Assembly (NCBI GenBank): GCA_947044405.1
Contig: CAMRHE010000018.1
Location: 806,001-870,000, forward strand
Direction: 5' to 3'
DNA: 64,000 nt
Source of the DNA: Leptodactylus fallax
Taxonomy: Eukaryota; Chordata; Amphibia; Anura; Leptodactylidae
The first letter of the stretch is position 1; each line of letters starts with the position of its first letter. Shown here in pieces: positions 1 to 64,000 of this stretch. The notes under the pieces were generated by a model. The model did not search any database and had not been told where the DNA came from. It worked only from the letters and a program-made list of their open reading frames with translations. The position numbers and the translations under genes were made by a program.

Positions 1-349
1 TCTGGCTGAGCTGGAGCTATCTTGCAAAAAAGAATGGGCAAAAATCTCAGTCTCTAGATGCACAAAGTTGGTAGAGACATACCCCAAAAGACTTGCAGCT
101 GTAATTGCAGCGAAATATGGCTCTACAAAGTATTGATAAAGGGGGGCTGAATATTTTTGCACGTCAGAACTTTTCAGATTTTAATTTGATTAAAATTTTG
201 AAAACCATGTATCATTTTCGTTCCACTTCACAATTATCTGCTACTTTGTGTTGGTCTATCACTTAAAATCTCAATAAAATACATTTAAGTTTGTGGATGT
301 AAGGTGACAAAATGTGAAAAAGGGGTATGAATACTTTTGCAAGGCACTG
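1..349 (+). mobile_element. 3' end of a Tc1-like DNA transposon, truncated by window edge
   Basis: The first 140 bases encode the C-terminal tail of a Tc1-like transposase, with a KEWAKIS motif, then YPKRLAAVIAAKYG and a STKY-type ending before a stop near 136-138. AT-rich sequence follows and ends in GCAAGGCACTG, the complement of the CAGTGCCTTGC inverted-repeat tip that also starts the element at 61259. The base after the tip is CA instead of the expected TA, probably a mutation. The rest of the element lies left of the window, so its integrity cannot be judged. The family resembles but is not identical to the 61 kb copy. Confidence 0.8.
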
Positions 350-1507
350 CATAGCTACCCAGTGGCTGTGTTTCTCATGGCAGCCTTTCAAAGGTTTTAT
401 TAACATGTTGCTATTAAATTAACTTAAAAATTAACATTTTTGTACCTCTCTTAATCCCTATTTTAATTTTTGTGGTTATGTCTGGTGGACCTACTTCCCC
501 TCAAATAAAGTCTCAGTTACTAAATATAATAATTAATATATTTTGTTGTTCACTTTACATTAGCAGTTTACACTTTATACTCAGGATTGGACATGCATTC
601 AGACATTGGTGATGATAAATAGGAGAAAATATCATTTCTACTTATGTCTTAGAATCACCGAAAAAATCTTGTAAAGTCAATATAGGCCATGGTACATCAA
701 ATAGACAACAGTGACTTTCTAGCATTACTATCAACCATTGTTTATGACAAAAAAACTTTTATCTTTCTTTACAAGTCTCCAAACAGTAAACCTTTCTGGA
801 AAATAATCACTGCTTCCAGAAATACATTAACTTGCTCAATAAAACCTTCATCAATTCTCAATTGAACAAAAGCACTACAGAACTCTCTTGTGTAATATAA
901 CCTCTCAACCATCAGTATTCAGCACTAGCAAATAAGCTGATTATATATAAATTTTAATTCATAATGAAAATATTAAATAGGTTATCATCAAGACTCTTGA
1001 GAAAACCAAGACTACAGAAGAGCATAAAATTAAACGCAAGCCATGCGTGACTGAAAGTCTTCTAAAACAAGTTGAATGTATGAACTTTCAAAGAAAGGTG
1101 ATTCTGACACTTCAATCTTCCTGCATCAGCATTCCTAAAAGCTGACATTGTGTTACTCTGTGACTTTGGGGATCCTGCTATTTTCACTATGTATTGGTCT
1201 GCAGGCTTTCTCTTTATTCCCATTTTCCTCCCCAATCAAGTCACTGTCACATATAAAGCAGTCCTCATGAATGAAAACACACTGAGGGACAATCTGCTAT
1301 CATCTGTGCTGCATACCTGCATCCCACAGTGTGGGATGTGATATGTAGAGTTAATTTCTAGTGCAGTCTTTTGCTTTGCTGCTAATATCTGTGCTGAATG
1401 TATCTATTATACACTATACTACGAGGATTTTTTTTTTGCTGCTGGAAACTGAATCTACTGTACATTGCTAAACCCCATGTCACAGTCCATAAGCTATACC
1501 ATTTACA
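350..1507. other. AT-rich stretch without recognisable gene
   Basis: I see no transposase, LINE or hairpin signature here. Short open frames near 1150-1341 and 1465-1647 show no known motif. The second runs into the inverted repeat of the next transposon and is not a gene. Confidence 0.5.
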
Positions 1508-1509
1508 TA

Positions 1510-3111
1510 CAGTCATATGAAAAAGTTTGGGCACCCCTATTAATCTTAATCATTTTTAGTTCTAAATATTTGGGTGTTTGCAACAGCCATTTCAATTTGA
1601 TATATCTAATAACTGATGGACACAGTAATATTTCAGGATTGAAATGAGGTTTATTGTACTAACAGAAAATGTGCAATATGCATTAAACCAAAATTTGACC
1701 GGTGCAAAAATTTGGGTACCCTTATCATTTTATTGATTTGAATACTCCTAACTACTTTTTACTGACTTACTGAAGCACAAAATTGGTTTTGTAACCTCAC
1801 TGAGCTTTGAACTTCATAGCCAGGTGTATCCAATCATGAGAAAAGGTATTTAAGGTGGCCAATTGCAAGTTGTTCTCCTATTTGAATCTCCTCTGAAGAG
1901 TGGCATCATGGGCTCCTCAAAACAACTCTCAAATGATCTGAAAACAAAGATTGTTCCACATAGTTGTTCAGGGGAAGGATACAAAAAGTTGTCTCAGAGA
2001 TTTAACCTGTCAGTTTCCACTGTGAGGAACATAGTAAGGAAATGGAAGACCAAAGGGACAGTTCTTGTTAAGCCCAGAAGTGGCAGGCCAAGAAAAATAT
2101 CAGAAAGGCAGAGAAGAAGAATGGTGAGAACAGTCAAGGACAATCCACAGACCACCTCCAAAGAGCTGCAGCATCATCTTGCTGCAGATGGTGTCACTGT
2201 GCATCGGTCAACAATACAGCACACTGTGCACAAGGAGAAGCTGTATGGGAGAGTGATGCGAAAGAAGCCGTTTCTGAAAGCACGCCACAAACAGAGTCGC
2301 CTGAAGTATGCAAAAGCACATTTGGACAAGCCAGCTTCATTTTGGAAGAAGGTCCTGTGGACTGATGAAACAAAGATTGAGTTGTTTGGTCATACAAAAA
2401 GGCGTTATGCATGGAGTCCAAAAAACACAGCATTCCAAGAAAAACACTTGCTACCCACTGTAAAATTTGGTGGAGGTTCCATCATGCTTTGGGGCTGTGT
2501 GGCCAATGCCGGCACCGGGAATCTTGTTAAAGTTGACGGTCGCATGGATTCAACTCAGTATCAGCAGATTCTTGAGAATAATGTACAAGAATCAGTGACG
2601 AATTTGAAGTTACGCCGGGGATGGATATTTCAGCAAGACAATGATCCAAAACACATCTCCAAATCTACTCAGGCATTCATGCAGAGGAACAATTACAATG
2701 TTCTGGAATGGCCATCCCAGTCCCCAGACCTGAATATCATTGAACATCTGTGGGATAATTTGAAGCGGGCTGTCCATGCTCGGCGACCATCAAACTTAAC
2801 TGAACTGGAATTGTTTTGTAAAGAGGAATGGTCAAAAATACCTTCATCCAGGATCCAGGAACTGATTAAAAGCTACAGGAAGCGACTAGAGGCTGTTATT
2901 TTTGCCCATACTTTTGCACCGGTCAAATTTTGGTTTAATGCATATTGCACATTTTCTGTTAGTACAATAAACCTCATTTCAATCCTTAAATATTACTGTG
3001 TCCATCAGTTATTAGATATATCAAATTGAAATGGCTGTTGCAAACACCCAAATATTTAGAACTAAAAATGATTAAGATTAATAGGGGTGCCCAAACTTTT
3101 TCATATGACTG
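1510..3111 (+). mobile_element. Full-length Tc1-like transposon, copy 1 (DD34E family)
   Basis: The element is 1602 bp and is bounded by TA on both sides (1508-1509 and 3112-3113). Both tips read CAGTCATATGAAAAAG on their own strands. The terminal inverted repeats are long, about 200 bp, running from the tip to the ACCGGTGCAAAA block near 1697-1710 and mirrored at 2914-3111. A transposase frame lies between them. A second copy of the same family lies in opposite orientation at 31722-33367. Compared with that copy, this one lacks 47 bp just before the transposase stop codon (junction near 2905), which fuses the reading frame to the right inverted repeat. Confidence 0.95.
1908..3029 (+). CDS. 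Tc1-like transposase with abnormal read-through C-terminus
   Basis: This frame encodes a cut-and-paste DNA transposase expected to act in the nucleus on its own inverted repeats. The start is taken at the ATG of MGSSKQLSND at 1908, because that N-terminus begins the family protein; an in-frame ATG at 1863 would add 15 residues. A paired helix-turn-helix region occupies about residues 1-110, with a GRPRK AT-hook-like motif near 59-63. The DDE catalytic residues are D153 (WTDETK), D244 (QQDNDPKH) and E279 (IIEHLW). The 34-residue D-E spacing is typical of Tc1-like enzymes. The family protein, judged from the 32 kb copy, is about 340 residues and ends in GGSTKY. Here a 47-bp deletion removes the last seven codons and the stop, and about 40 residues of inverted-repeat sequence are added. 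The catalytic core is otherwise open, so activity is uncertain. Confidence 0.85.
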   Translation: MGSSKQLSNDLKTKIVPHSCSGEGYKKLSQRFNLSVSTVRNIVRKWKTKGTVLVKPRSGRPRKISERQRRRMVRTVKDNPQTTSKELQHHLAADGVTVHRSTIQHTVHKEKLYGRVMRKKPFLKARHKQSRLKYAKAHLDKPASFWKKVLWTDETKIELFGHTKRRYAWSPKNTAFQEKHLLPTVKFGGGSIMLWGCVANAGTGNLVKVDGRMDSTQYQQILENNVQESVTNLKLRRGWIFQQDNDPKHISKSTQAFMQRNNYNVLEWPSQSPDLNIIEHLWDNLKRAVHARRPSNLTELELFCKEEWSKIPSSRIQELIKSYRKRLEAVIFAHTFAPVKFWFNAYCTFSVSTINLISILKYYCVHQLLDISN

Positions 3112-3306
3112 TATATCTGTGTTAATAGAGGGGGATCTGCTGTTCAAGATCCACATTTGTCCGGAGTAGTTAAAAGGCAGTTATACAGATCATATTGTCT
3201 GCGTTTACACTTTTATTACTTTTTTCCAAGTGTTTGGTTTTTGTGATAAATTGTTTCCTATAAACATTAATTACATTATTCATTATTGTCTTCTAAAATG
3301 CAGGTA
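3112..3306. other. Short spacer between repeats
   Basis: AT-rich sequence with no feature I can support. Confidence 0.4.
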
Positions 3307-3550
3307 AGGCTAGGTTCACAATTGTGCCATGCTCTCCGTCATTCGTGTCCGCTGTGGGACCCGAACGCTGGCAAGCCCGTCCGTTAAAATAGTGGTTACC
3401 TGCAGGCACCTGCAAACCCCATAGACCATAATGTATGAAACCGGTGGAGAGAAAAGTCCTTTGTGCAGGACTTTTCTCTCCACCGATTTTCAGCAGAATT
3501 TGCAATGGAGTCTCTTACGGAGACTCCGACACAGATGTGAACAAAGCCTC
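3307..3550. repeat. MITE family A, copy 1
   Basis: The left end reads AAGGCTAGGTTCACA and the right end CAGATGTGAACAAAGCCT, forming imperfect terminal inverted repeats. A strong internal hairpin, GGAGAGAAAAGTCCT against AGGACTTTTCTCTCC, lies near 3447-3483. Relatives occur near 11290-11490 and at 54553-54769. No protein is encoded. Confidence 0.7.
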
Positions 3551-4020
3551 AAAGAGACTGTTCACTTGTTTGGTAGTCAGCAGCACTGCTAGGCCTCACT
3601 TCACTGGCTGGAAGTGGGAACAGTGTTTCTCTAGGCTGCTATCTATCTGAGGGAAGTTTGCTATTGATGATGTTGGACTGGAAGGTACTTGTTGTGATGC
3701 TGGTATATCAGAAAAGTGAGACGAAAAGCTGAAATATAGTGTTGAGTTGTTAGGGCCATTGGGCATACATGGTTTACGTGTGGGGACTAATGAGCTTGTA
3801 TCTAAACTGTGTGTAACTAGTAGGCTGGTGCCTGTACATTGCTTTGTTAGAGACCAACTAGATCACAGTGGGACCTAAATAGCAACTGGTGGCTTGCTGC
3901 TCAAAGAGGTGAGTGTCCTATTGTGTTAATCCGTGGGTCAAATCAGAGTTGGTGTGGGCGGATAGCGTATAGAAGTCATTCGAGGGTAAACCTTTATCAG
4001 GTATTGATCCTTTTACTATT

Positions 4021-4340
4021 TTAGGCTAACGCCCCATGTAGTGGGCTGCAACGAAAAAGCGCTGCGGGAAAAACCGCAGCAGAAACGCATCGTATTTTTT
4101 CCAGCTTTTCACAGAAAGTCCACAGAGGTTTCCCTTGCAGACTTTCTGCTTCAATTATATCTATAGGGAAACCACTGGCATTTGCAGAGGTATAATTGAC
4201 ATGCTGTGACTTCCAAAAGCGCAATGGTTTTGGAAATCACAGCATTTTCGCTGTATGTATTTTTCTGCAATGTGTAGATGGGATTCACCACATGACCAAA
4301 CCACAGCGTTTATGCCATGTGGGGCCCCGGCCTAAAATTC
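4021..4340. repeat. MITE family C, copy 1
   Basis: The ends are GGCTAACGCCCCATG and CATGTGGGGCCCCGGCC. The interior is a quasi-palindrome built of GCGGGAAAAACCGC-like blocks, AGAAAGTCCAC and a TATAGGGAAACCACTGG core with near-complementary halves. At least six more copies or fragments of this family lie in the window (7.4, 8.8, 20.5, 23.5, 48.8 and 53.5 kb). The short frames on both strands are by-products of the palindrome. Confidence 0.75.
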
Positions 4341-4462
4341 TGGTTTCTATATCTGTTAGATACTCCAATAAGTGGAAACTACTAGGTACTACTGCTATTG
4401 TATATCCAAGACTTAATTTTAAATAGTTCGCCATTGTATATATGTATGCAATTATATGACAT

Positions 4463-4463
4463 G

Positions 4464-4517
<54 letters not shown>

Positions 4518-4531
4518 CAGATAGATAGATA
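4463..4531. repeat. (GATA)n microsatellite
   Basis: A nearly uninterrupted run of GATA units, with one GACA variant near the right end. Confidence 0.97.
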
Positions 4532-6400
4532 TTACTGACGGAAGAATTTTCTTTGCTTGGATTGAATTGGCTGAACTACACAACAGTTATTCATGCTGTC
4601 AGGTTATCACAGTGAATGAATTCATCAATCAATCGGTGAACAAAGCCTCATTCTAGGCTGTTTACAGCCACAATGAAGAGCCATTATAATGCATATGACA
4701 CATAGCAATGGATGCCATGCTGGCATACCAATTATGTGACTCCATACATACTGAATGGTATACTAATCATATTGCGGTGCTTGATACTTTTAGTTTTCAA
4801 TGTTTATCATGAAATCATAATATTGTCTAGTCTAATGGATGAGGTAGTCATCTGCTGAACCATGAAATTAGTAGGACATTTTTAGATGTATTATTCAAAA
4901 TTTTTTTCTTTTTTTTTTTTTTATTCGTCCTGATTCATTTGAAAAAGAAAAAGATAGTAATAACTACATAATGAACTAAAGTCTAAAACTGATCTTCATG
5001 CATCCCCATTAGAATAAAAGGATGACATTTTGCTCAATCACATGCATTATTATATGCATTTTGTTTACCAAAGATGCATGGCTGTGCTTATGAAACAATC
5101 AAATCATAAATGCAAAATATATTTTAAAAAAAATTGGGAAATACCCCACAATGCATGTGTGTTTAACTTTAAAAATCACATTTTCCTTTTTATTTCTCCA
5201 AGGTTTTTTAAGCCAAAACTTCAATATGGCCATGAGTTTCTAGTCATAACTGCAGCTATAATGAGACATCCGCTACATCTAGAGGAAACAAAGTTCCTTA
5301 ACCATTATCAAATGGTTCTTTACAGTAACAGCAGTGTGACTATGGTGAAATCAATAAATGCATTCAAAATTGGCAGTGATGTCTTTCTTTAGTTCTGGAA
5401 ATGGATTGTTGATTTCGGGATTTATTGTGATTCCCAAATTTTTTTTAATAAGCCATTTTTTGCCTTCCTTCAAACCAAAATTACAAAAAAAAAAAATCAG
5501 TTGAACTGGATGGATGGATGTGCAGCATCCCAGTGAACACTATATTATATGTAGTGCTCTATGTTTTTCACTGTTTTACATGAGAACATGGTATGATACT
5601 GTATTTAGGTTTGCATGGTTCCATGTATATTTTCCCTTGGAAAATCGACTGTTGATGCAGTTTCACCCTTTCTTTTGGGAGAGCTATGGTCTAGCCCCCA
5701 ATATAGTTGGAGAAGCAAGAGTTTAGTCATGCAGAATTTGGAGATATTAGACATGGACCTGGACTTAGGCATCTTGATACTGGGCATCCTTTGCTGAGCA
5801 ACCATTACCTGGCTCATACCACATCCTACAGTTGAACTCCCATTGCACTACTGCACTTATCTGGAAGCTGCACCTGTTGCTGTTGGCTTAACCTAAGAAA
5901 GTTCCATTTGTTGTTCAACTGCAACCGCATTCTCTTGAGTCATTCCTGCTTACCATCATGGGCTATTCCGACCACCATCACTTGGTTCAGTGAGACTGAG
6001 GATTACCACAAACTGGAAGCGCCCCAAGGGAATTACCACCATCATCAGGTACCTTGCAGAACCTCTCAGCATTGAACTAATCCAGGAGGTGGGCTGAAGG
6101 AGTCGGTCGAGTGTTTCTAGGCCACCATTGATAATAACTACTACTCCCATCCTCCAGTTGCTCGCAATGGGTTGTTGTATATGTCTTTGTTCAGCCTTAC
6201 TATTGTGCTATATTATTGTCCCCAACACTTACTGTTGCCAAAATGACTGCCGCTGCAAAAAAATTATAATATCTCTGTAAGAAAAAGAGGTGTAATTACC
6301 AAACTTATCATACTACATTGATGTGGCAGTTAATATCCATGTGAGGAGGGCCATACCACTATGGAAATAGCTGCTCCATTATTCCAAACACACTAGGTGA
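4532..6400. other. AT-rich stretch, no supported gene
   Basis: The longest open frame (5030-5392, 120 codons, plus strand) shows no motif I recognise and is AT-rich and histidine/phenylalanine-rich, as expected by chance. A poly-T tract sits near 4908-4922. Nothing else is identifiable. Confidence 0.5.
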
Positions 6401-6917
6401 TTCTTAGGTTATGTTCACACAGCATATTTTACTGGTTGAAAAATACAAATGCTGATCAACCAATTAACACTGAAACCAGGTGCTTTTTTGACATGTTCCT
6501 TTTTATAGCAGCATTTTCAGCTGCATGAACACCTGCAAAATACTCAGTAAATGGTTTGTGTTATTCAAACATATTTTGCCAACTGGAATTATTGTTCTAT
6601 GTATTGAAATGCTTGAAAAATTATATACCCTATGCATAGATGGGCACTGACTAACTACTCTTTTTGAAACTTTTCCTCTGAGGTTTATGTGGCTATTTGA
6701 CTGCTTAAACTGGCACTTTTTGATAATGATCTTACAATTATTCATGAGCCACCGCACTCTCCATCCATCTGGTGTGGTTGACAGTTTTCTCCAATATGCA
6801 CTGATAGTTTTGTCAATCATGGTGGGTGGGTGTGAAAACAGCAACTCATAAGAAATTGTGACTCAGCTGTGGCTGCATGTCTCTCACTGCTTTATGTTGA
6901 CCCTCAATGAGGGCAAC

Positions 6918-7171
6918 ATTAGGCTAGTTGCAGACGACCGTGCTGCAACAGGCCTGCCGTGATTTAAAAGCACAGACGGCACAAGGGGGACATGGGGATG
7001 TCCCCGTGGGCCGCACGTGCTCGGGCCGTGCTTCCACGGCTCCTTTCATTAAATGTGTCGCCCCGCACACGGGACCGTGAAAATCACGGTTGTGTGTACG
7101 GGCGCATAGAAAAGAATGGGTCAGTGTACTCTCCGTGAAATACACAGCACGGTCGTCTGAAATGGGCCTAA
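6918..7171. repeat. MITE with CAGACGACCGTGC inverted ends
   Basis: The left end reads AGGCTAGTTGCAGACGACCG and the right end CGGTCGTCTGAAATGGGCCT. The interior is GC-rich with nested short palindromes such as GGGGACATGGGGATGTCCCC near 6985-7005. The element is non-coding; a minus-strand frame across it is a by-product. Confidence 0.7.
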
Positions 7172-7365
7172 GTGATATAGCATGTTCCATTTAAGGTCTA
7201 ATGGTAGTTTAAAAGCTCACTAAATTTAGTGATCACCCATATAACTCTTTAGATGGAAATTCTTTTTAGGCAACCATAGAAAAATTCTGGAAGAAACCAC
7301 CAAAGAAACCAAAGTGTTAAAGTGTACCTGCAACCGTTTCTTCCACCACAAGTATAATGCAGAAG

Positions 7366-7700
7366 CCCCACGTTGCGGAAATACAGCAGAGAAAAATGCT
7401 ACATTTTACAGTACCAGCAAAGTGAATGAGATTCTGGCCAATCTCATCCACACATTGTTGAAAGAAAAAAAAACACTGGTGAAAAGTTGCATTTTCAAAA
7501 ACGAATGAATTTTTGAAAAACGCAGCATGCCAATTTTTACTGAAGAAATACAAGCATTTTGCCTATAGATAGAATAAGGGAAGAAGAACCAAAGAGAAAA
7601 ATGCAATGAAAAACACTGCAGAAAAAGCACAATGCATTTTTGCTGCGTTTTTTTCCAGCAGCGTTTATTAGTTGTAGTTCGTTATATGGGGCCTTAGTCT
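7366..7700. repeat. MITE family C/B-like copy
   Basis: The sequence begins GCCCCACGTTGCGGAAATAC and ends with a TATGGGGCCTTAGTCT tip. It has internal AAAAAACACTG/CAGTGTTTT-like and GAAAAACGCAGC blocks. It is diverged relative to the copies at 4.0 and 48.8 kb. Confidence 0.6.
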
Positions 7701-7915
7701 AAAAGTGATGCTGAGTGCCACAGCAGTGAGAGCAAGCAGTGTGCTGCCTAAGATCATACATGCTGGAAGCATCCGCTGTAAATTTCTGTACATGGTCTGC
7801 ACTGCAGGTGCACATTAAAGTAAGGTTTCTGTCATCTTTTGGTTTCCCAGGCAACCGGTCTCTCAAAGCCCATACAAATCCTCATGTTTCATAGCCCATT
7901 TGTGCCTAGCATTTT

Positions 7916-7966
7916 ATATTATTATTATTATTATTATTATTATTTAAAATAATAATAATAATAATT
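7916..7966. repeat. (TTA)n / (AAT)n microsatellite
   Basis: A run of TTA units is followed directly by AAT units, so it forms a small self-complementary tract. Confidence 0.9.
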
Positions 7967-8633
7967 AAATTATTTGTGTAATGTTATGGTTTATGTAGTA
8001 ATGTCTAGCTATATACGTCAATCAGATAGTGATAGAGGAAATTGTGATGTAAATAATGCTGCAGCTTTAATACAGAGTCTACACGCAATCCAAATCAAGG
8101 AATGGCACTTGGAAGGTAAATGCAATAATTTTATTAAGTTTGCAGAGTTATTGAATGTCTTATCAGCAACGTTTTGAGCCATCAAGACCTGCTTTGGAGT
8201 CATGGCGATATGTGCCCCATCCTACTGAAGCCAATGCAGCTTGAGAAAGGTCTCAGTGGAAAAAAATGTTATTGTAAAGACTATTGATAACATTGGAAAC
8301 ATAATAAAATTATTGCATTCTGAGTGCTGTTCCTGATTGTGTGTATGTTTGGGTGATCCATGACAGTGAACACAAAAAAAGGTACCACTACTATGATCGG
8401 GAACACAGAAGTGCTGCTTCGAATTTAATATTGACAATAAAAAGGCTACAATGCACTTGTAATAAAGGTATATGAAAGTGCCCACAGAAAAAGTTCACAG
8501 TCTGTATTTATTGTGTTCTATCCATACCTAAATGCACACAGTGTAGTCAAGAGGCACTTTAGTTCTCTCATGCAGAATTTTTTACATTGTCATGCTGTAT
8601 GCCTTCTAAGCTATTTTAACCTAATTGAATACA

Positions 8634-9138
8634 ATGGGGGTTATTTATCATATGCCTCTTTTTTGGCCATATTTGCACCTTTTTTTTAGACTAGTTTTAT
8701 TTGTGATGCCTATTTATGATGTAAATGCATCTCCTTGTTAAATGTTGTGCACGTGTTAGTTTAGATGCGACTATAAGCTAAATGCATTTTGCTCATTTTT
8801 TGTGCCGTTTTGGAAACCGCATCATGTGAATTATACCTACGGAAACACCAGCGGTTTCCCTATAGGTATAATAGAAGCAGAAAGTCTGCGTTTCCTCTGC
8901 GGTTTTTCCCGCAGGGCTTTTTCGCTGCAGCCCGCTACGTGGGGACTGAGTCTGAAAAGGATCTCCATTTAGGCCACGCCCACTTTTCTCAACAAAAAGC
9001 TAAAGTAAAGCAGGCAGTATAACATCTAGAAAAAAATGCACAAATGATTTATAAATGAAATGCAGGGCAGAAAAAGGCCACAAAAAGGTGCAATTTACGC
9101 CAAAAAAAGGCACAAGTAGCTTAATAAATGTGCCCCAA
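8634..9138. repeat. MITE with nested MITE family C insertion
   Basis: The outer ends are CAATGGGGGTTATTTATC and TTAATAAATGTGCCCCAATG, imperfect inverted repeats with an interior rich in TTTTTGGC/GCCAAAAA blocks. A fragment of MITE family C (about 8797-8955) is inserted in the middle. It has the GGAAACACCAGCGGTTTCC core and a CCCGCTACGTGGGGACTGAG tip. The open frame 8789-9022 spans this nest and is not a gene. Confidence 0.7.
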
Positions 9139-9139
9139 T

Positions 9140-10690
9140 GAGTGAAAGTTGTGGTGGAAAAGCCTGCATCAGGTGTTGTACTTCATTCACATAGAAGTTC
9201 TAGGTAAGTTTCCTTAGAAAATAAAATTAGAATGGTGCTTGCTATTCTGTCATATTTAGCTTATTATATTCGACATACTGTTACTTTGTAGTATGTCAAA
9301 ACCTTTTCCAGATAATAAATAATGCTAAAATTATTATGTTGGAATTGAAAATAATTATAACCTGTTGGTTTTAAGTGTTCATAATACTATTGTATTATGT
9401 CAGTCTTAATGAATGTGTTGTCAATATTTCGGGTTTAATCACCATACAATAGAAACTGTAAAATACCAGTTAGGAAATCAATCTTAAAATACCTATTATT
9501 AAACCAATATACCTGTTTTCAGTAGAAATTGTGCAAAATGAATCTACAATTCTGTATTTGCCAAGAATACATTTGCAGTATTTGCAGACAGGAAATCTCA
9601 TATGTAACTTTCTCCTTCCAGTAACAGGTACAGTATGTAAGATTAGGAAGTTAATCTAATTCTTCACAATTCGTGCTGTGTCAACAAATCCTCGTTTAGT
9701 TCTTCAATGAAGCTTAAAAATAGCTCTTGACATACACAGTGGAGATAGTTAATTTGATATTTAGTCAGTGCATATTATAAAAGAAGGAAGGGTATCACTT
9801 ACTTTTTTCTGTAGGAAATGGAAAAGTTATTCATCACTAATTCACTACACCGTAACAAACTTTTCTTTCCTCTTTAAACTTCCTTAAACTGTGGCTGCAG
9901 TCAAGTAAGTTACATTGAACAAATTTAAGAAAAAGCTGTATTGAATTACTCTGCTTAATTCCCTCTTGCAATTAAACATTTTGTAGTGATTTTATGCGTT
10001 TCTTGTATCAATAAAACTATTTTGCAGCATAAGCTCTAAAGGAGCTAATTAAGCCCTTTCATCAACCTTGGCACAAATCGTATTCGTTAACTGCAAGTCA
10101 CTTGTAGAGTTCAACAACACCCAATTATTGCTGACATGTGGAATGCTACAGGCTCCTGGATACCTAATAAGGTTCTAGTCAGCCATTTCGATGAAGTCAT
10201 TTTTGCAATTATGACATTTATCAAAGATTTATGTCAATGTCAACATCAAGGAAATTATTTAAATATATAATCAAGTTTTGTAAAAGAAACAATGTGAAAG
10301 AATCAGCATGTGATTCGTAACATGAAAAGATTTTGTTAGAGATCTCATGGGGATAACATCAATACTATGATAAAAGCTTGTCTCTGCTACACAAATGGAC
10401 AGTATCAAGGACTTTAAGTACAATCACTTCAATGTTCAGTAGGTTTTAGGATGAATAGAACTATGGAAAGATTTTCATTTCTATTTATTTGCAAATGTCA
10501 AGGCATGTGTATTTGCTCAATCCTGTCTTAAATATACTACCTAAAATTTAAGCAATGTTTACTTGTGCATTTGTTACCTCAAACTTAGTGGTTGGGTTGG
10601 ACATATTTGCAGGATGACCAGTGTCCCTTTATCACTTGTGTTTTCTAATTGTTTTAACATTTTCAAAGAGATAGTATTACTAACTGAAGA
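9140..10690. other. Unique AT-rich stretch; part may be conserved non-coding DNA
   Basis: No transposon signature and no long open frame is visible. Around 9930-10260 base composition is more balanced and contains several homeodomain-like ATTA/TAATTA motifs, for example GCAATTAAAC and GCTAATTAAG. That texture resembles vertebrate conserved non-coding elements, but this is an impression only. Confidence 0.35.
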
Positions 10691-10717
10691 GCAATGTAAT
10701 ACATATTGGAGAAGATT

Positions 10718-10860
10718 ATAAATAATAATAATAATACAACAACAACAACAACAACAACAACGACAACAATAATAATAATAATAATAATAATAATTTTATT
10801 TATGTAGAGCCAACATATTCTGCAGCAATTTACAAATCAGATTGTACATGAAAAGAAAAT
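10718..10860 (-). repeat. AAT/CAA microsatellite attached to a retroelement-like 3' tail
   Basis: Mixed (AAT)n and (CAA)n units at about 10718-10792 are followed by TTTTATTTATGTAGAGCC and AACATATTCTGCAGCAATTT. This combination, a microsatellite tail beside a conserved AGCGCC-CAACATATT-like block, resembles the reverse complement of a SINE or LINE 3' end. The family is not determined. Confidence 0.55.
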
Positions 10861-11284
10861 ATTAGACATTACAATATGAAAAAATAATTAAAATATCAAA
10901 CAGGAGTAATAATTTTTTTTTAAATGAAACAGTATGTTAATACCTAGACTTGTACTGTACACATGTATTCTGCATAGAATAGAATACAAATATTATACAG
11001 TACAACGGATCTGCCTAACACCTCTCTTGTGATGTCCATACCTACTTTACTGCATTTCACAAAAAAAAAAACCAATATCTCTGTTTTGAAATGAATAGAT
11101 CTGCATGAAACCAGTGTACGTTATGGTTTCCCATATACATTGCTTAGCAGTTCTAAGACAATAGGGCATTTAAGATTTGCTTGCTATAAATGGTATCACA
11201 GAACAGAAGAATGGACTAAAACAATGCAGTTGTGATCCCAGCCTTAGGTATTTTGTATTGTTTTAAATTTTAAATGCCATACAA

Positions 11285-11490
11285 ACATTAAGATGGATCC
11301 ATCTAATGACGGTCAACAACAGGTTCCAATGTTCCCCTTTGAATTTAATGGTATCCGTATGGTATCCATTGTTTTGTCAATTCTCTGGGTGAAAAAATCA
11401 TGCTTGCAAAACTTTTTCATCTGCAATTTTAGATGGACTCGGCAACAGAGGCTTCAAACACAGCCTTCGAGGCAGATGTGAACATAGCCT
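11285..11490. repeat. MITE family A-like copy, left end poorly defined
   Basis: The right end reads GGCAGATGTGAACATAGCCT, matching the family A tip at 3533-3550. The left boundary is uncertain because TIR similarity there is weak. The 62-codon frame across it is not a gene. Confidence 0.45.
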
Positions 11491-12059
11491 AAATGCATAA
11501 CAATAAATCCTCAATATTTACTGGAAGTATCAATTTTATAGACTTAAGAATTCTATTAAGCGTCATGATCTTGAAGCTTCCCACATGACCTCGAAAGCCC
11601 AATCAGCCCCTTGCTAATGTCATCCATGATGCCAGAAGAAGCTGGAAAAGCAGACCAGATACAGTAATGGGGCCCCAGATAGGTGAGAAAAAGTAAGTAT
11701 GAGCTGTTTATTACATTTTCACACCTGTAATATATCTGCAATATTTTAAGACTGCCTGGACAAATTTTGTATTAGTTTGTAAAAACTAGACAGGATTAAT
11801 AAATCTACCCCTGTTTGTCATACTTTAAATGTCCTACTTTGTAGTGGAAAATGCATAATCCACTAAACTGAGCGTCCGAATATCCAAATACTAAAATTTA
11901 AAATGAAAGATGCAATATTTTGAGAAACTATCCCTTTTTATTGTGTGACAAAATGGTTTATTCATGTATATTCTATATTCATATATATTCTATTGCTGAA
12001 TTGCAACAGAACCTGCATATTGAATTTGATTTAGTTTTTTCATGTCTTTTGCTAAACGG

Positions 12060-12740
12060 GAGCTGAAACGTAGCTCCATCTACAATCATGGGACAAAACA
12101 TGTAACATTTTCATATACATTTAGATACATGTATTGACTCAGAGCTCATGGCTATAGGTTCAGACACCACATTTTGTGTTAACCTGCTTGGTGCCAATAT
12201 ATTTTTAATTGTGGGTGCTTGCCTATAGATAACCTTTGGTTTCTTTGGGAGAATTGTATTATAAGTAGTGATAAAATTCATACAAATATCAAATTTGTCA
12301 TTAATTCCCCCTTGGGTTCTTGCTCATATTTTTCCAATTAATACACTGGCCATGAGAGAATGCCTTTGTCTGATTATAATTATCATTAAAAAGATATTTG
12401 GGATAACATTTGACCCTAAAACTCTCCCTCAAAAGCTGATCTGATATGGAAACTATGGTCTCCAGTAAAATTTTTGCAAACCCTTTCATACTGGCTATAG
12501 GGTATAGGTTAGATATTGAAGTTCTACAATCAATTGATATGAATCCTTCAGATAACTTCCCAATTTGATGACAATATTCCTGGAGATACAAATCCAGAAA
12601 GTATGATAAATTACTAGTTGCAAACCCAATGTCAGATGTTATTGATCTGCCAGGAGGATTCACAAGACTTTTTTTTGTATCTTAGGCAGTTCTTGTGAAA
12701 GTCTTGTGAATCCTCCTGGCAGACCAATAAGATCTCAAGA
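12060..12740 (-). pseudogene. Penelope-like element fragment (RT C-part and linker)
   Basis: The minus strand from 12663 to 12301 stays open for 120 codons and starts NPPGRSITSDIG, matching the GRPIVS block of Penelope-like reverse transcriptases. It continues with LSYFLDLYLQE. Further down the minus strand, with frame breaks, come FITTYN, PKKPKVIYRQAPTIKNIL and APSRL, which resemble the segment between RT and the GIY-YIG endonuclease in PLEs. The RT catalytic core between these blocks is missing, so this is a deleted remnant. It belongs to a different subfamily from the 24 kb element. A perfect 22-bp inverted repeat of its own sequence lies at 12647-12668 and 12701-12722. Confidence 0.7.
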
Positions 12741-12999
12741 CACAGCCACCATAGTAAATATAGTAAATTCCTCCAATATGTCTATAATATGCTCTGGGGA
12801 TTTATTTTTTTCATTCATTATGTAACTATTCCCCTAGTGTATAAAATTCATCCAGTATTGTTATAAGTTATTCCTTTCTTTGTAAATCTCCTCTATAGTA
12901 TTTGGACTCACAATCTAAATTCCCTACCAGTATATGTTATGATAGAGTCTCTGGAGCAAATAGCAGAAATAGCAGGAACTGGCTGCAGTAGAACTAGCT

Positions 13000-13555
13000 A
13001 TTTAAATCTTATACACTGCTGAGAGCCAGATGCAAGACACCCAAATGTCTTCATCAGAGCCAGCCGCAAAGCCAGGTGGACTTGTGCTGAATTTGGGGTC
13101 CAAGTTATCACCAGAAAAACTAGTACAAGAAGTAAATGCTCCATAAACTGAATTCAAACCAGAAACCAGGATACCTTACAAGGCAGATCAGAAACAATAG
13201 GATAAATCAGCAGAGTGAACATCCAAGCCAAGAGTCAGTCTATGAGGTAATGCCAAAGCCAAAATCGGGAGACAAACGGATTTCCGGTAACATGCCAAAG
13301 GTCAGTTCTGAGAGTTAACATCAGAACCAAAATCAGAAGACAAGAGGATTTCCAGTAACAAGCCAAAGGTCAATTCAGAGCAGTTTAGTGCACACAATTA
13401 GGTTATAATAGCCACTCTAGGTACAACCTAGCAACAGGCACCTGGTTGAGGAGGAAGAGAGATTAAAAATGCCTCATCAGTTGCTAATTGGATAAACACT
13501 GCGGAAGCTTTGCAGGCTAGCACTGTAACCTTAATGCAACAGTAGCTAAACTGAA
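13000..13555. repeat. Unclassified decayed repeat, LTR-like texture
   Basis: The stretch has repeated AGTCAG/CCAAAGCCAAAATC-type phrases, including two related blocks near 13250-13300 and 13325-13375 (GCCAAAGGTCA twice). This resembles reverse-oriented anuran LTR or repeat sequence, but no ends or coding region could be located. Confidence 0.3.
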
Positions 13556-13722
13556 ATTCCTGACAGTATATCTTTGGAGTGTGGTTGGAAACCAGATTAC
13601 CTGGACACACAGGGAGAAAAAGCAAACTCCATGCAAATTTTGTCCTTTGTTGGATTCAAACTTAGAACTTCAGTGCAATAAGGCAACAGTGCTAGCCACT
13701 GAGGTTATGTGATGGTCACTCT
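13556..13722 (-). repeat. tRNA-derived SINE-like copy
   Basis: Read on the minus strand, it has CAGTGGCTAGCACTGTTGCC (A-box-like), then TTTGAATCCAACAAAGG (B-box-like), then CCACACTCCAAAGATATACTG. The same order occurs on the plus strand near 55045-55180. The layout fits a tRNA-related SINE with a conserved body. The copy is diverged and shows no clean target duplication. Confidence 0.6.
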
Positions 13723-13729
13723 GACCAGA

Positions 13730-15200
13730 TGAAATGTAGTTAAGTTAAAATGTGTGATGAACTGTTCCACACAGGCTCTTTACAGTGGGGACAGAAACTT
13801 ATGTCACTACTGATGAATGGACAGTTCCTGACACACAGTTAAAATGAAAGAGATCACAGCTCAGCCTCCCTAACTATGTACTTATAATCTCTTATATTAT
13901 TTAGGAGAATATAGAGAGAATGATAATTGCACTGCCCCACAACAGGTAGAACTACCCATGTGGTGCCGCGCTGAGGCTTCATGGGACTGATAGAGCAAAG
14001 AGAAAGATAAATATAAAAGCTGAAATGGTGTCTGATCAAGAGCTTAGGAGAAGCTGCATTGCAGGGTTATGGGTGCAATACACAAGAAATAAACCTGGAG
14101 GGTTGTGGACAGTCAGGTGCAGAGATGGAAAACAGAGTGTTTGCTGGGGTGATTCTTTTAGAGATTCCCTCACACAAGGATTGTTTGATCAAAAGAAGGA
14201 TAAAGGAGGGGGGAAACATGCCCTAAAGTTTCCTTAGGTAATATTTCACTTTTTAAATTAGATTTTTTTTATAAATAAAAAATACAATTTTGAGTCAAAA
14301 CCTTTCTTTTTTTTTTAATCTCAGAAATAGCCTATTCATCTACCAGTTTATTTCCGTTTGATTAGATCACATTGTGGGGTTGTTTAGTTTTAATTTTAAT
14401 AATAAGGCCCTGCTGATTGTCTGTTAGTTTGTGTCATTTACGTTAAAATATACCTGTATCTTTACTGTAAATTTTTCTTACATGTGGAATACATCTAGAT
14501 TTTGTTAGTTCATTGAGTGCAAATTCTTTTGCCTTTTTTGTTCTCATCTGGCAGTTTAGCTGACAACAATGTTTAAATATTTGTTAAGAGATTCATTCCA
14601 AATTCTTTTGTATTAATCTATATTATTCCAGTTCAAGTACAAGGAAAATAAACAATATATGTTAACTTAAAATATGATTTTGAATATAGTTGATGCGTTG
14701 TTTTATCTATTATTCTTTTTATTTATTTTATATTATTTTTAACAAAGTACACACATGCAAGCAAATTTATTATTTGATGAAATACTTATTCAATTCGCAT
14801 CAGTTTTGTGGCATTAAAAAGTCTAATTTTGGCACATACAATATTTATTAAGATTTGTAATAGATTTTGTGCATTTCTCTCCACTGATCTTCAGTTTAAG
14901 ACTGGAATATTAAACAAAAGTTTTAATTATTCTGCCCCTATTATGAGTGCACGTTTCCTAACTCTGTGAAAATGACTTGGGGGGGTTCTCCAAAAGACAG
15001 CATAACCAACCTATTACAGCATTATTGAATTTACTGAATGGATTTGTCAGTGACTCCAAATGTGGTAAGATTATTTCACCTTGGCTTGTGAATAAGGTTA
15101 GATGATCATGCATAAATACTTTACAGGTCATTTACTAATACTGTCTAATATTTAGACAGTGTAAACTGGATGATAAATTTGGTGTGTTTGTTAAATATCA
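13730..15200. other. AT-rich stretch, nothing supported
   Basis: There are only short chance frames and several T-rich tracts. I see no transposon signature. Confidence 0.45.
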
Positions 15201-15789
15201 TCCTGCACTTCTTGAATTATGAGGAAAGAAGTGCACTTGGGTGAGGTCAGAAGACAGCAGGAGTCCGTTGAATAGATCAAAGCAAAAAGATTTAATGCAA
15301 CAAAAACTGGGTTACAAAAAGGTCTATAAATAAACAAAAGTTACAGTCACACAGAATATACGTGACAGACGTCAAGTGTTAAAACAAAGAGTATGAGAGC
15401 AGGTCTGTGGTGGAGTTAGTGCTCTCCCATCACTAATTCTAAGGTCTGCTTATAAAGGATGAGGAAGCTTCTACCCCTGTCCAGCTTGCTTCCTCATATG
15501 GATAAGTCTAGGTTTGATCCTTCCATGGACTCTGGATCATTCCCTATATGAACTTAATATGACTTGTTGTCCTGTTTTTTTTCATCTACTCAGCACAGGG
15601 CCACTTTAACTATAGTCTGTCAAGAATGACATGCCACACAAATGTTACTTCCTGACCATTTCCATTCTCAGACTCTAACTTTAGACCACAAGATTTAACA
15701 GTTTTTAGTCTTATATGTAGGGCATAGGGAAGAGGTATGTAATTGATAGACACTAAAAATGCAATTGGTAAAGTATGAGGAGATCCAGG

Positions 15790-16080
15790 AGAGAGCCTAG
15801 TCTGCAATGTCAAGGGGTGAGAGAGGTTCTAGCAGTGTGGAGTGGTCAGCTTTGTCAAAGGCAGAGGACAGGTCTAGAAGGAGAACAAAGTAATGTTGTT
15901 TGGCTTTAACTGTAAGATCATTAGTGACCTTGATTAGGGCGGTTTCACTGGAGTGATATGGTTGGTAGCTAGATTGTAACTGGTCAAGTAGCAAGTTGGA
16001 TGAGAGGTTGGAGGATAGCTTGAGGTGGACATGTTGCTCAAGGAGTTTTGAGGCAAATGGGAAAAGTCAGGTCGAGAGAT
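15790..16080 (-). pseudogene. L2/CR1-like LINE reverse transcriptase fragment
   Basis: On the minus strand the sequence encodes KLLEQHVHLKLSS-type residues (frame broken near 15995), then LLDQLQSSYQPYHSSETALI, then LLLDLSSAFDKADHSTLL. The last block is RT motif A with its catalytic Asp in the LDLSSAFD context. These blocks are typical of L2/CR1-group non-LTR retrotransposon RT domains. Only about 90 residues survive and no catalytic YADD box is present. The flanks to 15200 and 16230 may be further decayed parts of the same LINE. Confidence 0.75.
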
Positions 16081-16689
16081 TGTTTCTTAAGTATGGAGAA
16101 CAGGATGGATAAAGCAGGTGAGGCTGTGTAGGGCGAGTAGTCAGCAGGGGTCTTAGTACTACAGTACCTGAAGCAGCAGTACAATATAGAAGCTAATGCA
16201 TAGGCAGACAACAGCAATGGCAACATTGGGCATTACAACTCAAGTAAATAGGCTCAGTTGCAGTACAGGCCCACTGATAAGAGTAGTGTTGTTGGGCTCA
16301 ATAATAATAAAGAAATATGACCATAGACTGCAGCTTAGTAGTATTGCAGTCTTTGGTGTAAGTTATCTAATTTTCACAGGTTCAAGCCTCCCCACCAAAA
16401 AAGTTTTAAAAAATATAGAAATTCATATTGTCTCACTTTTCTTCGAATACTCATACAAATAGCCAAAAATAACCATAAAACATTAGGCATCTCCACCTCA
16501 CAAATTGCCTGGATTTTAAAAATATATAATTATTTTTTGCAATGTTTTACCTCTCCAGAAACACTTGAAAAAAAATCACACATTTCCTATAATGGTAACA
16601 AACTTACCAAAGATATCTTACACAGCTCTATAAATGTAAATTATACAAACAATATTTTTCTTCCAAAGCCAAACTAACTGATAACTACA

Positions 16690-17389
16690 CAAGCAGGAGG
16701 AAACTACTGTTGAAAGCAAATCATAAAAATGCAAGACCAACTTTTACCAAAATGCTTATGACCAGCCGCAAAGCTTCAGGGAGGATGTCCTTTTGACAGA
16801 TGAGACAAAACTGGAGTTTTTTTAGCTACATCAGCTCTGTGTTTTGAGAATCCAAAATGAAACATATAAAGAAAAGAACATTACACTTGCTGTGAAACAT
16901 GGACGAGGCTTGGTTATTCTGGTGTGAAATGTGCTGACCAGTCAGAAAGCTTGGTCTCAGTCAAATACACAACTAACAACATTCAAGAATGGCTAAGAGT
17001 AAAGCATTGGACTATTTTGAAGTGACCCTCTATGATCTAAATCTTATTGAACATCTGTGGAAGGAACTGAAACGTGCAGTCTGGAGAAGGCAAATCTTCA
17101 AACCAGAGACAGTTGGAGGAGTGGGCCAAAATACCTGTGAACAGATGTAGAAGTCTCATTGACAGTTACAGATATCGCTTGATTGCAGTGATAGCCTCAA
17201 AAGACTGTGCAACAAAATATTGAGTTAAGGGGACGATCATTTTTTTCCAGGCCAGTTTCATTAGGTTTTTACTTTTTTTTCAGTACATTTAAATTTATTA
17301 ATACTTTAGCCAGTTTCAAGTTATTTCATTGACCATTGTGAGTTTTTCTTTTTTCAAAGGAAGAGTATCAACAATTTTGTCCACGTGTG
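16690..17389 (+). pseudogene. Decayed Tc1-like transposon, 3' half
   Basis: Broken frames encode LTDETKLEFF near 16797, KHGRGLVILV, then DLNLIEHLWKELKRAVWRR near 17037-17090 and EEWAKIPVNRCRSLIDSYR near 17115-17172, ending with CATKY and a stop near 17222. The QQDNDPKH segment carrying the second catalytic Asp is deleted, and there are several stops and frameshifts. The right tip is CCACGTGTG followed by TA at 17390-17391, giving a CACACGTGG inverted-repeat tip. No left tip was found. This is the oldest Tc1 copy in the window. Confidence 0.8.
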
Positions 17390-17391
17390 TA

Positions 17392-18505
17392 CTCTTTACC
17401 CAAGAAAGTCCCTACAACCTTTAACAAAGCTGCTGTCCTTAACTGCGATTTTTCTACTATAGTCTGGACATTCGGTAGATGCAGTTACAAAGACATGTTA
17501 TGTAGATATAATAAGCTCTATGCTTTAATTTAATTCCTTTAATTCTACTCATTTTTCAATGGTGTATAGAAAAAACAGATACCTTTAAAGCTAATTAAAT
17601 GGCAAAAACAAGAATTGATGAGAAGGTTTGTGCAAAAGGAATGAAACATAAAAAAAAAAAAAAAACATCAAAGCTGCTATTCAGAAAAGTTTCTCTTTTA
17701 AACATTATGATCTGCAATTATAATGAATGCGCTCAAGAAGAAAATAAGAATAGGTATTTTGAAGAGTTGCATTTAAGATTGTTGCACTTTTATCTTCAGT
17801 TTGAACTGTATAGACATTAACATCTGAAATATAGCGAAAATAAAATCATGTACATTAAGTTGAAAAAAAAAAAAATCAAAGCTGTTGAACATGAGGATAA
17901 AATCTGTATATTTTCAGAACTTGAAATGTTATGTTTTGTAAAGACACACCTATTGTTTTGGAAAGCTAAACAGAGTACAGTAATATCCCCTATATATACT
18001 ACAGTATGAATGTTTGCTATGTAACATAATTAAAAGGGTATTCCTATCTCATAAAGTGACGGCATATCCTTAGTATATGTCATCACTGTATGAACATTGT
18101 AGATCTGACCTCTAGAGCCCAAACCTGAAATTAAATAAGTTCTGTGGACTTGTCACTGTTACTCATAATGTAATGGTATATTGCTTGGTTTTGCCATCAT
18201 TTTGTGACATAGGAAAACCGTTTAACAAAAACAAGCACCTATAATTTCAACAATGTACAAGTACTGCAAGAGTACAAATACTCAGAAACCTGATATTTAT
18301 GGAAGAGAAGAAATATGCCAAAGAACATAACGTTCAGCATAATTTTAATAGAATAGATTTCCAAAACGCATTCTACCTTGTATATTTAGTTATGAAAAAC
18401 CGTAATAAAAACTACAGTTAAAAAACAAAACAAAACACATTCTACCTGTTTTTTAGGTTATGGCAGAAAATACAGGAAAGAGGGAATATGTTTAGGAAGA
18501 ATATA
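17392..18505. other. AT-rich stretch, nothing supported
   Basis: Two A-rich tracts (about 17648-17666 and 17863-17877) are each followed by a similar TCAAAGCTG phrase. Otherwise I see no structure. Confidence 0.4.
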
Positions 18506-20072
18506 CAGTCATGGCCAAAAGTTTTGAGAATGACACAAATATTATATTTTCACATGATCTGCTGCCCTCTGGTTTTTATGTGTGTTTGTCAGATGTTTTT
18601 ATCACATACAGAAATATAATTGCATTCATATTATGAGTAACAGAAGCTTATATTGACAGTTAGAATGAGTTAATGCAGCAAGTCAATATTTGCAGTGTTG
18701 ACCCTTCTTCTTCAGGACCTCTGCAATTCTCCCTGGCATGCTCTCAATCAACTTCTGGACCAAATCCTGACTGATAGCAGTCCATTCTTGCAGAATCAAT
18801 GCTTTAATTTTGTCTGAATTTGTTGGTTTTTGTTTGTCCACCCATCTCTTGATGATTGACCACAAGTTCTCAATGGGATTAAGATCTGGGGAGTTTCCAG
18901 GCCATGGACCCAAAATCTCTATGTTTTGTTCCCTGAGCCATTTAGTTATCACCTTTGCTTTATGGCAAGGTGCTCCATCATGCTGGAAAAGGCATTGTTG
19001 AGCGCCAAACTGCTCTTGGACGGTTGGGAGAAGTTGCTCTTGGAGGACATTCTGGTACCATTCTTTATTCATGGCTGTGTTTTTAGGCAAGACTGTGAGA
19101 GAGCCGATTCCCTTGGCTGAGAAGCAACCCCACACATGAATGGTTTCAGGATGCTTTACAGTTGGCATGAGACAAGACTGGTGGTAGCGCTCACCTCTTC
19201 TTCTCCGAATAAGCTGTTTTCCAGATGTTCCAAACAATCGAAAAGGGGATTCATCAGAGAAAATGACTTTACCCCAGTCCTCAGCAGTCCACTCCCTGTA
19301 CCTTTTGCAGAATATCAGTCTGTCCCTGATGTTTTTTCTGGAGAGAAGTGGCTTCTTTGCTGCCCTCCTTGAGACCAGGCCTTGCTCCAAGAGTCTCCGC
19401 CTCACAGTGCGTGCAGATGCACTCACACCTGCCTGCTGCCATTCCTCAGCAAGCTCTGCACTGCTGGTAGCCCGATCCCGCAGCTGAAACACTTTTAAGA
19501 GACGGTCCTGCCGCTTTCTGGTCTTTCTTGGGCGCCCTGGAGCCTTTTTGGCACCAATGGAACCTCTCTCCTTGAAGTTCTTGATGATGCGATAGATTGT
19601 TGACTGAGGTGCAATCTTTCTAGCTGCAATACTCTTCCCAGTTAGGCCATTTTTGTGCAGTGCAATGATGACTGCACGTGTTTCTTTAGAGATAACCATG
19701 GTTAACAGAAGAGAAACAATGATGGCAAGCACCAGCCTCCTTTTAAAGTGTCCAGTGGTGTCATTCTTACTTAATCATGACAGATTGATCTCCAGCCCTG
19801 TCCTCATCAACACCCACACCTGTGTTAATGGAGCAATCACTGAAACGATGTTAGGTGGTCCTTTTAAGGCAGGGCTGCAATGATGTTGAAATGTGTTTTG
19901 GGGGATAAAGTTCATTTTCTAGGCAAATATTGACTTTGCAAGTAATTGCTGTTAAGCTGATCACTCTTTATAACATTCTGGAGTATATGCAAATTGCCAT
20001 TAGAAAAACTGAAGCAGTAGACTTTGTAAAAATTAATATTTGTATCATTCTCAAAACTTTTGGCCATGACTG
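18506..20072 (-). mobile_element. Apparently intact Tc1/mariner element, DD35E (Traveler-like)
   Basis: The 1567-bp element is flanked by TA (18504-18505 and 20073-20074). Both tips read CAGTCATGGCCAAAAG on their own strands. The inverted repeats match for about 40 bp with one mismatch, then diverge. The minus strand carries one uninterrupted transposase gene with about 373 bp upstream and 177 bp downstream inside the element. No stop, frameshift or deletion is visible, unlike all other DNA transposons in this window, which suggests a younger insertion. Confidence 0.95.
18683..19699 (-). CDS. Tc1/mariner transposase, DD35E, 338 aa, intact
   Basis: Predicted DNA transposase. The start is set at MVISKETRAV (19699); an upstream in-frame ATG at 19732 would add 11 residues that look like untranslated leader. 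An N-terminal helix-turn-helix region covers about residues 1-110, with a GRPRK motif at 55-59. Catalytic residues are D149 (FSDESPF), D241 (FQHDGAPCH) and E277 (NPIENLW). Thirty-five residues separate D241 from E277, compared with 34 in the other Tc1-like enzymes here. From memory, DD35E is the signature of the vertebrate Traveler family; I could not check this by alignment. The HDGAPCH block is more mariner/Bari-like than the QQDNDPKH block of Tc1 relatives. The full frame and complete catalytic triad make it a candidate for a functional enzyme. Confidence 0.9.
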   Translation of the reverse strand: MVISKETRAVIIALHKNGLTGKSIAARKIAPQSTIYRIIKNFKERGSIGAKKAPGRPRKTRKRQDRLLKVFQLRDRATSSAELAEEWQQAGVSASARTVRRRLLEQGLVSRRAAKKPLLSRKNIRDRLIFCKRYREWTAEDWGKVIFSDESPFRLFGTSGKQLIRRRRGERYHQSCLMPTVKHPETIHVWGCFSAKGIGSLTVLPKNTAMNKEWYQNVLQEQLLPTVQEQFGAQQCLFQHDGAPCHKAKVITKWLREQNIEILGPWPGNSPDLNPIENLWSIIKRWVDKQKPTNSDKIKALILQEWTAISQDLVQKLIESMPGRIAEVLKKKGQHCKY

Positions 20073-20471
20073 TACAAGACAGAGGGCATATCGTGAGTGG
20101 GTGGCCATCAGAAACAAAAAAATGTACCAACAGAGTTAAATGAAGAAAGGAAAGAAGGGACAAAAGAAAATATTACTTTACTTGTAATATGCATCACATA
20201 TACTGTATAGAATAACAATAAGATGACATCAGTTATTTTGTGACAGATAATTCATAGTAAATTGCACAAAAATAAATACTAAATACACAAAAATAAAAAG
20301 TAATAGAAAAAAGTAAGACAAATTAGATGAATCAGTAGTACAGCTATTTAGTGAAGAAAACATAACACGAGTGTGTAGGCCACCTGTTCAATATAGGATA
20401 GAAGATTAAAATGGGAAACTGAATGTCAGGAATTTCAGAACACTAGTTCCTATTTGCAGTAGCTTCCTGAG

Positions 20472-20785
20472 GCTAAAGCCGCAGATAGCGGGCTACAGCA
20501 AAAAAAAAAACGATGTGGAAAAAAACATGGCGTTTGCACATTGTGTTTTTTTCTGCAGCATTTTTCACAGAAAGTCTGCAGAGGAAAACTCTGCCACTAT
20601 TTTACCTATATGGAAAGTGTCACTGTTTCTGTTGGTATAATTGGCATGCTGCGATTTTCAAAAACCTGTTTTTTTTAAAATGCAGCTTTTCTGCTGCAGA
20701 TTTTTTTTCCCATCCACTTTGTAGTTACTGTAAAACTCAGTGAATTTTACCACGGTTTCACAATGTGGGGCCCCAACCTTAAGGT
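20472..20785. repeat. MITE family C, copy
   Basis: It begins near AGGCTAAAGCCGCAGATAGCG and ends CAATGTGGGGCCCCAACC. The interior again has AGAAAGTCTGCAGAGG, the quasi-palindromic TATGGAAAGTG core and a TGGCATGCTGCGATTTTC block shared with the copies at 4.0, 48.8 and 53.5 kb. Confidence 0.7.
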
Positions 20786-20889
20786 TTCCACCAAACAAAC
20801 TCTGCTTGGGTCTACAAAGTCTGTCAGAACTTTAAGACACAGATGCTATTAGATATTTGCATCGTCTTCTAATTAAAAGTTAAGGTGGG

Positions 20890-21300
20890 GTATTTAAACC
20901 TTGCTGAAGCTCAGTCATCTGCCTGTGATTGTCTTGTGCAGTTTACTCTGCTAGAGAAGACTTGTATTCTACTGATCTCTGGTTCTGACTCCTGGCTTTG
21001 TTTTCCTGGTTAACCCCCTTTGTCTCTGATTTGGATTTAGTTGTTACTTCTGGGATTCGACTTTGACTTGAACTCTGACTTGCCACTGATACTAGGTTTT
21101 TAAACTCCTGGTATGATCTCAGCTTGTTGATTACTCTTTTAGTCCTCCTAAGTTAACTGATTTCATTCTCAACATTTGCACGTGCACCTGTAGTCTTATA
21201 CTAATACTCCTGGCTTTGAAACCTGGGTCCCAAGCAGTCAAGTCCATCGCGACCGATGGTGGCCCTGGTGAAAACATTGGGGGTAACTTAGACTTCACAT
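20890..21300. repeat. Unclassified repeat with LTR-like CT-rich body
   Basis: Many TCTGACT/TTGACTTG-type phrases occur between 20930 and 21130. The texture resembles LTR or leader sequence of anuran retrotransposons. No ends, primer-binding site or coding region could be shown. Confidence 0.25.
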
Positions 21301-21353
21301 TCCGGTATATTGTTGGATAATAGGTAATAGTTTGCTTGTGAGTTTCAGACTTT

Positions 21354-22587
21354 GGCCCCTGTCACATCATGTTTTTCAAGTCAGTTTAACTGATCAGTTT
21401 AACGGATCCGTTATTTTAATCAAAAAACTGATGCAAACTGATGTGAATTCATGCATCAAAAAAACTGATCCATTAACGGTTGTGCATCAGTTTGCATCAG
21501 TTTTTTGCTAAATAAAAAGGATCAGTTTTTTATGTTTACCTCTGCCATCCCCCACATGTGCTTCACCTAATACCATCAGGGGTAGCACATGGTGGGGGGG
21601 CAATCAATCACCAATAACTGCCCCCACAGGTGAACTACCCCTGATGGTATTAGGTGAAGCACCTGTAGGGGGTAGCAGAGGAGCTGCCCCCAAGCACAAT
21701 TTTTTTGTTATTTGTGCTGTAACTTGGAGTGCATGGGGACAGCTCTTCTGCCACCCGCCACATGTGCTTCACCTAATACCATCAGGGGTAGCACACGAGG
21801 CGGCAACCATTAGGAATTGATTTGCCCCCCCACATGTGCTACCCCTGATGGTATTAGGTGTATCCTCACATCTGCTACACCCACACGTTTGATACCCCTA
21901 ATGGAATTAGGGGTATGAATAATACTGCCATTTGTGACCCCCTTAGAGAAATGGCTGCCACCCCTCCCCCTCACCCTCCATCCTCACCTCTCACTACTCC
22001 ATGTCTCCAGAGCCACCCCAGTCCTGTATTCTCCTTCCCCACCACGAGTGTCGGTACTTGTGGCGGGGAGGTGAAGACAGGACTGAGGTGGCGCTGGAGA
22101 CATGGAGTAGTGAGAGGTGAGGATGGAGGGTGAGGGGGAGGGGCGGCAGCCATTTCTCTAAGGGGGTCACAATTGCAGGATCATTCATGTTGGAACCAGG
22201 GAAGGGAGGGACAGCCATTTCAAGTAGGACGAGGTTGGGGAGGAGGGGATTTGGGCTTACCTTATGGAGAGTTAGATTCTCCTGTCTGCAAGATCCTGCT
22301 GCGCGGTTTCAGCGAGATAAAGAGGGGCGGGGTTGTGGCTAATGGGGGAGGGTTCCCTCTTCAGGGGATGAAATAACAAGCCATAACGGAAATGTTTTAA
22401 GCGGCTGCAAATTGCTTGCATCCGTTTACATGGGGAACTATAGTAAATTGAAAATTAAACGTCGTGGATCTGTTGTTGTTAAAGGACAGAAAAGCATGGT
22501 TCCACTGTCTGACATGTTTTTATAAGGTAAACAGCTATAAAAATGTATCAGTCAGGAGGACCTCTATAACGTGATGTGAAAGGGGCC
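21354..22587. mobile_element. Foldback-type non-autonomous element with long hairpin
   Basis: The ends are GGCCCCTGTCACATCATGTT and AACGTGATGTGAAAGGGGCC, near-perfect inverted repeats. Inside there are three further self-complementary layers. CAAACTGATG/CATCAGTTTG blocks lie at 21420-21510. Four alternating copies of a CACCTAATACCATCAGGGGT-like unit lie between about 21553 and 21860. A long hairpin lies at 21934-22170. Open frames on both strands in this interval are by-products of the palindromes. The superfamily cannot be assigned from the tips alone. Confidence 0.8.
21934..22170. repeat. Long inverted repeat (arms about 95 bp)
   Basis: The left arm starts GTGACCCCCTTAGAGAAATG and the right arm is its reverse complement ending CATTTCTCTAAGGGGGTCAC. 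The arms (about 21934-22029 and 22075-22170) differ at only a few positions and enclose a loop of about 45 bp. Single-stranded DNA or RNA from here would form a stable hairpin. Confidence 0.9.
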
Positions 22588-22589
22588 TT

Positions 22590-23460
22590 AATCTGTACCA
22601 TTTTAGAGAATACTTCTACCTGGGAATTGCATATTTTGCAATTCCATAACACTAAAGCATTTAAGCTTTTAGATATATTGCACTATACTGTGAAAAAGAT
22701 TGACCTGATAGATCTGATCTTTAAAGCAGCATACATATTTATTATTAATTATCTATTAAATATGAGCAGAAATAATATGTTTTCTGGCAGAGGTAAACAG
22801 CGGGAGCTTTATTGTGGGAAAGGTATGCAAATTAGATTATATATTTGGAAAAAAGAAAACTGTGGTTCATGAAAACTAATTTGCATATTGTACCTTTCGC
22901 CAGAATTAGGGTAGCAAACATGGCAAGTTCCTCTATGCTGATACGGCAGTCTCTTCAATAAGAAGAAGAAAAATCAGAATGAGGTGCAATTGGAGAAAAA
23001 ATGCATTTGCGCCAACTTCATATAAATAGTGGAAGATTAAAAAAAACAAAACAAAAAAAATGTTTAATTCCCTTTTTTACAGAATCCAATTCCAATATTG
23101 ACAAACTATACATGATTCAAACATTTCATTACAACTGTTCTTAATTCTTAACATAGTTTAGTCCACGTAGACATAAAATATCTTTTCCCTTAGGATTTCA
23201 TTATACACAGGGTAAAAGATTGTGGTGACATCAGTTTGTATCCTTAGAAGAACAACTTAACTTGTCCCTATACATTCTGGATGGGTACATTATTCCAAGT
23301 TAAAAGTGAGGCTCAGCAATTTCAACTGAGAAAGAGGTAATGCAAACAAAATAGCTTCAGGCTACATACACTGCGATTACTTTTACATCCGGTGACGGTA
23401 GAAAAATCAGAAGAAAATGTAAATAAACTGCTAAAATAAAAAATAAAAAAATTTCTTGAC
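22590..23460. other. AT-rich stretch, nothing supported
   Basis: The 98-codon frame at 22576-22872 has no recognisable motif. No other structure was found. Confidence 0.4.
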
Positions 23461-23663
23461 ATCCCAAGGCCGGGGCCCCACGTGGCGTTTTACAGTCTCT
23501 GTAAAGTGGATGCAATTTTAGCGAATCCCATCCACACATCACAGTTTCAGTTTTGTAAATGGCAACATGTCAATTATACCTACGGGAACATCTGCGGACT
23601 TTCTGTGAAAAGCACAGTGCTTTTTCGCTGTGGCCCGCTCCGTGGGGCCTTAGTCTTAATGTG
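23461..23663. repeat. MITE family C, shortened copy
   Basis: The ends are AAGGCCGGGGCCCCACGTGG and CCCGCTCCGTGGGGCCTTAG. The middle palindromic core is partly deleted compared with the 53.5 kb copy. Confidence 0.7.
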
Positions 23664-23832
23664 AAAATGCAGGTTTCAACTTACAGTATGGTAAAGTAAA
23701 ATTTGATGTGGGCTAAAATGAGGATTCCAATCACTTTTCCAACTTATCCCAACTGTCATTGAGAAAAAGTTATAGCAGAGCTAAATTGTGATTCCAGTTT
23801 AAGGCTGGAAGAGCTATAATTCCCCCCCAATT

Positions 23833-24623
23833 CGCTCCCATGTTACGGCCATATATCAGAGCCGATGGGGAGCGGGAGGAATTATAGCTCTTCAAAAAAC
23901 GCTGCTACACAGTTTTCTATTGCCAAAAATGGTGCTATATTAGTTTAGTGAATTTTATACCTCTGATGACAGGAATAGGGAGCTGGAGGAACTATAGCTC
24001 TTTAAACAAAAACGCTGCTATATAGTTTCCTACTTCCAAAAAAATGGTGCTATATTATTTTAGTGAATTTTACACCTCTGATGATAGGATAGAAATTATT
24101 TTTATTCTAGAAACGCGTCAGTTGTTTTCTGATAGGTATAAAGTGTTCCTTGACAGACGTACATTATCTACTGAGTGCCATATAGGTTATATTTAGGCAC
24201 CCTGTTTGTTCTTTTTTAGCGCCGTCCATTTTTCAGTCAGGTATCTTATGATAGATGAAAAGTACCTTATGATATATGTAGGCTACCTGCTGAGTGTCAT
24301 ATGGATATAACGGTCAGGTGTGTCTTGATATACGACGGATGCCCTATGACAAACGTATTTTATCTGTTGAATGCTATACAGATAATGTATGGGCACTATG
24401 TTTTTGCAGTGCCATCTATTGACCAGCTTTAGGTTGTTATGCCGCGGGTCAATATTATGGATTAGTGCTATTTCACATGTTTGAAGTGACAGATTTATTA
24501 TTTTAACTTAGATTCAATAAAGATTTATGTATTTTAAATATACCTTATTAGGATAGTGACATATCCCATATTTTCCATAATTGATTCTCGGTATTTACAA
24601 CTTATTTTTGTTATTTAGTATTT
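23833..24623 (+). repeat. PLE 5' pseudo-LTR
   Basis: It begins CGCTCCCATGTTACGGCCAT and runs to TTATTTAGTATTTT, aligning with 28221-29423 except for small indels and the MITE inserted in the right copy. It contains a 115-bp tandem duplication. The CTGATGA box occurs at 23963 and again at 24078, but only the second is followed by a full hammerhead. A TTCAATAAAGA polyadenylation-like motif lies near 24512. It probably supplies promoter and ribozyme functions. Confidence 0.9.
24072..24125 (+). ncRNA. Hammerhead ribozyme in 5' pLTR
   Basis: The conserved CUGAUGA box is at 24078-24084. Stem II pairs TAGGATA (24085-24091) with TATTCTA (24103-24109): seven pairs, one of them G-U, and an 11-nt loop. 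GAAA follows at 24110-24113. Stem III is only ACGCGT, which is self-complementary and leaves no loop, so a dimeric fold is more likely than a monomeric one. The cleavage triplet GTC ends at 24119. Stem I pairs ACACCT (24072-24077) with AGTTGT (24120-24125), five of six positions. Hammerheads in PLE pLTRs are known, so the call rests on both motif and context. Confidence 0.82.
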
Positions 24624-24630
24624 TTGGTTC

Positions 24631-27600
24631 TTGGTTTTTGTCTTATTGGGGATGGCAGGTTTTCTTACGGGATCCATTAATACTAATCAATGGTTATGTG
24701 ATTCAAAGGAGGCATTTTCAAAGTGTGACTTGTCTTCCACGTCTCAGAATCTTAGTATATCAGCCACTTTTCGTAAATTGACAAAAATCTACAAGTATCA
24801 TTTGAGATCTTTTTGGGAGGTTCAGACTCTGGAGGCTTATATCAAAAACAACATAGTACCCAGAGGCTTGCGTATTAATATTCTTCCAGCCCAGCGCCTA
24901 TGCTCACCCACATCACCAAAAATGGGAAAAAGAATCAATTGACTCCTCCATTAAGTTGATGCATTTACTGTTAGAGGAGGAGAAATTGATTCTGAATGCA
25001 TCTGCACAGGAGTTAAATGAACAAATTGAGGCCACTAAGAAATTTTCTAATAGTACAGAGTACGAACGTAGAGAGTGTAGTCTCCAACAGACAGTTGAAC
25101 GATTTATCTCCTATATGAAAGAGAGAAAACACATTCAATTTAAACGTGATCTTTTACATTTTAAAGAGGGACGAATTTTTGACTTTTCTATTAAGGAGGG
25201 TAATAGGCGTGATATAGAAACAGATCTATCCTCATCTGAATGTGAGGCATCGGATGGGTAAACTCCTCAAGCAGGAAGTAAAAAAGGAAAAAGTTTACAT
25301 CATAGTTCCTCTAATCCATCTAATTCACCATCAACTATTTATCCTAATAGAAGAGGTAGAAGTAGAGGGACAACCCAGAATACAAGAGGGGGTTTTTTAG
25401 CCCAGGGTCCACCAATATCGGATTACCTACTTCGAACAAGGAAATGAGGCCTTTAAACAGTGGCTCAGATAATCAAATGCAGATCATTAATTTATCATCT
25501 AGAACCCTGACTATGGAAGAAGAGGGTTTGCTTAAGAGAGGTTTATTCTTTGTACCAGCACCCTCTTTTGATCTTTTTGGTTGGTGAAAGACATTAATTT
25601 GTTTTGTAGACGTTTAAGGTTGAAAAAATTTTTTAAATTTCAATGCTCTGGGCATTGAAGAATGTGATCTTCCAGATTTACAACTATTGGAAAGTCTTTG
25701 GGAAGAAGGTCAGCGTGATGTGGGTGAGGGACCATTTACAAAGTTACGTAATCCCTCAAAAAAAATTCCCCTCTTAACAGATGATACGGCAATTGACATC
25801 TTTGCCAAGGTGGTTACAGAGAAATTATCTGAAATTGATACGAGACATCTGACATCTGGATATAATTTGACATATGATGAACAATTAATTTTGAAGAACC
25901 TGGAAGGGGATGAGTCAATTGTAATAAAGCCAGCAGATAAAGGGGGGAATCTAGTTATTTTGGATCGTGATATGTACATCAGAATGTGTAAAAATATTCT
26001 TGATGATAGGAAATGTTATGAGGTTCTATCTCGTGATCCCACGCCATGCTACCTCTCAAGGTTGAGAACTATTTTGTTAAAGGCCAAGGAAGACCATCTC
26101 AATAATGATAGTGAATTTTCATTTTTGTTACCTGTCCATCCGGTTAGAGCCACATTTATGCTCTCCCAAAAATTCACAAAGGGTTTAATCCGATGAAAGG
26201 GAGACCCATAGTAGCATGGATTGATAGTGTCACTCAAAAGGCTTCACTCTACATTGATGAGATATTAAGGCCTTTTGTTTTATCATTGCCTTCATATATT
26301 AAAAATACTACAGACATTCTTAAAAGTCTGGAAGATCTTACTGTACCTCCCGATACTTGGCTGGGTAGCCTGGATGTGGAGGCCCTCTACAGCTCCATAC
26401 CCCATGATAAGGGGTGTGGAGCTGTGGGGGACTTCTTAAAAATGAGGGGTAACCACTTAGTGGCCCATAATGGATTTGTTTTGGAGCTTCTTGATTTCGT
26501 GCTCTCTAACAACACGTTTTTATTTGACCACCACTTCTTCCACCAGCTCAGAGGCGTAGCCATGGGGAGTCCATGTGTGCCTATGTACGCAAATTTATAT
26601 CTGGGCTGGTGGGAGAAGGAAGTGGTCTTTTCAGAGATGATGGAACAATGTTCATCAATGATTCTGATGTGGATTAGATTTATAGATGATGTGTTGGTGC
26701 TATGGAGTGGTACGAAGGACCAATATGTAGAGTTTGTTAGATCACTCAACATTAATGACCTTCTCCTATTTTTTACAGTGGATATACAGGCAACATCTAT
26801 TACTTTTTTGGATCTAAAGATTTGTAAATCCCACGATGGAAGACTTACAACAAATATCTTCCGTAAAGAGACAGCTACTAATTGTCTTTTAAATTGGGAG
26901 AGTTGGCACCCAGATTCTCTACGCAGAGGCATCCCAAAGGGACAATTCCTGCGTATTCGCAGGAATTGTACATTATTTTCAGATTACCAAAATGCAGCTG
27001 CAAATCTGCGTAATAGATTTAGAGATAGAGGATATACTTATAGAGTCTTACGAAATGCCTATCAACATGCAACTGCCTGTGAGCGGAGTAGTTTGTTACA
27101 GCCCAGAAGGAGAAATGATAACAATGAGTTACGAATTATTGGTACCTATGATAGGGCTTATTGTGAAGTTAAACATATATTACAAGAATTCTGGAGTATA
27201 TTAAGAACAGATCCTGATGTTGGACCTAGTTTAAATCTTAAACCATCAATTTCTTATCGTAGAGGACCGAATGTTCATGATAGGCTAGTACATAGCCATT
27301 TTAAATAATTGAAACCGGATAATTGGCTACAAAAGCAAGCTGGTGAAATGGTTGGTACATATTGTTGTGGCAAGTGTCGGGCATGTGACTTCGTGCATTT
27401 TAGTAAAACCTTCTCAAGCACCAACACTAAAAGGGAATACCGCAATAAGAATTTTATCAATTGTAAATCCCAGGGAATAGTTCATTTGTTTACCTGCTCC
27501 TGTGGTACCCAGTATGTGGGGAAAACAGTGAGGGAATTCCGCAGAAGGATCCGTGACCATGTAAATAACATTGTGAGACAGGAGGTTACTCCCATTGCTA

Positions 27601-27794
27601 GACACATTTGGAGTGCTCATGGAGGAGAGGCATATAATATGAAATTTCAGGGAATTGAACTTGTGTATCCATCTCCTAGGGGAAGTGATTTTGATTGTAA
27701 AGTTTTACAACGAGAGGCACGATGGATTTTTTATTTAAAAACAGTTAAACCTCTAAGGCTTAATGACACTATTTCTTATACTTCATTCATTTAG
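24631..27794 (+). pseudogene. PLE polyprotein: reverse transcriptase plus GIY-YIG endonuclease, broken
   Basis: The remains of one long PLE gene are split by at least three frameshifts (about 24940, 25260-25686 and 26180) and one in-frame TAA at 27306-27308. The N-terminal part has a coiled-coil-like segment rich in E/K (24956-25261) and VPAPSFDLFGW near 25540. The RT part (25687-27308) shows IKPADKGGNLVILDRDMY, motif A SLDVEALYSSIP, GVAMGSPCVPMYANLYLG, and the catalytic box FIDDVLVLW near 26678. The last block (27309-27794) has a CCGKCRAC zinc-binding-like cluster, the endonuclease core CGTQYVGKT with REFRRRIRDH, and REARWIFYL with the likely catalytic Glu. It would have copied PLE RNA by target-primed reverse transcription. 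Present breaks make a full protein unlikely. Confidence 0.9.
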
Positions 27795-28220
27795 TGTCAT
27801 GTGTGATACTGTATGTTTTGCTGGGCTCTCCTTTTGTTTAGTGGCCATAGATACAGGTTTTTATTGTTTCTTTGGCTAGAATTTAATTTTGTCTCGATAT
27901 GTGTTTAGCTAATATATGGGTCCCCTTTTACATTGGTACCTATCTGTGTCTTCCTATTTGCCCCTATATTTGTACCTCATTCTGTTTTGTATTTTGGGTC
28001 CTAATTATATAGTTTTTGTACCTGCGATCGGTGTCCCTATGTTATTATGCAGTAATAGCATGTTTCTATTGTTTACATATTGTTGACGGGACGGGCTCCT
28101 ATGATGTCATTAGTGGTCACCCGTGGTCTCTTTGGTGATAGGCTTATCGATGTGGCTCCCTTTGATTCGCTGTTGTAGACTGGAAGGGGCGTGTCTTTTA
28201 CTTTAAAAGGCCATTGCCCG
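27795..28220 (+). other. PLE 3' untranslated trailer
   Basis: The sequence lies between the coding region stop and the right pLTR. It is T-rich with no open frame of note. Confidence 0.6.
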
Positions 28221-28459
28221 CGCTCCCATGTTACGGTCATATATCAGAGCCGACAGGGAGCGGGGGGAATTATAGCTCTTTAAAAAACGCTGCTACACAG
28301 TTTTCTGTTGCCAAAAATGGTGCTATATTAGTTTAGTGAATTTTATACCTCTGATGACAGGAATAGGGAGCGGGAGGAACTATAGCTCTTTAAACAAAAA
28401 CGCTGCTATATAGTTTCCTACTTCCAAAACAATGGTGCTATATTAGTTTAGTGAATTTT

Positions 28460-28513
28460 ACACCTCTGATGATAGGATAGAAATTATTTTTATTCTAGAA
28501 ACGCGTCAGTTGT
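28460..28513 (+). ncRNA. Hammerhead ribozyme in 3' pLTR
   Basis: The core matches the 5' pLTR ribozyme. CTGATGA is at 28466-28472. Stem II pairs 28473-28479 with 28491-28497, GAAA is at 28498-28501, and the GTC triplet ends at 28507. Stem I pairs 28460-28465 with 28508-28513, with one C/U mismatch. Every core nucleotide is kept in both pLTRs. Confidence 0.82.
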
Positions 28514-28754
28514 TTTCTGATAGATATTAAGTGTTCCTTGACAGACATGCGCTATCTACTGAGTGCCATATAGGTTTGTTCTTTTTTAGTGCTGTCCATT
28601 TTTCAGTCAGGTATCTTATGATAGATGAAAAGTACCTTATGATATATGCAGGCTACCTGCTGAGTGTCATATAGATATAACGATCAGGTGTCTCTTGATA
28701 TACAACAGATGCCCTATGACAAACGTATTTTATCTGTTGAATGCTATACAGATA

Positions 28755-29178
28755 CAGTAATACCTCGTACACTCGCGTTTCCGAATTTGCGAATTCACAG
28801 ATTCGCGATATTTTTTTGGCAACTAACATATATAGATTTTGCTCTTTTTTTTCAGATCTGTGAAATTTAATTAAAAAAACACCTTCGCTATTGGGTAGTA
28901 GCGTCCTGTTCGTTACGTACCCGGTAATTAGTTTCATTTTACTGTGAGTGTATAAGAAAAATGAATGAATGTATTAATATACAGTACTGTACAGTATACT
29001 TTAGTATACTTTAGTATACTGTACAGTACTGTAGGGTAAAGTTTATTGATATTTAGGGGTTAAACATTAGAAATCGGCATTGTAAGCGCTTCTAAGCGCT
29101 TGTACCAAAAATTCGCGATTCCTCGAGATCCGCGACCCGCTCTGTCACCTAACCTCGCGAATGTACGAGGTATTACTA
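28755..29178. repeat. pogo/Tigger-like MITE inserted in PLE pLTR
   Basis: The ends are CAGTAATACCTCGTAC and GTACGAGGTATTACTA, flanked by a TA duplication (28753-28754 and 29179-29180). The uninterrupted left pLTR (CAGATAATGTATGG near 24383) gives the empty site, proving precise insertion at TA. The CAGT tip, TA target and CGCG-rich subterminal sequence resemble pogo/Tigger non-autonomous elements. An internal palindromic patch of TACAGTACTGTA and AGTATACT units lies at about 28980-29035. Confidence 0.88.
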
Positions 29179-29429
29179 TAATGTATGGGCACTCTGTTGT
29201 TTTTGCAGCGCCATCTATTGACAAGCTTTAGGTTGTTATGCCGCGGGTCAATATTATGGATTAGTGCTATTTCACATGTTTGAAGTGACAGATTTATTAT
29301 TTTAACTTTGATTCAATAAAGATTTATATATTTTAAATATACCTTATTAGGATAGTGACATATCCCATATTTTCCATAATTGATTCTGGGTATTTACAAC
29401 TTATTTTTGTTATTTAGTATTTTCAGTTT

Positions 29430-29656
29430 AAGGCTGAGGCCCCATGTTGCGGAAACACAGCTTTTTTTGTTACAGATTGTGCTGCAATATTTTTTTTTAA
29501 AACCAAAGTCGGGAGTGTATTTAACAGAAGGGAAATGTCTCAGAGCTTCCTTTATGTTTTCCATTACAAGCCACTCCTGACTTTGGCTCAAAAACCACAG
29601 CAAAATCTACAATAAAAAACATTGCATTTCTGCAACGTGGGGCCTTAGCCTAAGGC
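29430..29656. repeat. MITE family B, copy 1
   Basis: The left tip AAGGCTGAGGCCCCATGTTG and right tip CAACGTGGGGCCTTAGCC form inverted repeats. The interior has AAAGTCGGGAGTG against CACTCCTGACTTT. Relatives lie at 34333-34547 and 34547-34635. Confidence 0.78.
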
Positions 29657-30640
29657 TGGCCTACTATCAGTCAGTTTTCTGAATGTAGCCAACAACTTAA
29701 ACATTAGATGTTCTGATGGCATTGCATGAGGATATATATCTAATCCTGACAATGTGAATGAAAGTTTTAGTTTAGTTTAGCTCTCAAACAAACACAGCTC
29801 TGCTACATCTGTGAAAATGAATGACTAGCACACAGGATACACTTTCATGCTAATAAAAAGCATTCATCTGTTTCAGCGAGATTACCGCAGGTTCCCAGCA
29901 AAAGAAGACAACAAAGGTAAATCTGAATTATTAAAAAGGTAAATGTCTTAGAAAATAGCTAGCATAATATTTAGACAGTTCTGATGTACTACAATACTAT
30001 ATGTAATAAGAATTAGATAACATTAAATCTGTATTTTAAAGGTCAATTTTAGTTTTCTATCGTTTCTGGGAAAGGCAACATGCAATCGTTTTACGATATT
30101 TCAGGTCGGCACTGAATTAAACATTTTTTTTTTCTAGCTGTGTCTAACTGTTTTCAAGGATTCTAAGTGAGTTTGGTGCCAAGTAAATGTGACAGCTGTG
30201 GAATATGCTATACTTGGAAAAAGTATTAAAGCTAATAGAAGGTGGGTTATAGTGTTAATATCTGTGAAAATAGAAGTAAATTGGCACTAGATGTGGATGG
30301 AAATAGAAATTTATATTAATTGAGAATAACATAATTTCTCACAACTGACTAGAATCGTCAGTTGATAAATTTCATTTTTTCTTTAAATTATACAATAGAA
30401 TCTTGAAATGTTTGTTTTCCATCTATAGAAGAACGCAACCATATCAATTCGTAGTGCGGCACCTGTTCTGTCAGAAATGTATGTTTTCCTCTGTTACGTT
30501 TTAAGATACATGCTGCTCATTTCCTGTAAATAATGTTACCAGTTATTTAAATGTATTGTTATAAATGTTGTCCATTATTTCTTATATTTAAAAAAGGGCT
30601 GTCTTGATGACAATGATGGAGATTTACTAAGAATTCTGAC
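29657..30640. other. AT-rich stretch, nothing supported
   Basis: No transposon or coding signature was found. Confidence 0.4.
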
Positions 30641-30642
30641 TT

Positions 30643-30990
30643 AAAGGGGCTGTCCAGTTTCAGCAAATAATGTTATCGTTTGTATAATATACAAGTTATC
30701 CAATTTTCCAATATACTTTTTGTATCAGTTCCTCATGGTTTTCTATATCTTTTCTAGTGGATAAAAATCAGTCCATGGTCATGTGATAGATTCACAGGTG
30801 CACAGCTTGTTACAGTCACAACACAGTAATCAGAGCCCTGTCTTGTAACAAGCCGTGCACCTGTGTGTTCATCACATGACCATGGCCTGGTTTTTATCCA
30901 CTAGAAGTTTTTAAAGAATGACAGAAAGCAGAGGTCTAGAGAACTATAAGGAATTGATACAGAAAATGTATTGGAAAGTTATTTAAATCA
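30643..30990. repeat. Palindromic MITE
   Basis: The arms GTGGATAAAAATCAGTCCAT (30758 onward) and ATGGCCTGGTTTTTATCCAC (ending near 30901) continue inward through GGTCATGTGAT/ATCACATGACC and CAGGTGCACAGCTTGTTAC/GTAACAAGCCGTGCACCTG. The outer parts carry AGTTATCCAATTTTCCAATA against TATTGGAAAGTTATTT. It is non-coding. Confidence 0.75.
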
Positions 30991-31479
30991 TAATTAACTT
31001 TCGGACAAGTTTTGATTTTCTGGCAGCATTTGCGTCATTAATAAATTTTCTAATATACTTTATGTTGGTTCCTTTCCATGAAATCCTGCACGTCTTTATT
31101 CTTTCCCTTGTTTCTATATTGATAGCTGTACCCAGATTTTCACAATGTACAGTGTTGTGTGTTTAAACCAGGGAAAATAAGGAGGATCATTTCAAACTGT
31201 TGTACCTGTACTATTTCCAAAGATATCTGCATATAAATATCCAAAGCCCGACTGTGTTTTCAACCAGTGATTTCTCTGAAAATATTATAGATAGAACTGC
31301 AAATTTAGAATCTCATCTTTCATACAATACCAGAAGCATTTTATAATGTTTTTTTTTAGACCAGATTGCCTGGTCTGTTGAGACAAATAATATTAGTAAA
31401 TCTTCCCCAATGTGTTATCTATATTGTAATTGGCACTTGCTAAGCTTTTGAACAGTGTCCCAAACTCCTAAAGGGATAT

Positions 31480-31719
31480 ATCTCCAGTGTGGGATTAGGG
31501 TCCCTAGGGTCCACCAGTAAAATTAATTCTGGGGGCCCACTGTACAGCTACATGATAATATTACCCAACACTCAATAATCTGTAAAATGTCTCCAACATA
31601 AATTTATTTCAGTACTGCCTACTCCTTTTCTCTGATTGCTTCTGTCCTGGGCGCTTGTCAGTAGCCTTCTGACTGGTTCTGACCTTCAACTAGGACCGCT
31701 TATCTCTGTGAGCCAGAGA
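31480..31719. other. Left flank of Tc1 copy 2, degenerate repeat-like sequence
   Basis: GGGGGCCC/GGGCCCC-rich phrases occur here and again at 33430-33720, so the Tc1 copy probably landed inside an older dispersed repeat. Its ends are not visible. Confidence 0.35.
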
Positions 31720-31721
31720 TA

Positions 31722-33367
31722 CAGTCATATGAAAAAGTTTGGGCAGCCCTATTAATCTTAATCATTTTTAGTTCTAAATATTTGGGTGTTTGCAACAGCC
31801 ATTTCAATTTGATATATCTAATAACTGATGGACACAGTAATATTTCAGGATTGAAATGAGGTTTATTGTACTAACAGAAAATGTGCAATATGCATTAAAC
31901 CAAAATTTGACCGGTGCAAAAGTATGGGCACCTCAACAGAAAAGAGACATTAATATTTAGTAGATCCTCCTTTTGCAAAAATAACAGCCTCTAGTCGCTT
32001 CCTGTAGCTTTTAATCAGTTCCTGGATCCTGGATGAAGGTATTTTTGACCATTCCTCTTTACAAAACAATTCCAGTTCAGTTAAGTTTGATGGTCGCCGA
32101 GCATGGACAGCCCGCTTCAAATTATCCCACAAATGTTCAATGATATTCAGGTCTGGGGACTGGGATGGCCATTCCAGAACATTGTAATTGTTCCTCTGCA
32201 TGAATGCCTGAGTAGATTTGGAGCTGTGTTTTGGATCATTGTCTTGCTGAAATATCCATCCCCGGCGTAACTTCAAATTCGTCACTGATTCTTGTACATT
32301 ATTCTCAAGAATCTGCTGATACTGAGTTGAATCCATGCGACCCTCAACTTTAACAAGATTCCCGGTGCCGGCATTGGCCACACAGCCCCAAAGCATGATG
32401 GAACCTCCACCAAATTTTACAGTGGGTAGCAAGTGTTTTTCTTGGAATGCTGTGTTTTTTTGACGCCATGCATAATGCCTTTTGTATGACCAAACAACTC
32501 AATCTTTGTTTCATCAGTCCACAGGACCTTCTTCCAAAATGAAGCTGGCTTGTCCAAATGTGCTTTTGCATACCTCAGGCGACTCTGTTTGTGGCGTGCT
32601 TTCAGAAACGGCTTCTTTCGCATCACTCTCCCATACAGCTTCTCCTTGTGCAAAGTGTGCTGTATTGTTGACCGATGCACAGTGACACCATCTGCAGCAA
32701 GATGATGCTGCAGCTCTTTGGAGGTGGTCTGTGGATTGTCCTTGACTGTTCTCACCATTCTTCTTCTCTGCCTTTCTGATATTTTTCTTGGCCTGCCACT
32801 TCTGGGCTTAACAAGAACTGTCCCTGTGGTCTTCCATTTCCTTACTATGTTGCTCACAGTGGAAACTGACAGGTTAAATCTCTGAGACAACTTTTGTATC
32901 CTTCCCCTGAACAACTATGTTGAACAATCTTTGTTTTCAGATCATTTGAGAGTTGTTTTGAGGAGCCCATGATGCCACTCTTCAGAGGAGATTCAAATAG
33001 GAGAACAACTTGCAATTGGCCACCTTAAATACCTTTTCTCATGATTGGATACACCTGGCTATGAAGTTCAAAGCTCAGTGAGGTTACAAAACCAATTTTG
33101 TGCTTCAGTAAGTCAGTAAAAAGTAGTTAGGAGTATTCAAATCAATAAAATGATAAGGGTACCCAAATTTTTGCACCGGTCAAATTTTGGTTTAATGCAT
33201 ATTGCACATTTTCTGTTAGTACAATAAACCCATTTCAATCCTGAAATATTACTGTGTCCATCAGTTATTAGATATATCAAATTGAAATGGCTGTTGCAAA
33301 CACCCAAATATTTAGAACTAAAAATGATTAAGATTAATAGGGGTGCCCAAACTTTTTCATATGACTG
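31722..33367 (-). mobile_element. Full-length Tc1-like transposon, copy 2 (inverted relative to copy 1)
   Basis: The 1646-bp element is flanked by TA (31720-31721 and 33368-33369), with tips CAGTCATATGAAAAAG on both strands. It is the same family as 1510-3111, differing by scattered substitutions and small indels, and it retains the 47 bp missing there. The transposase runs on the minus strand. Confidence 0.95.
31950..32969 (-). pseudogene. Tc1-like transposase, frameshifted
   Basis: The reading starts at ATGGGCTCCTCAAAAC (minus strand, near 32969). An A-run shortened by one base near 32895 breaks the frame before KLSQRFNLSVSTV. A second one-base loss near 32480, in the HTKRRYAW region, shifts it again. 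The middle piece (32417-32914) keeps the DNA-binding region and WTDETKIELF. The last piece (31950-32432) keeps QQDNDPKH, NIIEHLW and the native GGSTKY end at a TAG/TAA-type stop. With both shifts repaired it would be the 340-residue DD34E enzyme, but as it stands it is inactive. Confidence 0.88.
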
Positions 33368-34039
33368 TATGTGCCCACATAGCAGCAGATCTCAAACAGC
33401 AGAAAGATGTTGCAAGATGATTGATGATTGGGGCCCCTGCAGTGTGATTAAGCAGATGGGGCCCAGGGAGGAATGATACTGGTTGGACTGACTCTGCACC
33501 TAGATGTCATCTCAGCTGCCCAGAGTGTCTACAACATATAAAAATAATTTAGTCGTTTCTAAAATGATAATAATCTGTCCAGCACCTATATTATACTGGT
33601 GCATAGCCTGGTTGAGATACTGTATCGAGAGTATAATGAATGGTCTGTGCCATGCCATGGTGAGCTTGGGGTCCAACTAGCTCAGGGGCCCACTGGGGGA
33701 TTTACCTGTTCACCTGAGGGCCAGTGCGAGTCTGTATATCTCAGCACAACAAGGAGTCCGTATGACTCCCTACAATAGAGACATAGTGAACAGCTATGTC
33801 TCAACACAAGTCCTCTTATTATAATAGAGGAATCTATTTCTTACAAATGTTTCCAAACTTGCAGCCCTAATTGATAATGTGTGCTAGAATAATGAATCAG
33901 TGCGTCTACTTTCTGTTGTGTAAATTTAGCTTTTTGTAACATGTTGGTTTACCCAGCGTATACAATTTTTAACTTAGAGGTGTTTTCCATCAAAGATAAT
34001 TTTTCCCTATCCTTCAGATCACTGTGGACAGGGGATATG

Positions 34040-34332
34040 CTTCTTTAAAAACCCCTTTAACCACTTCCGTACCAGGCCAATTTGTGGTTCAGGACCATAC
34101 TCCTTTTCGGGTTTATTTGTATGTGCAGTTTTGAGGGCTGTAACATTTTTATCATTTGGGTTATTCAACTAATTTATGCATCTTTTTTCGGTGACACAAG
34201 GCTTTATTTTTATGTTTTTAATTTTGCATGTATATTAACTTTTTTTTATATCTGGGAAAATATAAACAAAAGAGAACGGATCTGCTTTTCACTTTTCATT
34301 TTTTTATTTTATTTAATAGCACAAAGTGCTAC
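34040..34332. repeat. Dispersed frog-type repeat fragment
   Basis: The fragment starts TTTAACCACTTCCGTACCAGG and continues with TGTAACATTTTTATC-like phrases. Similar phrases recur at 49300-50420 and 58360-58480, so this is one high-copy family. No ends are defined. Confidence 0.45.
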
Positions 34333-34635
34333 TAAGGCCCCACGTTGCAGAAACGTAGATTTTTGCTGCAGATTTTGTTGCGGTTTCTTGAGCCAAAGCC
34401 AAGAATGGCTATAAAAGGAATGGGAAAATTCTAGGAAATTCTTATACTTCTCCCTTCTGCTCAATCCACTCCTGGCTTTGACTCAAAAAACCGCGACAAA
34501 ATCTTCAACAAAAAAAGCTGCATTTTTGCAACATAGGGCTTTAGCCAAAGGCTGAGGCCCCACGTTGCGGAAAGGCAGCTTTTTCTGTTGCAGATTTTAC
34601 TGCGTTTTTTTGAGCCAAAGCAGGAGCATTTTATG
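34333..34635. repeat. MITE family B, tandem pair (one full, one truncated)
   Basis: The first copy runs from TAAGGCCCCACGTTGCAG (34333) to CAACATAGGGCTTTAGCC (34547), with inner arms AGCCAAAGCCAAGAATGG and CCACTCCTGGCTTTGAC. A second copy begins immediately, GGCTGAGGCCCCACGTTGCG, and stops near 34635, where LINE sequence begins. Confidence 0.72.
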
Positions 34636-34639
34636 AGTA

Positions 34640-35270
34640 ACAGATCCGTCCTCCTTCAAGTTGACGATCAAGAAAAAAGAGGCCGCTGAAATAATGTCTA
34701 AATACGGGTCGTCCCTGACAGTATGCCCCCAGCGGAACTCCGGTCAGTGGTCACATCAATTTTCAACACTGTTCTCTTCCGCCCTGCAGAGGTGGAGATT
34801 AACATAGACAGAGTGCACTGAGTTCTGGGCCCCAGGAGAAGTGACGTTGTGGACCACCGTGATGGCTTGTGTTAGGTCCATTTCTTCAGGAAAAAGGAGG
34901 ATATAATCCAAGCAGCCTGGCGGAAAGTCCAATACCATTCATGGACACTCATGTACAGCTTCTTCCCTATGTATCCCCATGCACCCTTGCTATGCGCAGA
35001 ATCCTCAAGCCGGTTCTTAAGGTCATTCTCGACTCTGGCGCTACCTACAGATGGGGACATTCCTTTCACCTTCAGGTTCGTCGCAAAGGAGCAACATTTA
35101 CACTCCACTCTCCTGACCAGGCGGCTCAGCTGATGCAGTTTCTGGACCTCCCTGACTTGGCTATTCCAGACTGGTTGGACTACCCATTGCCATCTGCAAC
35201 AACTGATGGACGGCCACCTGCCTCCACCGTGCTTTGCCGGTTGGAGGGTGCCTCGCAGACTCCTCATTGA
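34640..35270 (+). pseudogene. Tx1/L1-like LINE ORF1 C-terminal region
   Basis: Frames on the plus strand give RSVVTSIFNTVLFRPAEVEI, an IDRVH segment near 34805, then in another frame HFFRKKEDIIQAAWRK, then (34960-35210) MRRILKPVLKVILDSGATYR, HSFHLQVRRKGATFTL and LMQFLDLPDLAIPDWLDY. This order is that of the RNA-binding C-terminal part of L1/Tx1-type ORF1 proteins, which package LINE RNA. At least two frameshifts and in-frame stops make it a relic. Minus-strand frames in the same interval are shadows. Confidence 0.72.
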
Positions 35271-35939
35271 AGAGATGTATCCTTTTTCTACTGATTCCTA
35301 ACCAGGAATTGTTGCCTTTGTTGCCTTCTGTTGCGGCTTTAGCCTTGTGCTTTTCCCTTTGTTCCCATAGAATGTCGCTAGAGTGGCTTATCTCTTCTTC
35401 TTTATGCTCCTCTTATAAGCTTTCTGCCCTGGTGGTGGCCCCTGCGGACTCTGGTCTGTGGCGGCCTCTACTGGTGATTCCTACCCCCCGTAATGTTATG
35501 TTGTGGCCGGGTGGCCTTCCTATTGTTGAGGTGCTGATGCCTGTATTTGCTAGCCCCCACTGAAGGATTCCCCCCTGCCGGCCATAACTCACATGCGGAC
35601 CCCTTCCCAGCGCCCAACACTCTTAGTTGTCCCGATGGGCACGGGGACTCATTTTCTGTCACTGGTTCTGACCCCCCCTCCCTGTTTGCCACTGCAATTG
35701 TTTTTACTGCTCAGGGAATGGGAAACTACCCATTGATGTTCCACCTCTCCCCCGCTAGTTTTGTTTGGCAGCTCACTGGGCATATACTGCGGTGTGGGTT
35801 TTCCCACTGTTAGTGTTTTCCCACTCTCAGATTAGTTTTGACCGGGACTAGCTGTTGTGTTTTTCACTGTTTTTCTCTTCTTCCTGACCCACTCTTTCCC
35901 TTTTCCTCCCCCCCTTTTTTTTTCTTTTTCTTTTTCTGG

Positions 35940-36080
35940 GTCCCAGCTGCCTGACTCCCTAGTGTTCTCCTCCATTAATGCCAATGGCCTTAATACTCCG
36001 GACAAGAGATCCTCCCTCCTCCGCTTGCTCTGGAACAAACAAACTCATGTTGCCTTTGTCCAGGAAACACTTTTTTGTGA
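35940..36080 (+). pseudogene. Tx1/L1-like LINE endonuclease N-terminus
   Basis: The plus strand encodes SINANGLNTPDKRSSLLRLLW followed by THVAFVQETLF. This is the N-terminal AP-endonuclease motif of L1/Tx1 ORF2, with the metal-binding Asn of the INANGL block and the Glu of QET. The homology stops at about 36080, where unrelated sequence starts. With the ORF1 fragment 0.7 kb upstream it forms the 5' part of one LINE copy. Catalytic residues further on are absent. Confidence 0.75.
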
Positions 36081-36084
36081 AGGC

Positions 36085-36640
36085 GCGTTTTGCCAAAAGG
36101 AGCATTTTGCCAAATGAGCTGGTGACACCATTTCATGTGAGCACAAAGAGACCTCTGTTCCTACACGTGTGTCTGCAACACCATAGCTAGTTATCTGCTT
36201 GCAGATCTTGCACATTGCCATCATGTCATTTAGTAATGTGCAAAAACAAATTCCATATGGGAGATGACTGCACATAGCTACAGCAGCAGCAGTGGAAATG
36301 TGTCCGCCAGAGTCACTACCACCCGAGCTTGCCTTAGATCTAGCCCAGGCAAGTCTTTTGGATGTTGTGACTGCAAATTAAGTGGAATTCTTACTATTGC
36401 AGCTACCACCACCCTCTTCCTCTAATGTCACCCTGACCTGGTTGTCAGGTCATATCTGTAATAGAATAATCATCAGATTTAGTTAAGTCATCAACTTCCC
36501 CACTTTTTTGTGACTCATCATGGCAATGGAATTCCTCTATGCCCTCACAATTCCTAACACATTTCCTCCTAGTGCCCCCTATCAGAACTGCTACCAGTAG
36601 CACTACCACTGCCAATGCTACCTCCACCAACACTCATGTC
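36085..36640 (-). pseudogene. BED zinc-finger / hAT-type relic
   Basis: On the minus strand near 36110-36300 the sequence encodes MAMCKICKQITSYGVA followed, after a one-base shift, by LCSHMKWCH. This is a CxxC...HxxxxH layout as in BED fingers of hAT transposases and ZBED proteins. Upstream on the same strand is low-complexity SGGSDSGGH-like coding texture. The catalytic part would lie below 36085 and is missing, replaced by the LINE fragment. The hAT assignment is tentative. Confidence 0.4.
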
Positions 36641-37695
36641 TTCCACCTATAGCTCCTCTACATCCCAAAACACTGGCAGTTTTCATCCAACTCATCAAGA
36701 AGAGGAAGACGAGAAAGTCTTGGACATTAAGGAATATTGCTCTCAGCAGATGCCACATGGCTCCCAGAGAATGGGATTTGTGTCAGTGAACAAGACATGG
36801 TTGACAATACAGAAAGACAGCGTGGTATATTATGTGTTACAACAGAGGAGGAAGAGGAACACAGAACCCTGACTCAACATTTGTGATTTACTGCTTTCAA
36901 AAACAGAATGACAACACTGAGCTACTGGCGGGGCTGTCAAGACCAGAAGTAGCGGTGCTGTTGCTATCCACATTCTTATAGTTCCACCCCCTCCCTTTGT
37001 CTGTACCCTGCCCTGTTTTTTCCAGTCATTTTACTGCACACTGCTTAAATATAATAGCGATTGGCAACAATTCTGTGTATGCCTTTTGTTTTTTTTTTGT
37101 TTTTTGTTTTTTTTTACAAAAAACAATTTAAAAAAAATAAAAAGCACTAAAAGGATGACCTGGTCAGTCACTAGAACTGTGTCAGTCAGCTTGTATTTTT
37201 TTTTGCCATTAAAAGGGTGCCAGTTTGTATGTATATTGGATAACCAAAAAAAAGCCTTAACAAACAAAGTTTTTTTCAGATTAGCACACTCCATCGCACT
37301 GTGTATTAGGGAAGCAGAGCAGAAAGAACCCTTATATAACAAATTTTGTTTAGATTTTTTTTTTTAGCACAGGCTGCAAGACTGTATATAACTAATATTT
37401 TTTTTAAATTAGCACACTTCATTACACTGTGCTATATAAAGGTTTTTTTTATGCCCTGCTTACCCAATACAGAGTGTGACGAAGTGTGCTAATCTGAAAA
37501 AAATATTAGTTTCTCAAGTGCTTTTTTTTGTTGCTGCTCATATATACAGTCTTGCAGCCTGTTCTTATCTAAAAAAAATGTCTGTTATATAAGGGTTTTT
37601 TCTGCTGTTTCCCTAATACACAATGTGATGGAGTGTGCTAGTATGAAAAAAATATTATTTTCTTAAGCTTTTTTGTTGCTGCTCATATATACAAT

Positions 37696-38084
37696 GCTTA
37701 GTAGAGGGCGAAAGGCAATTTAAAACTCTACACACCTTCACTGGTGCTCTCCTCAAGGAGAGATGTCTCTGTCCATAACCCACTCATTGCCTCCCACAAA
37801 GCCAGCCAGTTAATTTTGCTCTGCACTGACGAGGGACAAAAATCCCGAAACAGCGCTGTATGCAGATAAATGAAATTGGCTTGGCTAAAATCCCTTTTGC
37901 TGTCTCAAGACTCGGTGAGTCAAAAGCAAATTGAGGATCTGTTACATCCAACAGAGGGCGCATGAGCTCCCAGCTCCTTTCCCATAATGCCTTGTGATAT
38001 GTAGATGCTTAGTAGAGGGCGAAAGGCAATTTAAAACTCTACACACCTTCACTGGTGCTCTCCTCAAGGAGAGATGTCTCTGTC
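37696..38084 (+). mobile_element. Candidate retrozyme: 1.25-mer of a 311-bp ribozyme-bearing unit
   Basis: A 311-bp unit (37696-38006) begins GCTTAGTAGAGGGCGAAAGG and is followed directly by the first 78 bp of a second identical unit (38007-38084). The two partial copies match base for base over this stretch. The whole insert is flanked by a perfect 12-bp duplication, CATATATACAAT (37684-37695 and 38085-38096), so it entered as one piece. The full unit contains a hammerhead ribozyme at 37820-37866. There is no open frame, LTR or microsatellite tail. Partially repeated units, one ribozyme per unit and target duplications are the known traits of small non-autonomous metazoan retrozymes, which are thought to spread through circular RNA copied by a helper reverse transcriptase. 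A tRNA-like promoter is not evident. Confidence 0.78.
37820..37866 (+). ncRNA. Type I hammerhead ribozyme
   Basis: All core positions are present. CTGACGA is at 37826-37832. Stem II pairs GGGA (37833-37836) with TCCC (37843-37846) around a CAAAAA loop. GAAA is at 37847-37850. Stem III is ACAGCGCTGT (37850-37859), a tight hairpin or a self-dimerising palindrome. The cleavage triplet GTA ends at 37860. Stem I pairs TCTGCA (37820-37825) perfectly with TGCAGA (37861-37866) and is open toward the rest of the unit, which defines type I. The chance of this full arrangement at random is low. Confidence 0.88.
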
Positions 38085-38410
38085 CATATATACAATCTTG
38101 CAGCCTGTTCTAATCTAAAAAAAAACCCTCTGTTTTATAACGGGTTTTTATGCTCTGCTCACCAAATACTGATTTTTTTTTTAGATTCGCACAGGCTGTA
38201 AGACTTTATATATGAGCAACAACAAAAAAGCTTAAACGAATATTTTTTTAAAATTAGCACACACCATCACACTGTGTATTGAGTGAGCAGAGCTGAAAAA
38301 AACATTAAATAACAGTTTTTTCTGATTAGCCCAGGCTGTTAGACTTCATATTGGGTGAGCAACAAAAAAATGCTTAAATAACAGAGATTTTTTTTTTATC
38401 AGATTAGAGT

Positions 38411-39295
38411 TGGCGCATTCAGCGCTTTACTGTTAGAACAGCCGTTTCTTTGTATTAAATGGAAAATATTTAACTCTTGCCCAATAAAACCATTAAGAAA
38501 GCAGGACTGACTGTCAGTAAAAATTATGTTTAAACATTGTGTATACAGATGAAACTGGTCTATTGCACAATAGACAAAATTAGATTATTGACAATGAAAG
38601 GGTTAACTGTCCTTTGTCTGTGTCTGTAATTCTTTATTAGCGCAGGAATGAAGCAGTCTGGCTCAAACATCACAGATATGCACCCTTACACTGTCCTATC
38701 TATTATTTATATCACTATCTGCCTGTAATTGCTTGAATCTGACTAAATTCTACTATTCCTAACTTGATTGTCTAGGTCTATTGGTTGAAAATTTGTAAGC
38801 TTTTCAAAACTGTGCTCTGAATGATGCAGTGAGATGAGTCACATATCCTTCCTAATCTTCAACATTACTGCAAAGCCTTGGGATCATGCTTACAGCACCT
38901 TATAAAGTATATATGACATCAGCACAGAAAGGGTTCCACCTACTATTGTCTATTGGCTGAGAGTCTGTCAGGTGGTGCTAGAATGTCACATTGATTCACA
39001 AGACAAGTGTCTCTTCTATATTTTTCCTGCGCAATACATGTGGAGGCAGCCTTTTTAGTTCTGCTGAGACTGATCGGCATTTGTTTTTTTTAAAAAACTA
39101 TTTGGAACAATCAGTTGGGACCCTGTTTGTAACGAATTGGTTCTGTCATCTCTATTGATAGTTGTCTACTGCTTGCTGACCTTAGTTTGTGTCCAAGTAG
39201 CAATTTTCTTTTCACATTTAATTATTTTAATTGAAATTTAAATAAAAAAATAATTTAAATCCTCATTATTGTGCTAATGTGAGGAGCCTGTGATA
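38411..39295. other. AT-rich stretch, nothing supported
   Basis: No coding or mobile-element signature was found. Confidence 0.4.
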
Positions 39296-39321
39296 CAGTG
39301 GGGAAAAAAAGTATTTAGTAT
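39296..39321. repeat. Isolated Tc1-type inverted-repeat tip
   Basis: TA followed by CAGTGGGGAAAAAAAGTATT matches the tip of the Tc1 element at 56535. Sequence to the right does not continue as in that element, so this is a fragment or the end of an internally rearranged copy. Confidence 0.55.
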
Positions 39322-41380
39322 TTATATGGACATCTATAGAGATTACTTTGGAGTCAGTCACTGCACCTGTCTTTGCAATGATAGAAACAAAGCTTATGTA
39401 AAAATGAAAATCAAATGTTCACATGTTCAAACAAATAGTGGAATCACACATGGAGGCACGTCCTAGCACATGCGACTGTAAGGGGCTAATTTATTAGTCA
39501 ATCTTTTGCTCACCCTTCACTCAGGCTTCAAAATTGAGCACAGATCGCACCCCAAAACAGTTTGTGCACCCCAGATACACACTGCCACCATCAATTGCAC
39601 TGAAGACCAAGGAATCCAGGAGAGACATGCACACTGCTCTCCAAGAGATGGCAAAACACATTTTAAAAGGCAATAGATCCATACAACATAAAGTTAACAC
39701 TTTAATACAAAAAGGATTAGTGCTTACGAAAAGAGACAACCTAAAAGTGACATACAACAAGCAAACAGTTCTAAAATAAAAAGGGACAAAACCCTTTCAA
39801 GTTAGTTATTCTCTCCCAGAGGAGCTTGAGAATGTAAAATAGCTGCCGCACACCTTAGCTGACTTCACAGGTTTGACCGAGTTTCTCTGGTCATCATCAA
39901 GCCTTATTATGTTTGCTGTTGCTTCAGGTTGCAGAGCGCCCTTCTGGTCCATTATTCTAATCCTCTGTTGGTCACTGGACAGTGGATTAATAGGGAGGCA
40001 AGTCCCCTGAATATTAATTGTTCCTGTTGTTTAATTCGCCTCCTGTATGGGATGGAGGCTGAAATGTTTATTAGTTCTGGTCAACGTGGAAAGTTGTGTC
40101 AGCCAGACTCCTTCTCTGATGTTCAGAAGAGGTCTATATTTGGTCTTTCTGCATTTTATAACTCCCTTATTTGTGTTGTGCTGACGTCAAAGGATTGCCA
40201 TTCACAGACCATAACAGACAAAACCCACAAGAATTTCCATAAGTGACCACAATTCTAACATTGGAGGAGTTAAGCCCAGACTAATATTAATATCTTTATC
40301 CTGAATATGTCATAATCACCTTATATCCACAAATCAGCAATACAATTCCACTGCCAAGTATGCACAGGTAGGGGCTTTCATGACAAGTGGATAGAGTTGA
40401 ACTTCCTCTTAATAAATTTAAAAATGCATTGCATAAGTATACATGTATTTTGAATTTATATTAAGTGCAAACTAATTAATATAAATATGATGATACCTAT
40501 TAATGATCTAGCATTAATGCACTCAAGTCCTTATATTTCATCTACAACATATATAGCAAATGAATATTCTGAGCTCCTGTTAGAGTAGCTGAAGTTGGGA
40601 CATTTAAGGGCAGTGGATTTCAACCAATGGAATGAGAAAAAGCTACTTATATTGATGCTATAGGTTCCAAACTATCTTTGAGGAGTTGTTCGAAGGCTTA
40701 TTGTTAGAATGTCATGGAAAAGTTCCATGACACGGGAAATGTTAGAATTGCTTTGATGATATTTTTTGGCCTTATCACACATCCCAGGTCACGTGATTGG
40801 AAGCAGTTCTCCAACCCTCAGGGCTCTCCACTCCCTCTCTCCGTCCCCGATCTCACAGGTAATTAATTTCTTGTGAGACTGTGAAAAGAAGGGCTGGAGC
40901 AACTTGGTAGATTAAGCGACCTGGGGTCAGAGTGCTGCTTCTGATCATGTGATCTGGGGGTCATAACACAGCAGGTTCATCATCATCCACTGGCTCACAT
41001 CACACCAATGTCTTCTATCAGAGATAGACAGTATGTTACGACTTGGGAGTATTGTATTTCTAGATATACTGTAAATCTCTGTCAGAATACTATAATACAC
41101 TGTAGGACATAGAAATATAAGGGCATGGGTCATCCTGGATGCCTTAATATGCTACAGTACAGTCTATTGTGTTATTCTATATGGTACAAAAACATATGGA
41201 CAAATAGCTAGCTACCAAACAATCACCTAAAAGGCTTTTTTTCTGGTATACAGTGGATCAGTGGAGCTCTATGGATATGTTTAGTGTATGCACTGTACCC
41301 CTTACCTACGTGTACCATAAATATAGTGTTGAAATACATATACTCCCCTGGCTGCATATACATGCTGTATATGTAGCCAG
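39322..41380. other. Mostly unassigned stretch with two orphan frames
   Basis: Frames at 39534-39779 (81 codons, rich in K/T/Q) and 39929-40246 (105 codons) have no motif I recognise. The first contains PPSIALKTKESRRDMHTAL and could be a remnant of an element protein. Nothing else is supported. Confidence 0.35.
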
Positions 41381-41730
41381 GGGAGTAATTTGAGGGGTGC
41401 AGAGGGCACACCCTGGCCCAGGAGCCTCAGGTGGCCCATAAGCACTGGCATCACTATTAGAGGTTGCAGCTACACCCTGGCCATAAACCAACGGGACCCA
41501 CAGGTTATGCTCACAACACTAAGGTTGATAAAATTTCTTTGATCTCTTTTCTGATTTCAAGGGGTATAGTTGTAGGGGCTGCAGCAGTAGAAGTCTTTAC
41601 CATCCCTAACATTGGGGGCCCCAAAGATTCCTCTGCTACATAAAATATACCACTATTCTCAATGGCACAATGTAGGAAAAGGGGAAAATTACAAATTTTG
41701 CTCTGGGGCCCAGATTACACCTCTGTCAGT
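41380..41730. repeat. Degenerate dispersed repeat (GGGGCCC-rich)
   Basis: The GGGGCAGAGGGCAC-like and GGGGGCCCC phrases resemble those around 31500 and 33430-33720. Ends are not defined. Confidence 0.35.
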
Positions 41731-44165
41731 AGCTGTAGTTTAGCAGTATAATAAATTTCATTGCAGGTCAGTGGCATGCATAGATTTTTAACTGTTCCAT
41801 TGCAGAGCACCTGCCTCATGTGATCATAGTCCGACCATCAGTTCAAATTTTGCTTAACTCTGTAGACAGATGGTTGGTCTTGCCTGTGTGATGAACCTCC
41901 TATAGATTACAGGATTATATTAGCAAACACCCCCCCCCCCAACAGTTCTATGAAACCTACCCTTCCCTACAAGATACTAAAGACATACATTAATTTCTTC
42001 CCTTTCTAGGGAAGCAAAAGTGCATTGATGTACTGTAATGGGTCTCTTCTTTAAGAAAAATGTGACCTGTAGGGTTTTATGAGATTTCACTATGAGGAAT
42101 CAGAAGAGAAGAAGGAGACATAATGGCAGACAACCCATATTGGGCATATGAAATAAAACAGGTATATACAAACGTTACAAAGGCCTTTACACTATATACC
42201 ACACTACATAGAAAAAAAAACTTACCTGATTGATTCTTTCATCCCTTCAGCAGACATTGGCTATTTTAAACAAAGCAGCTTGTCTTCTGTTCATAGATCT
42301 GTAGGGAAACTGGAAAATTTAAATTTAAGACCTGCAAGCATATTATCAAAAAAAAAAAATCCACTTGTAATTGAAGCAATTTTTGTCCCATGTTATGCAC
42401 TTAAAGGGAATTCATCAGCTATATATTTTTTGTTAATATGTTTTACTAAAACTACATACTGAAATGTATTCTTTTTATTCTAACCTGTTTTTTATTTTCT
42501 GACTATAGATTATTCTGTTATTTTTTTGTACATTACTACAAAGGCAACCATCTTGCCTGACCTGTTTTAACAGTATTTAGAATAGCTGAGGGTAAACATA
42601 AATTATTTTATCATTTTAGTTATATGTCTATGGAGTATTTGTAAACAAAATCACATTCACCATACTAGAATGGCAGCAAGTTCTATTCATATCCAATGGC
42701 AAGTAAAATGTAGGCTCAAATAGGATTCAATAGCACTTACTACTGCACGAGAATCAGATGTCTGCAAAGAGCAATAGGTACCTGCAAGCTATCAGAGTTC
42801 TCTCGCAGTGATGTAGATCTAGGGACAGATCCTCTTGGTTGTTGGGTGATGAAATAAAATAAACCTTATGAAAGCACCATAACAGATAATATGGTTGAAA
42901 ATTGTTAGCCAACAACTTCTAGTCACAGAATTAAAGGCAGAATAGCCCTAGAGCAGAGAAGACAAGAAAAGTAATATTGGAATGAGACCTTATTGACTAG
43001 AAATATGTTGAAAGACATTGAAAGATTATATAAAGAGATGCAGTAGTACTGCACACAATGAATAGATAGAAGGATGTAAGAATACAGCCAGGTTCCCATT
43101 TTTTACTGTGCTGTAAGGTAAAAAAGAACATTAAATTGTGTACCTCTGTATTTCCATTGTAAAGAAATTTTCTGCTTGAAAGCATGTATGGCTAAAAGAG
43201 TAGGGGTCTCATGCTCATAACCCCTTCTATTCACTATAGCTAACAGTTGCATCAGACATGGCTTTTAAAGGTCCGCAGGCATCTACTGAAAGCAATGGTT
43301 TGTCTGGTTTAAATGGGTAGCTTGTCTTGCTTTATTTTAAGGGAAAACAAATTACATTGGTGTTATCTTTCCAGCTTAGTCATATTTAGTGATAACTCAA
43401 TGTTCTCTTTCATTGGTTTTTACGTTTTAAACAGGGTTATAAGAAGTTATATAAAATCCATTATAAAATGTTATTAAATCATGCACGTTAAAGCAGAAGG
43501 AATAGATAAAACAGAGTATAATGCTTGTATAACCTTGTTGTCCTGAGTATAGCTCTATAAGAATATTTTCACTTAAAGTACCAGTTGTGTATGTTTCATA
43601 TGGCATGCATATACTGATGTAATGTAGTCTGGCAGTGAACATTCTATGAGAATATACTTGCATCCACATTATGTCTCCTTCTGCTGTCATAAAACTTAAT
43701 CCAGAGAAATAAATATTACATACTGCAAGGCTGACTGCTAATGGTAGAAGTCAAAAGCAGATGGAAAGGTTACAAAAGCAGCTATAGCTAGCGCTTGACT
43801 GAAAAGCTGTGTGGCTTCCTTTTTTTCACATTTAGCAATAAAGCAAATACCTTCATTGTAGTGTTAGAACAAACATGGAAAATAAAAAAAATAAAAAAAT
43901 TAGACTTCCAACTTTTTATACATAGTGTGGTTGTAGAGTGAAGAGAAACTGTCAGGTGTTTTTCCATGCTAAACTAGTCCAAGTGTGTGTAGCAACAAGT
44001 ACTTGACCTTTTCATTGGTGCCCATCATTCCTGAAAAGTCACATTATAAGCTTTTTAAATGAATATCTTTGTAACAGAGGCACACATTTTCATGGGGAAA
44101 ATAGCATTATATGCAGGCGAACCTGTCCTATCTAACTGTGTTGCTGGTTTAATATGCTTCACACT
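41731..44165. other. Long AT-rich stretch, no gene supported
   Basis: A poly-C tract lies at 41930-41940. Short frames such as 43427-43690 on the minus strand have no motif. I see no clear repeat. Confidence 0.4.
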
Positions 44166-44174
44166 ACGTCACAC

Positions 44175-44310
44175 ACTTCCCTTTAACCCCTTCCCAACAT
44201 CCGCCATAATAGTACGGCGGATGTCGGGCATTTAAATATGGAGGCCGCTCAGGAGCTGAGCAGTCGCCATAACTATTGGGTCTCTGCTGTATTATATCAG
44301 TGATCAGAGA
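44175..44310. repeat. Dispersed repeat fragment with CATCCGCC hairpin
   Basis: ACATCCGCCATAATAGTACG and CGTACTATTATGGCGG-like sequence folds back as ATCCGCC...GGCGGAT within 44198-44226. Part of a high-copy family; its right end merges with LINE sequence. Confidence 0.5.
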
Positions 44311-44349
44311 TAGTGGCATTAATTTTTTTGTGCAACATGATGGTATCAA

Positions 44350-45808
44350 CCCCTTGAACTACATCAGAAGATTTTCTCCAATTGAATGCTATATGAATCC
44401 GGGAGGCCAGCAAAATGTATTGGAATAATTTAAATTGGGCGTATTTGAGGTTGGCTGGTTTAAGGTTGAGAGGGAATGTGGGGGATGAGAATGGAAAAAA
44501 CTGTTCAAAAAGGCGTTGCGTCATTTGGTGGATGGTAAGCCAGAAGCTACTTCCACATATGGGAAGTAGTGCATATGGCATTGCAACCCCCTAAAACAAA
44601 GGGGTGAGACTGTAGGGTAAAAGCTATGTACTTGTTGAAGGACTAGATAGGTCCTATGAAGGACTTTCAGTGAAGATTCCATAAGGGTGACTTGCCAACT
44701 GCCCTTGCTGATAGATGTCCAAAAGTCGCTCCATTGGGCCAGGGTCATGGTAGTATCAAGATCCCGTTCCCAGGCTTCCATAAAGTCAAACTTCACATCA
44801 AAAGGTGGGGCATTAAGCAGGTTATATATGAAAGAGAAGGAACCCTTATCTGCCACTCTTATCAAACATAATCTTTCAAAATTATTAGGTGAAATCTCTG
44901 GATTTTGTGGGGTAAGAGAACGTAAAAAACTGAAGACCTGTGCAGTCCTGAATGCCTTTGAGGGAGGCAGGGAGTATGTAGTAGTAAAATACTCTTTGGT
45001 GAAGACCTGTCGGTTACAGAGGAAGTCATTGAGGCAGCGAAACCAAGCATGCCTCCACCAAACTAACACCTCAGGGGATAGGCCAGGAGAGAAGAAGGGG
45101 TTGAAATATAGTGGAACCAAAGGAGAAATCAGATTCTGCAATGTATACTTAAAACAAACCCTCCTCCCCAATTGTAACATGTAATCAGTTACTCTGGCAT
45201 CAGCTGGGAGAGTATGGGCCACTGAAATCGGGGCCAAATCAAGGCCCGCAAAGAGGCTGGGGCAACCAGAGTTGATTCTAGTGTTACCCATTGTGAGCGA
45301 ACAGTCTCCTTATGAATGGAACTGAGCTGGGAACACCTTGCAGCAACATAATATTTATAGAGATGGGGTACCGATAATCCTCCAAGCCTCTTACAATAAT
45401 GCATAACATGCCTGCGGATACACAGCCTTTTGTAAGCCCAGATAAAATTAAAAATTTCCTTCAGAAGGGAGGCTAGAGAGGCGGAGGTCACCGGGGTAGG
45501 GAAGGTACCGAAAAAGTAGAAAATACAGGGAAGAGTCTTAACCTAGATCTTAACCGAGTGGACGATACCTATCCAGGAAGGGGCAGTGCCAGGCAAGATT
45601 TTTCAGTAGCTTTGGGATTTTGCATAATTCCTCTTAAAATGGGCTTCTAACGATTTACAAAGGTTAATGCCTAAGTAAGGCAGATATTTATCTCTAGACT
45701 GGAAGCTAAAGTTAAGGGCAATCAACTTAGCAGTGGCTGAAGGAATATTACAGTGAACAATTTCAGATTTGGACATATTAAGCTTAAGCGAAGAAGACCA
45801 ATCATGGA
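44350..45808 (-). pseudogene. Tx1/L1-like LINE ORF2 C-terminal region
   Basis: Read on the minus strand from 45808, the sequence gives SLKLNMSKSEIVH, then YLPYLGINLC, a KTLPCIFYFFGTFP block, FIWAYKRLCIRRHVMHYCKR and LGGLSVPHLYKYYVAARCSQ. After a frameshift near 45190-45290 it continues as a 256-codon open frame (44521-45291) with WWRHAWFRCLNDFL and WERDLDTTMTLAQWSDFW. This is the region after the RT catalytic core of Tx1/L1-clade ORF2. Stops and frameshifts before 45500 show decay. The matching RT N-terminal part lies at 48085-48410 beyond PLE sequence. Confidence 0.82.
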
Positions 45809-46966
45809 GCAGGAGATGAGTACTGCCTCCCTAAACACCCGACAGAATACAAACATTGTCCATAATTAACACAATGCAACGTGATGCCCCCCTATCTTAT
45901 GTTGCTGTCATAGGTATAGATCCCAGCCGGACATGATACAAAACTAACACAGGATGGTAAACAAGATAAGAAAGGGAACAAGGTCAGAAGAATGACAAAA
46001 ATTGTAATTAATAGGACATTAACGAGGGGTACAATTAGCCCGAGACAAAAAATCGAGACAGGGACTCTTAAGTTGAGATGGTGCTCTTTTACTGATACTG
46101 GATTTGACAATAGATTATCAACTCTATTTAACCATGTTTGGGTTAATGTGATTTTCTGTTATTAACCACTGGTTGCTATATTATTTTTCCAATATTTGGA
46201 GATCGAGCCTCTGAATTATTTTTGTAGACCATATATCACAGCTTTCGTAATTGGGGAAATTCGTTAATCTTGGATCTTAGTGACGCTTTGCGTTCCATGG
46301 TATATTTAGCTGTTGGCTCCCCTATGTAGACTGTTGTTCTGGAGTTATTTTGTCCCCTATTTTACAGTTACAGGCTCGGTTTTTTTTGGGAGCTCTTTTG
46401 AATACTGCGTTGGGATCATGAGTATATTTATTATTAACCCATTATGTTTGGCTAATCCAAGTTAACATTGAGTCCCTGTCTCGATTTTTTTTGTCTCTTG
46501 ATAATTGTACTCCTCGTTAATGTTCTATTAATCACAATTTGTCATTGTTCCCTTGCTTATCTTGTTTACCATCCTGTGTTAGTTCTGTATCATGTCTCGT
46601 TGGGAACAATACCTGTGATAGGCATCCCCCTGCCTTATGCTGCATTGTGTTAATTGTGGACAATGTTTATATTCCATCGAGGGGCGGATGTTTAGGGAGG
46701 CAGGACTCATCTCCTGCTCAGTGATTGGTCTTCTTCACGCATGTGCTAATTGAACCGCACCCAGCCGTTGTCCGGTCTTCTTATATCAGCTGTTGTTAGC
46801 TATTGGCCAGCATCGGATTGTGGGGGCGTGGTCTGTGTGTTAAAATTCCCGGCGCCCGCTCCTCCGTGAGGCCACACATCAGTGCCGATGGGAGAGCGGG
46901 GGCTTATATTTGAACACACTTATATGGAAAGACCATTACTTTAAACCACTGGCAGTCCTCTTTAGA

Positions 46967-47023
46967 TACACCTTTGATGAAGCACCTGCAAGCTCTGCCC
47001 GACGTAGAAATGCGTTAGGTGTG
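46967..47023 (+). ncRNA. Degenerate hammerhead ribozyme in PLE pLTR
   Basis: Stem I is perfect: TACACCT (46967-46973) against AGGTGTG (47017-47023), counting one G-U. TTGATGA stands where CTGATGA is expected, a change in a core cytosine. GAAA is at 47007-47010 and the triplet GTT ends at 47016. The stem II segment 46981-47006 pairs poorly. It is probably inactive but homologous by position to the 24 kb PLE ribozymes. Confidence 0.6.
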
Positions 47024-47340
47024 CAGTAGGAGCAGGCATGTAAATACAGATCCTGCTCTATAAAAGGTTGCTACCTTATCTGAGATGAGGTTTGCATGGG
47101 GCAATGGATAGCACCTTTTTTCCATATGACTGTGTGGCAAAGCACAGTCCTGTCATTAGACTGATGTTTGGGTCAGATACAAGGAGTGAGGAAAAAGTCG
47201 TTTGGTGAAGGACAATTTTGGATCTTTTACAAAAGGGTTCACCACCACCCAGATGGGTTGGTAGATGGGAGATATATATGTGCGCACTATTCCTAATCTA
47301 AGGATTAAGTCTCTTACCCATTTACTATTGGTTGTTATTA

Positions 47341-47552
47341 GAGATGAGCGAATTGATTCTGCAGAAGTGGAATTCGACCCGAATTTCAGGAAATCTTTGA
47401 TTCTCCACGATTCCGGATTTCCTAATGCTTTGTGGTAACGAATATTTAGTAATGGCTTTTGTGACATCAGACGGTCACAAGATATTCTCTAGTGATGTGT
47501 CTTTGCTTGTTAGCAGATCCTTCCACATGAATAAAAGTTGTCCGTGCTGAAG

Positions 47553-47603
<51 letters not shown>

Positions 47604-47774
47604 CATGACCGCGGCATCCAAGGGCTTCCGCAATTTTGCCGCCCACCCCGGCTCTCTGAAGACCGGAAATAGCTGTTTATTCGCCGCGAAGTAATTCGGA
47701 TTGAAGCAAATTTTTTTGGAACTTCGAATCGAACTGCCGAATAGAACTTTTGAGAAATTCGCTCATCTCTAGTT
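47341..47774. repeat. MITE with GAGATGAGCGAA tips, hAT-like
   Basis: The ends are GAGATGAGCGAATT and AATTCGCTCATCTC. The flanks TGTTATTA and AGTTATTA agree at seven of eight positions, consistent with an 8-bp hAT-type duplication. Inner GAATTCGACC/TTCGAATCGAA blocks add symmetry. A (GA)n run lies inside. It is inserted in the PLE pLTR, so it is younger than that PLE. Confidence 0.78.
47559..47598. repeat. (GA)n microsatellite
   Basis: Nineteen or so GA units with one GAAA interruption, inside the MITE. Confidence 0.93.
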
Positions 47775-48079
47775 ATTATACTGGGTGGTAGGTGATATTG
47801 ACTTCACCAAAATTTGGTTCAACAAACGCCATCTGAGAAAAAATATTTTAAATATCTGGTGTGTGAATTTGGTAATTCTGTTTTTTTTTTCCCCTCCTAA
47901 GTTTTTATATTGGCTTTCTTGAGCTACTATTTTTTGTGTTTGTCAATAGGAAAATCTTTTTAAAATGAAATAATAAAGACTTATTCTTTTAATACGTCCA
48001 GTTTTGGGGTGTTACTCACCTGTAATTCCTGTTGCTCATATTCTAAGGCACGTAAAACATTATACGTACTGATTTATTT

Positions 48080-48412
48080 TTTTCTTATAGTGTTGGAAGG
48101 AAAAACCATCAGATCCCAGGATCTTCCCATTTTTAAGGGCATTGATAGCTATATCCAGTTCCTCTTTAGTTATGCGTCTATTCAGAGTGGGAGGTCTGAG
48201 AGGGGGAGATGGAAGGAAGGCCAAGGGAGTGGAGAAAGGAAGCAATCTCCAGGGAACGAGCTGTGGCAGGAGCAGAGTAGAGTTTATTGAAAAATCGCTG
48301 GAAAATACACAAGGCATAGTAAATGACATCAATCTGAGAGAGGCGATAACCGAAGTAAGGCAAGCTGGTCAGATACTCATCGTGAAGGATCTGCGGTTTC
48401 TAAAAGGGATTT
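48080..48412 (-). pseudogene. Tx1/L1-like LINE RT N-terminal fragment
   Basis: The minus strand encodes FFNKLYSAPATARSLEI, then after a frameshift TLNRRITKEELDIAINALKN and GKILGSDGFSFQHYKK. This is the start of an L1/Tx1 RT domain (KNGKSPGSDGF-type block). It stops at about 48080, where PLE sequence begins, and probably belongs to the same LINE copy as 44350-45808. The catalytic core in between is lost. Confidence 0.78.
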
Positions 48413-48529
48413 AAAACATGAAAATATGATATTGTGGGGGTCTGTGCCTAGTGAAAACCCACTGATTATTAGATAAAAAGCACCGATGGTACTCTGTACT
48501 CTCTAAGGGGCCATTCAAAAGTGAAATCT

Positions 48530-48700
48530 GGAACTGATTTGAGGCAGATTCCACCTCAAAATCAGCTCCAAATTCTTGCTGGAATCTACCTCCCATTGTG
48601 TGTGAGTGGAAGTAATGCATGCTTCTTTTTTCAAGACCTTGTAAAGAGAACCCACAGTGCAAGGCATAGTTTGATTACCCCCATTGTTTCTCAGACTAGT
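48530..48700. repeat. Short MITE-like repeat fragment
   Basis: GAGGCAGATTCCACCTC and CAGCTCCAAATTCTTGCTGG patterns resemble a frog MITE with GGCCCCATTCA-type tips (48508 onward). The right end is unclear. Confidence 0.4.
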
Positions 48701-48830
48701 CAGTGAGCAGCGGTCCCTGGAAACACAGGACCTGGAAGAGGTGAGTAAACTTTTTTTTATATATTCCCTCTAATTGCAGCTTAAATCTTTAACCCCTAAG
48801 GGTTTTTAGTTCTGCAAAATTAGTAAAGCA

Positions 48831-49183
48831 TAAGGCCGGAGACCCATCTTGCAAAAACTCCATGGCAAAAAACGCCACGTTTTACATTACCTCAAAAATG
48901 GATGGGATTCTGATAATTCCATCCACACATTGCAGAAAAAAATCTGCAGCGAAAATGCTGCAATTTCAAAAACACAAGCATTTTTGCAAATTGTACCTTG
49001 TCAATTATACCTATGGAAACGGTAGCATTTTCCATATAGGTATAATAGGGACAGAAAATCTGCAGAGGAAAATTCTGCGAACTTTCTGTGAAAAGCATTG
49101 TGGAAAAAACCACAATGTGTTTCTGCTGAGGTCTTTTCAGCAGCACTTTTTGGCTGCGGTTCACTACATGGGGCCTTAGCCTA
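48831..49183. repeat. MITE family C, full copy
   Basis: The ends are ATAAGGCCGGAGACCCATC and TACATGGGGCCTTAGCC. The centre is a palindrome, CAATTATACCTATGGAAACG against TTTTCCATATAGGTATAATA. It matches the 53.5 kb copy block for block. Confidence 0.78.
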
Positions 49184-49299
49184 AAAAACAGTATAAAATG
49201 GTTATTGCTGTTATCGTACTAACCATAGAATAAAGATAACATGTTACTTATGCTGTATTGTGAACAACAAAAGATTTAAAAGGTAGAAGACAATGGCAG

Positions 49300-50430
49300 A
49301 ATGTATGTTTTTGTTTTTTTTTTAATCCGCTAAAAAATAATTAATAAAAATTTAGTCAATAAGTTGGTGTTATTACAAAATGCATCTTATCCCACAAAAA
49401 ACAAGCCCTCATATGGCTACATCACCAGAAAAATAAAAAAAACATACCTTGTACAATGTGAAGACAAAAGTCCCAAAAATCGCCAAATCTCTAGGACAAA
49501 ACTAGCTGCGGCAGGAAGAGAATGTATAAGCTGTGCAAGCGCACTTTTTTGTACCCAGGATAACCCACTTAAAAGTTTTTGGAGTGCGTGTCTCTGTTGA
49601 CACAAACTAGGCAAAAGATATTGGGCCCTGAAATTGCATATTTCTTTAAAAATTTAAATTTTCACTGCATACTTTAATTTTTGCAAAACACTCTTGGGCT
49701 CAAAATATTAATAATACCCCTTGATAAATTCCATGAGGGGTGTAGTTTCCAAAATGGGTCACTATTTGAGGGTTTCCATTGTATTGGTACTTTAGGTGCT
49801 CTGCAAATGCGATATATAAACTATTCCAGCAAAATCTGCCCTCCAAAAGCCAAATACTGTAGTGTTCTTTCCATTCTGAGCCTTCTTCATGTACCCTAAC
49901 AGCAGGGTATCACATATGGGTTATTGACGTGTTTGACAAATTGTGTCATGAACCTGTGGGGTGCTTTATCTCCTTTAACTGCTTGTGGAAATGAAAAATT
50001 GGGGATAAAGCGACATTTTAGTCATTTTTCATTGTTAGACTTGTAAGCCTTCTAACGTCCAAAATAAATTAAAGGATGATTACAATATGATGCTAATATA
50101 AAGCAGAGATATGGAAGACAGTATTTATTAATGTATTTGGATGGTATGGGTATCTGAAAAGCAGAGCATTTTATATTTTGAAAATTGCGAATTTTGCTAA
50201 ATTTTCATCACCTTTCCTATTCCTTTTTTTTTTAATAAATGCAAAAAAAAAAAATCAATGTTTACCACTGACATGAAGTACAATGTGTCATTTAAAACAC
50301 AGTCTCAAAATCACTTGGGTAAGTTAATGTGTCTTATAGTTATTGCCATAAAAAGTGACACATGTCCATTTTGAAAAACGGGACCTGGTCCTTAAGGTGG
50401 CTTTTGGCCGTGTCCTTAATAAGGAGTTAA
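49300..50430. repeat. Dispersed frog-type repeat, about 1.1 kb
   Basis: It contains AAGCCCTCATATGGCTACAT, CCATGAGGGGTGTAGTTTCC, AAAATGGGTCACT, AACAGCAGGGTATCACATAT and GGACCTGGTCCTTAAGG. The first of these recurs at 58378-58398. The small open frames are not genes. The superfamily is unknown to me. Confidence 0.6.
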
Positions 50431-51990
50431 AAGGAGTTGGACAAGCCCTTTCTAAACTGGAGCTCTTTGATTTTACCAACAAGTATTACCAAGCTGATGT
50501 CCAATGTTTCTATGTATTTTTACAAGCTCAAAATAAAGACAAGTAATATGTGATTATGAAACATCTGTAAACTTGGCAGTCAAAGTTGGTGATGTGAAGG
50601 TAAATTTAGATCACTAAAGACAGTTTTTGAAGGCATTAATAATAATCATTTAATTTGTAGTATGGGGCCCTGGGTTTATGATGTAGTTCCCTTAATAACA
50701 ACTACAAACAAGTATACCATTAAAGCTAAAGTGGTACTCGACACTGATGTGAGGGATTACTCAAATCAGTATAGTAAAGCTCATTATTAACATTAATCAG
50801 AACATTTTGAAGAATACCCATCTGTATGATGATTTAATAAGGTAACTGCGTTGTCAGCTAATGTATGCATTGATTAATTGATTTTATTCTAGATTTTGCA
50901 AATTAATATACTGTTTTAGATTGAGAAACGTATTGGAAAAACTGTCAAGTTGGCTGATAGTATAGATAACATTGTCCAGCCAGCACTATAACCCCGTCTT
51001 ACTGGAATAATAACATTTTCATTGACAGGGTTGCAGATTCTGTAGCTAACAATCCTACTGCATTATTGTAGGTCACAATCTGCTTAGCACACAGCTTCAG
51101 ACCTAATAAACAGGGAACATTATCTTTGGAGAGCTTGTCAATAATGCTTGCTAATCTAATAAACTGGAATTGCCCTGATTGCTGGAAGCCTATTTGTGCT
51201 TATACCATTGTAGGGGTTGAACTTATGTTTCTCTTGTATAAAACATTTGCAATTATTAGTACTGATACATTAAACCTTTAGCTAAAGTCTGAGGACAATT
51301 CTTCATCTGAAAGCCTCAAGGAACTTTCATTTCCTTAACTTGCAAAAACAACGGGAAGCAAAACAATGTGCTGATTATCACAGCTCGAACTCCCATTGTG
51401 ATACTTACAAGTAGTGAACATTTGTCACCAGACATTTTCCTTATCCTTAAACAACAAAGCTTGATGTAAATCTGACAAAGGTTTTATTGATTCTCCCTAT
51501 ATTCCCTAGAGTCATCAATACAGGGAAAATGTAATATATAATGTGATGACCAAAGTATGTAATGTGGTTACTAACAAGTTTGGTTGGAATTTACAGCCCT
51601 TTGGTATTGGAGTGATTCTCCATTAAAGGATGGTGTAAGAACTGTAGAGCTTTTAAAAAAGGCAACAAGCTTGTTGGTTACAGAAGTGCCAAATGAGGCA
51701 ACTAACATGGTAATTTTGGAACAATCTTACAACAGGCAGCAGCCACTTACGACATTTGCCTGAGGTTTTGGACACTGTATTGACACATGCAACACAGTTC
51801 TGTTGTTTGCTTCTTCAGCATCATCTCAGTCCATACCCATCTATGTCACAGAAGCTCAGCATTATCTTCATATCTTTGCCTTTATAGCGAATAGACTAGT
51901 CTCCTTCATCTGGGACTAGGAATAGGTGGACCAATTCATTTAGAACCCAGTTTGACCTGATATTTCCAAAAATTTCAGATTTGCCCAAAC
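50431..51990. other. Unique stretch, possible conserved non-coding DNA at 50.9-51.5 kb
   Basis: No transposon signature is visible. Base composition is balanced between about 50870 and 51500, with few homopolymers and several ATTA-type motifs. This resembles the texture of vertebrate conserved non-coding elements. It is inference only; there is no open frame. Confidence 0.35.
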
Positions 51991-52009
51991 ACCAAACTTT
52001 TGGAGTTTG

Positions 52010-52400
52010 TCACCCGTCACAGCCCAGAGTATAATAAGTGAAGGCCCAGGGGAGGTGAGGAAAAAATAACAAACACTTATACTCACCTTGCCTCACCTCT
52101 CCTGGGTGTCTGGTGGCCATCGCCATCCTCTTCAGGCCTTGACATCACATGCCCCAGCCTCAGGCGCTGTGATTAGGTCTCAGTGGTCACATGTGGCACG
52201 TCAACGTCTCAAAGCAGGGTCAAGGCACTGTGACATTGATGCACCCCACATGAGGCTGAGGCCAAATCACAGACATCAGCGATGATGCAAGGGGAACATG
52301 AGGTCAGCTGAAGAGGACACAGGGAGACCATCGAATACCTTAAGGTATGATAAGTTTTTGTTATTTTACCTCACTTTCCCTGGGTTTCCACTTATACTCT
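52010..52400. repeat. Dispersed repeat, copy 1 (AGAGTATAATAAGTG tips)
   Basis: The left end is CCCAGAGTATAATAAGTG and the right end CCACTTATACTCTGGGA, forming inverted repeats. The interior has GAGGTGAG, GACATCACATGCCCC and GTGATTAGGTCTCAGTGG. A second copy lies at 60540-60850. Confidence 0.7.
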
Positions 52401-52662
52401 GGGATCTGAAAATAATGTACTAACCAGTGCAAAAACATTGTGCATCTTTAGTAGTACCTCAGATCCTGCAGGGGGCATATCTTGACTTGAGTACCTATAT
52501 CTCTATATCTACTAGTTAAGATGTCTCACACACAGACTCACACACAAACACACAATATTGTGGCCTAATGTCTGTCAAATATGTACATTTCAAGCATGCA
52601 ATTTGCATAACTGTTACATTACAATAACATTAGTTTGCAATGCAATAACACACGCATTTAGT

Positions 52663-53067
52663 TAAAGAGAACCTTTCACCAAGTCTAGCTCTTTGCATCA
52701 TTTAATAGGTGCTGCTCCACTGACTCCAGCAGAGTTGTGCTGTTAGTTTTGGTACTAGATATGCTATTTAGCCTCTGTACTGTCAGGTGGGTGGTGTTCG
52801 GTAGGAGCAGGCAAGGGGTGTGATTGTGAGCTCTGACATTGTCCTTCTCTAATTGGAACTCTGAATCATAAAACATTTTTGCTCCTTCCTGACATTGCCC
52901 ACCTGACAGTACAGAGCCAAAGTAGCATATAAGGCACCAAAACTAATTGCACTGACTGCTCAGCAACAGTGAGAGCTAGAGGAAAAATTTCAACTGCTCC
53001 AGAGTTTGTGGAGTGGTGCCTATGAATACATGCTAAAAACTGGAGTTGGTTGAGGTGTCCTCTTTAA
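52663..53067. repeat. Palindromic MITE (AAAGAGAACCTTTCACC)
   Basis: The left tip AAAGAGAACCTTTCACCAAG and right tip TTGAGGTGTCCTCTTTAAG are imperfect inverted repeats. Inner arms are CCTCTGTACTGTCAGGTGGG and CCCACCTGACAGTACAGAG. Non-coding. Confidence 0.78.
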
Positions 53068-53454
53068 GTGGCAATTATATAGTAGTCCTAACTATAAGGC
53101 ATAATACTAGCTAGCTAGCTAGCAAAAAGCAGTATGCAGCACATATAAAATGGAAAAAATTATATGATATAACATGTATAAGATGATACACAACAGCAAC
53201 TAAGTGGTATTTGCACTGCAAAAGGGTCAAAAGTAACCCTTAGCTGAAATAGAGCAATTCAAGTGCCAAATATTGTGGTCCATATCAGGCTGATTTTCTT
53301 ATTTTGTAAGCCCCATTTTCAACCCTCTTACAATTATGACATCGTAAGAGCTATGGCTCTATGCTCTTATTTATGCATGAGATCATGAGCAGGGAACCCC
53401 ATTATGATGTTCATTTGTCCCCATTACTATGGTAGTTGGCCTGACAGAATAACA

Positions 53455-53705
53455 TTTTGAGGCCGATTCTAGCGAATCCCATCCATACATTACAGAAAAA
53501 TGTGCGCAGCGATTTTGGAAATCGCAGCATGTCAATTATACCTACGGAAACAACGGTGGTTTCCCTATAGGTATAATGGAAGCATAAAGTCTGCAGAGGA
53601 AACCTCTATGGACTTTCTGTAAAAAGCGCTGTGGGAAAAACCGCAATGCGTTTTTTCCACAGTGCCTTTTAGCTGCGGCCCGCTATGTGGGACCTTAGCC
53701 TTAAA
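53455..53705. repeat. MITE family C, copy
   Basis: It has the palindromic core TATACCTACGGAAACAACGG / TTTCCCTATAGGTATAATGG and the right tip CCCGCTATGTGGGACCTTAG. The left tip is truncated at GAGGCCGATTCTAGCG. Confidence 0.75.
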
Positions 53706-54155
53706 GTGGAACTCCAGTACCCTCTTTCACCATCTCAAGTATACAGTATGTGCAGTAATGAAATTATCTTTTTTTTCATTATGTCCCTCAAGATTTTTCC
53801 TCTTGATAAATTTACTCATTTACTAGTCTGTTTTGTAAGCACATAAAACTGAGCTGCAATAGTTTTTATTACATTTCGGATCAGCAGTAACCTCTTTAAG
53901 TTTACCTAGGGCTAAATATGACCCAGCAAAACATTTTACCTCACACATAAGTGAACACTTGCTCTACAAATAAGAACAAGGCTGTTGTTGTTTTTTAACC
54001 CTAAAACATAATTTTTTTTTCTCATATATACAGTAGTGACAAGTTAAACTAGGTTCTGATTTAACAAAGGAATCCAGCCAAAATGCAGGACATTTTGCAA
54101 ACACTTTTTTGCAGCTGACTGTGGGACTACTGGTATATAATGGAGCTGAAGAGTA

Positions 54156-54352
54156 ACGTTGCCCATACACATGAGACTTTAGACTGCTGAAGTGTCAGAT
54201 TTTGAAAATCCGACAGATGATCATTAATAAAAAAAACCCACTAATGACCATCCCAAATAACCGACCCTCAACTAAAGTTGGTCACAACCAAAATCGGTTG
54301 CATTGGATTTTTTTCAGCTGTCTGTCATCTGTTATTGTTTGTGTATGGGCAA
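54156..54352. repeat. Short MITE with GCCCATACAC tips
   Basis: TTGCCCATACACATGAGA and GTTTGTGTATGGGCAAGAA are inverted; inner GACAGATGATCATTA faces ATCTGTTATTG. A tip-like remnant also occurs near 59925. Confidence 0.65.
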
Positions 54353-54552
54353 GAATGTCATACCTTTGAGTGATTTGTGTATTGTGGACCTGTCTTTGTG
54401 AACTCTGTGGGTTGCCATTTGTCCCTCGTGGGGTGTTCAGATTGTTCATGAAACTAATGATCGTTGTTGCTTTTTTGTGTTTTTTTAAAGTTAAAAGATT
54501 ATCCAAAAGTTGTTTAACTTTACTATACTAATTGAATATATCAATTTCTGAC

Positions 54553-54769
54553 TCTAGGTTCACATCTGTGCTTGGGTTCTGTTCTTTGGGTCCACTTGGG
54601 GACCCGTAAAACGGAAACCCAATCCGCTTAAAAAGCGGTTACATGTGGAAACCTGCAAAGCCCATAGACTATAATGGGGTCTGCCAGGTTTCCGCCCAAA
54701 AAATGTAGAGAAAAAAAGTACTACTTGAATTGCTGAGTGCTCACCGAGCGCAGATGTAAACCTAGCCTT
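54553..54769. repeat. MITE family A, best-preserved copy
   Basis: CTAGGTTCACATCTGTGC at the left and GCGCAGATGTAAACCTAGCC at the right form the tips. AACCCAATCCGCTTAAAAAGC and AACCTGCAAAGCCCATAGAC are shared with the 3.3 kb copy. Confidence 0.75.
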
Positions 54770-55044
54770 ATCTGTATTGTCGGCTTACGTCTGAGCCTCC
54801 ATTGCATGTTGTATTAAAAATAGTGTACTTCCAAGTTATGCATAAATAATCTTTTAATTTAGTAAAATGGCAAATACTGGAATGGAATGGCAATAGACAC
54901 CATTATATTAAAGTCTTACTTTTGTTCTCCATTGTTGTCTCTATTGTCAAACATTGTTTCATGTCTATTATTTCCATTGCTTTACTCAAATAACATAGCT
55001 AAAGAATGTAACCAGAATACTGATGTGATCATATGTTTACAAGA

Positions 55045-55185
55045 GCAGCACAATGGCTACTTGGCTACTACTGTTGTTTTGCAGTGCTGGAGTTCTCCCT
55101 GTGTCTCCTGGTACTCCAGTTTTCTCCCACACTCCAAAAACATTCTGATCGGGAAGTTAGATTGTAAAGTACGAAAACTAAATAA
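55045..55185 (+). repeat. tRNA-derived SINE-like copy
   Basis: CAATGGCTACTTGGCTACTA, TTGCAGTGCTGGAGTTC, TTTTCTCCCACACTCCAAAA and CATTCTGATCGGGAAG follow the same order as the copy at 13556-13722. The B-box-like block is partly deleted. No target duplication was found. Confidence 0.55.
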
Positions 55186-55199
55186 TGGATATTAAAAGA

Positions 55200-56445
55200 A
55201 ACACGTCACTATTTTTATTATATACTGTAAAATATAAAACCAGTTGTAACAGTTATTAAAAAATTTTATTTTTACATTTTTTCAACAATTGCAGTTTGGT
55301 GCATATCCAGAGTACTTTTCAGCTGCTTAATCTGACATTTTTAAGGCAACAGAGTACTGTTTTTTTTATCAATGACTGCAAAAAAGGAGCAACAAATAGA
55401 ATAAAATATTTATTTCTAGAATGTAGTACAATTACTAATGAATTATATAATCTGTATTTTATAAATTAGTATTTTGAGCATTAAAAATTTGAACATGCCA
55501 TATTTGTTCATTGTTTTAGAGACTTTATGACTTGTATTTGAAGGGTTATTGCTTTGCAAGAAAGCAACAATACAAAAAATTTCCAATTCTGTATCAGTGA
55601 CACAGCTTACGTGTCAATAGCCAAAATATGTCCAGCATTTCCCCAACAGTGAATGGTGGGCCAGGTACTAGGGTTTGCCCCAGATAGCTATGGTGGAAAG
55701 GGTCAGAGGACTGAGGAAGGGGTAAAGAGTAACTACTCCTGACTGTGTGTGTAAAGTGGAATGCATGTGGAACCTGCTGCTGTAATTGCATTGTGTCTCC
55801 ATGTTGCTTTGTAACTGGCTGAACCATGCTAAGTAAACAGTGCAGTGGGCATCACCTGTTTTCACTGGCAACCTTGCCCCTGTAACTTGAATTGCACAAA
55901 ACATGGGCACACCATCGCACAGGAAACATCCAACAGGGAGTTCCCCAAAGAGATCCTTTAACATCATCTTACTGCAACCACTTTATCACTGTGCCTATAA
56001 GAGGATATTTAGTCACAGTGCCTTGGACAGTGTAGTCGCCATTTTGGGTCTACTCATAGCTGCACCATCACCATCCTGCTGATCCTGCGATGTTGTATTG
56101 TAATTGTAAATGTTGTGCATTATTACTTTTTTTTTTTTTACATTTTTGCTTTAGTGTTTAACATGTGTTATTATTTACACATTTTAATATTCTTGAATTA
56201 TTTTAAAAAAATTTTTAATTACCATTTTTGTGTGATGGTGTCTGTGTGGCCTTGTCAGCCTTTGTTTGATTTAGTTTAACAATAGTATCTAAGATACAGA
56301 GAGGAGAATAATAAGTTTGAAAGATATGCAGTGACATTCTTTGCATTTGCTCCTGTTCCTGCTCCTCTGTATTATCTGCTCCTGGTTCCCCTCCTCCAAT
56401 TCTTAATATTGTTAATATGTCTAAAACTAAAATTATGTGCATAAA
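55200..56445. other. AT-rich stretch, nothing supported
   Basis: Minus-strand frames at 55594-55967 and 56215-56442 lack motifs. A poly-T tract is at 56126-56140. Confidence 0.4.
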
Positions 56446-56448
56446 TGA

Positions 56449-56474
56449 CGTGTGTGTGTGTGTGTGTGTGTGTA
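56449..56474. repeat. (TG)n microsatellite
   Basis: About twelve TG units. Confidence 0.9.
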
Positions 56475-56534
56475 GATAGATATATAGTTTTATCCATGCT
56501 CGTATTCATGTGTGCATGTATTCTACCTTACATA

Positions 56535-58136
56535 CAGTGTGGAAAAAAAGTATTTAGTCAGCCACCAATAGTGCAAGTTCTCCCACTTAAAAAGATGAGA
56601 GAGACCTGTAATTGACATCATAGGTAGACTTCAACTATGAGAGACAAAATGAGAAAACAAATCCAGAAAATCACATTATCTGATTTTTTAAGAATTTATT
56701 TGCAAATTATGGTGGAAAATAAGTATTCTGTCATCTACAAACAAGCAAAATTTCTGGCTCTCACAGACCTGTAACTTCTTCTTTAAGAGGCTCCTCTGTC
56801 CTCCACTCATTACCTGTAGTAATGGCACCTGGTTGAAATTGTTATCAGTATAAAAGACACCTGTCCACAACCTCAAACAGTCACACTCCAAACTCCACTA
56901 TGGTGAAGACCAAAGAGCTGTGGAAGGACACCAGAAACAAAATTGTAGACCTGCACCAGGCTGGAAAGACTGAATCTGCAATAGGCAAGCAGCTTGGTGT
57001 GAAGAAATCAACTGTGGGAGCAATAATTAGAAAATGGAAGACATGCAAGACTACTGACAATCTCCCTCGATCAGGGGCTCCATGCAAGATCTCACCCCCT
57101 GGGGTCAATATGATCACAAGAACGGTGAGCAAAAATCCCAGAACCACATGGGGGGACCTAGTGAATGACCTGCAGAAACCTGGGACTAATGTAAGAAAGG
57201 CTACTGTCAGTAACACACTACACCGCCAGGGACTCAGATCCTGCAGTGCCAGTCGTGTCCCCCTGCTTAAGCCAGTACATATCTGGGCCCGTCTGAAGTC
57301 TGCTAGAGAGCATTTGGATATTCCAGAAGAGTATTGGGAGAATGTCATATGGTCAGATGAAACCAAAGTAGAACTGTTTGGTAGAAACACAACTCGTCGT
57401 GTTTGGAGGAGAGTGAATGCTGATTTGCATCCATAGAACACCATACCTACTGTGAAGCATGGAGGTGGCAACATCATGCTTTGGGGCTGTTTCTCTGCAA
57501 AGGGACCAGGACGACTGATTTGTGTACATGAAAGAATGAATGGGGCTATGTATCATGAGATTTTGAGTGCAAACCTACTTCCATCAGCAAGGGCATTGAA
57601 GATGAAACGTGGCTGGGTCTTTCAGCATGACAATGATCCCAAGAACACCTCCAGGGCAATGAAGTAGTGACTTCGTAAGAAGCATTTCAAGGTCCTGGAG
57701 CGGCCTAGCCAGTCTCCAGATCTCAATCCCATAGAAAACCTTTGGAGGGAGTTGAAAGTCCGTGTTGCCCAGCGACAGCCCCAAAACATCACTGCTCTAG
57801 AGGAGATCTGCATGGAGGAATGGGCCAACATACCAGCAACAGTGTGTGCCAACCTTGTGAAGACTTACAGAAAACGTTTGACCTCTGTCATTGCCAACAA
57901 AGGATATATAACAAAGTATTGAAATGAACTTTTGTTATTGACCAAATACTTATTTTCCACCATAATTTTCAATAAATTCTTTAAAAATCAGACAACGTGA
58001 TTTTCTGGATTTGTTTTCTCATTTTGTCTCTCATAGTTGAGGTCTACCTATGATGTCAATTACAGGCCTCTCTCATCTTTTTAAATGGGAGAACTTGCAC
58101 AATTGGTGGCTGACTAAATACTTTTTTTCCCCACTG
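56535..58136 (+). mobile_element. Full-length Tc1-like transposon, third family
   Basis: The 1602-bp element is flanked by TA (56533-56534 and 58137-58138). The tips CAGTGTGGAAAAAAAGTA and TACTTTTTTTCCCCACTG differ at one or two positions. The inverted repeats extend about 180 bp, through AGTCAGCCACCAAT, AAGTTCTCCCA and GAGAGACAAAATGAGAAAAC. One full-length but broken transposase lies inside. Confidence 0.95.
56900..57922 (+). pseudogene. Tc1-like transposase with three nonsense codons
   Basis: The frame begins [16 protein letters not shown] and keeps phase to its native YITKY end at 57922. It is interrupted by TAG at 57434-57436 (after NADLHP) and by consecutive TAG and TGA at 57665-57670. 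The DDE signature is otherwise visible: D in [11 protein letters not shown] in FQHDNDPK and E in NPIENLW, with 34 residues between the last two counting the stop codons. There are no frameshifts. All three stops are explainable by single substitutions, so this copy died recently or by few hits. About 340 codons in total. Confidence 0.9.
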
Positions 58137-58139
58137 TAT

Positions 58140-58147
<8 letters not shown>

Positions 58148-58181
<34 letters not shown>
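58148..58181. repeat. (TA)n microsatellite
   Basis: About seventeen TA units just outside the right end of the Tc1 element. Confidence 0.93.
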
Positions 58182-58185
<4 letters not shown>

Positions 58186-58359
58186 AGAATTGTATTGACC
58201 TATAGAATACAGGTTACATGTCATTTTGAATGCACAGTGAACGCCGTAAAATTAAGCCCTTAAGGATGTTTTTTTCCAATTCCACACCCCATTCTGATTT
58301 TTTTCCAGCTTCCCAGTATAGTGTACTAAATATTAAATGATACCATTACAAAGTACAAT

Positions 58360-58480
58360 TTGTCTCTCAATCATTAAGCCCTCATATGGCTCTGTGAACA
58401 GAAAAAATAAAAAGTTATGGCTCTTGGAAGGCAAGGCATCAAAAACAAAAATTGAAAAATAGCTTGGGGCCCATCATAAT
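58360..58480. repeat. Dispersed repeat fragment
   Basis: AAGCCCTCATATGGCTCTGT and AAAAGTTATGGCTCTTGGAAG match the family at 49.3-50.4 kb. Confidence 0.5.
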
Positions 58481-59125
58481 CCTTTTTTTATAAAATGCAC
58501 ACATTTCCTCCCTGCTCATTGGTATTGGTCTAGTAGTGGTTCCTCTCTGTTCAAGAGCAATCTTGCCTTCTGAGTTTATATTTGCTATGAGTGGATGAAA
58601 TAGGAAGAGAAGTTTGGACAAACATTTGTGTATGAATATGACTATAAGTACATCAATACAAACATTAGTGTGTTACATATGTACGTATAAAAAAACATTT
58701 GTTCATGGACTTATCCAGAAACATTTGCATTGACATAAGGTATGTACTTTTATATGGTTTTTTTTTTTATTCTATTTTTGCTTAAATTATGGTGTTTTGG
58801 AAAACAGACATCTTCAGTAGCGATATTCCCAGCAATGTCACAGCAATGGTGACTTCACAGACAGAACCTGTCCAGAATCATAGTATCACTATTCCTACAG
58901 ACAATGTAACTTAATATTGCATGGAGTAAGTTAGAACTGATGGCATTTTCCAGAGCTGTGTCATCAGAGTCAGTGGTTTGGCATACCATCTCAACAGTCC
59001 TGGTATTTTCATGGTGTGGGAGGTGGAGAAATATATATTAAACAATGTACTAATATCCTAATAAGGATAGATAATCACTATTTAAATTGTCTGCGGACCC
59101 AAAAAGTACTTAGCCCTGACTTACT
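58481..59125. other. AT-rich stretch, nothing supported
   Basis: No motif was recognised. It may include decayed parts of the Harbinger element next to it. Confidence 0.35.
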
Positions 59126-59593
59126 TCAGGAATTTATTGAGCTCTTTACATAACCATAGGGCAACGTTGCAAGGGCGCAGGACCTATGGTAGTGGGGTCC
59201 CCCTTTTGACAGCAGGGCAGTCCTGCATTTAGAGTGCTGTCCCAGGCAGTGACATATGTTCATCTTTAGTCTATTTATTATAGCCAAAAATGTTTCTGGA
59301 ATGATCTGTCCAAGCATTAGTGCTGTTATACCAGTAGAAAATTTCAAGTCTTCAAGAGAACAGCCAGTGAACAAATAGTGCAAGGTCGCAGTGCAACACT
59401 GCTCAGCTGAAATAGGTTTGCGCATCCAAGTGTCCTTTTTGGACAGTAAAGGTTCCAACATGTGCAGTAGACTTTGATAACAGGCATCTGTCATATGCAA
59501 ATAATTTTGAAAATCATTATGACAACGATCAAGGAATTTGCTCACCAACATATTATGTGATGATACATCTCTATTCAATAGTTCTATGTCCAC
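59126..59593 (-). pseudogene. PIF/Harbinger transposase N-terminal fragment
   Basis: The 155-codon minus-strand frame encodes DFQNYLHMTDACYQSLLHML, LLSKKDTWMRKPIS, LHYLFTGCSLEDLKFSTGIT and LGQIIPETFLAII. This order matches the helix-rich N-terminal region of HARBI1-like transposases, ahead of the DDE core. Similarity is lost after about residue 115. No catalytic Asp or Glu block and no terminal repeats were found. HARBI1 is also a domesticated host gene in vertebrates, but the abrupt loss of similarity favours a transposon relic. Confidence 0.8.
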
Positions 59594-60329
59594 TATCTAT
59601 TTTTCCCCAGGGTATTTTAGGGGTTTGCAAATTAAAAACACACAACCATTGCAGCAGTTTTTTTTTCCTTGAGATTGACATCTAGAATGTCCTCATTAGA
59701 CAAACATTACTTTAAATACTTGCACTATTTACTAGTAGACAACCACAAAGTTTGTGTCATTTCCTTTTCATTTCATTTGCTTTGAATTGACCAAGTTTCA
59801 TTTGTTAATTTTCTGTTTGGGGTAGACGAACGTTGATTGGAACGTTTGCTGCTGTTTGTATGTGTGTTTGGACTACTGTAGTATGAAAGATTGATGGATG
59901 TTTCAGACGAGCGATCACAGTCTAATGTGTATGGCCAACTTTAGCCCCTGAACTATTTAGTCGGTAGTATCCAAGGTACCTCATCCTGTTTTATACAGTA
60001 AATAACACATTATAGGGTTTGAGGTTTGTAGAATTCTAAGAAATATAACTAAATAAATTAGTTCCTGGTATAGTCTCTTCTTTCCAGGTAAGGAAAGATC
60101 ATGTATGTCTTTAGTTAACACAACAGCAGTAACACAGCACAAGATGAAGGAAGGGTCATAAATCATGGCAATTATTTGAGTTCTTTGGCTTAATTGCATT
60201 GAAATTAGTGATATTTATCACAAATTCACAAGTTGTCCAATCCCTTTTACTAAAACAAATGGCATTTATATTTGTGTCAATGAAAAGGGGTAGCAGACTT
60301 GCAATGAGGAATGAATTATAATAAGGTCA

Positions 60330-60850
60330 AATTGTGTGGTTGCCCGAGGCCGAGGCTGCAAGGGGATCCAGCGGCATCTGCCAATATAGTTAATTACTGT
60401 GGCAGGGCACAGGAGTCTACTCGAGGTGAGGATTTGTTGGGAAAACCTTGTGAGATTCGTCTTCTGAATATTTGCAAGGTTCGCCCAACAGTTTCGCTCA
60501 GACTGAACATGTCAAACCGGAACTGCTATTAATATCCTCTGGGGTCTCCACAGAGTATAATTAGTAGATGCCCAGGGAGGTGACTAAACATAACAAACTG
60601 TCTTACTCACCTCCCATGTGCTCTGACGCGGGTCCCTATCCAGTTCAAGCCTCTTCTGGCCTCTTGGATAATGTGAGAGATCGCTGAGGTCTGTGATTAG
60701 GCCTCAACAGGCACATGGCTCACGCCAGTGTCATGACATTTCCATCTATACGCCTTGACGTCAACGGGACCCATGTCCCTGACAACACCCAGGAGGCCAG
60801 AAGAGGGAAGGGGAATTGCATCGATCAGGTGCCACAAAAGAGTGTAACAG
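60330..60850. repeat. Dispersed repeat, copy 2 with upstream extension
   Basis: CAGAGTATAATTAGTAGATG (60552), then CAGGGAGGTGA, TCACCTCCCATGTGC, GTGATTAGGCCTCAACAGG and CCAGGAGGCCAGAAGAGG parallel the 52.0-52.4 kb copy. The preceding 60330-60540 segment (CCGAGGCCGAGG, TTCGCCCAACAG) is probably part of the same or an adjacent repeat. Confidence 0.6.
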
Positions 60851-61258
60851 TATCCCTGCACTGTCTATAGATAGGCTTTCAGAGGCTACTTTTGGGTAGT
60901 ATAGCTTTTGGAGAGAGATTGTTGACTAATTGCTGTATATTCAAATAATGATGGGTTAATTTACATAAGACTTTTTATGCTTTCATACATTTCTAACTTC
61001 ATTTTGTTGCAACAGAAAAGTGGGCAACAATGGAAAACTAATTACTAGATCCTACATATGATCGGTGGAAAAACCATCTTACAGGTTCCCTTTAAAAATA
61101 CCAATTCACTCCATTCTGTTTGGAGCTTTACTAATTTGTTGCTTATAGTATAAGAACATGGTCAGTGTCTTGGATCCCTCTCTACCTATACTGTTTTGTT
61201 TTTTTAATATTTTTAGATAGATTGATAGACATAGATACACATCACAACAAAACACATA

Positions 61259-62412
61259 CAGTGCCTTGCGAAAGTATTCGGCCCCCTTGAACTTTTTAAC
61301 TGTTTGACACATTTCAGGCTTCAAACATAAGGATATAAAATTTTAATTTTTTGGTGAAGAATCAACAACAAGTGGGACATAATCGTGAAGTGGAACGAAA
61401 TTTATTGGATATTTTAAACTTTTGTAAAAAATAAAAAACTGAAAAGTGGGGCGTGCCAAATTATTCGGCCCCCTTAAGTTAATACTTTGTAGCACCACCT
61501 TTTGCAGCGATTACAGCTGCAAGTCGCTTGGGGTATGTATCTATCAGAGAGACTGAAATTCTTGCCCATTCTTCCTTGGAAAACAGCTCGAACTCAGTGA
61601 GGTTGGATGGAGAGTGTTTGTGAACAGCAGTTTTCAGCTCTTTCCACAGATTCTCGATTGGATTCAGGTCCGGACTTTGACTTGGCCATTCTAACACCTG
61701 GATACGTTTATTTGTGAACCATTCCATTGTAGATTTAGCTTTATGTTTGGGCTCATTGTCTTGTTGGAAGATAAATCTCCGTCCCAGTCTCAGGTCTTTT
61801 GCAGACTCCAACAGGTTTTCTTCCAGAATGGTCCTGTATGTATTTGGCTCCATCCATCTTCCCATCAATTTTAACCATCTTCCCTGTCCCTGCTGAAGAA
61901 AAGCAGGCCCAAACCATGATGCTGCCACCACCATGTTTGACAGTGGGGATGGTGTGTTCAGGGTGATGAGCTGTGTTGCTTTTACGCCAAACATATCGTT
62001 TTGCATTGTGGCTAAAAAGTTCGATTTTGGTTTCATCTGACCAGAGCACCTTCTTCCACATGTTTGGTGTGTCTCCCAGGTGGCTTGTGGCAAACTTTAA
62101 ACGAGACTTTTTATGGATATCTTTGAGAAATGGCTTTCTTCTTGCCACTCTTGCATAAAGGCCAGATTTGTGCAGTGTACGACTGATTGTTGTCCTATGG
62201 ACAGACTCTCCCACCTCAGCTGTAGATCTCTGCAGTTCATCCAGAGTGATCATGGGCCTCTTGGCTGCATCTCTGATCAGTCTTCTCCTTGTTTGAGATG
62301 AAAGTTTAGAGGGACGGCCGGGTCTTGGTAGATTTACAGTGGTCTGATACTCCTTCCATTTCAATATGATCGCTTGCACAGTGCTCCTTGGGATGTTTAA
62401 AGTTAGGTTGGT
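61259..62412 (-). mobile_element. 5'-truncated Tc1-like transposon fused to a LINE
   Basis: The left tip CAGTGCCTTGCGAAAGTATT is preceded by TA (61257-61258). The transposase reads on the minus strand and its beginning, together with the other inverted repeat, is missing. Homology begins at NIPRSTVQAIILKW near 62410, where L2-like LINE sequence ends. It is a sister family to the fragment at 1-349. Confidence 0.88.
61479..62412 (-). pseudogene. Tc1-like transposase lacking its N-terminus, frameshifted
   Basis: The remaining protein starts at NIPRSTVQAI, inside the first helix-turn-helix, and has lost roughly the first 25-30 residues and the start codon. GRPSKLSSQ, LWSDETKIELF, GGGSIMVWACFS, FIFQQDNEPKH and NPIENLWKEL are all present. 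A 4-bp tandem duplication (GTATGTAT near 61836-61843) shifts the frame between KMDGAKY and RTILEENLL. The end is GGATKY at 61479. The open frame 61753-62496 begins in LINE sequence and crosses the junction, so its N-terminal part is not transposase. Confidence 0.88.
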
Positions 62413-64000
62413 GTTGGTTGTACATCTTGATGGCAGTGGGGAGGAAAGACTTCCGATAGCGCTCCTTCTCACACTTAGGGTGAAGTAGTTGGTCACTGAC
62501 AGTACTGTCCAGCGCTATCACAGTCTCATGCATGGGATGGGACTTATTCTCCCGCATGGAGCTCACCATGTACAGTATCTTTCTGTCACCCACCACCTGC
62601 ACTGGGTCCAGTGGGCTCCCCAGGACAGAGCTGGCCCTTCTAATCAGCTTGTCAAGTTTATTTCTATCTCTGGTTGATATACTGCTCCACCAGCAGGCCA
62701 CTCTGAAGAAGATGGCAGGTGCCACTACCAAGTTGAAAAAAGTCCTAAGAAGTACCCCCTGGACTCCAAAGGCTCTAGCCTCCTAAGCAGGTAGAACCTG
62801 CTGTGGCCCTTCCTGTACAGGACCTCCTTGTGATCTGCCCAGTCCAGCTTATTATTAAGGAGCACACCCAGGTACTTATAGGTGTTGACAATCTCAATGC
62901 CCGTCCCCTGGATGTCCACTGGTTTAGGAGAGCATCCGCATTTACGTAAGTCCACCACCATCTCCTTGGTCTTCCCAGCGTTAATCTTTAGGTGGTTCAG
63001 CTGGCACCAGTCCACAAAATCCCGGTACAGCTCTCTGTACTCCCTGTCATCATCGTCTGGGATGAGACCTACTATTGCTGAGTCGTCAGAATACTTCTGT
63101 AGGTAGCAGCTGGATGAGTTGCACCTAAAATCTGCAGTGTACAGTGTGAAGAGGAAAGGGGCAAGAGCTGTACCCTGAGGTGCCCCTGTATTACAGATCA
63201 TGGTATCTGACACACAGTCCCAAGCTCTCACATTCTGAGGTTGGTTTGTGAGGTAGTCTAGGATCCAGTTGGAGATGTGGTAGTCCGCTCCAGCAAGGGC
63301 CAGCTTGTCTCTCAATAGCCCTGGCTGTATGGTCTTTAAAGCACTGGAGAAATCAAAGATCTTCATCAAGTGGGATGTCAATGCTACAGGCCTGTAGTCG
63401 TTGAGGTCCATAGGGTGAGGTTTCTTTGGAGCCGGTACACACAGGAAGATTTCCATAATTCAGGGACAATTTCCAGATCAGGCTCATATTAAACACATAT
63501 GTAATGATACTACACAGCTGATCCCCACAAGCCTTAATTAGCCTTGCACTGATGTTATCCGGCCCTCCTGCTTTCCTCACCTTGATCTTTTTCAGCTCTT
63601 TTCTCACCTGGGCACATGTGAAGGTCAGACTGTGGTCAGATAAAGACAGATTTCTGGATTTACTGGTGTGGTGGGAAGTAGCCGCAGGGGGTGAATTGTG
63701 GTAGGGGGAACTAAAGGACATGCTGGGGTGGGAGGAGCTGGTGTGTGATCAAATCTATTCAAGAATAGATTTAGTTAGTTAAGCCAATTAACATCTGCCT
63801 CTATGTGGGAGACAGACTGTCTATGGCCCGAAATTGACTTAAGCCCATCCCAGACAGCCCTTATGTCTTTTCTTTCCATTTGCTTTTCCATTTTTTTCTT
63901 ATAATTGGCTTTTTCCTGCCTGATTTGACGCCTAAGCTCTTTCTGTATCTGTCTCATCCCCTCCTTATCTCTTGTCTTGAATGACATCTTTTTCTCCTTA
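62413..64000 (-). pseudogene. L2-like LINE ORF2, RT and C-terminal part; runs off the window
   Basis: On the minus strand from the window edge: a K/E-rich segment with WDGLKSISGHR (63775-63987), TCAQVRKELKKIKVRKAGGP (RT start), PMDLNDYRPVALTSHLMK, FDFSSALKTIQP (motif A), NTGAPQGTALAPFLFTLYT, KYSDDSAIVGLI (catalytic box, SDD), HLKINAGKTKEMVVD, YKYLGVLLNNKLDW and, near the end, KERYRKSFLPTAIKMYN. This is the RT of an L2-group non-LTR retrotransposon. About 60-80 residues are deleted between LTSHLMK and FDFSSA (near 63355), and several frameshifts occur (62730, 63450, 63720-63775). The 3' end is cut at about 62413 by the Tc1 piece. Confidence 0.87.

Follow-up and report, generated by a model that had tools for sequence, protein, structure and literature searches.

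Animal retrozymes and their RNA circles have been published, with LINEs or Penelope-like elements (PLEs) proposed as the movers (PMC7229834, Cervera & de la Pena 2020; also PMC7761336). The 311-bp unit from Leptodactylus fallax described here falls within the metazoan retrozyme range of ~170-400 bp and is like the metazoan non-LTR retrozymes, especially those of 331/353 nt in axolotl, with which it shares a length of ~300 bp, a type I hammerhead with a short helix III, the lack of a 150-aa reading frame, partial multimers and target duplications longer than 4 bp (PMC7229834). These relatives are expressed as circles, whereas the 311-nt circle is deduced here from the insertions, and they are described as tandem repeats, whereas half of the insertions reported here have a head-to-head arrangement and 3' ends recurring at two positions (PMC7229834). 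The terms 'inverted', 'head-to-head' and 'microhomology' are absent from the main text of that paper, and among the main texts of open-access papers searched we found none joining 'retrozyme' with 'head-to-head'; the junction evidence and the pairing of two end sites presented below appear to be new.

The plant LTR retrozymes are likewise non-autonomous and carry a hammerhead, but their circular RNA has been shown rather than deduced, and they possess LTRs, a 4-bp target duplication and a type III hammerhead, in contrast to the absence of an LTR, the 12-bp duplication and the type I hammerhead found here (PMC4918200, as described in PMC7229834). We rejected a plant-type LTR retrozyme on the missing LTR-like repeat and the length of the duplication. 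Among PLEs, purified Poseidon from Anolis, a predicted dimer, cleaves and extends the two DNA strands and initiates at two internal positions of the RNA (PMC11167929), and Penelope copies in Adineta are inverted and half-tailed (PMC3846280). The retrozyme would share with these elements the cutting and extension of both strands, and it shares inverted head-to-head flanks, short target duplications and, putatively, two internal start sites, between which PLEs have an optional 'tail'; Poseidon also bears a hammerhead motif (PMC11167929; PMC3846280). PLEs differ in encoding a reverse transcriptase (RT)/endonuclease, whereas the retrozyme encodes nothing recognised. Their start sites are 30-40 nt apart instead of 87 nt, and the start site of Poseidon did not differ between strands, whereas each two-armed retrozyme insertion has one arm of each kind (PMC11167929).

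The window, i.e. the whole 64,000-nt stretch of the L. fallax contig that was analysed, contains one such insertion with the following features (unit positions count from the first base of the insert):

37684-37695, + strand: left copy of the target duplication, 12 bp (CATATATACAAT), a perfect match to the right copy, with an un-inserted paralogue nearby
37696-38006, + strand: lap 1 of the retrozyme unit, 311 bp (unit 1-311)
37773-37787, + strand: site A (unit 78-92), inferred start of reverse transcription, with 45 of 103 sense 3' ends in the genome survey
37820-37866, + strand: type I hammerhead ribozyme, predicted to cut after 37860 (unit 165); core and helix II found, helices I and III assigned by eye
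37989-38006, + strand: site B (unit 294-311, continuing into 1-11), second putative start, with 53 of 103 sense 3' ends
38007-38084, + strand: partial lap 2 (unit 1-78), stopping at site A, with CATA microhomology to the target
38085-38096, + strand: right copy of the target duplication, 12 bp (CATATATACAAT)

The window sequence confirms the structure given in a preliminary description, one 311-bp unit followed by 78 bp identical to its start (37696-38084) within a perfect 12-bp duplication. The repeat of the unit extends to 84 bp, as the target bases AT on the 5' side and CATA on the 3' side also match the unit; since these two bases on the left and four on the right are common to target and unit, there is microhomology at both junctions. 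The target sits in an AT-rich local repeat, of which a second copy at ~37524-37578 contains the site once and insert-free (CATATATACAGT, one base different), indicating that the 12-bp repeat arose by duplication of the target on insertion. The surroundings (37246-38410) consist of AT-rich repeats with many long inverted pairs, part of which gives sub-threshold Rfam miRNA matches.

The hammerhead claimed for the unit was found with its core (CTGACGA at 37826, GAAA) and a 4-bp helix II; helix III (palindrome ACAGC/GCTGT) and the 6-bp helix I (TCTGCA/TGCAGA) were recognised by eye. Rfam returned no hammerhead in the 64-kb window at gathering thresholds and none at E<=1 in 37500-38300. In the longest copy of the survey (L040) Hammerhead_HH9 matched all six laps below threshold (24-28 bits, gathering 52), and in another (L012) no Rfam hammerhead match was obtained in any of about four laps. 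The stated lack of a coding frame and of an LTR also holds, as the insert has no reading frame of at least 150 aa and 37000-39000 has no LTR-like repeat apart from lap 2. We found no second retrozyme copy within the window.

We surveyed the source genome (2.5 Gb, 2215 contigs) for further copies. A query ending at site A gave 1814 first-look candidates, the best 40 of which were scored, and sample 1 comprises 40 insertion sites including the window copy. Sample 2 comprises 29 new loci out of 37 places and was collected with unit 100-290, a query avoiding both end regions; a 71-bp phase-neutral query yielded no candidates in this genome. The 69 insertions, each laid on the circular unit, are thus best-scoring matches and not a random draw, and they are biased in phase: the first query favours ends at A and the second disfavours ends at unit 100-290. 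As the two queries differ in bias, the counts of one-armed copies by end (12 A and 3 B in sample 1, 1 A and 19 B in sample 2) are uninformative on the true usage of the sites. In two-armed copies the shorter arm was not selected by the query, and its ends are the least biased.

In 34 of the 69 loci there are two arms pointing apart (head-to-head), and 35 are one-armed; with half of the copies two-armed, the window copy represents the simpler, one-armed form. Arm pieces range from 0.06 to 6.12 laps, 57 of 104 being longer than one lap, and the longest (L040:1002-2910, 6.12 laps) lies inside a 14-bp duplication. The dispersed copies anticipated by the preliminary description, multimers of varying extent with target duplications of their own (45 of 69 loci), therefore exist, and the presence of partial multimers and of duplications longer than 4 bp supports its reading of the element as a retrozyme.

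The laps and arms of an insertion carry information on its template. The hammerhead cut site is crossed unbroken by 89 of 104 arm pieces, with at least one such piece in each of the 69 loci. In 13 diagnostic columns of sample 1 (40 loci) laps of the same arm agreed in 707 of 730 comparisons and laps of opposite arms in 354 of 359, as opposed to 0.64 expected from independent draws. In six diagnostic columns over all 69 loci opposite arms of the 34 two-armed copies agreed in 110 of 113 comparisons, whereas arms re-paired between loci reached a mean agreement of 0.578 and a maximum of 0.737 in 500 trials. Variants that are otherwise rare recurred in a further lap in 112 of 533 comparisons within an arm and in 52 of 219 between opposite arms, compared with 15.3 expected in 752. 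The six laps of L040 differ from each other by 0.8% and from other loci by 4.5%. As laps and both arms share variants, each insertion was templated by one RNA circle or by one pure RNA species, which puts the earlier proposal of a circular or multimeric template on firmer ground. We infer a circle from this concordance, with which two circles, or a pure multimer, of that RNA would be equally compatible.

The ribozyme core is conserved among the copies, as had been predicted, all 11 core bases being unchanged in 101 of 112 complete laps. The rate of change is 1.2% at core bases as compared with 2.6% over all positions. The hammerhead stretch in its entirety varies more than other parts of the unit (4.6%), a likely reason being that it contains three of the six diagnostic columns.

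The positions at which the arms end are strongly restricted on one side. Of 103 sense 3' ends, 45 map to unit 78-92 (A) and 53 to 294-311 or 1-11 (B), so that 98 lie within 44 nt in total; the remaining five are at unit 66, 72, 170, 276 and 277. Sites A and B are 87 nt apart, and AUA is present at both (unit 80-82 and 302-304). Thirty-three of the 34 two-armed loci combine one end in the A region (60-95) with one in the B region (270-14), in sample 1 (24 of 25) as well as in sample 2 (9 of 9), and 29 of 34 do so under strict windows. The exception is the copy with the end at 170 (L019), and the ends at 66, 72, 276 and 277 belong to four other two-armed copies. The 5' ends, inner or outer, are dispersed over the unit in the 69 loci. 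The expectation that copies would differ in phase is thus borne out for their 5' ends, but not for their sense 3' ends, which fall at two sites and not at random. Inner 5' ends in sample 1 are concentrated near site B (280-310), which was discarded as a query effect, since the sample 1 query would select such ends; by eye, of 21 unselected arms only about 5 have their end in this region. At 33 inner junctions, not counting a two-armed copy in three pieces (L035), the arms overlap by 1-9 nt in 19 cases, are flush in three and are separated by 1-15 nt of filler in 11.

Target duplications of 9-17 bp flank 45 of the 69 insertions, and 24 have no clear duplication. The lengths are 14 and 13 bp (13 loci each, i.e. 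26 of 45), 12 bp (7), 11 bp (4), 9 bp (3), 17 bp (2) and 16, 15 and 10 bp (one each); in simulations a true 13-bp duplication reads mostly as 13 or 14. An exact duplication score of at least 9 was reached by 26 of 40 sample 1 loci, whereas 1560 mismatched pairings of left and right flanks reached it in 0.19% of cases. When both half-sites of the 45 duplications were read inward, the target half-site proved weak but symmetric, T(-4) G/T(-3) N C/T(-1)|T/A(+1) A(+2), with T(-4) in 48, G(-3) in 44, C(-1) in 41, T(+1) in 45 and A(+2) in 40 of 90 half-sites; TG occurs 32 times at -4/-3 versus 4-19 times at ten other offsets. Among A ends 26 of 33, and among B ends 21 of 38, have microhomology of at least 2 nt between target and template, compared with 18% (A) and 24% (B) in 149 simulated insertions without preference. 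This simulation replaced an earlier control (6.4%), which was too lenient because a duplication extended by chance counts as microhomology. Outer 5' ends show microhomology of at least 2 nt in 6 of 16 cases, not clearly above the simulated control. The +1/+2 part of the half-site may partly reflect this pairing with the template.

These data were weighed against three other explanations. If the partial repeat had arisen by local unequal crossing-over or array expansion, inverted arms being later rearrangements or assembly palindromes, tandem laps could follow from that process by itself; the target duplications that individually flank 45 of the 69 copies, in both the one-armed and the two-armed form, the recurrence of outer ends at A and B and the un-inserted paralogue of the window site make this highly improbable, and array expansion by recombination was rejected, in line with the preliminary description. 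A tandem array transcribed into linear multimers could also have provided the template in place of a circle. Multimeric retrozyme RNAs do occur in axolotl (PMC7229834), and six copies (L016, L022, L025, L029, L041 and L042) have laps that over all columns are about as unlike each other as they are unlike other loci. A diverged-array transcript would mix variants, whereas laps and arms share the diagnostic ones almost perfectly, even in these six copies (37/39, 6/6, 54/54, 6/6, 9/9 and 97/103, in the same order), so that we read their excess over all columns as later mutation; given also the near-identity of the six laps of L040, we consider a linear array transcript rather unlikely.

Alternatively, an L1-like LINE enzyme might move the retrozyme, and the head-to-head copies would be products of ordinary twin priming. 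Target duplications of similar size, microhomology and filler at inner junctions and scattered 5' ends would all be in keeping with this. L1 twin priming fixes one end only, whereas 33 of 34 two-armed retrozyme copies have their two outer ends at different ones of two recurrent template sites, and on this ground L1-type twin priming was rejected as first choice. The general L1 target motif is TT/AAAA, in contrast to the symmetric half-site found here, and an A-tail is absent from the 40 junction pairs viewed. Although LINEs are named next to PLEs as candidates in PMC7229834, we regard an L1-like mover as improbable.

A PLE is itself present in the window, with the following organisation:

23795-23807, + strand: left target duplication, 13 bp (CAGTTTAAGGCTG)
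23808-23832, - strand: short inverted (head-to-head) arm, 25 bp; 19 of 20 bases match pseudo-LTR positions 23874-23893 reversed, a score reached by 0 of 500 shuffles
23833-29423, + strand: PLE body with pseudo-LTRs at 23833-24624 and 28221-29423, the latter interrupted
24078 and 28466: hammerhead-like motifs
25624-27794, + strand: broken RT/GIY-YIG-like frames, the coding frame being split into three pieces
29424-29436, + strand: right target duplication, 13 bp

This element (23795-29436) is decayed, and its pseudo-LTR contains ~115-bp sub-repeats. Its RT matches 211 proteins, and among the 120 listed the best named ones are from frogs, which indirectly supports the anuran source of the DNA; some of the matched proteins join PF00078 and PF01541. 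Pfam gave no match for the GIY-YIG-like frame, which we take to be of this type from its motif and from the related proteins joining these two domains. The right pseudo-LTR is interrupted by a segment of ~424 bp (28754-29178) whose ends are inverted (AGTAATACCTCGTACA...) and whose interior holds a 54-bp palindrome; this segment looks like a small DNA transposon. Elsewhere in the window there are frames that presumably encode Tc1/mariner-like transposases (1854-3029, 56837-57436 and, on the - strand, 18683-19774, 31950-32914 and 61479-62514).

The genome carries a heavy PLE load. With the endonuclease frame of the window PLE 16,838 first-look candidates were obtained; among the best 150, which were scored, open frames extend up to 984 aa, suggesting that PLEs may be recently active. 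Opposite-strand PLE neighbours within 10 kb were, by eye, '- then +' in 13 cases and '+ then -' in none of these 150 scored matches. We viewed 11 two-armed PLE loci, of which C258, C169 and C11 had no usable end in the fetched stretch. Eight two-armed PLE insertions with both ends are bounded by direct repeats of 14, 16, 12, 15, 14, 14, 14 and 9 bp. Among 56 mismatched pairs of ends repeats reached at most 9 bp, twice, and never 12-16 bp; thus, the seven duplications of 12-16 bp are real and the 9-bp one is at chance level. According to alignment, one arm stops at the inner start and the other is tailed in seven of the eight insertions, C379 giving no clear arm type. Three more pairs (C97, C102 near 3.217 Mb and C1097) agree with this rule; a further locus (C13) lacks part of one end. 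The PLE start sites are ~23-45 nt apart by eye. One PLE (L078) carries a hammerhead motif of its own; a tRNA match in its left arm (L078:1391-1447, - strand, 32.9 bits) is just over the Rfam gathering threshold (29).

The target duplications of the retrozyme, with a mode of 13-14 bp, are comparable to those of the PLEs, 12-16 bp in seven of eight insertions and 13 bp in the window PLE. An alignment of the retrozyme with the start region of one PLE family revealed no similarity beyond chance (scores of 20 and 22 on the two strands; shuffled sequences have a mean of 18.6 and a 95% point of 24). As no sequence is shared with this family, recognition may be structural or may involve another PLE family, or the attribution may be wrong.

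We consider it probable that the element is a metazoan-type non-LTR retrozyme inserted by two-ended target priming through PLE-type machinery from a 311-nt circle, both the PLE-type enzyme and the circle being deduced from sequence. Hammerhead cleavage of the transcript, followed by circularisation, would yield a circular RNA of 311 nt, circles having been shown for relatives in the literature. A PLE-type RT/endonuclease, presumably acting as a dimer, would then cut both strands ~13 bp apart at a roughly two-fold symmetric site. The two free DNA 3' ends would prime at fixed sites of the circle, A for one end and B for the other, assisted by short target-template pairing, and copying would then cover between 0.06 and 6.1 laps of the circle. 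In the two-armed outcome the two cDNAs would be joined, often via microhomology or a short filler, and in the one-armed outcome, seen in the window copy, a single cDNA would join the far target end directly.

Beyond this locus we lean slightly towards the view that animal retrozymes are RNA-circle parasites of PLEs, and that the two protomers of a symmetric PLE dimer use a single circle simultaneously, each nicking one strand and starting at its own site. Every two-armed insertion would thereby receive one A and one B end, and the same rule would explain the one-sided 'tail' of PLEs.

The mover of animal retrozymes, and whether the circle itself is copied, were left open in the 2020 description, as far as its main text goes (PMC7229834). 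Insertion junctions answer much of this from sequence data, before any further experiment, laps and arms reporting a single template and end positions reporting the priming sites. The A+B pairing rule offers an explanation, open to testing, for why PLEs are inverted and half-tailed; if it is true, the circle of 311 nt, having two defined starts, would be a minimal substrate for studies of PLE target priming.
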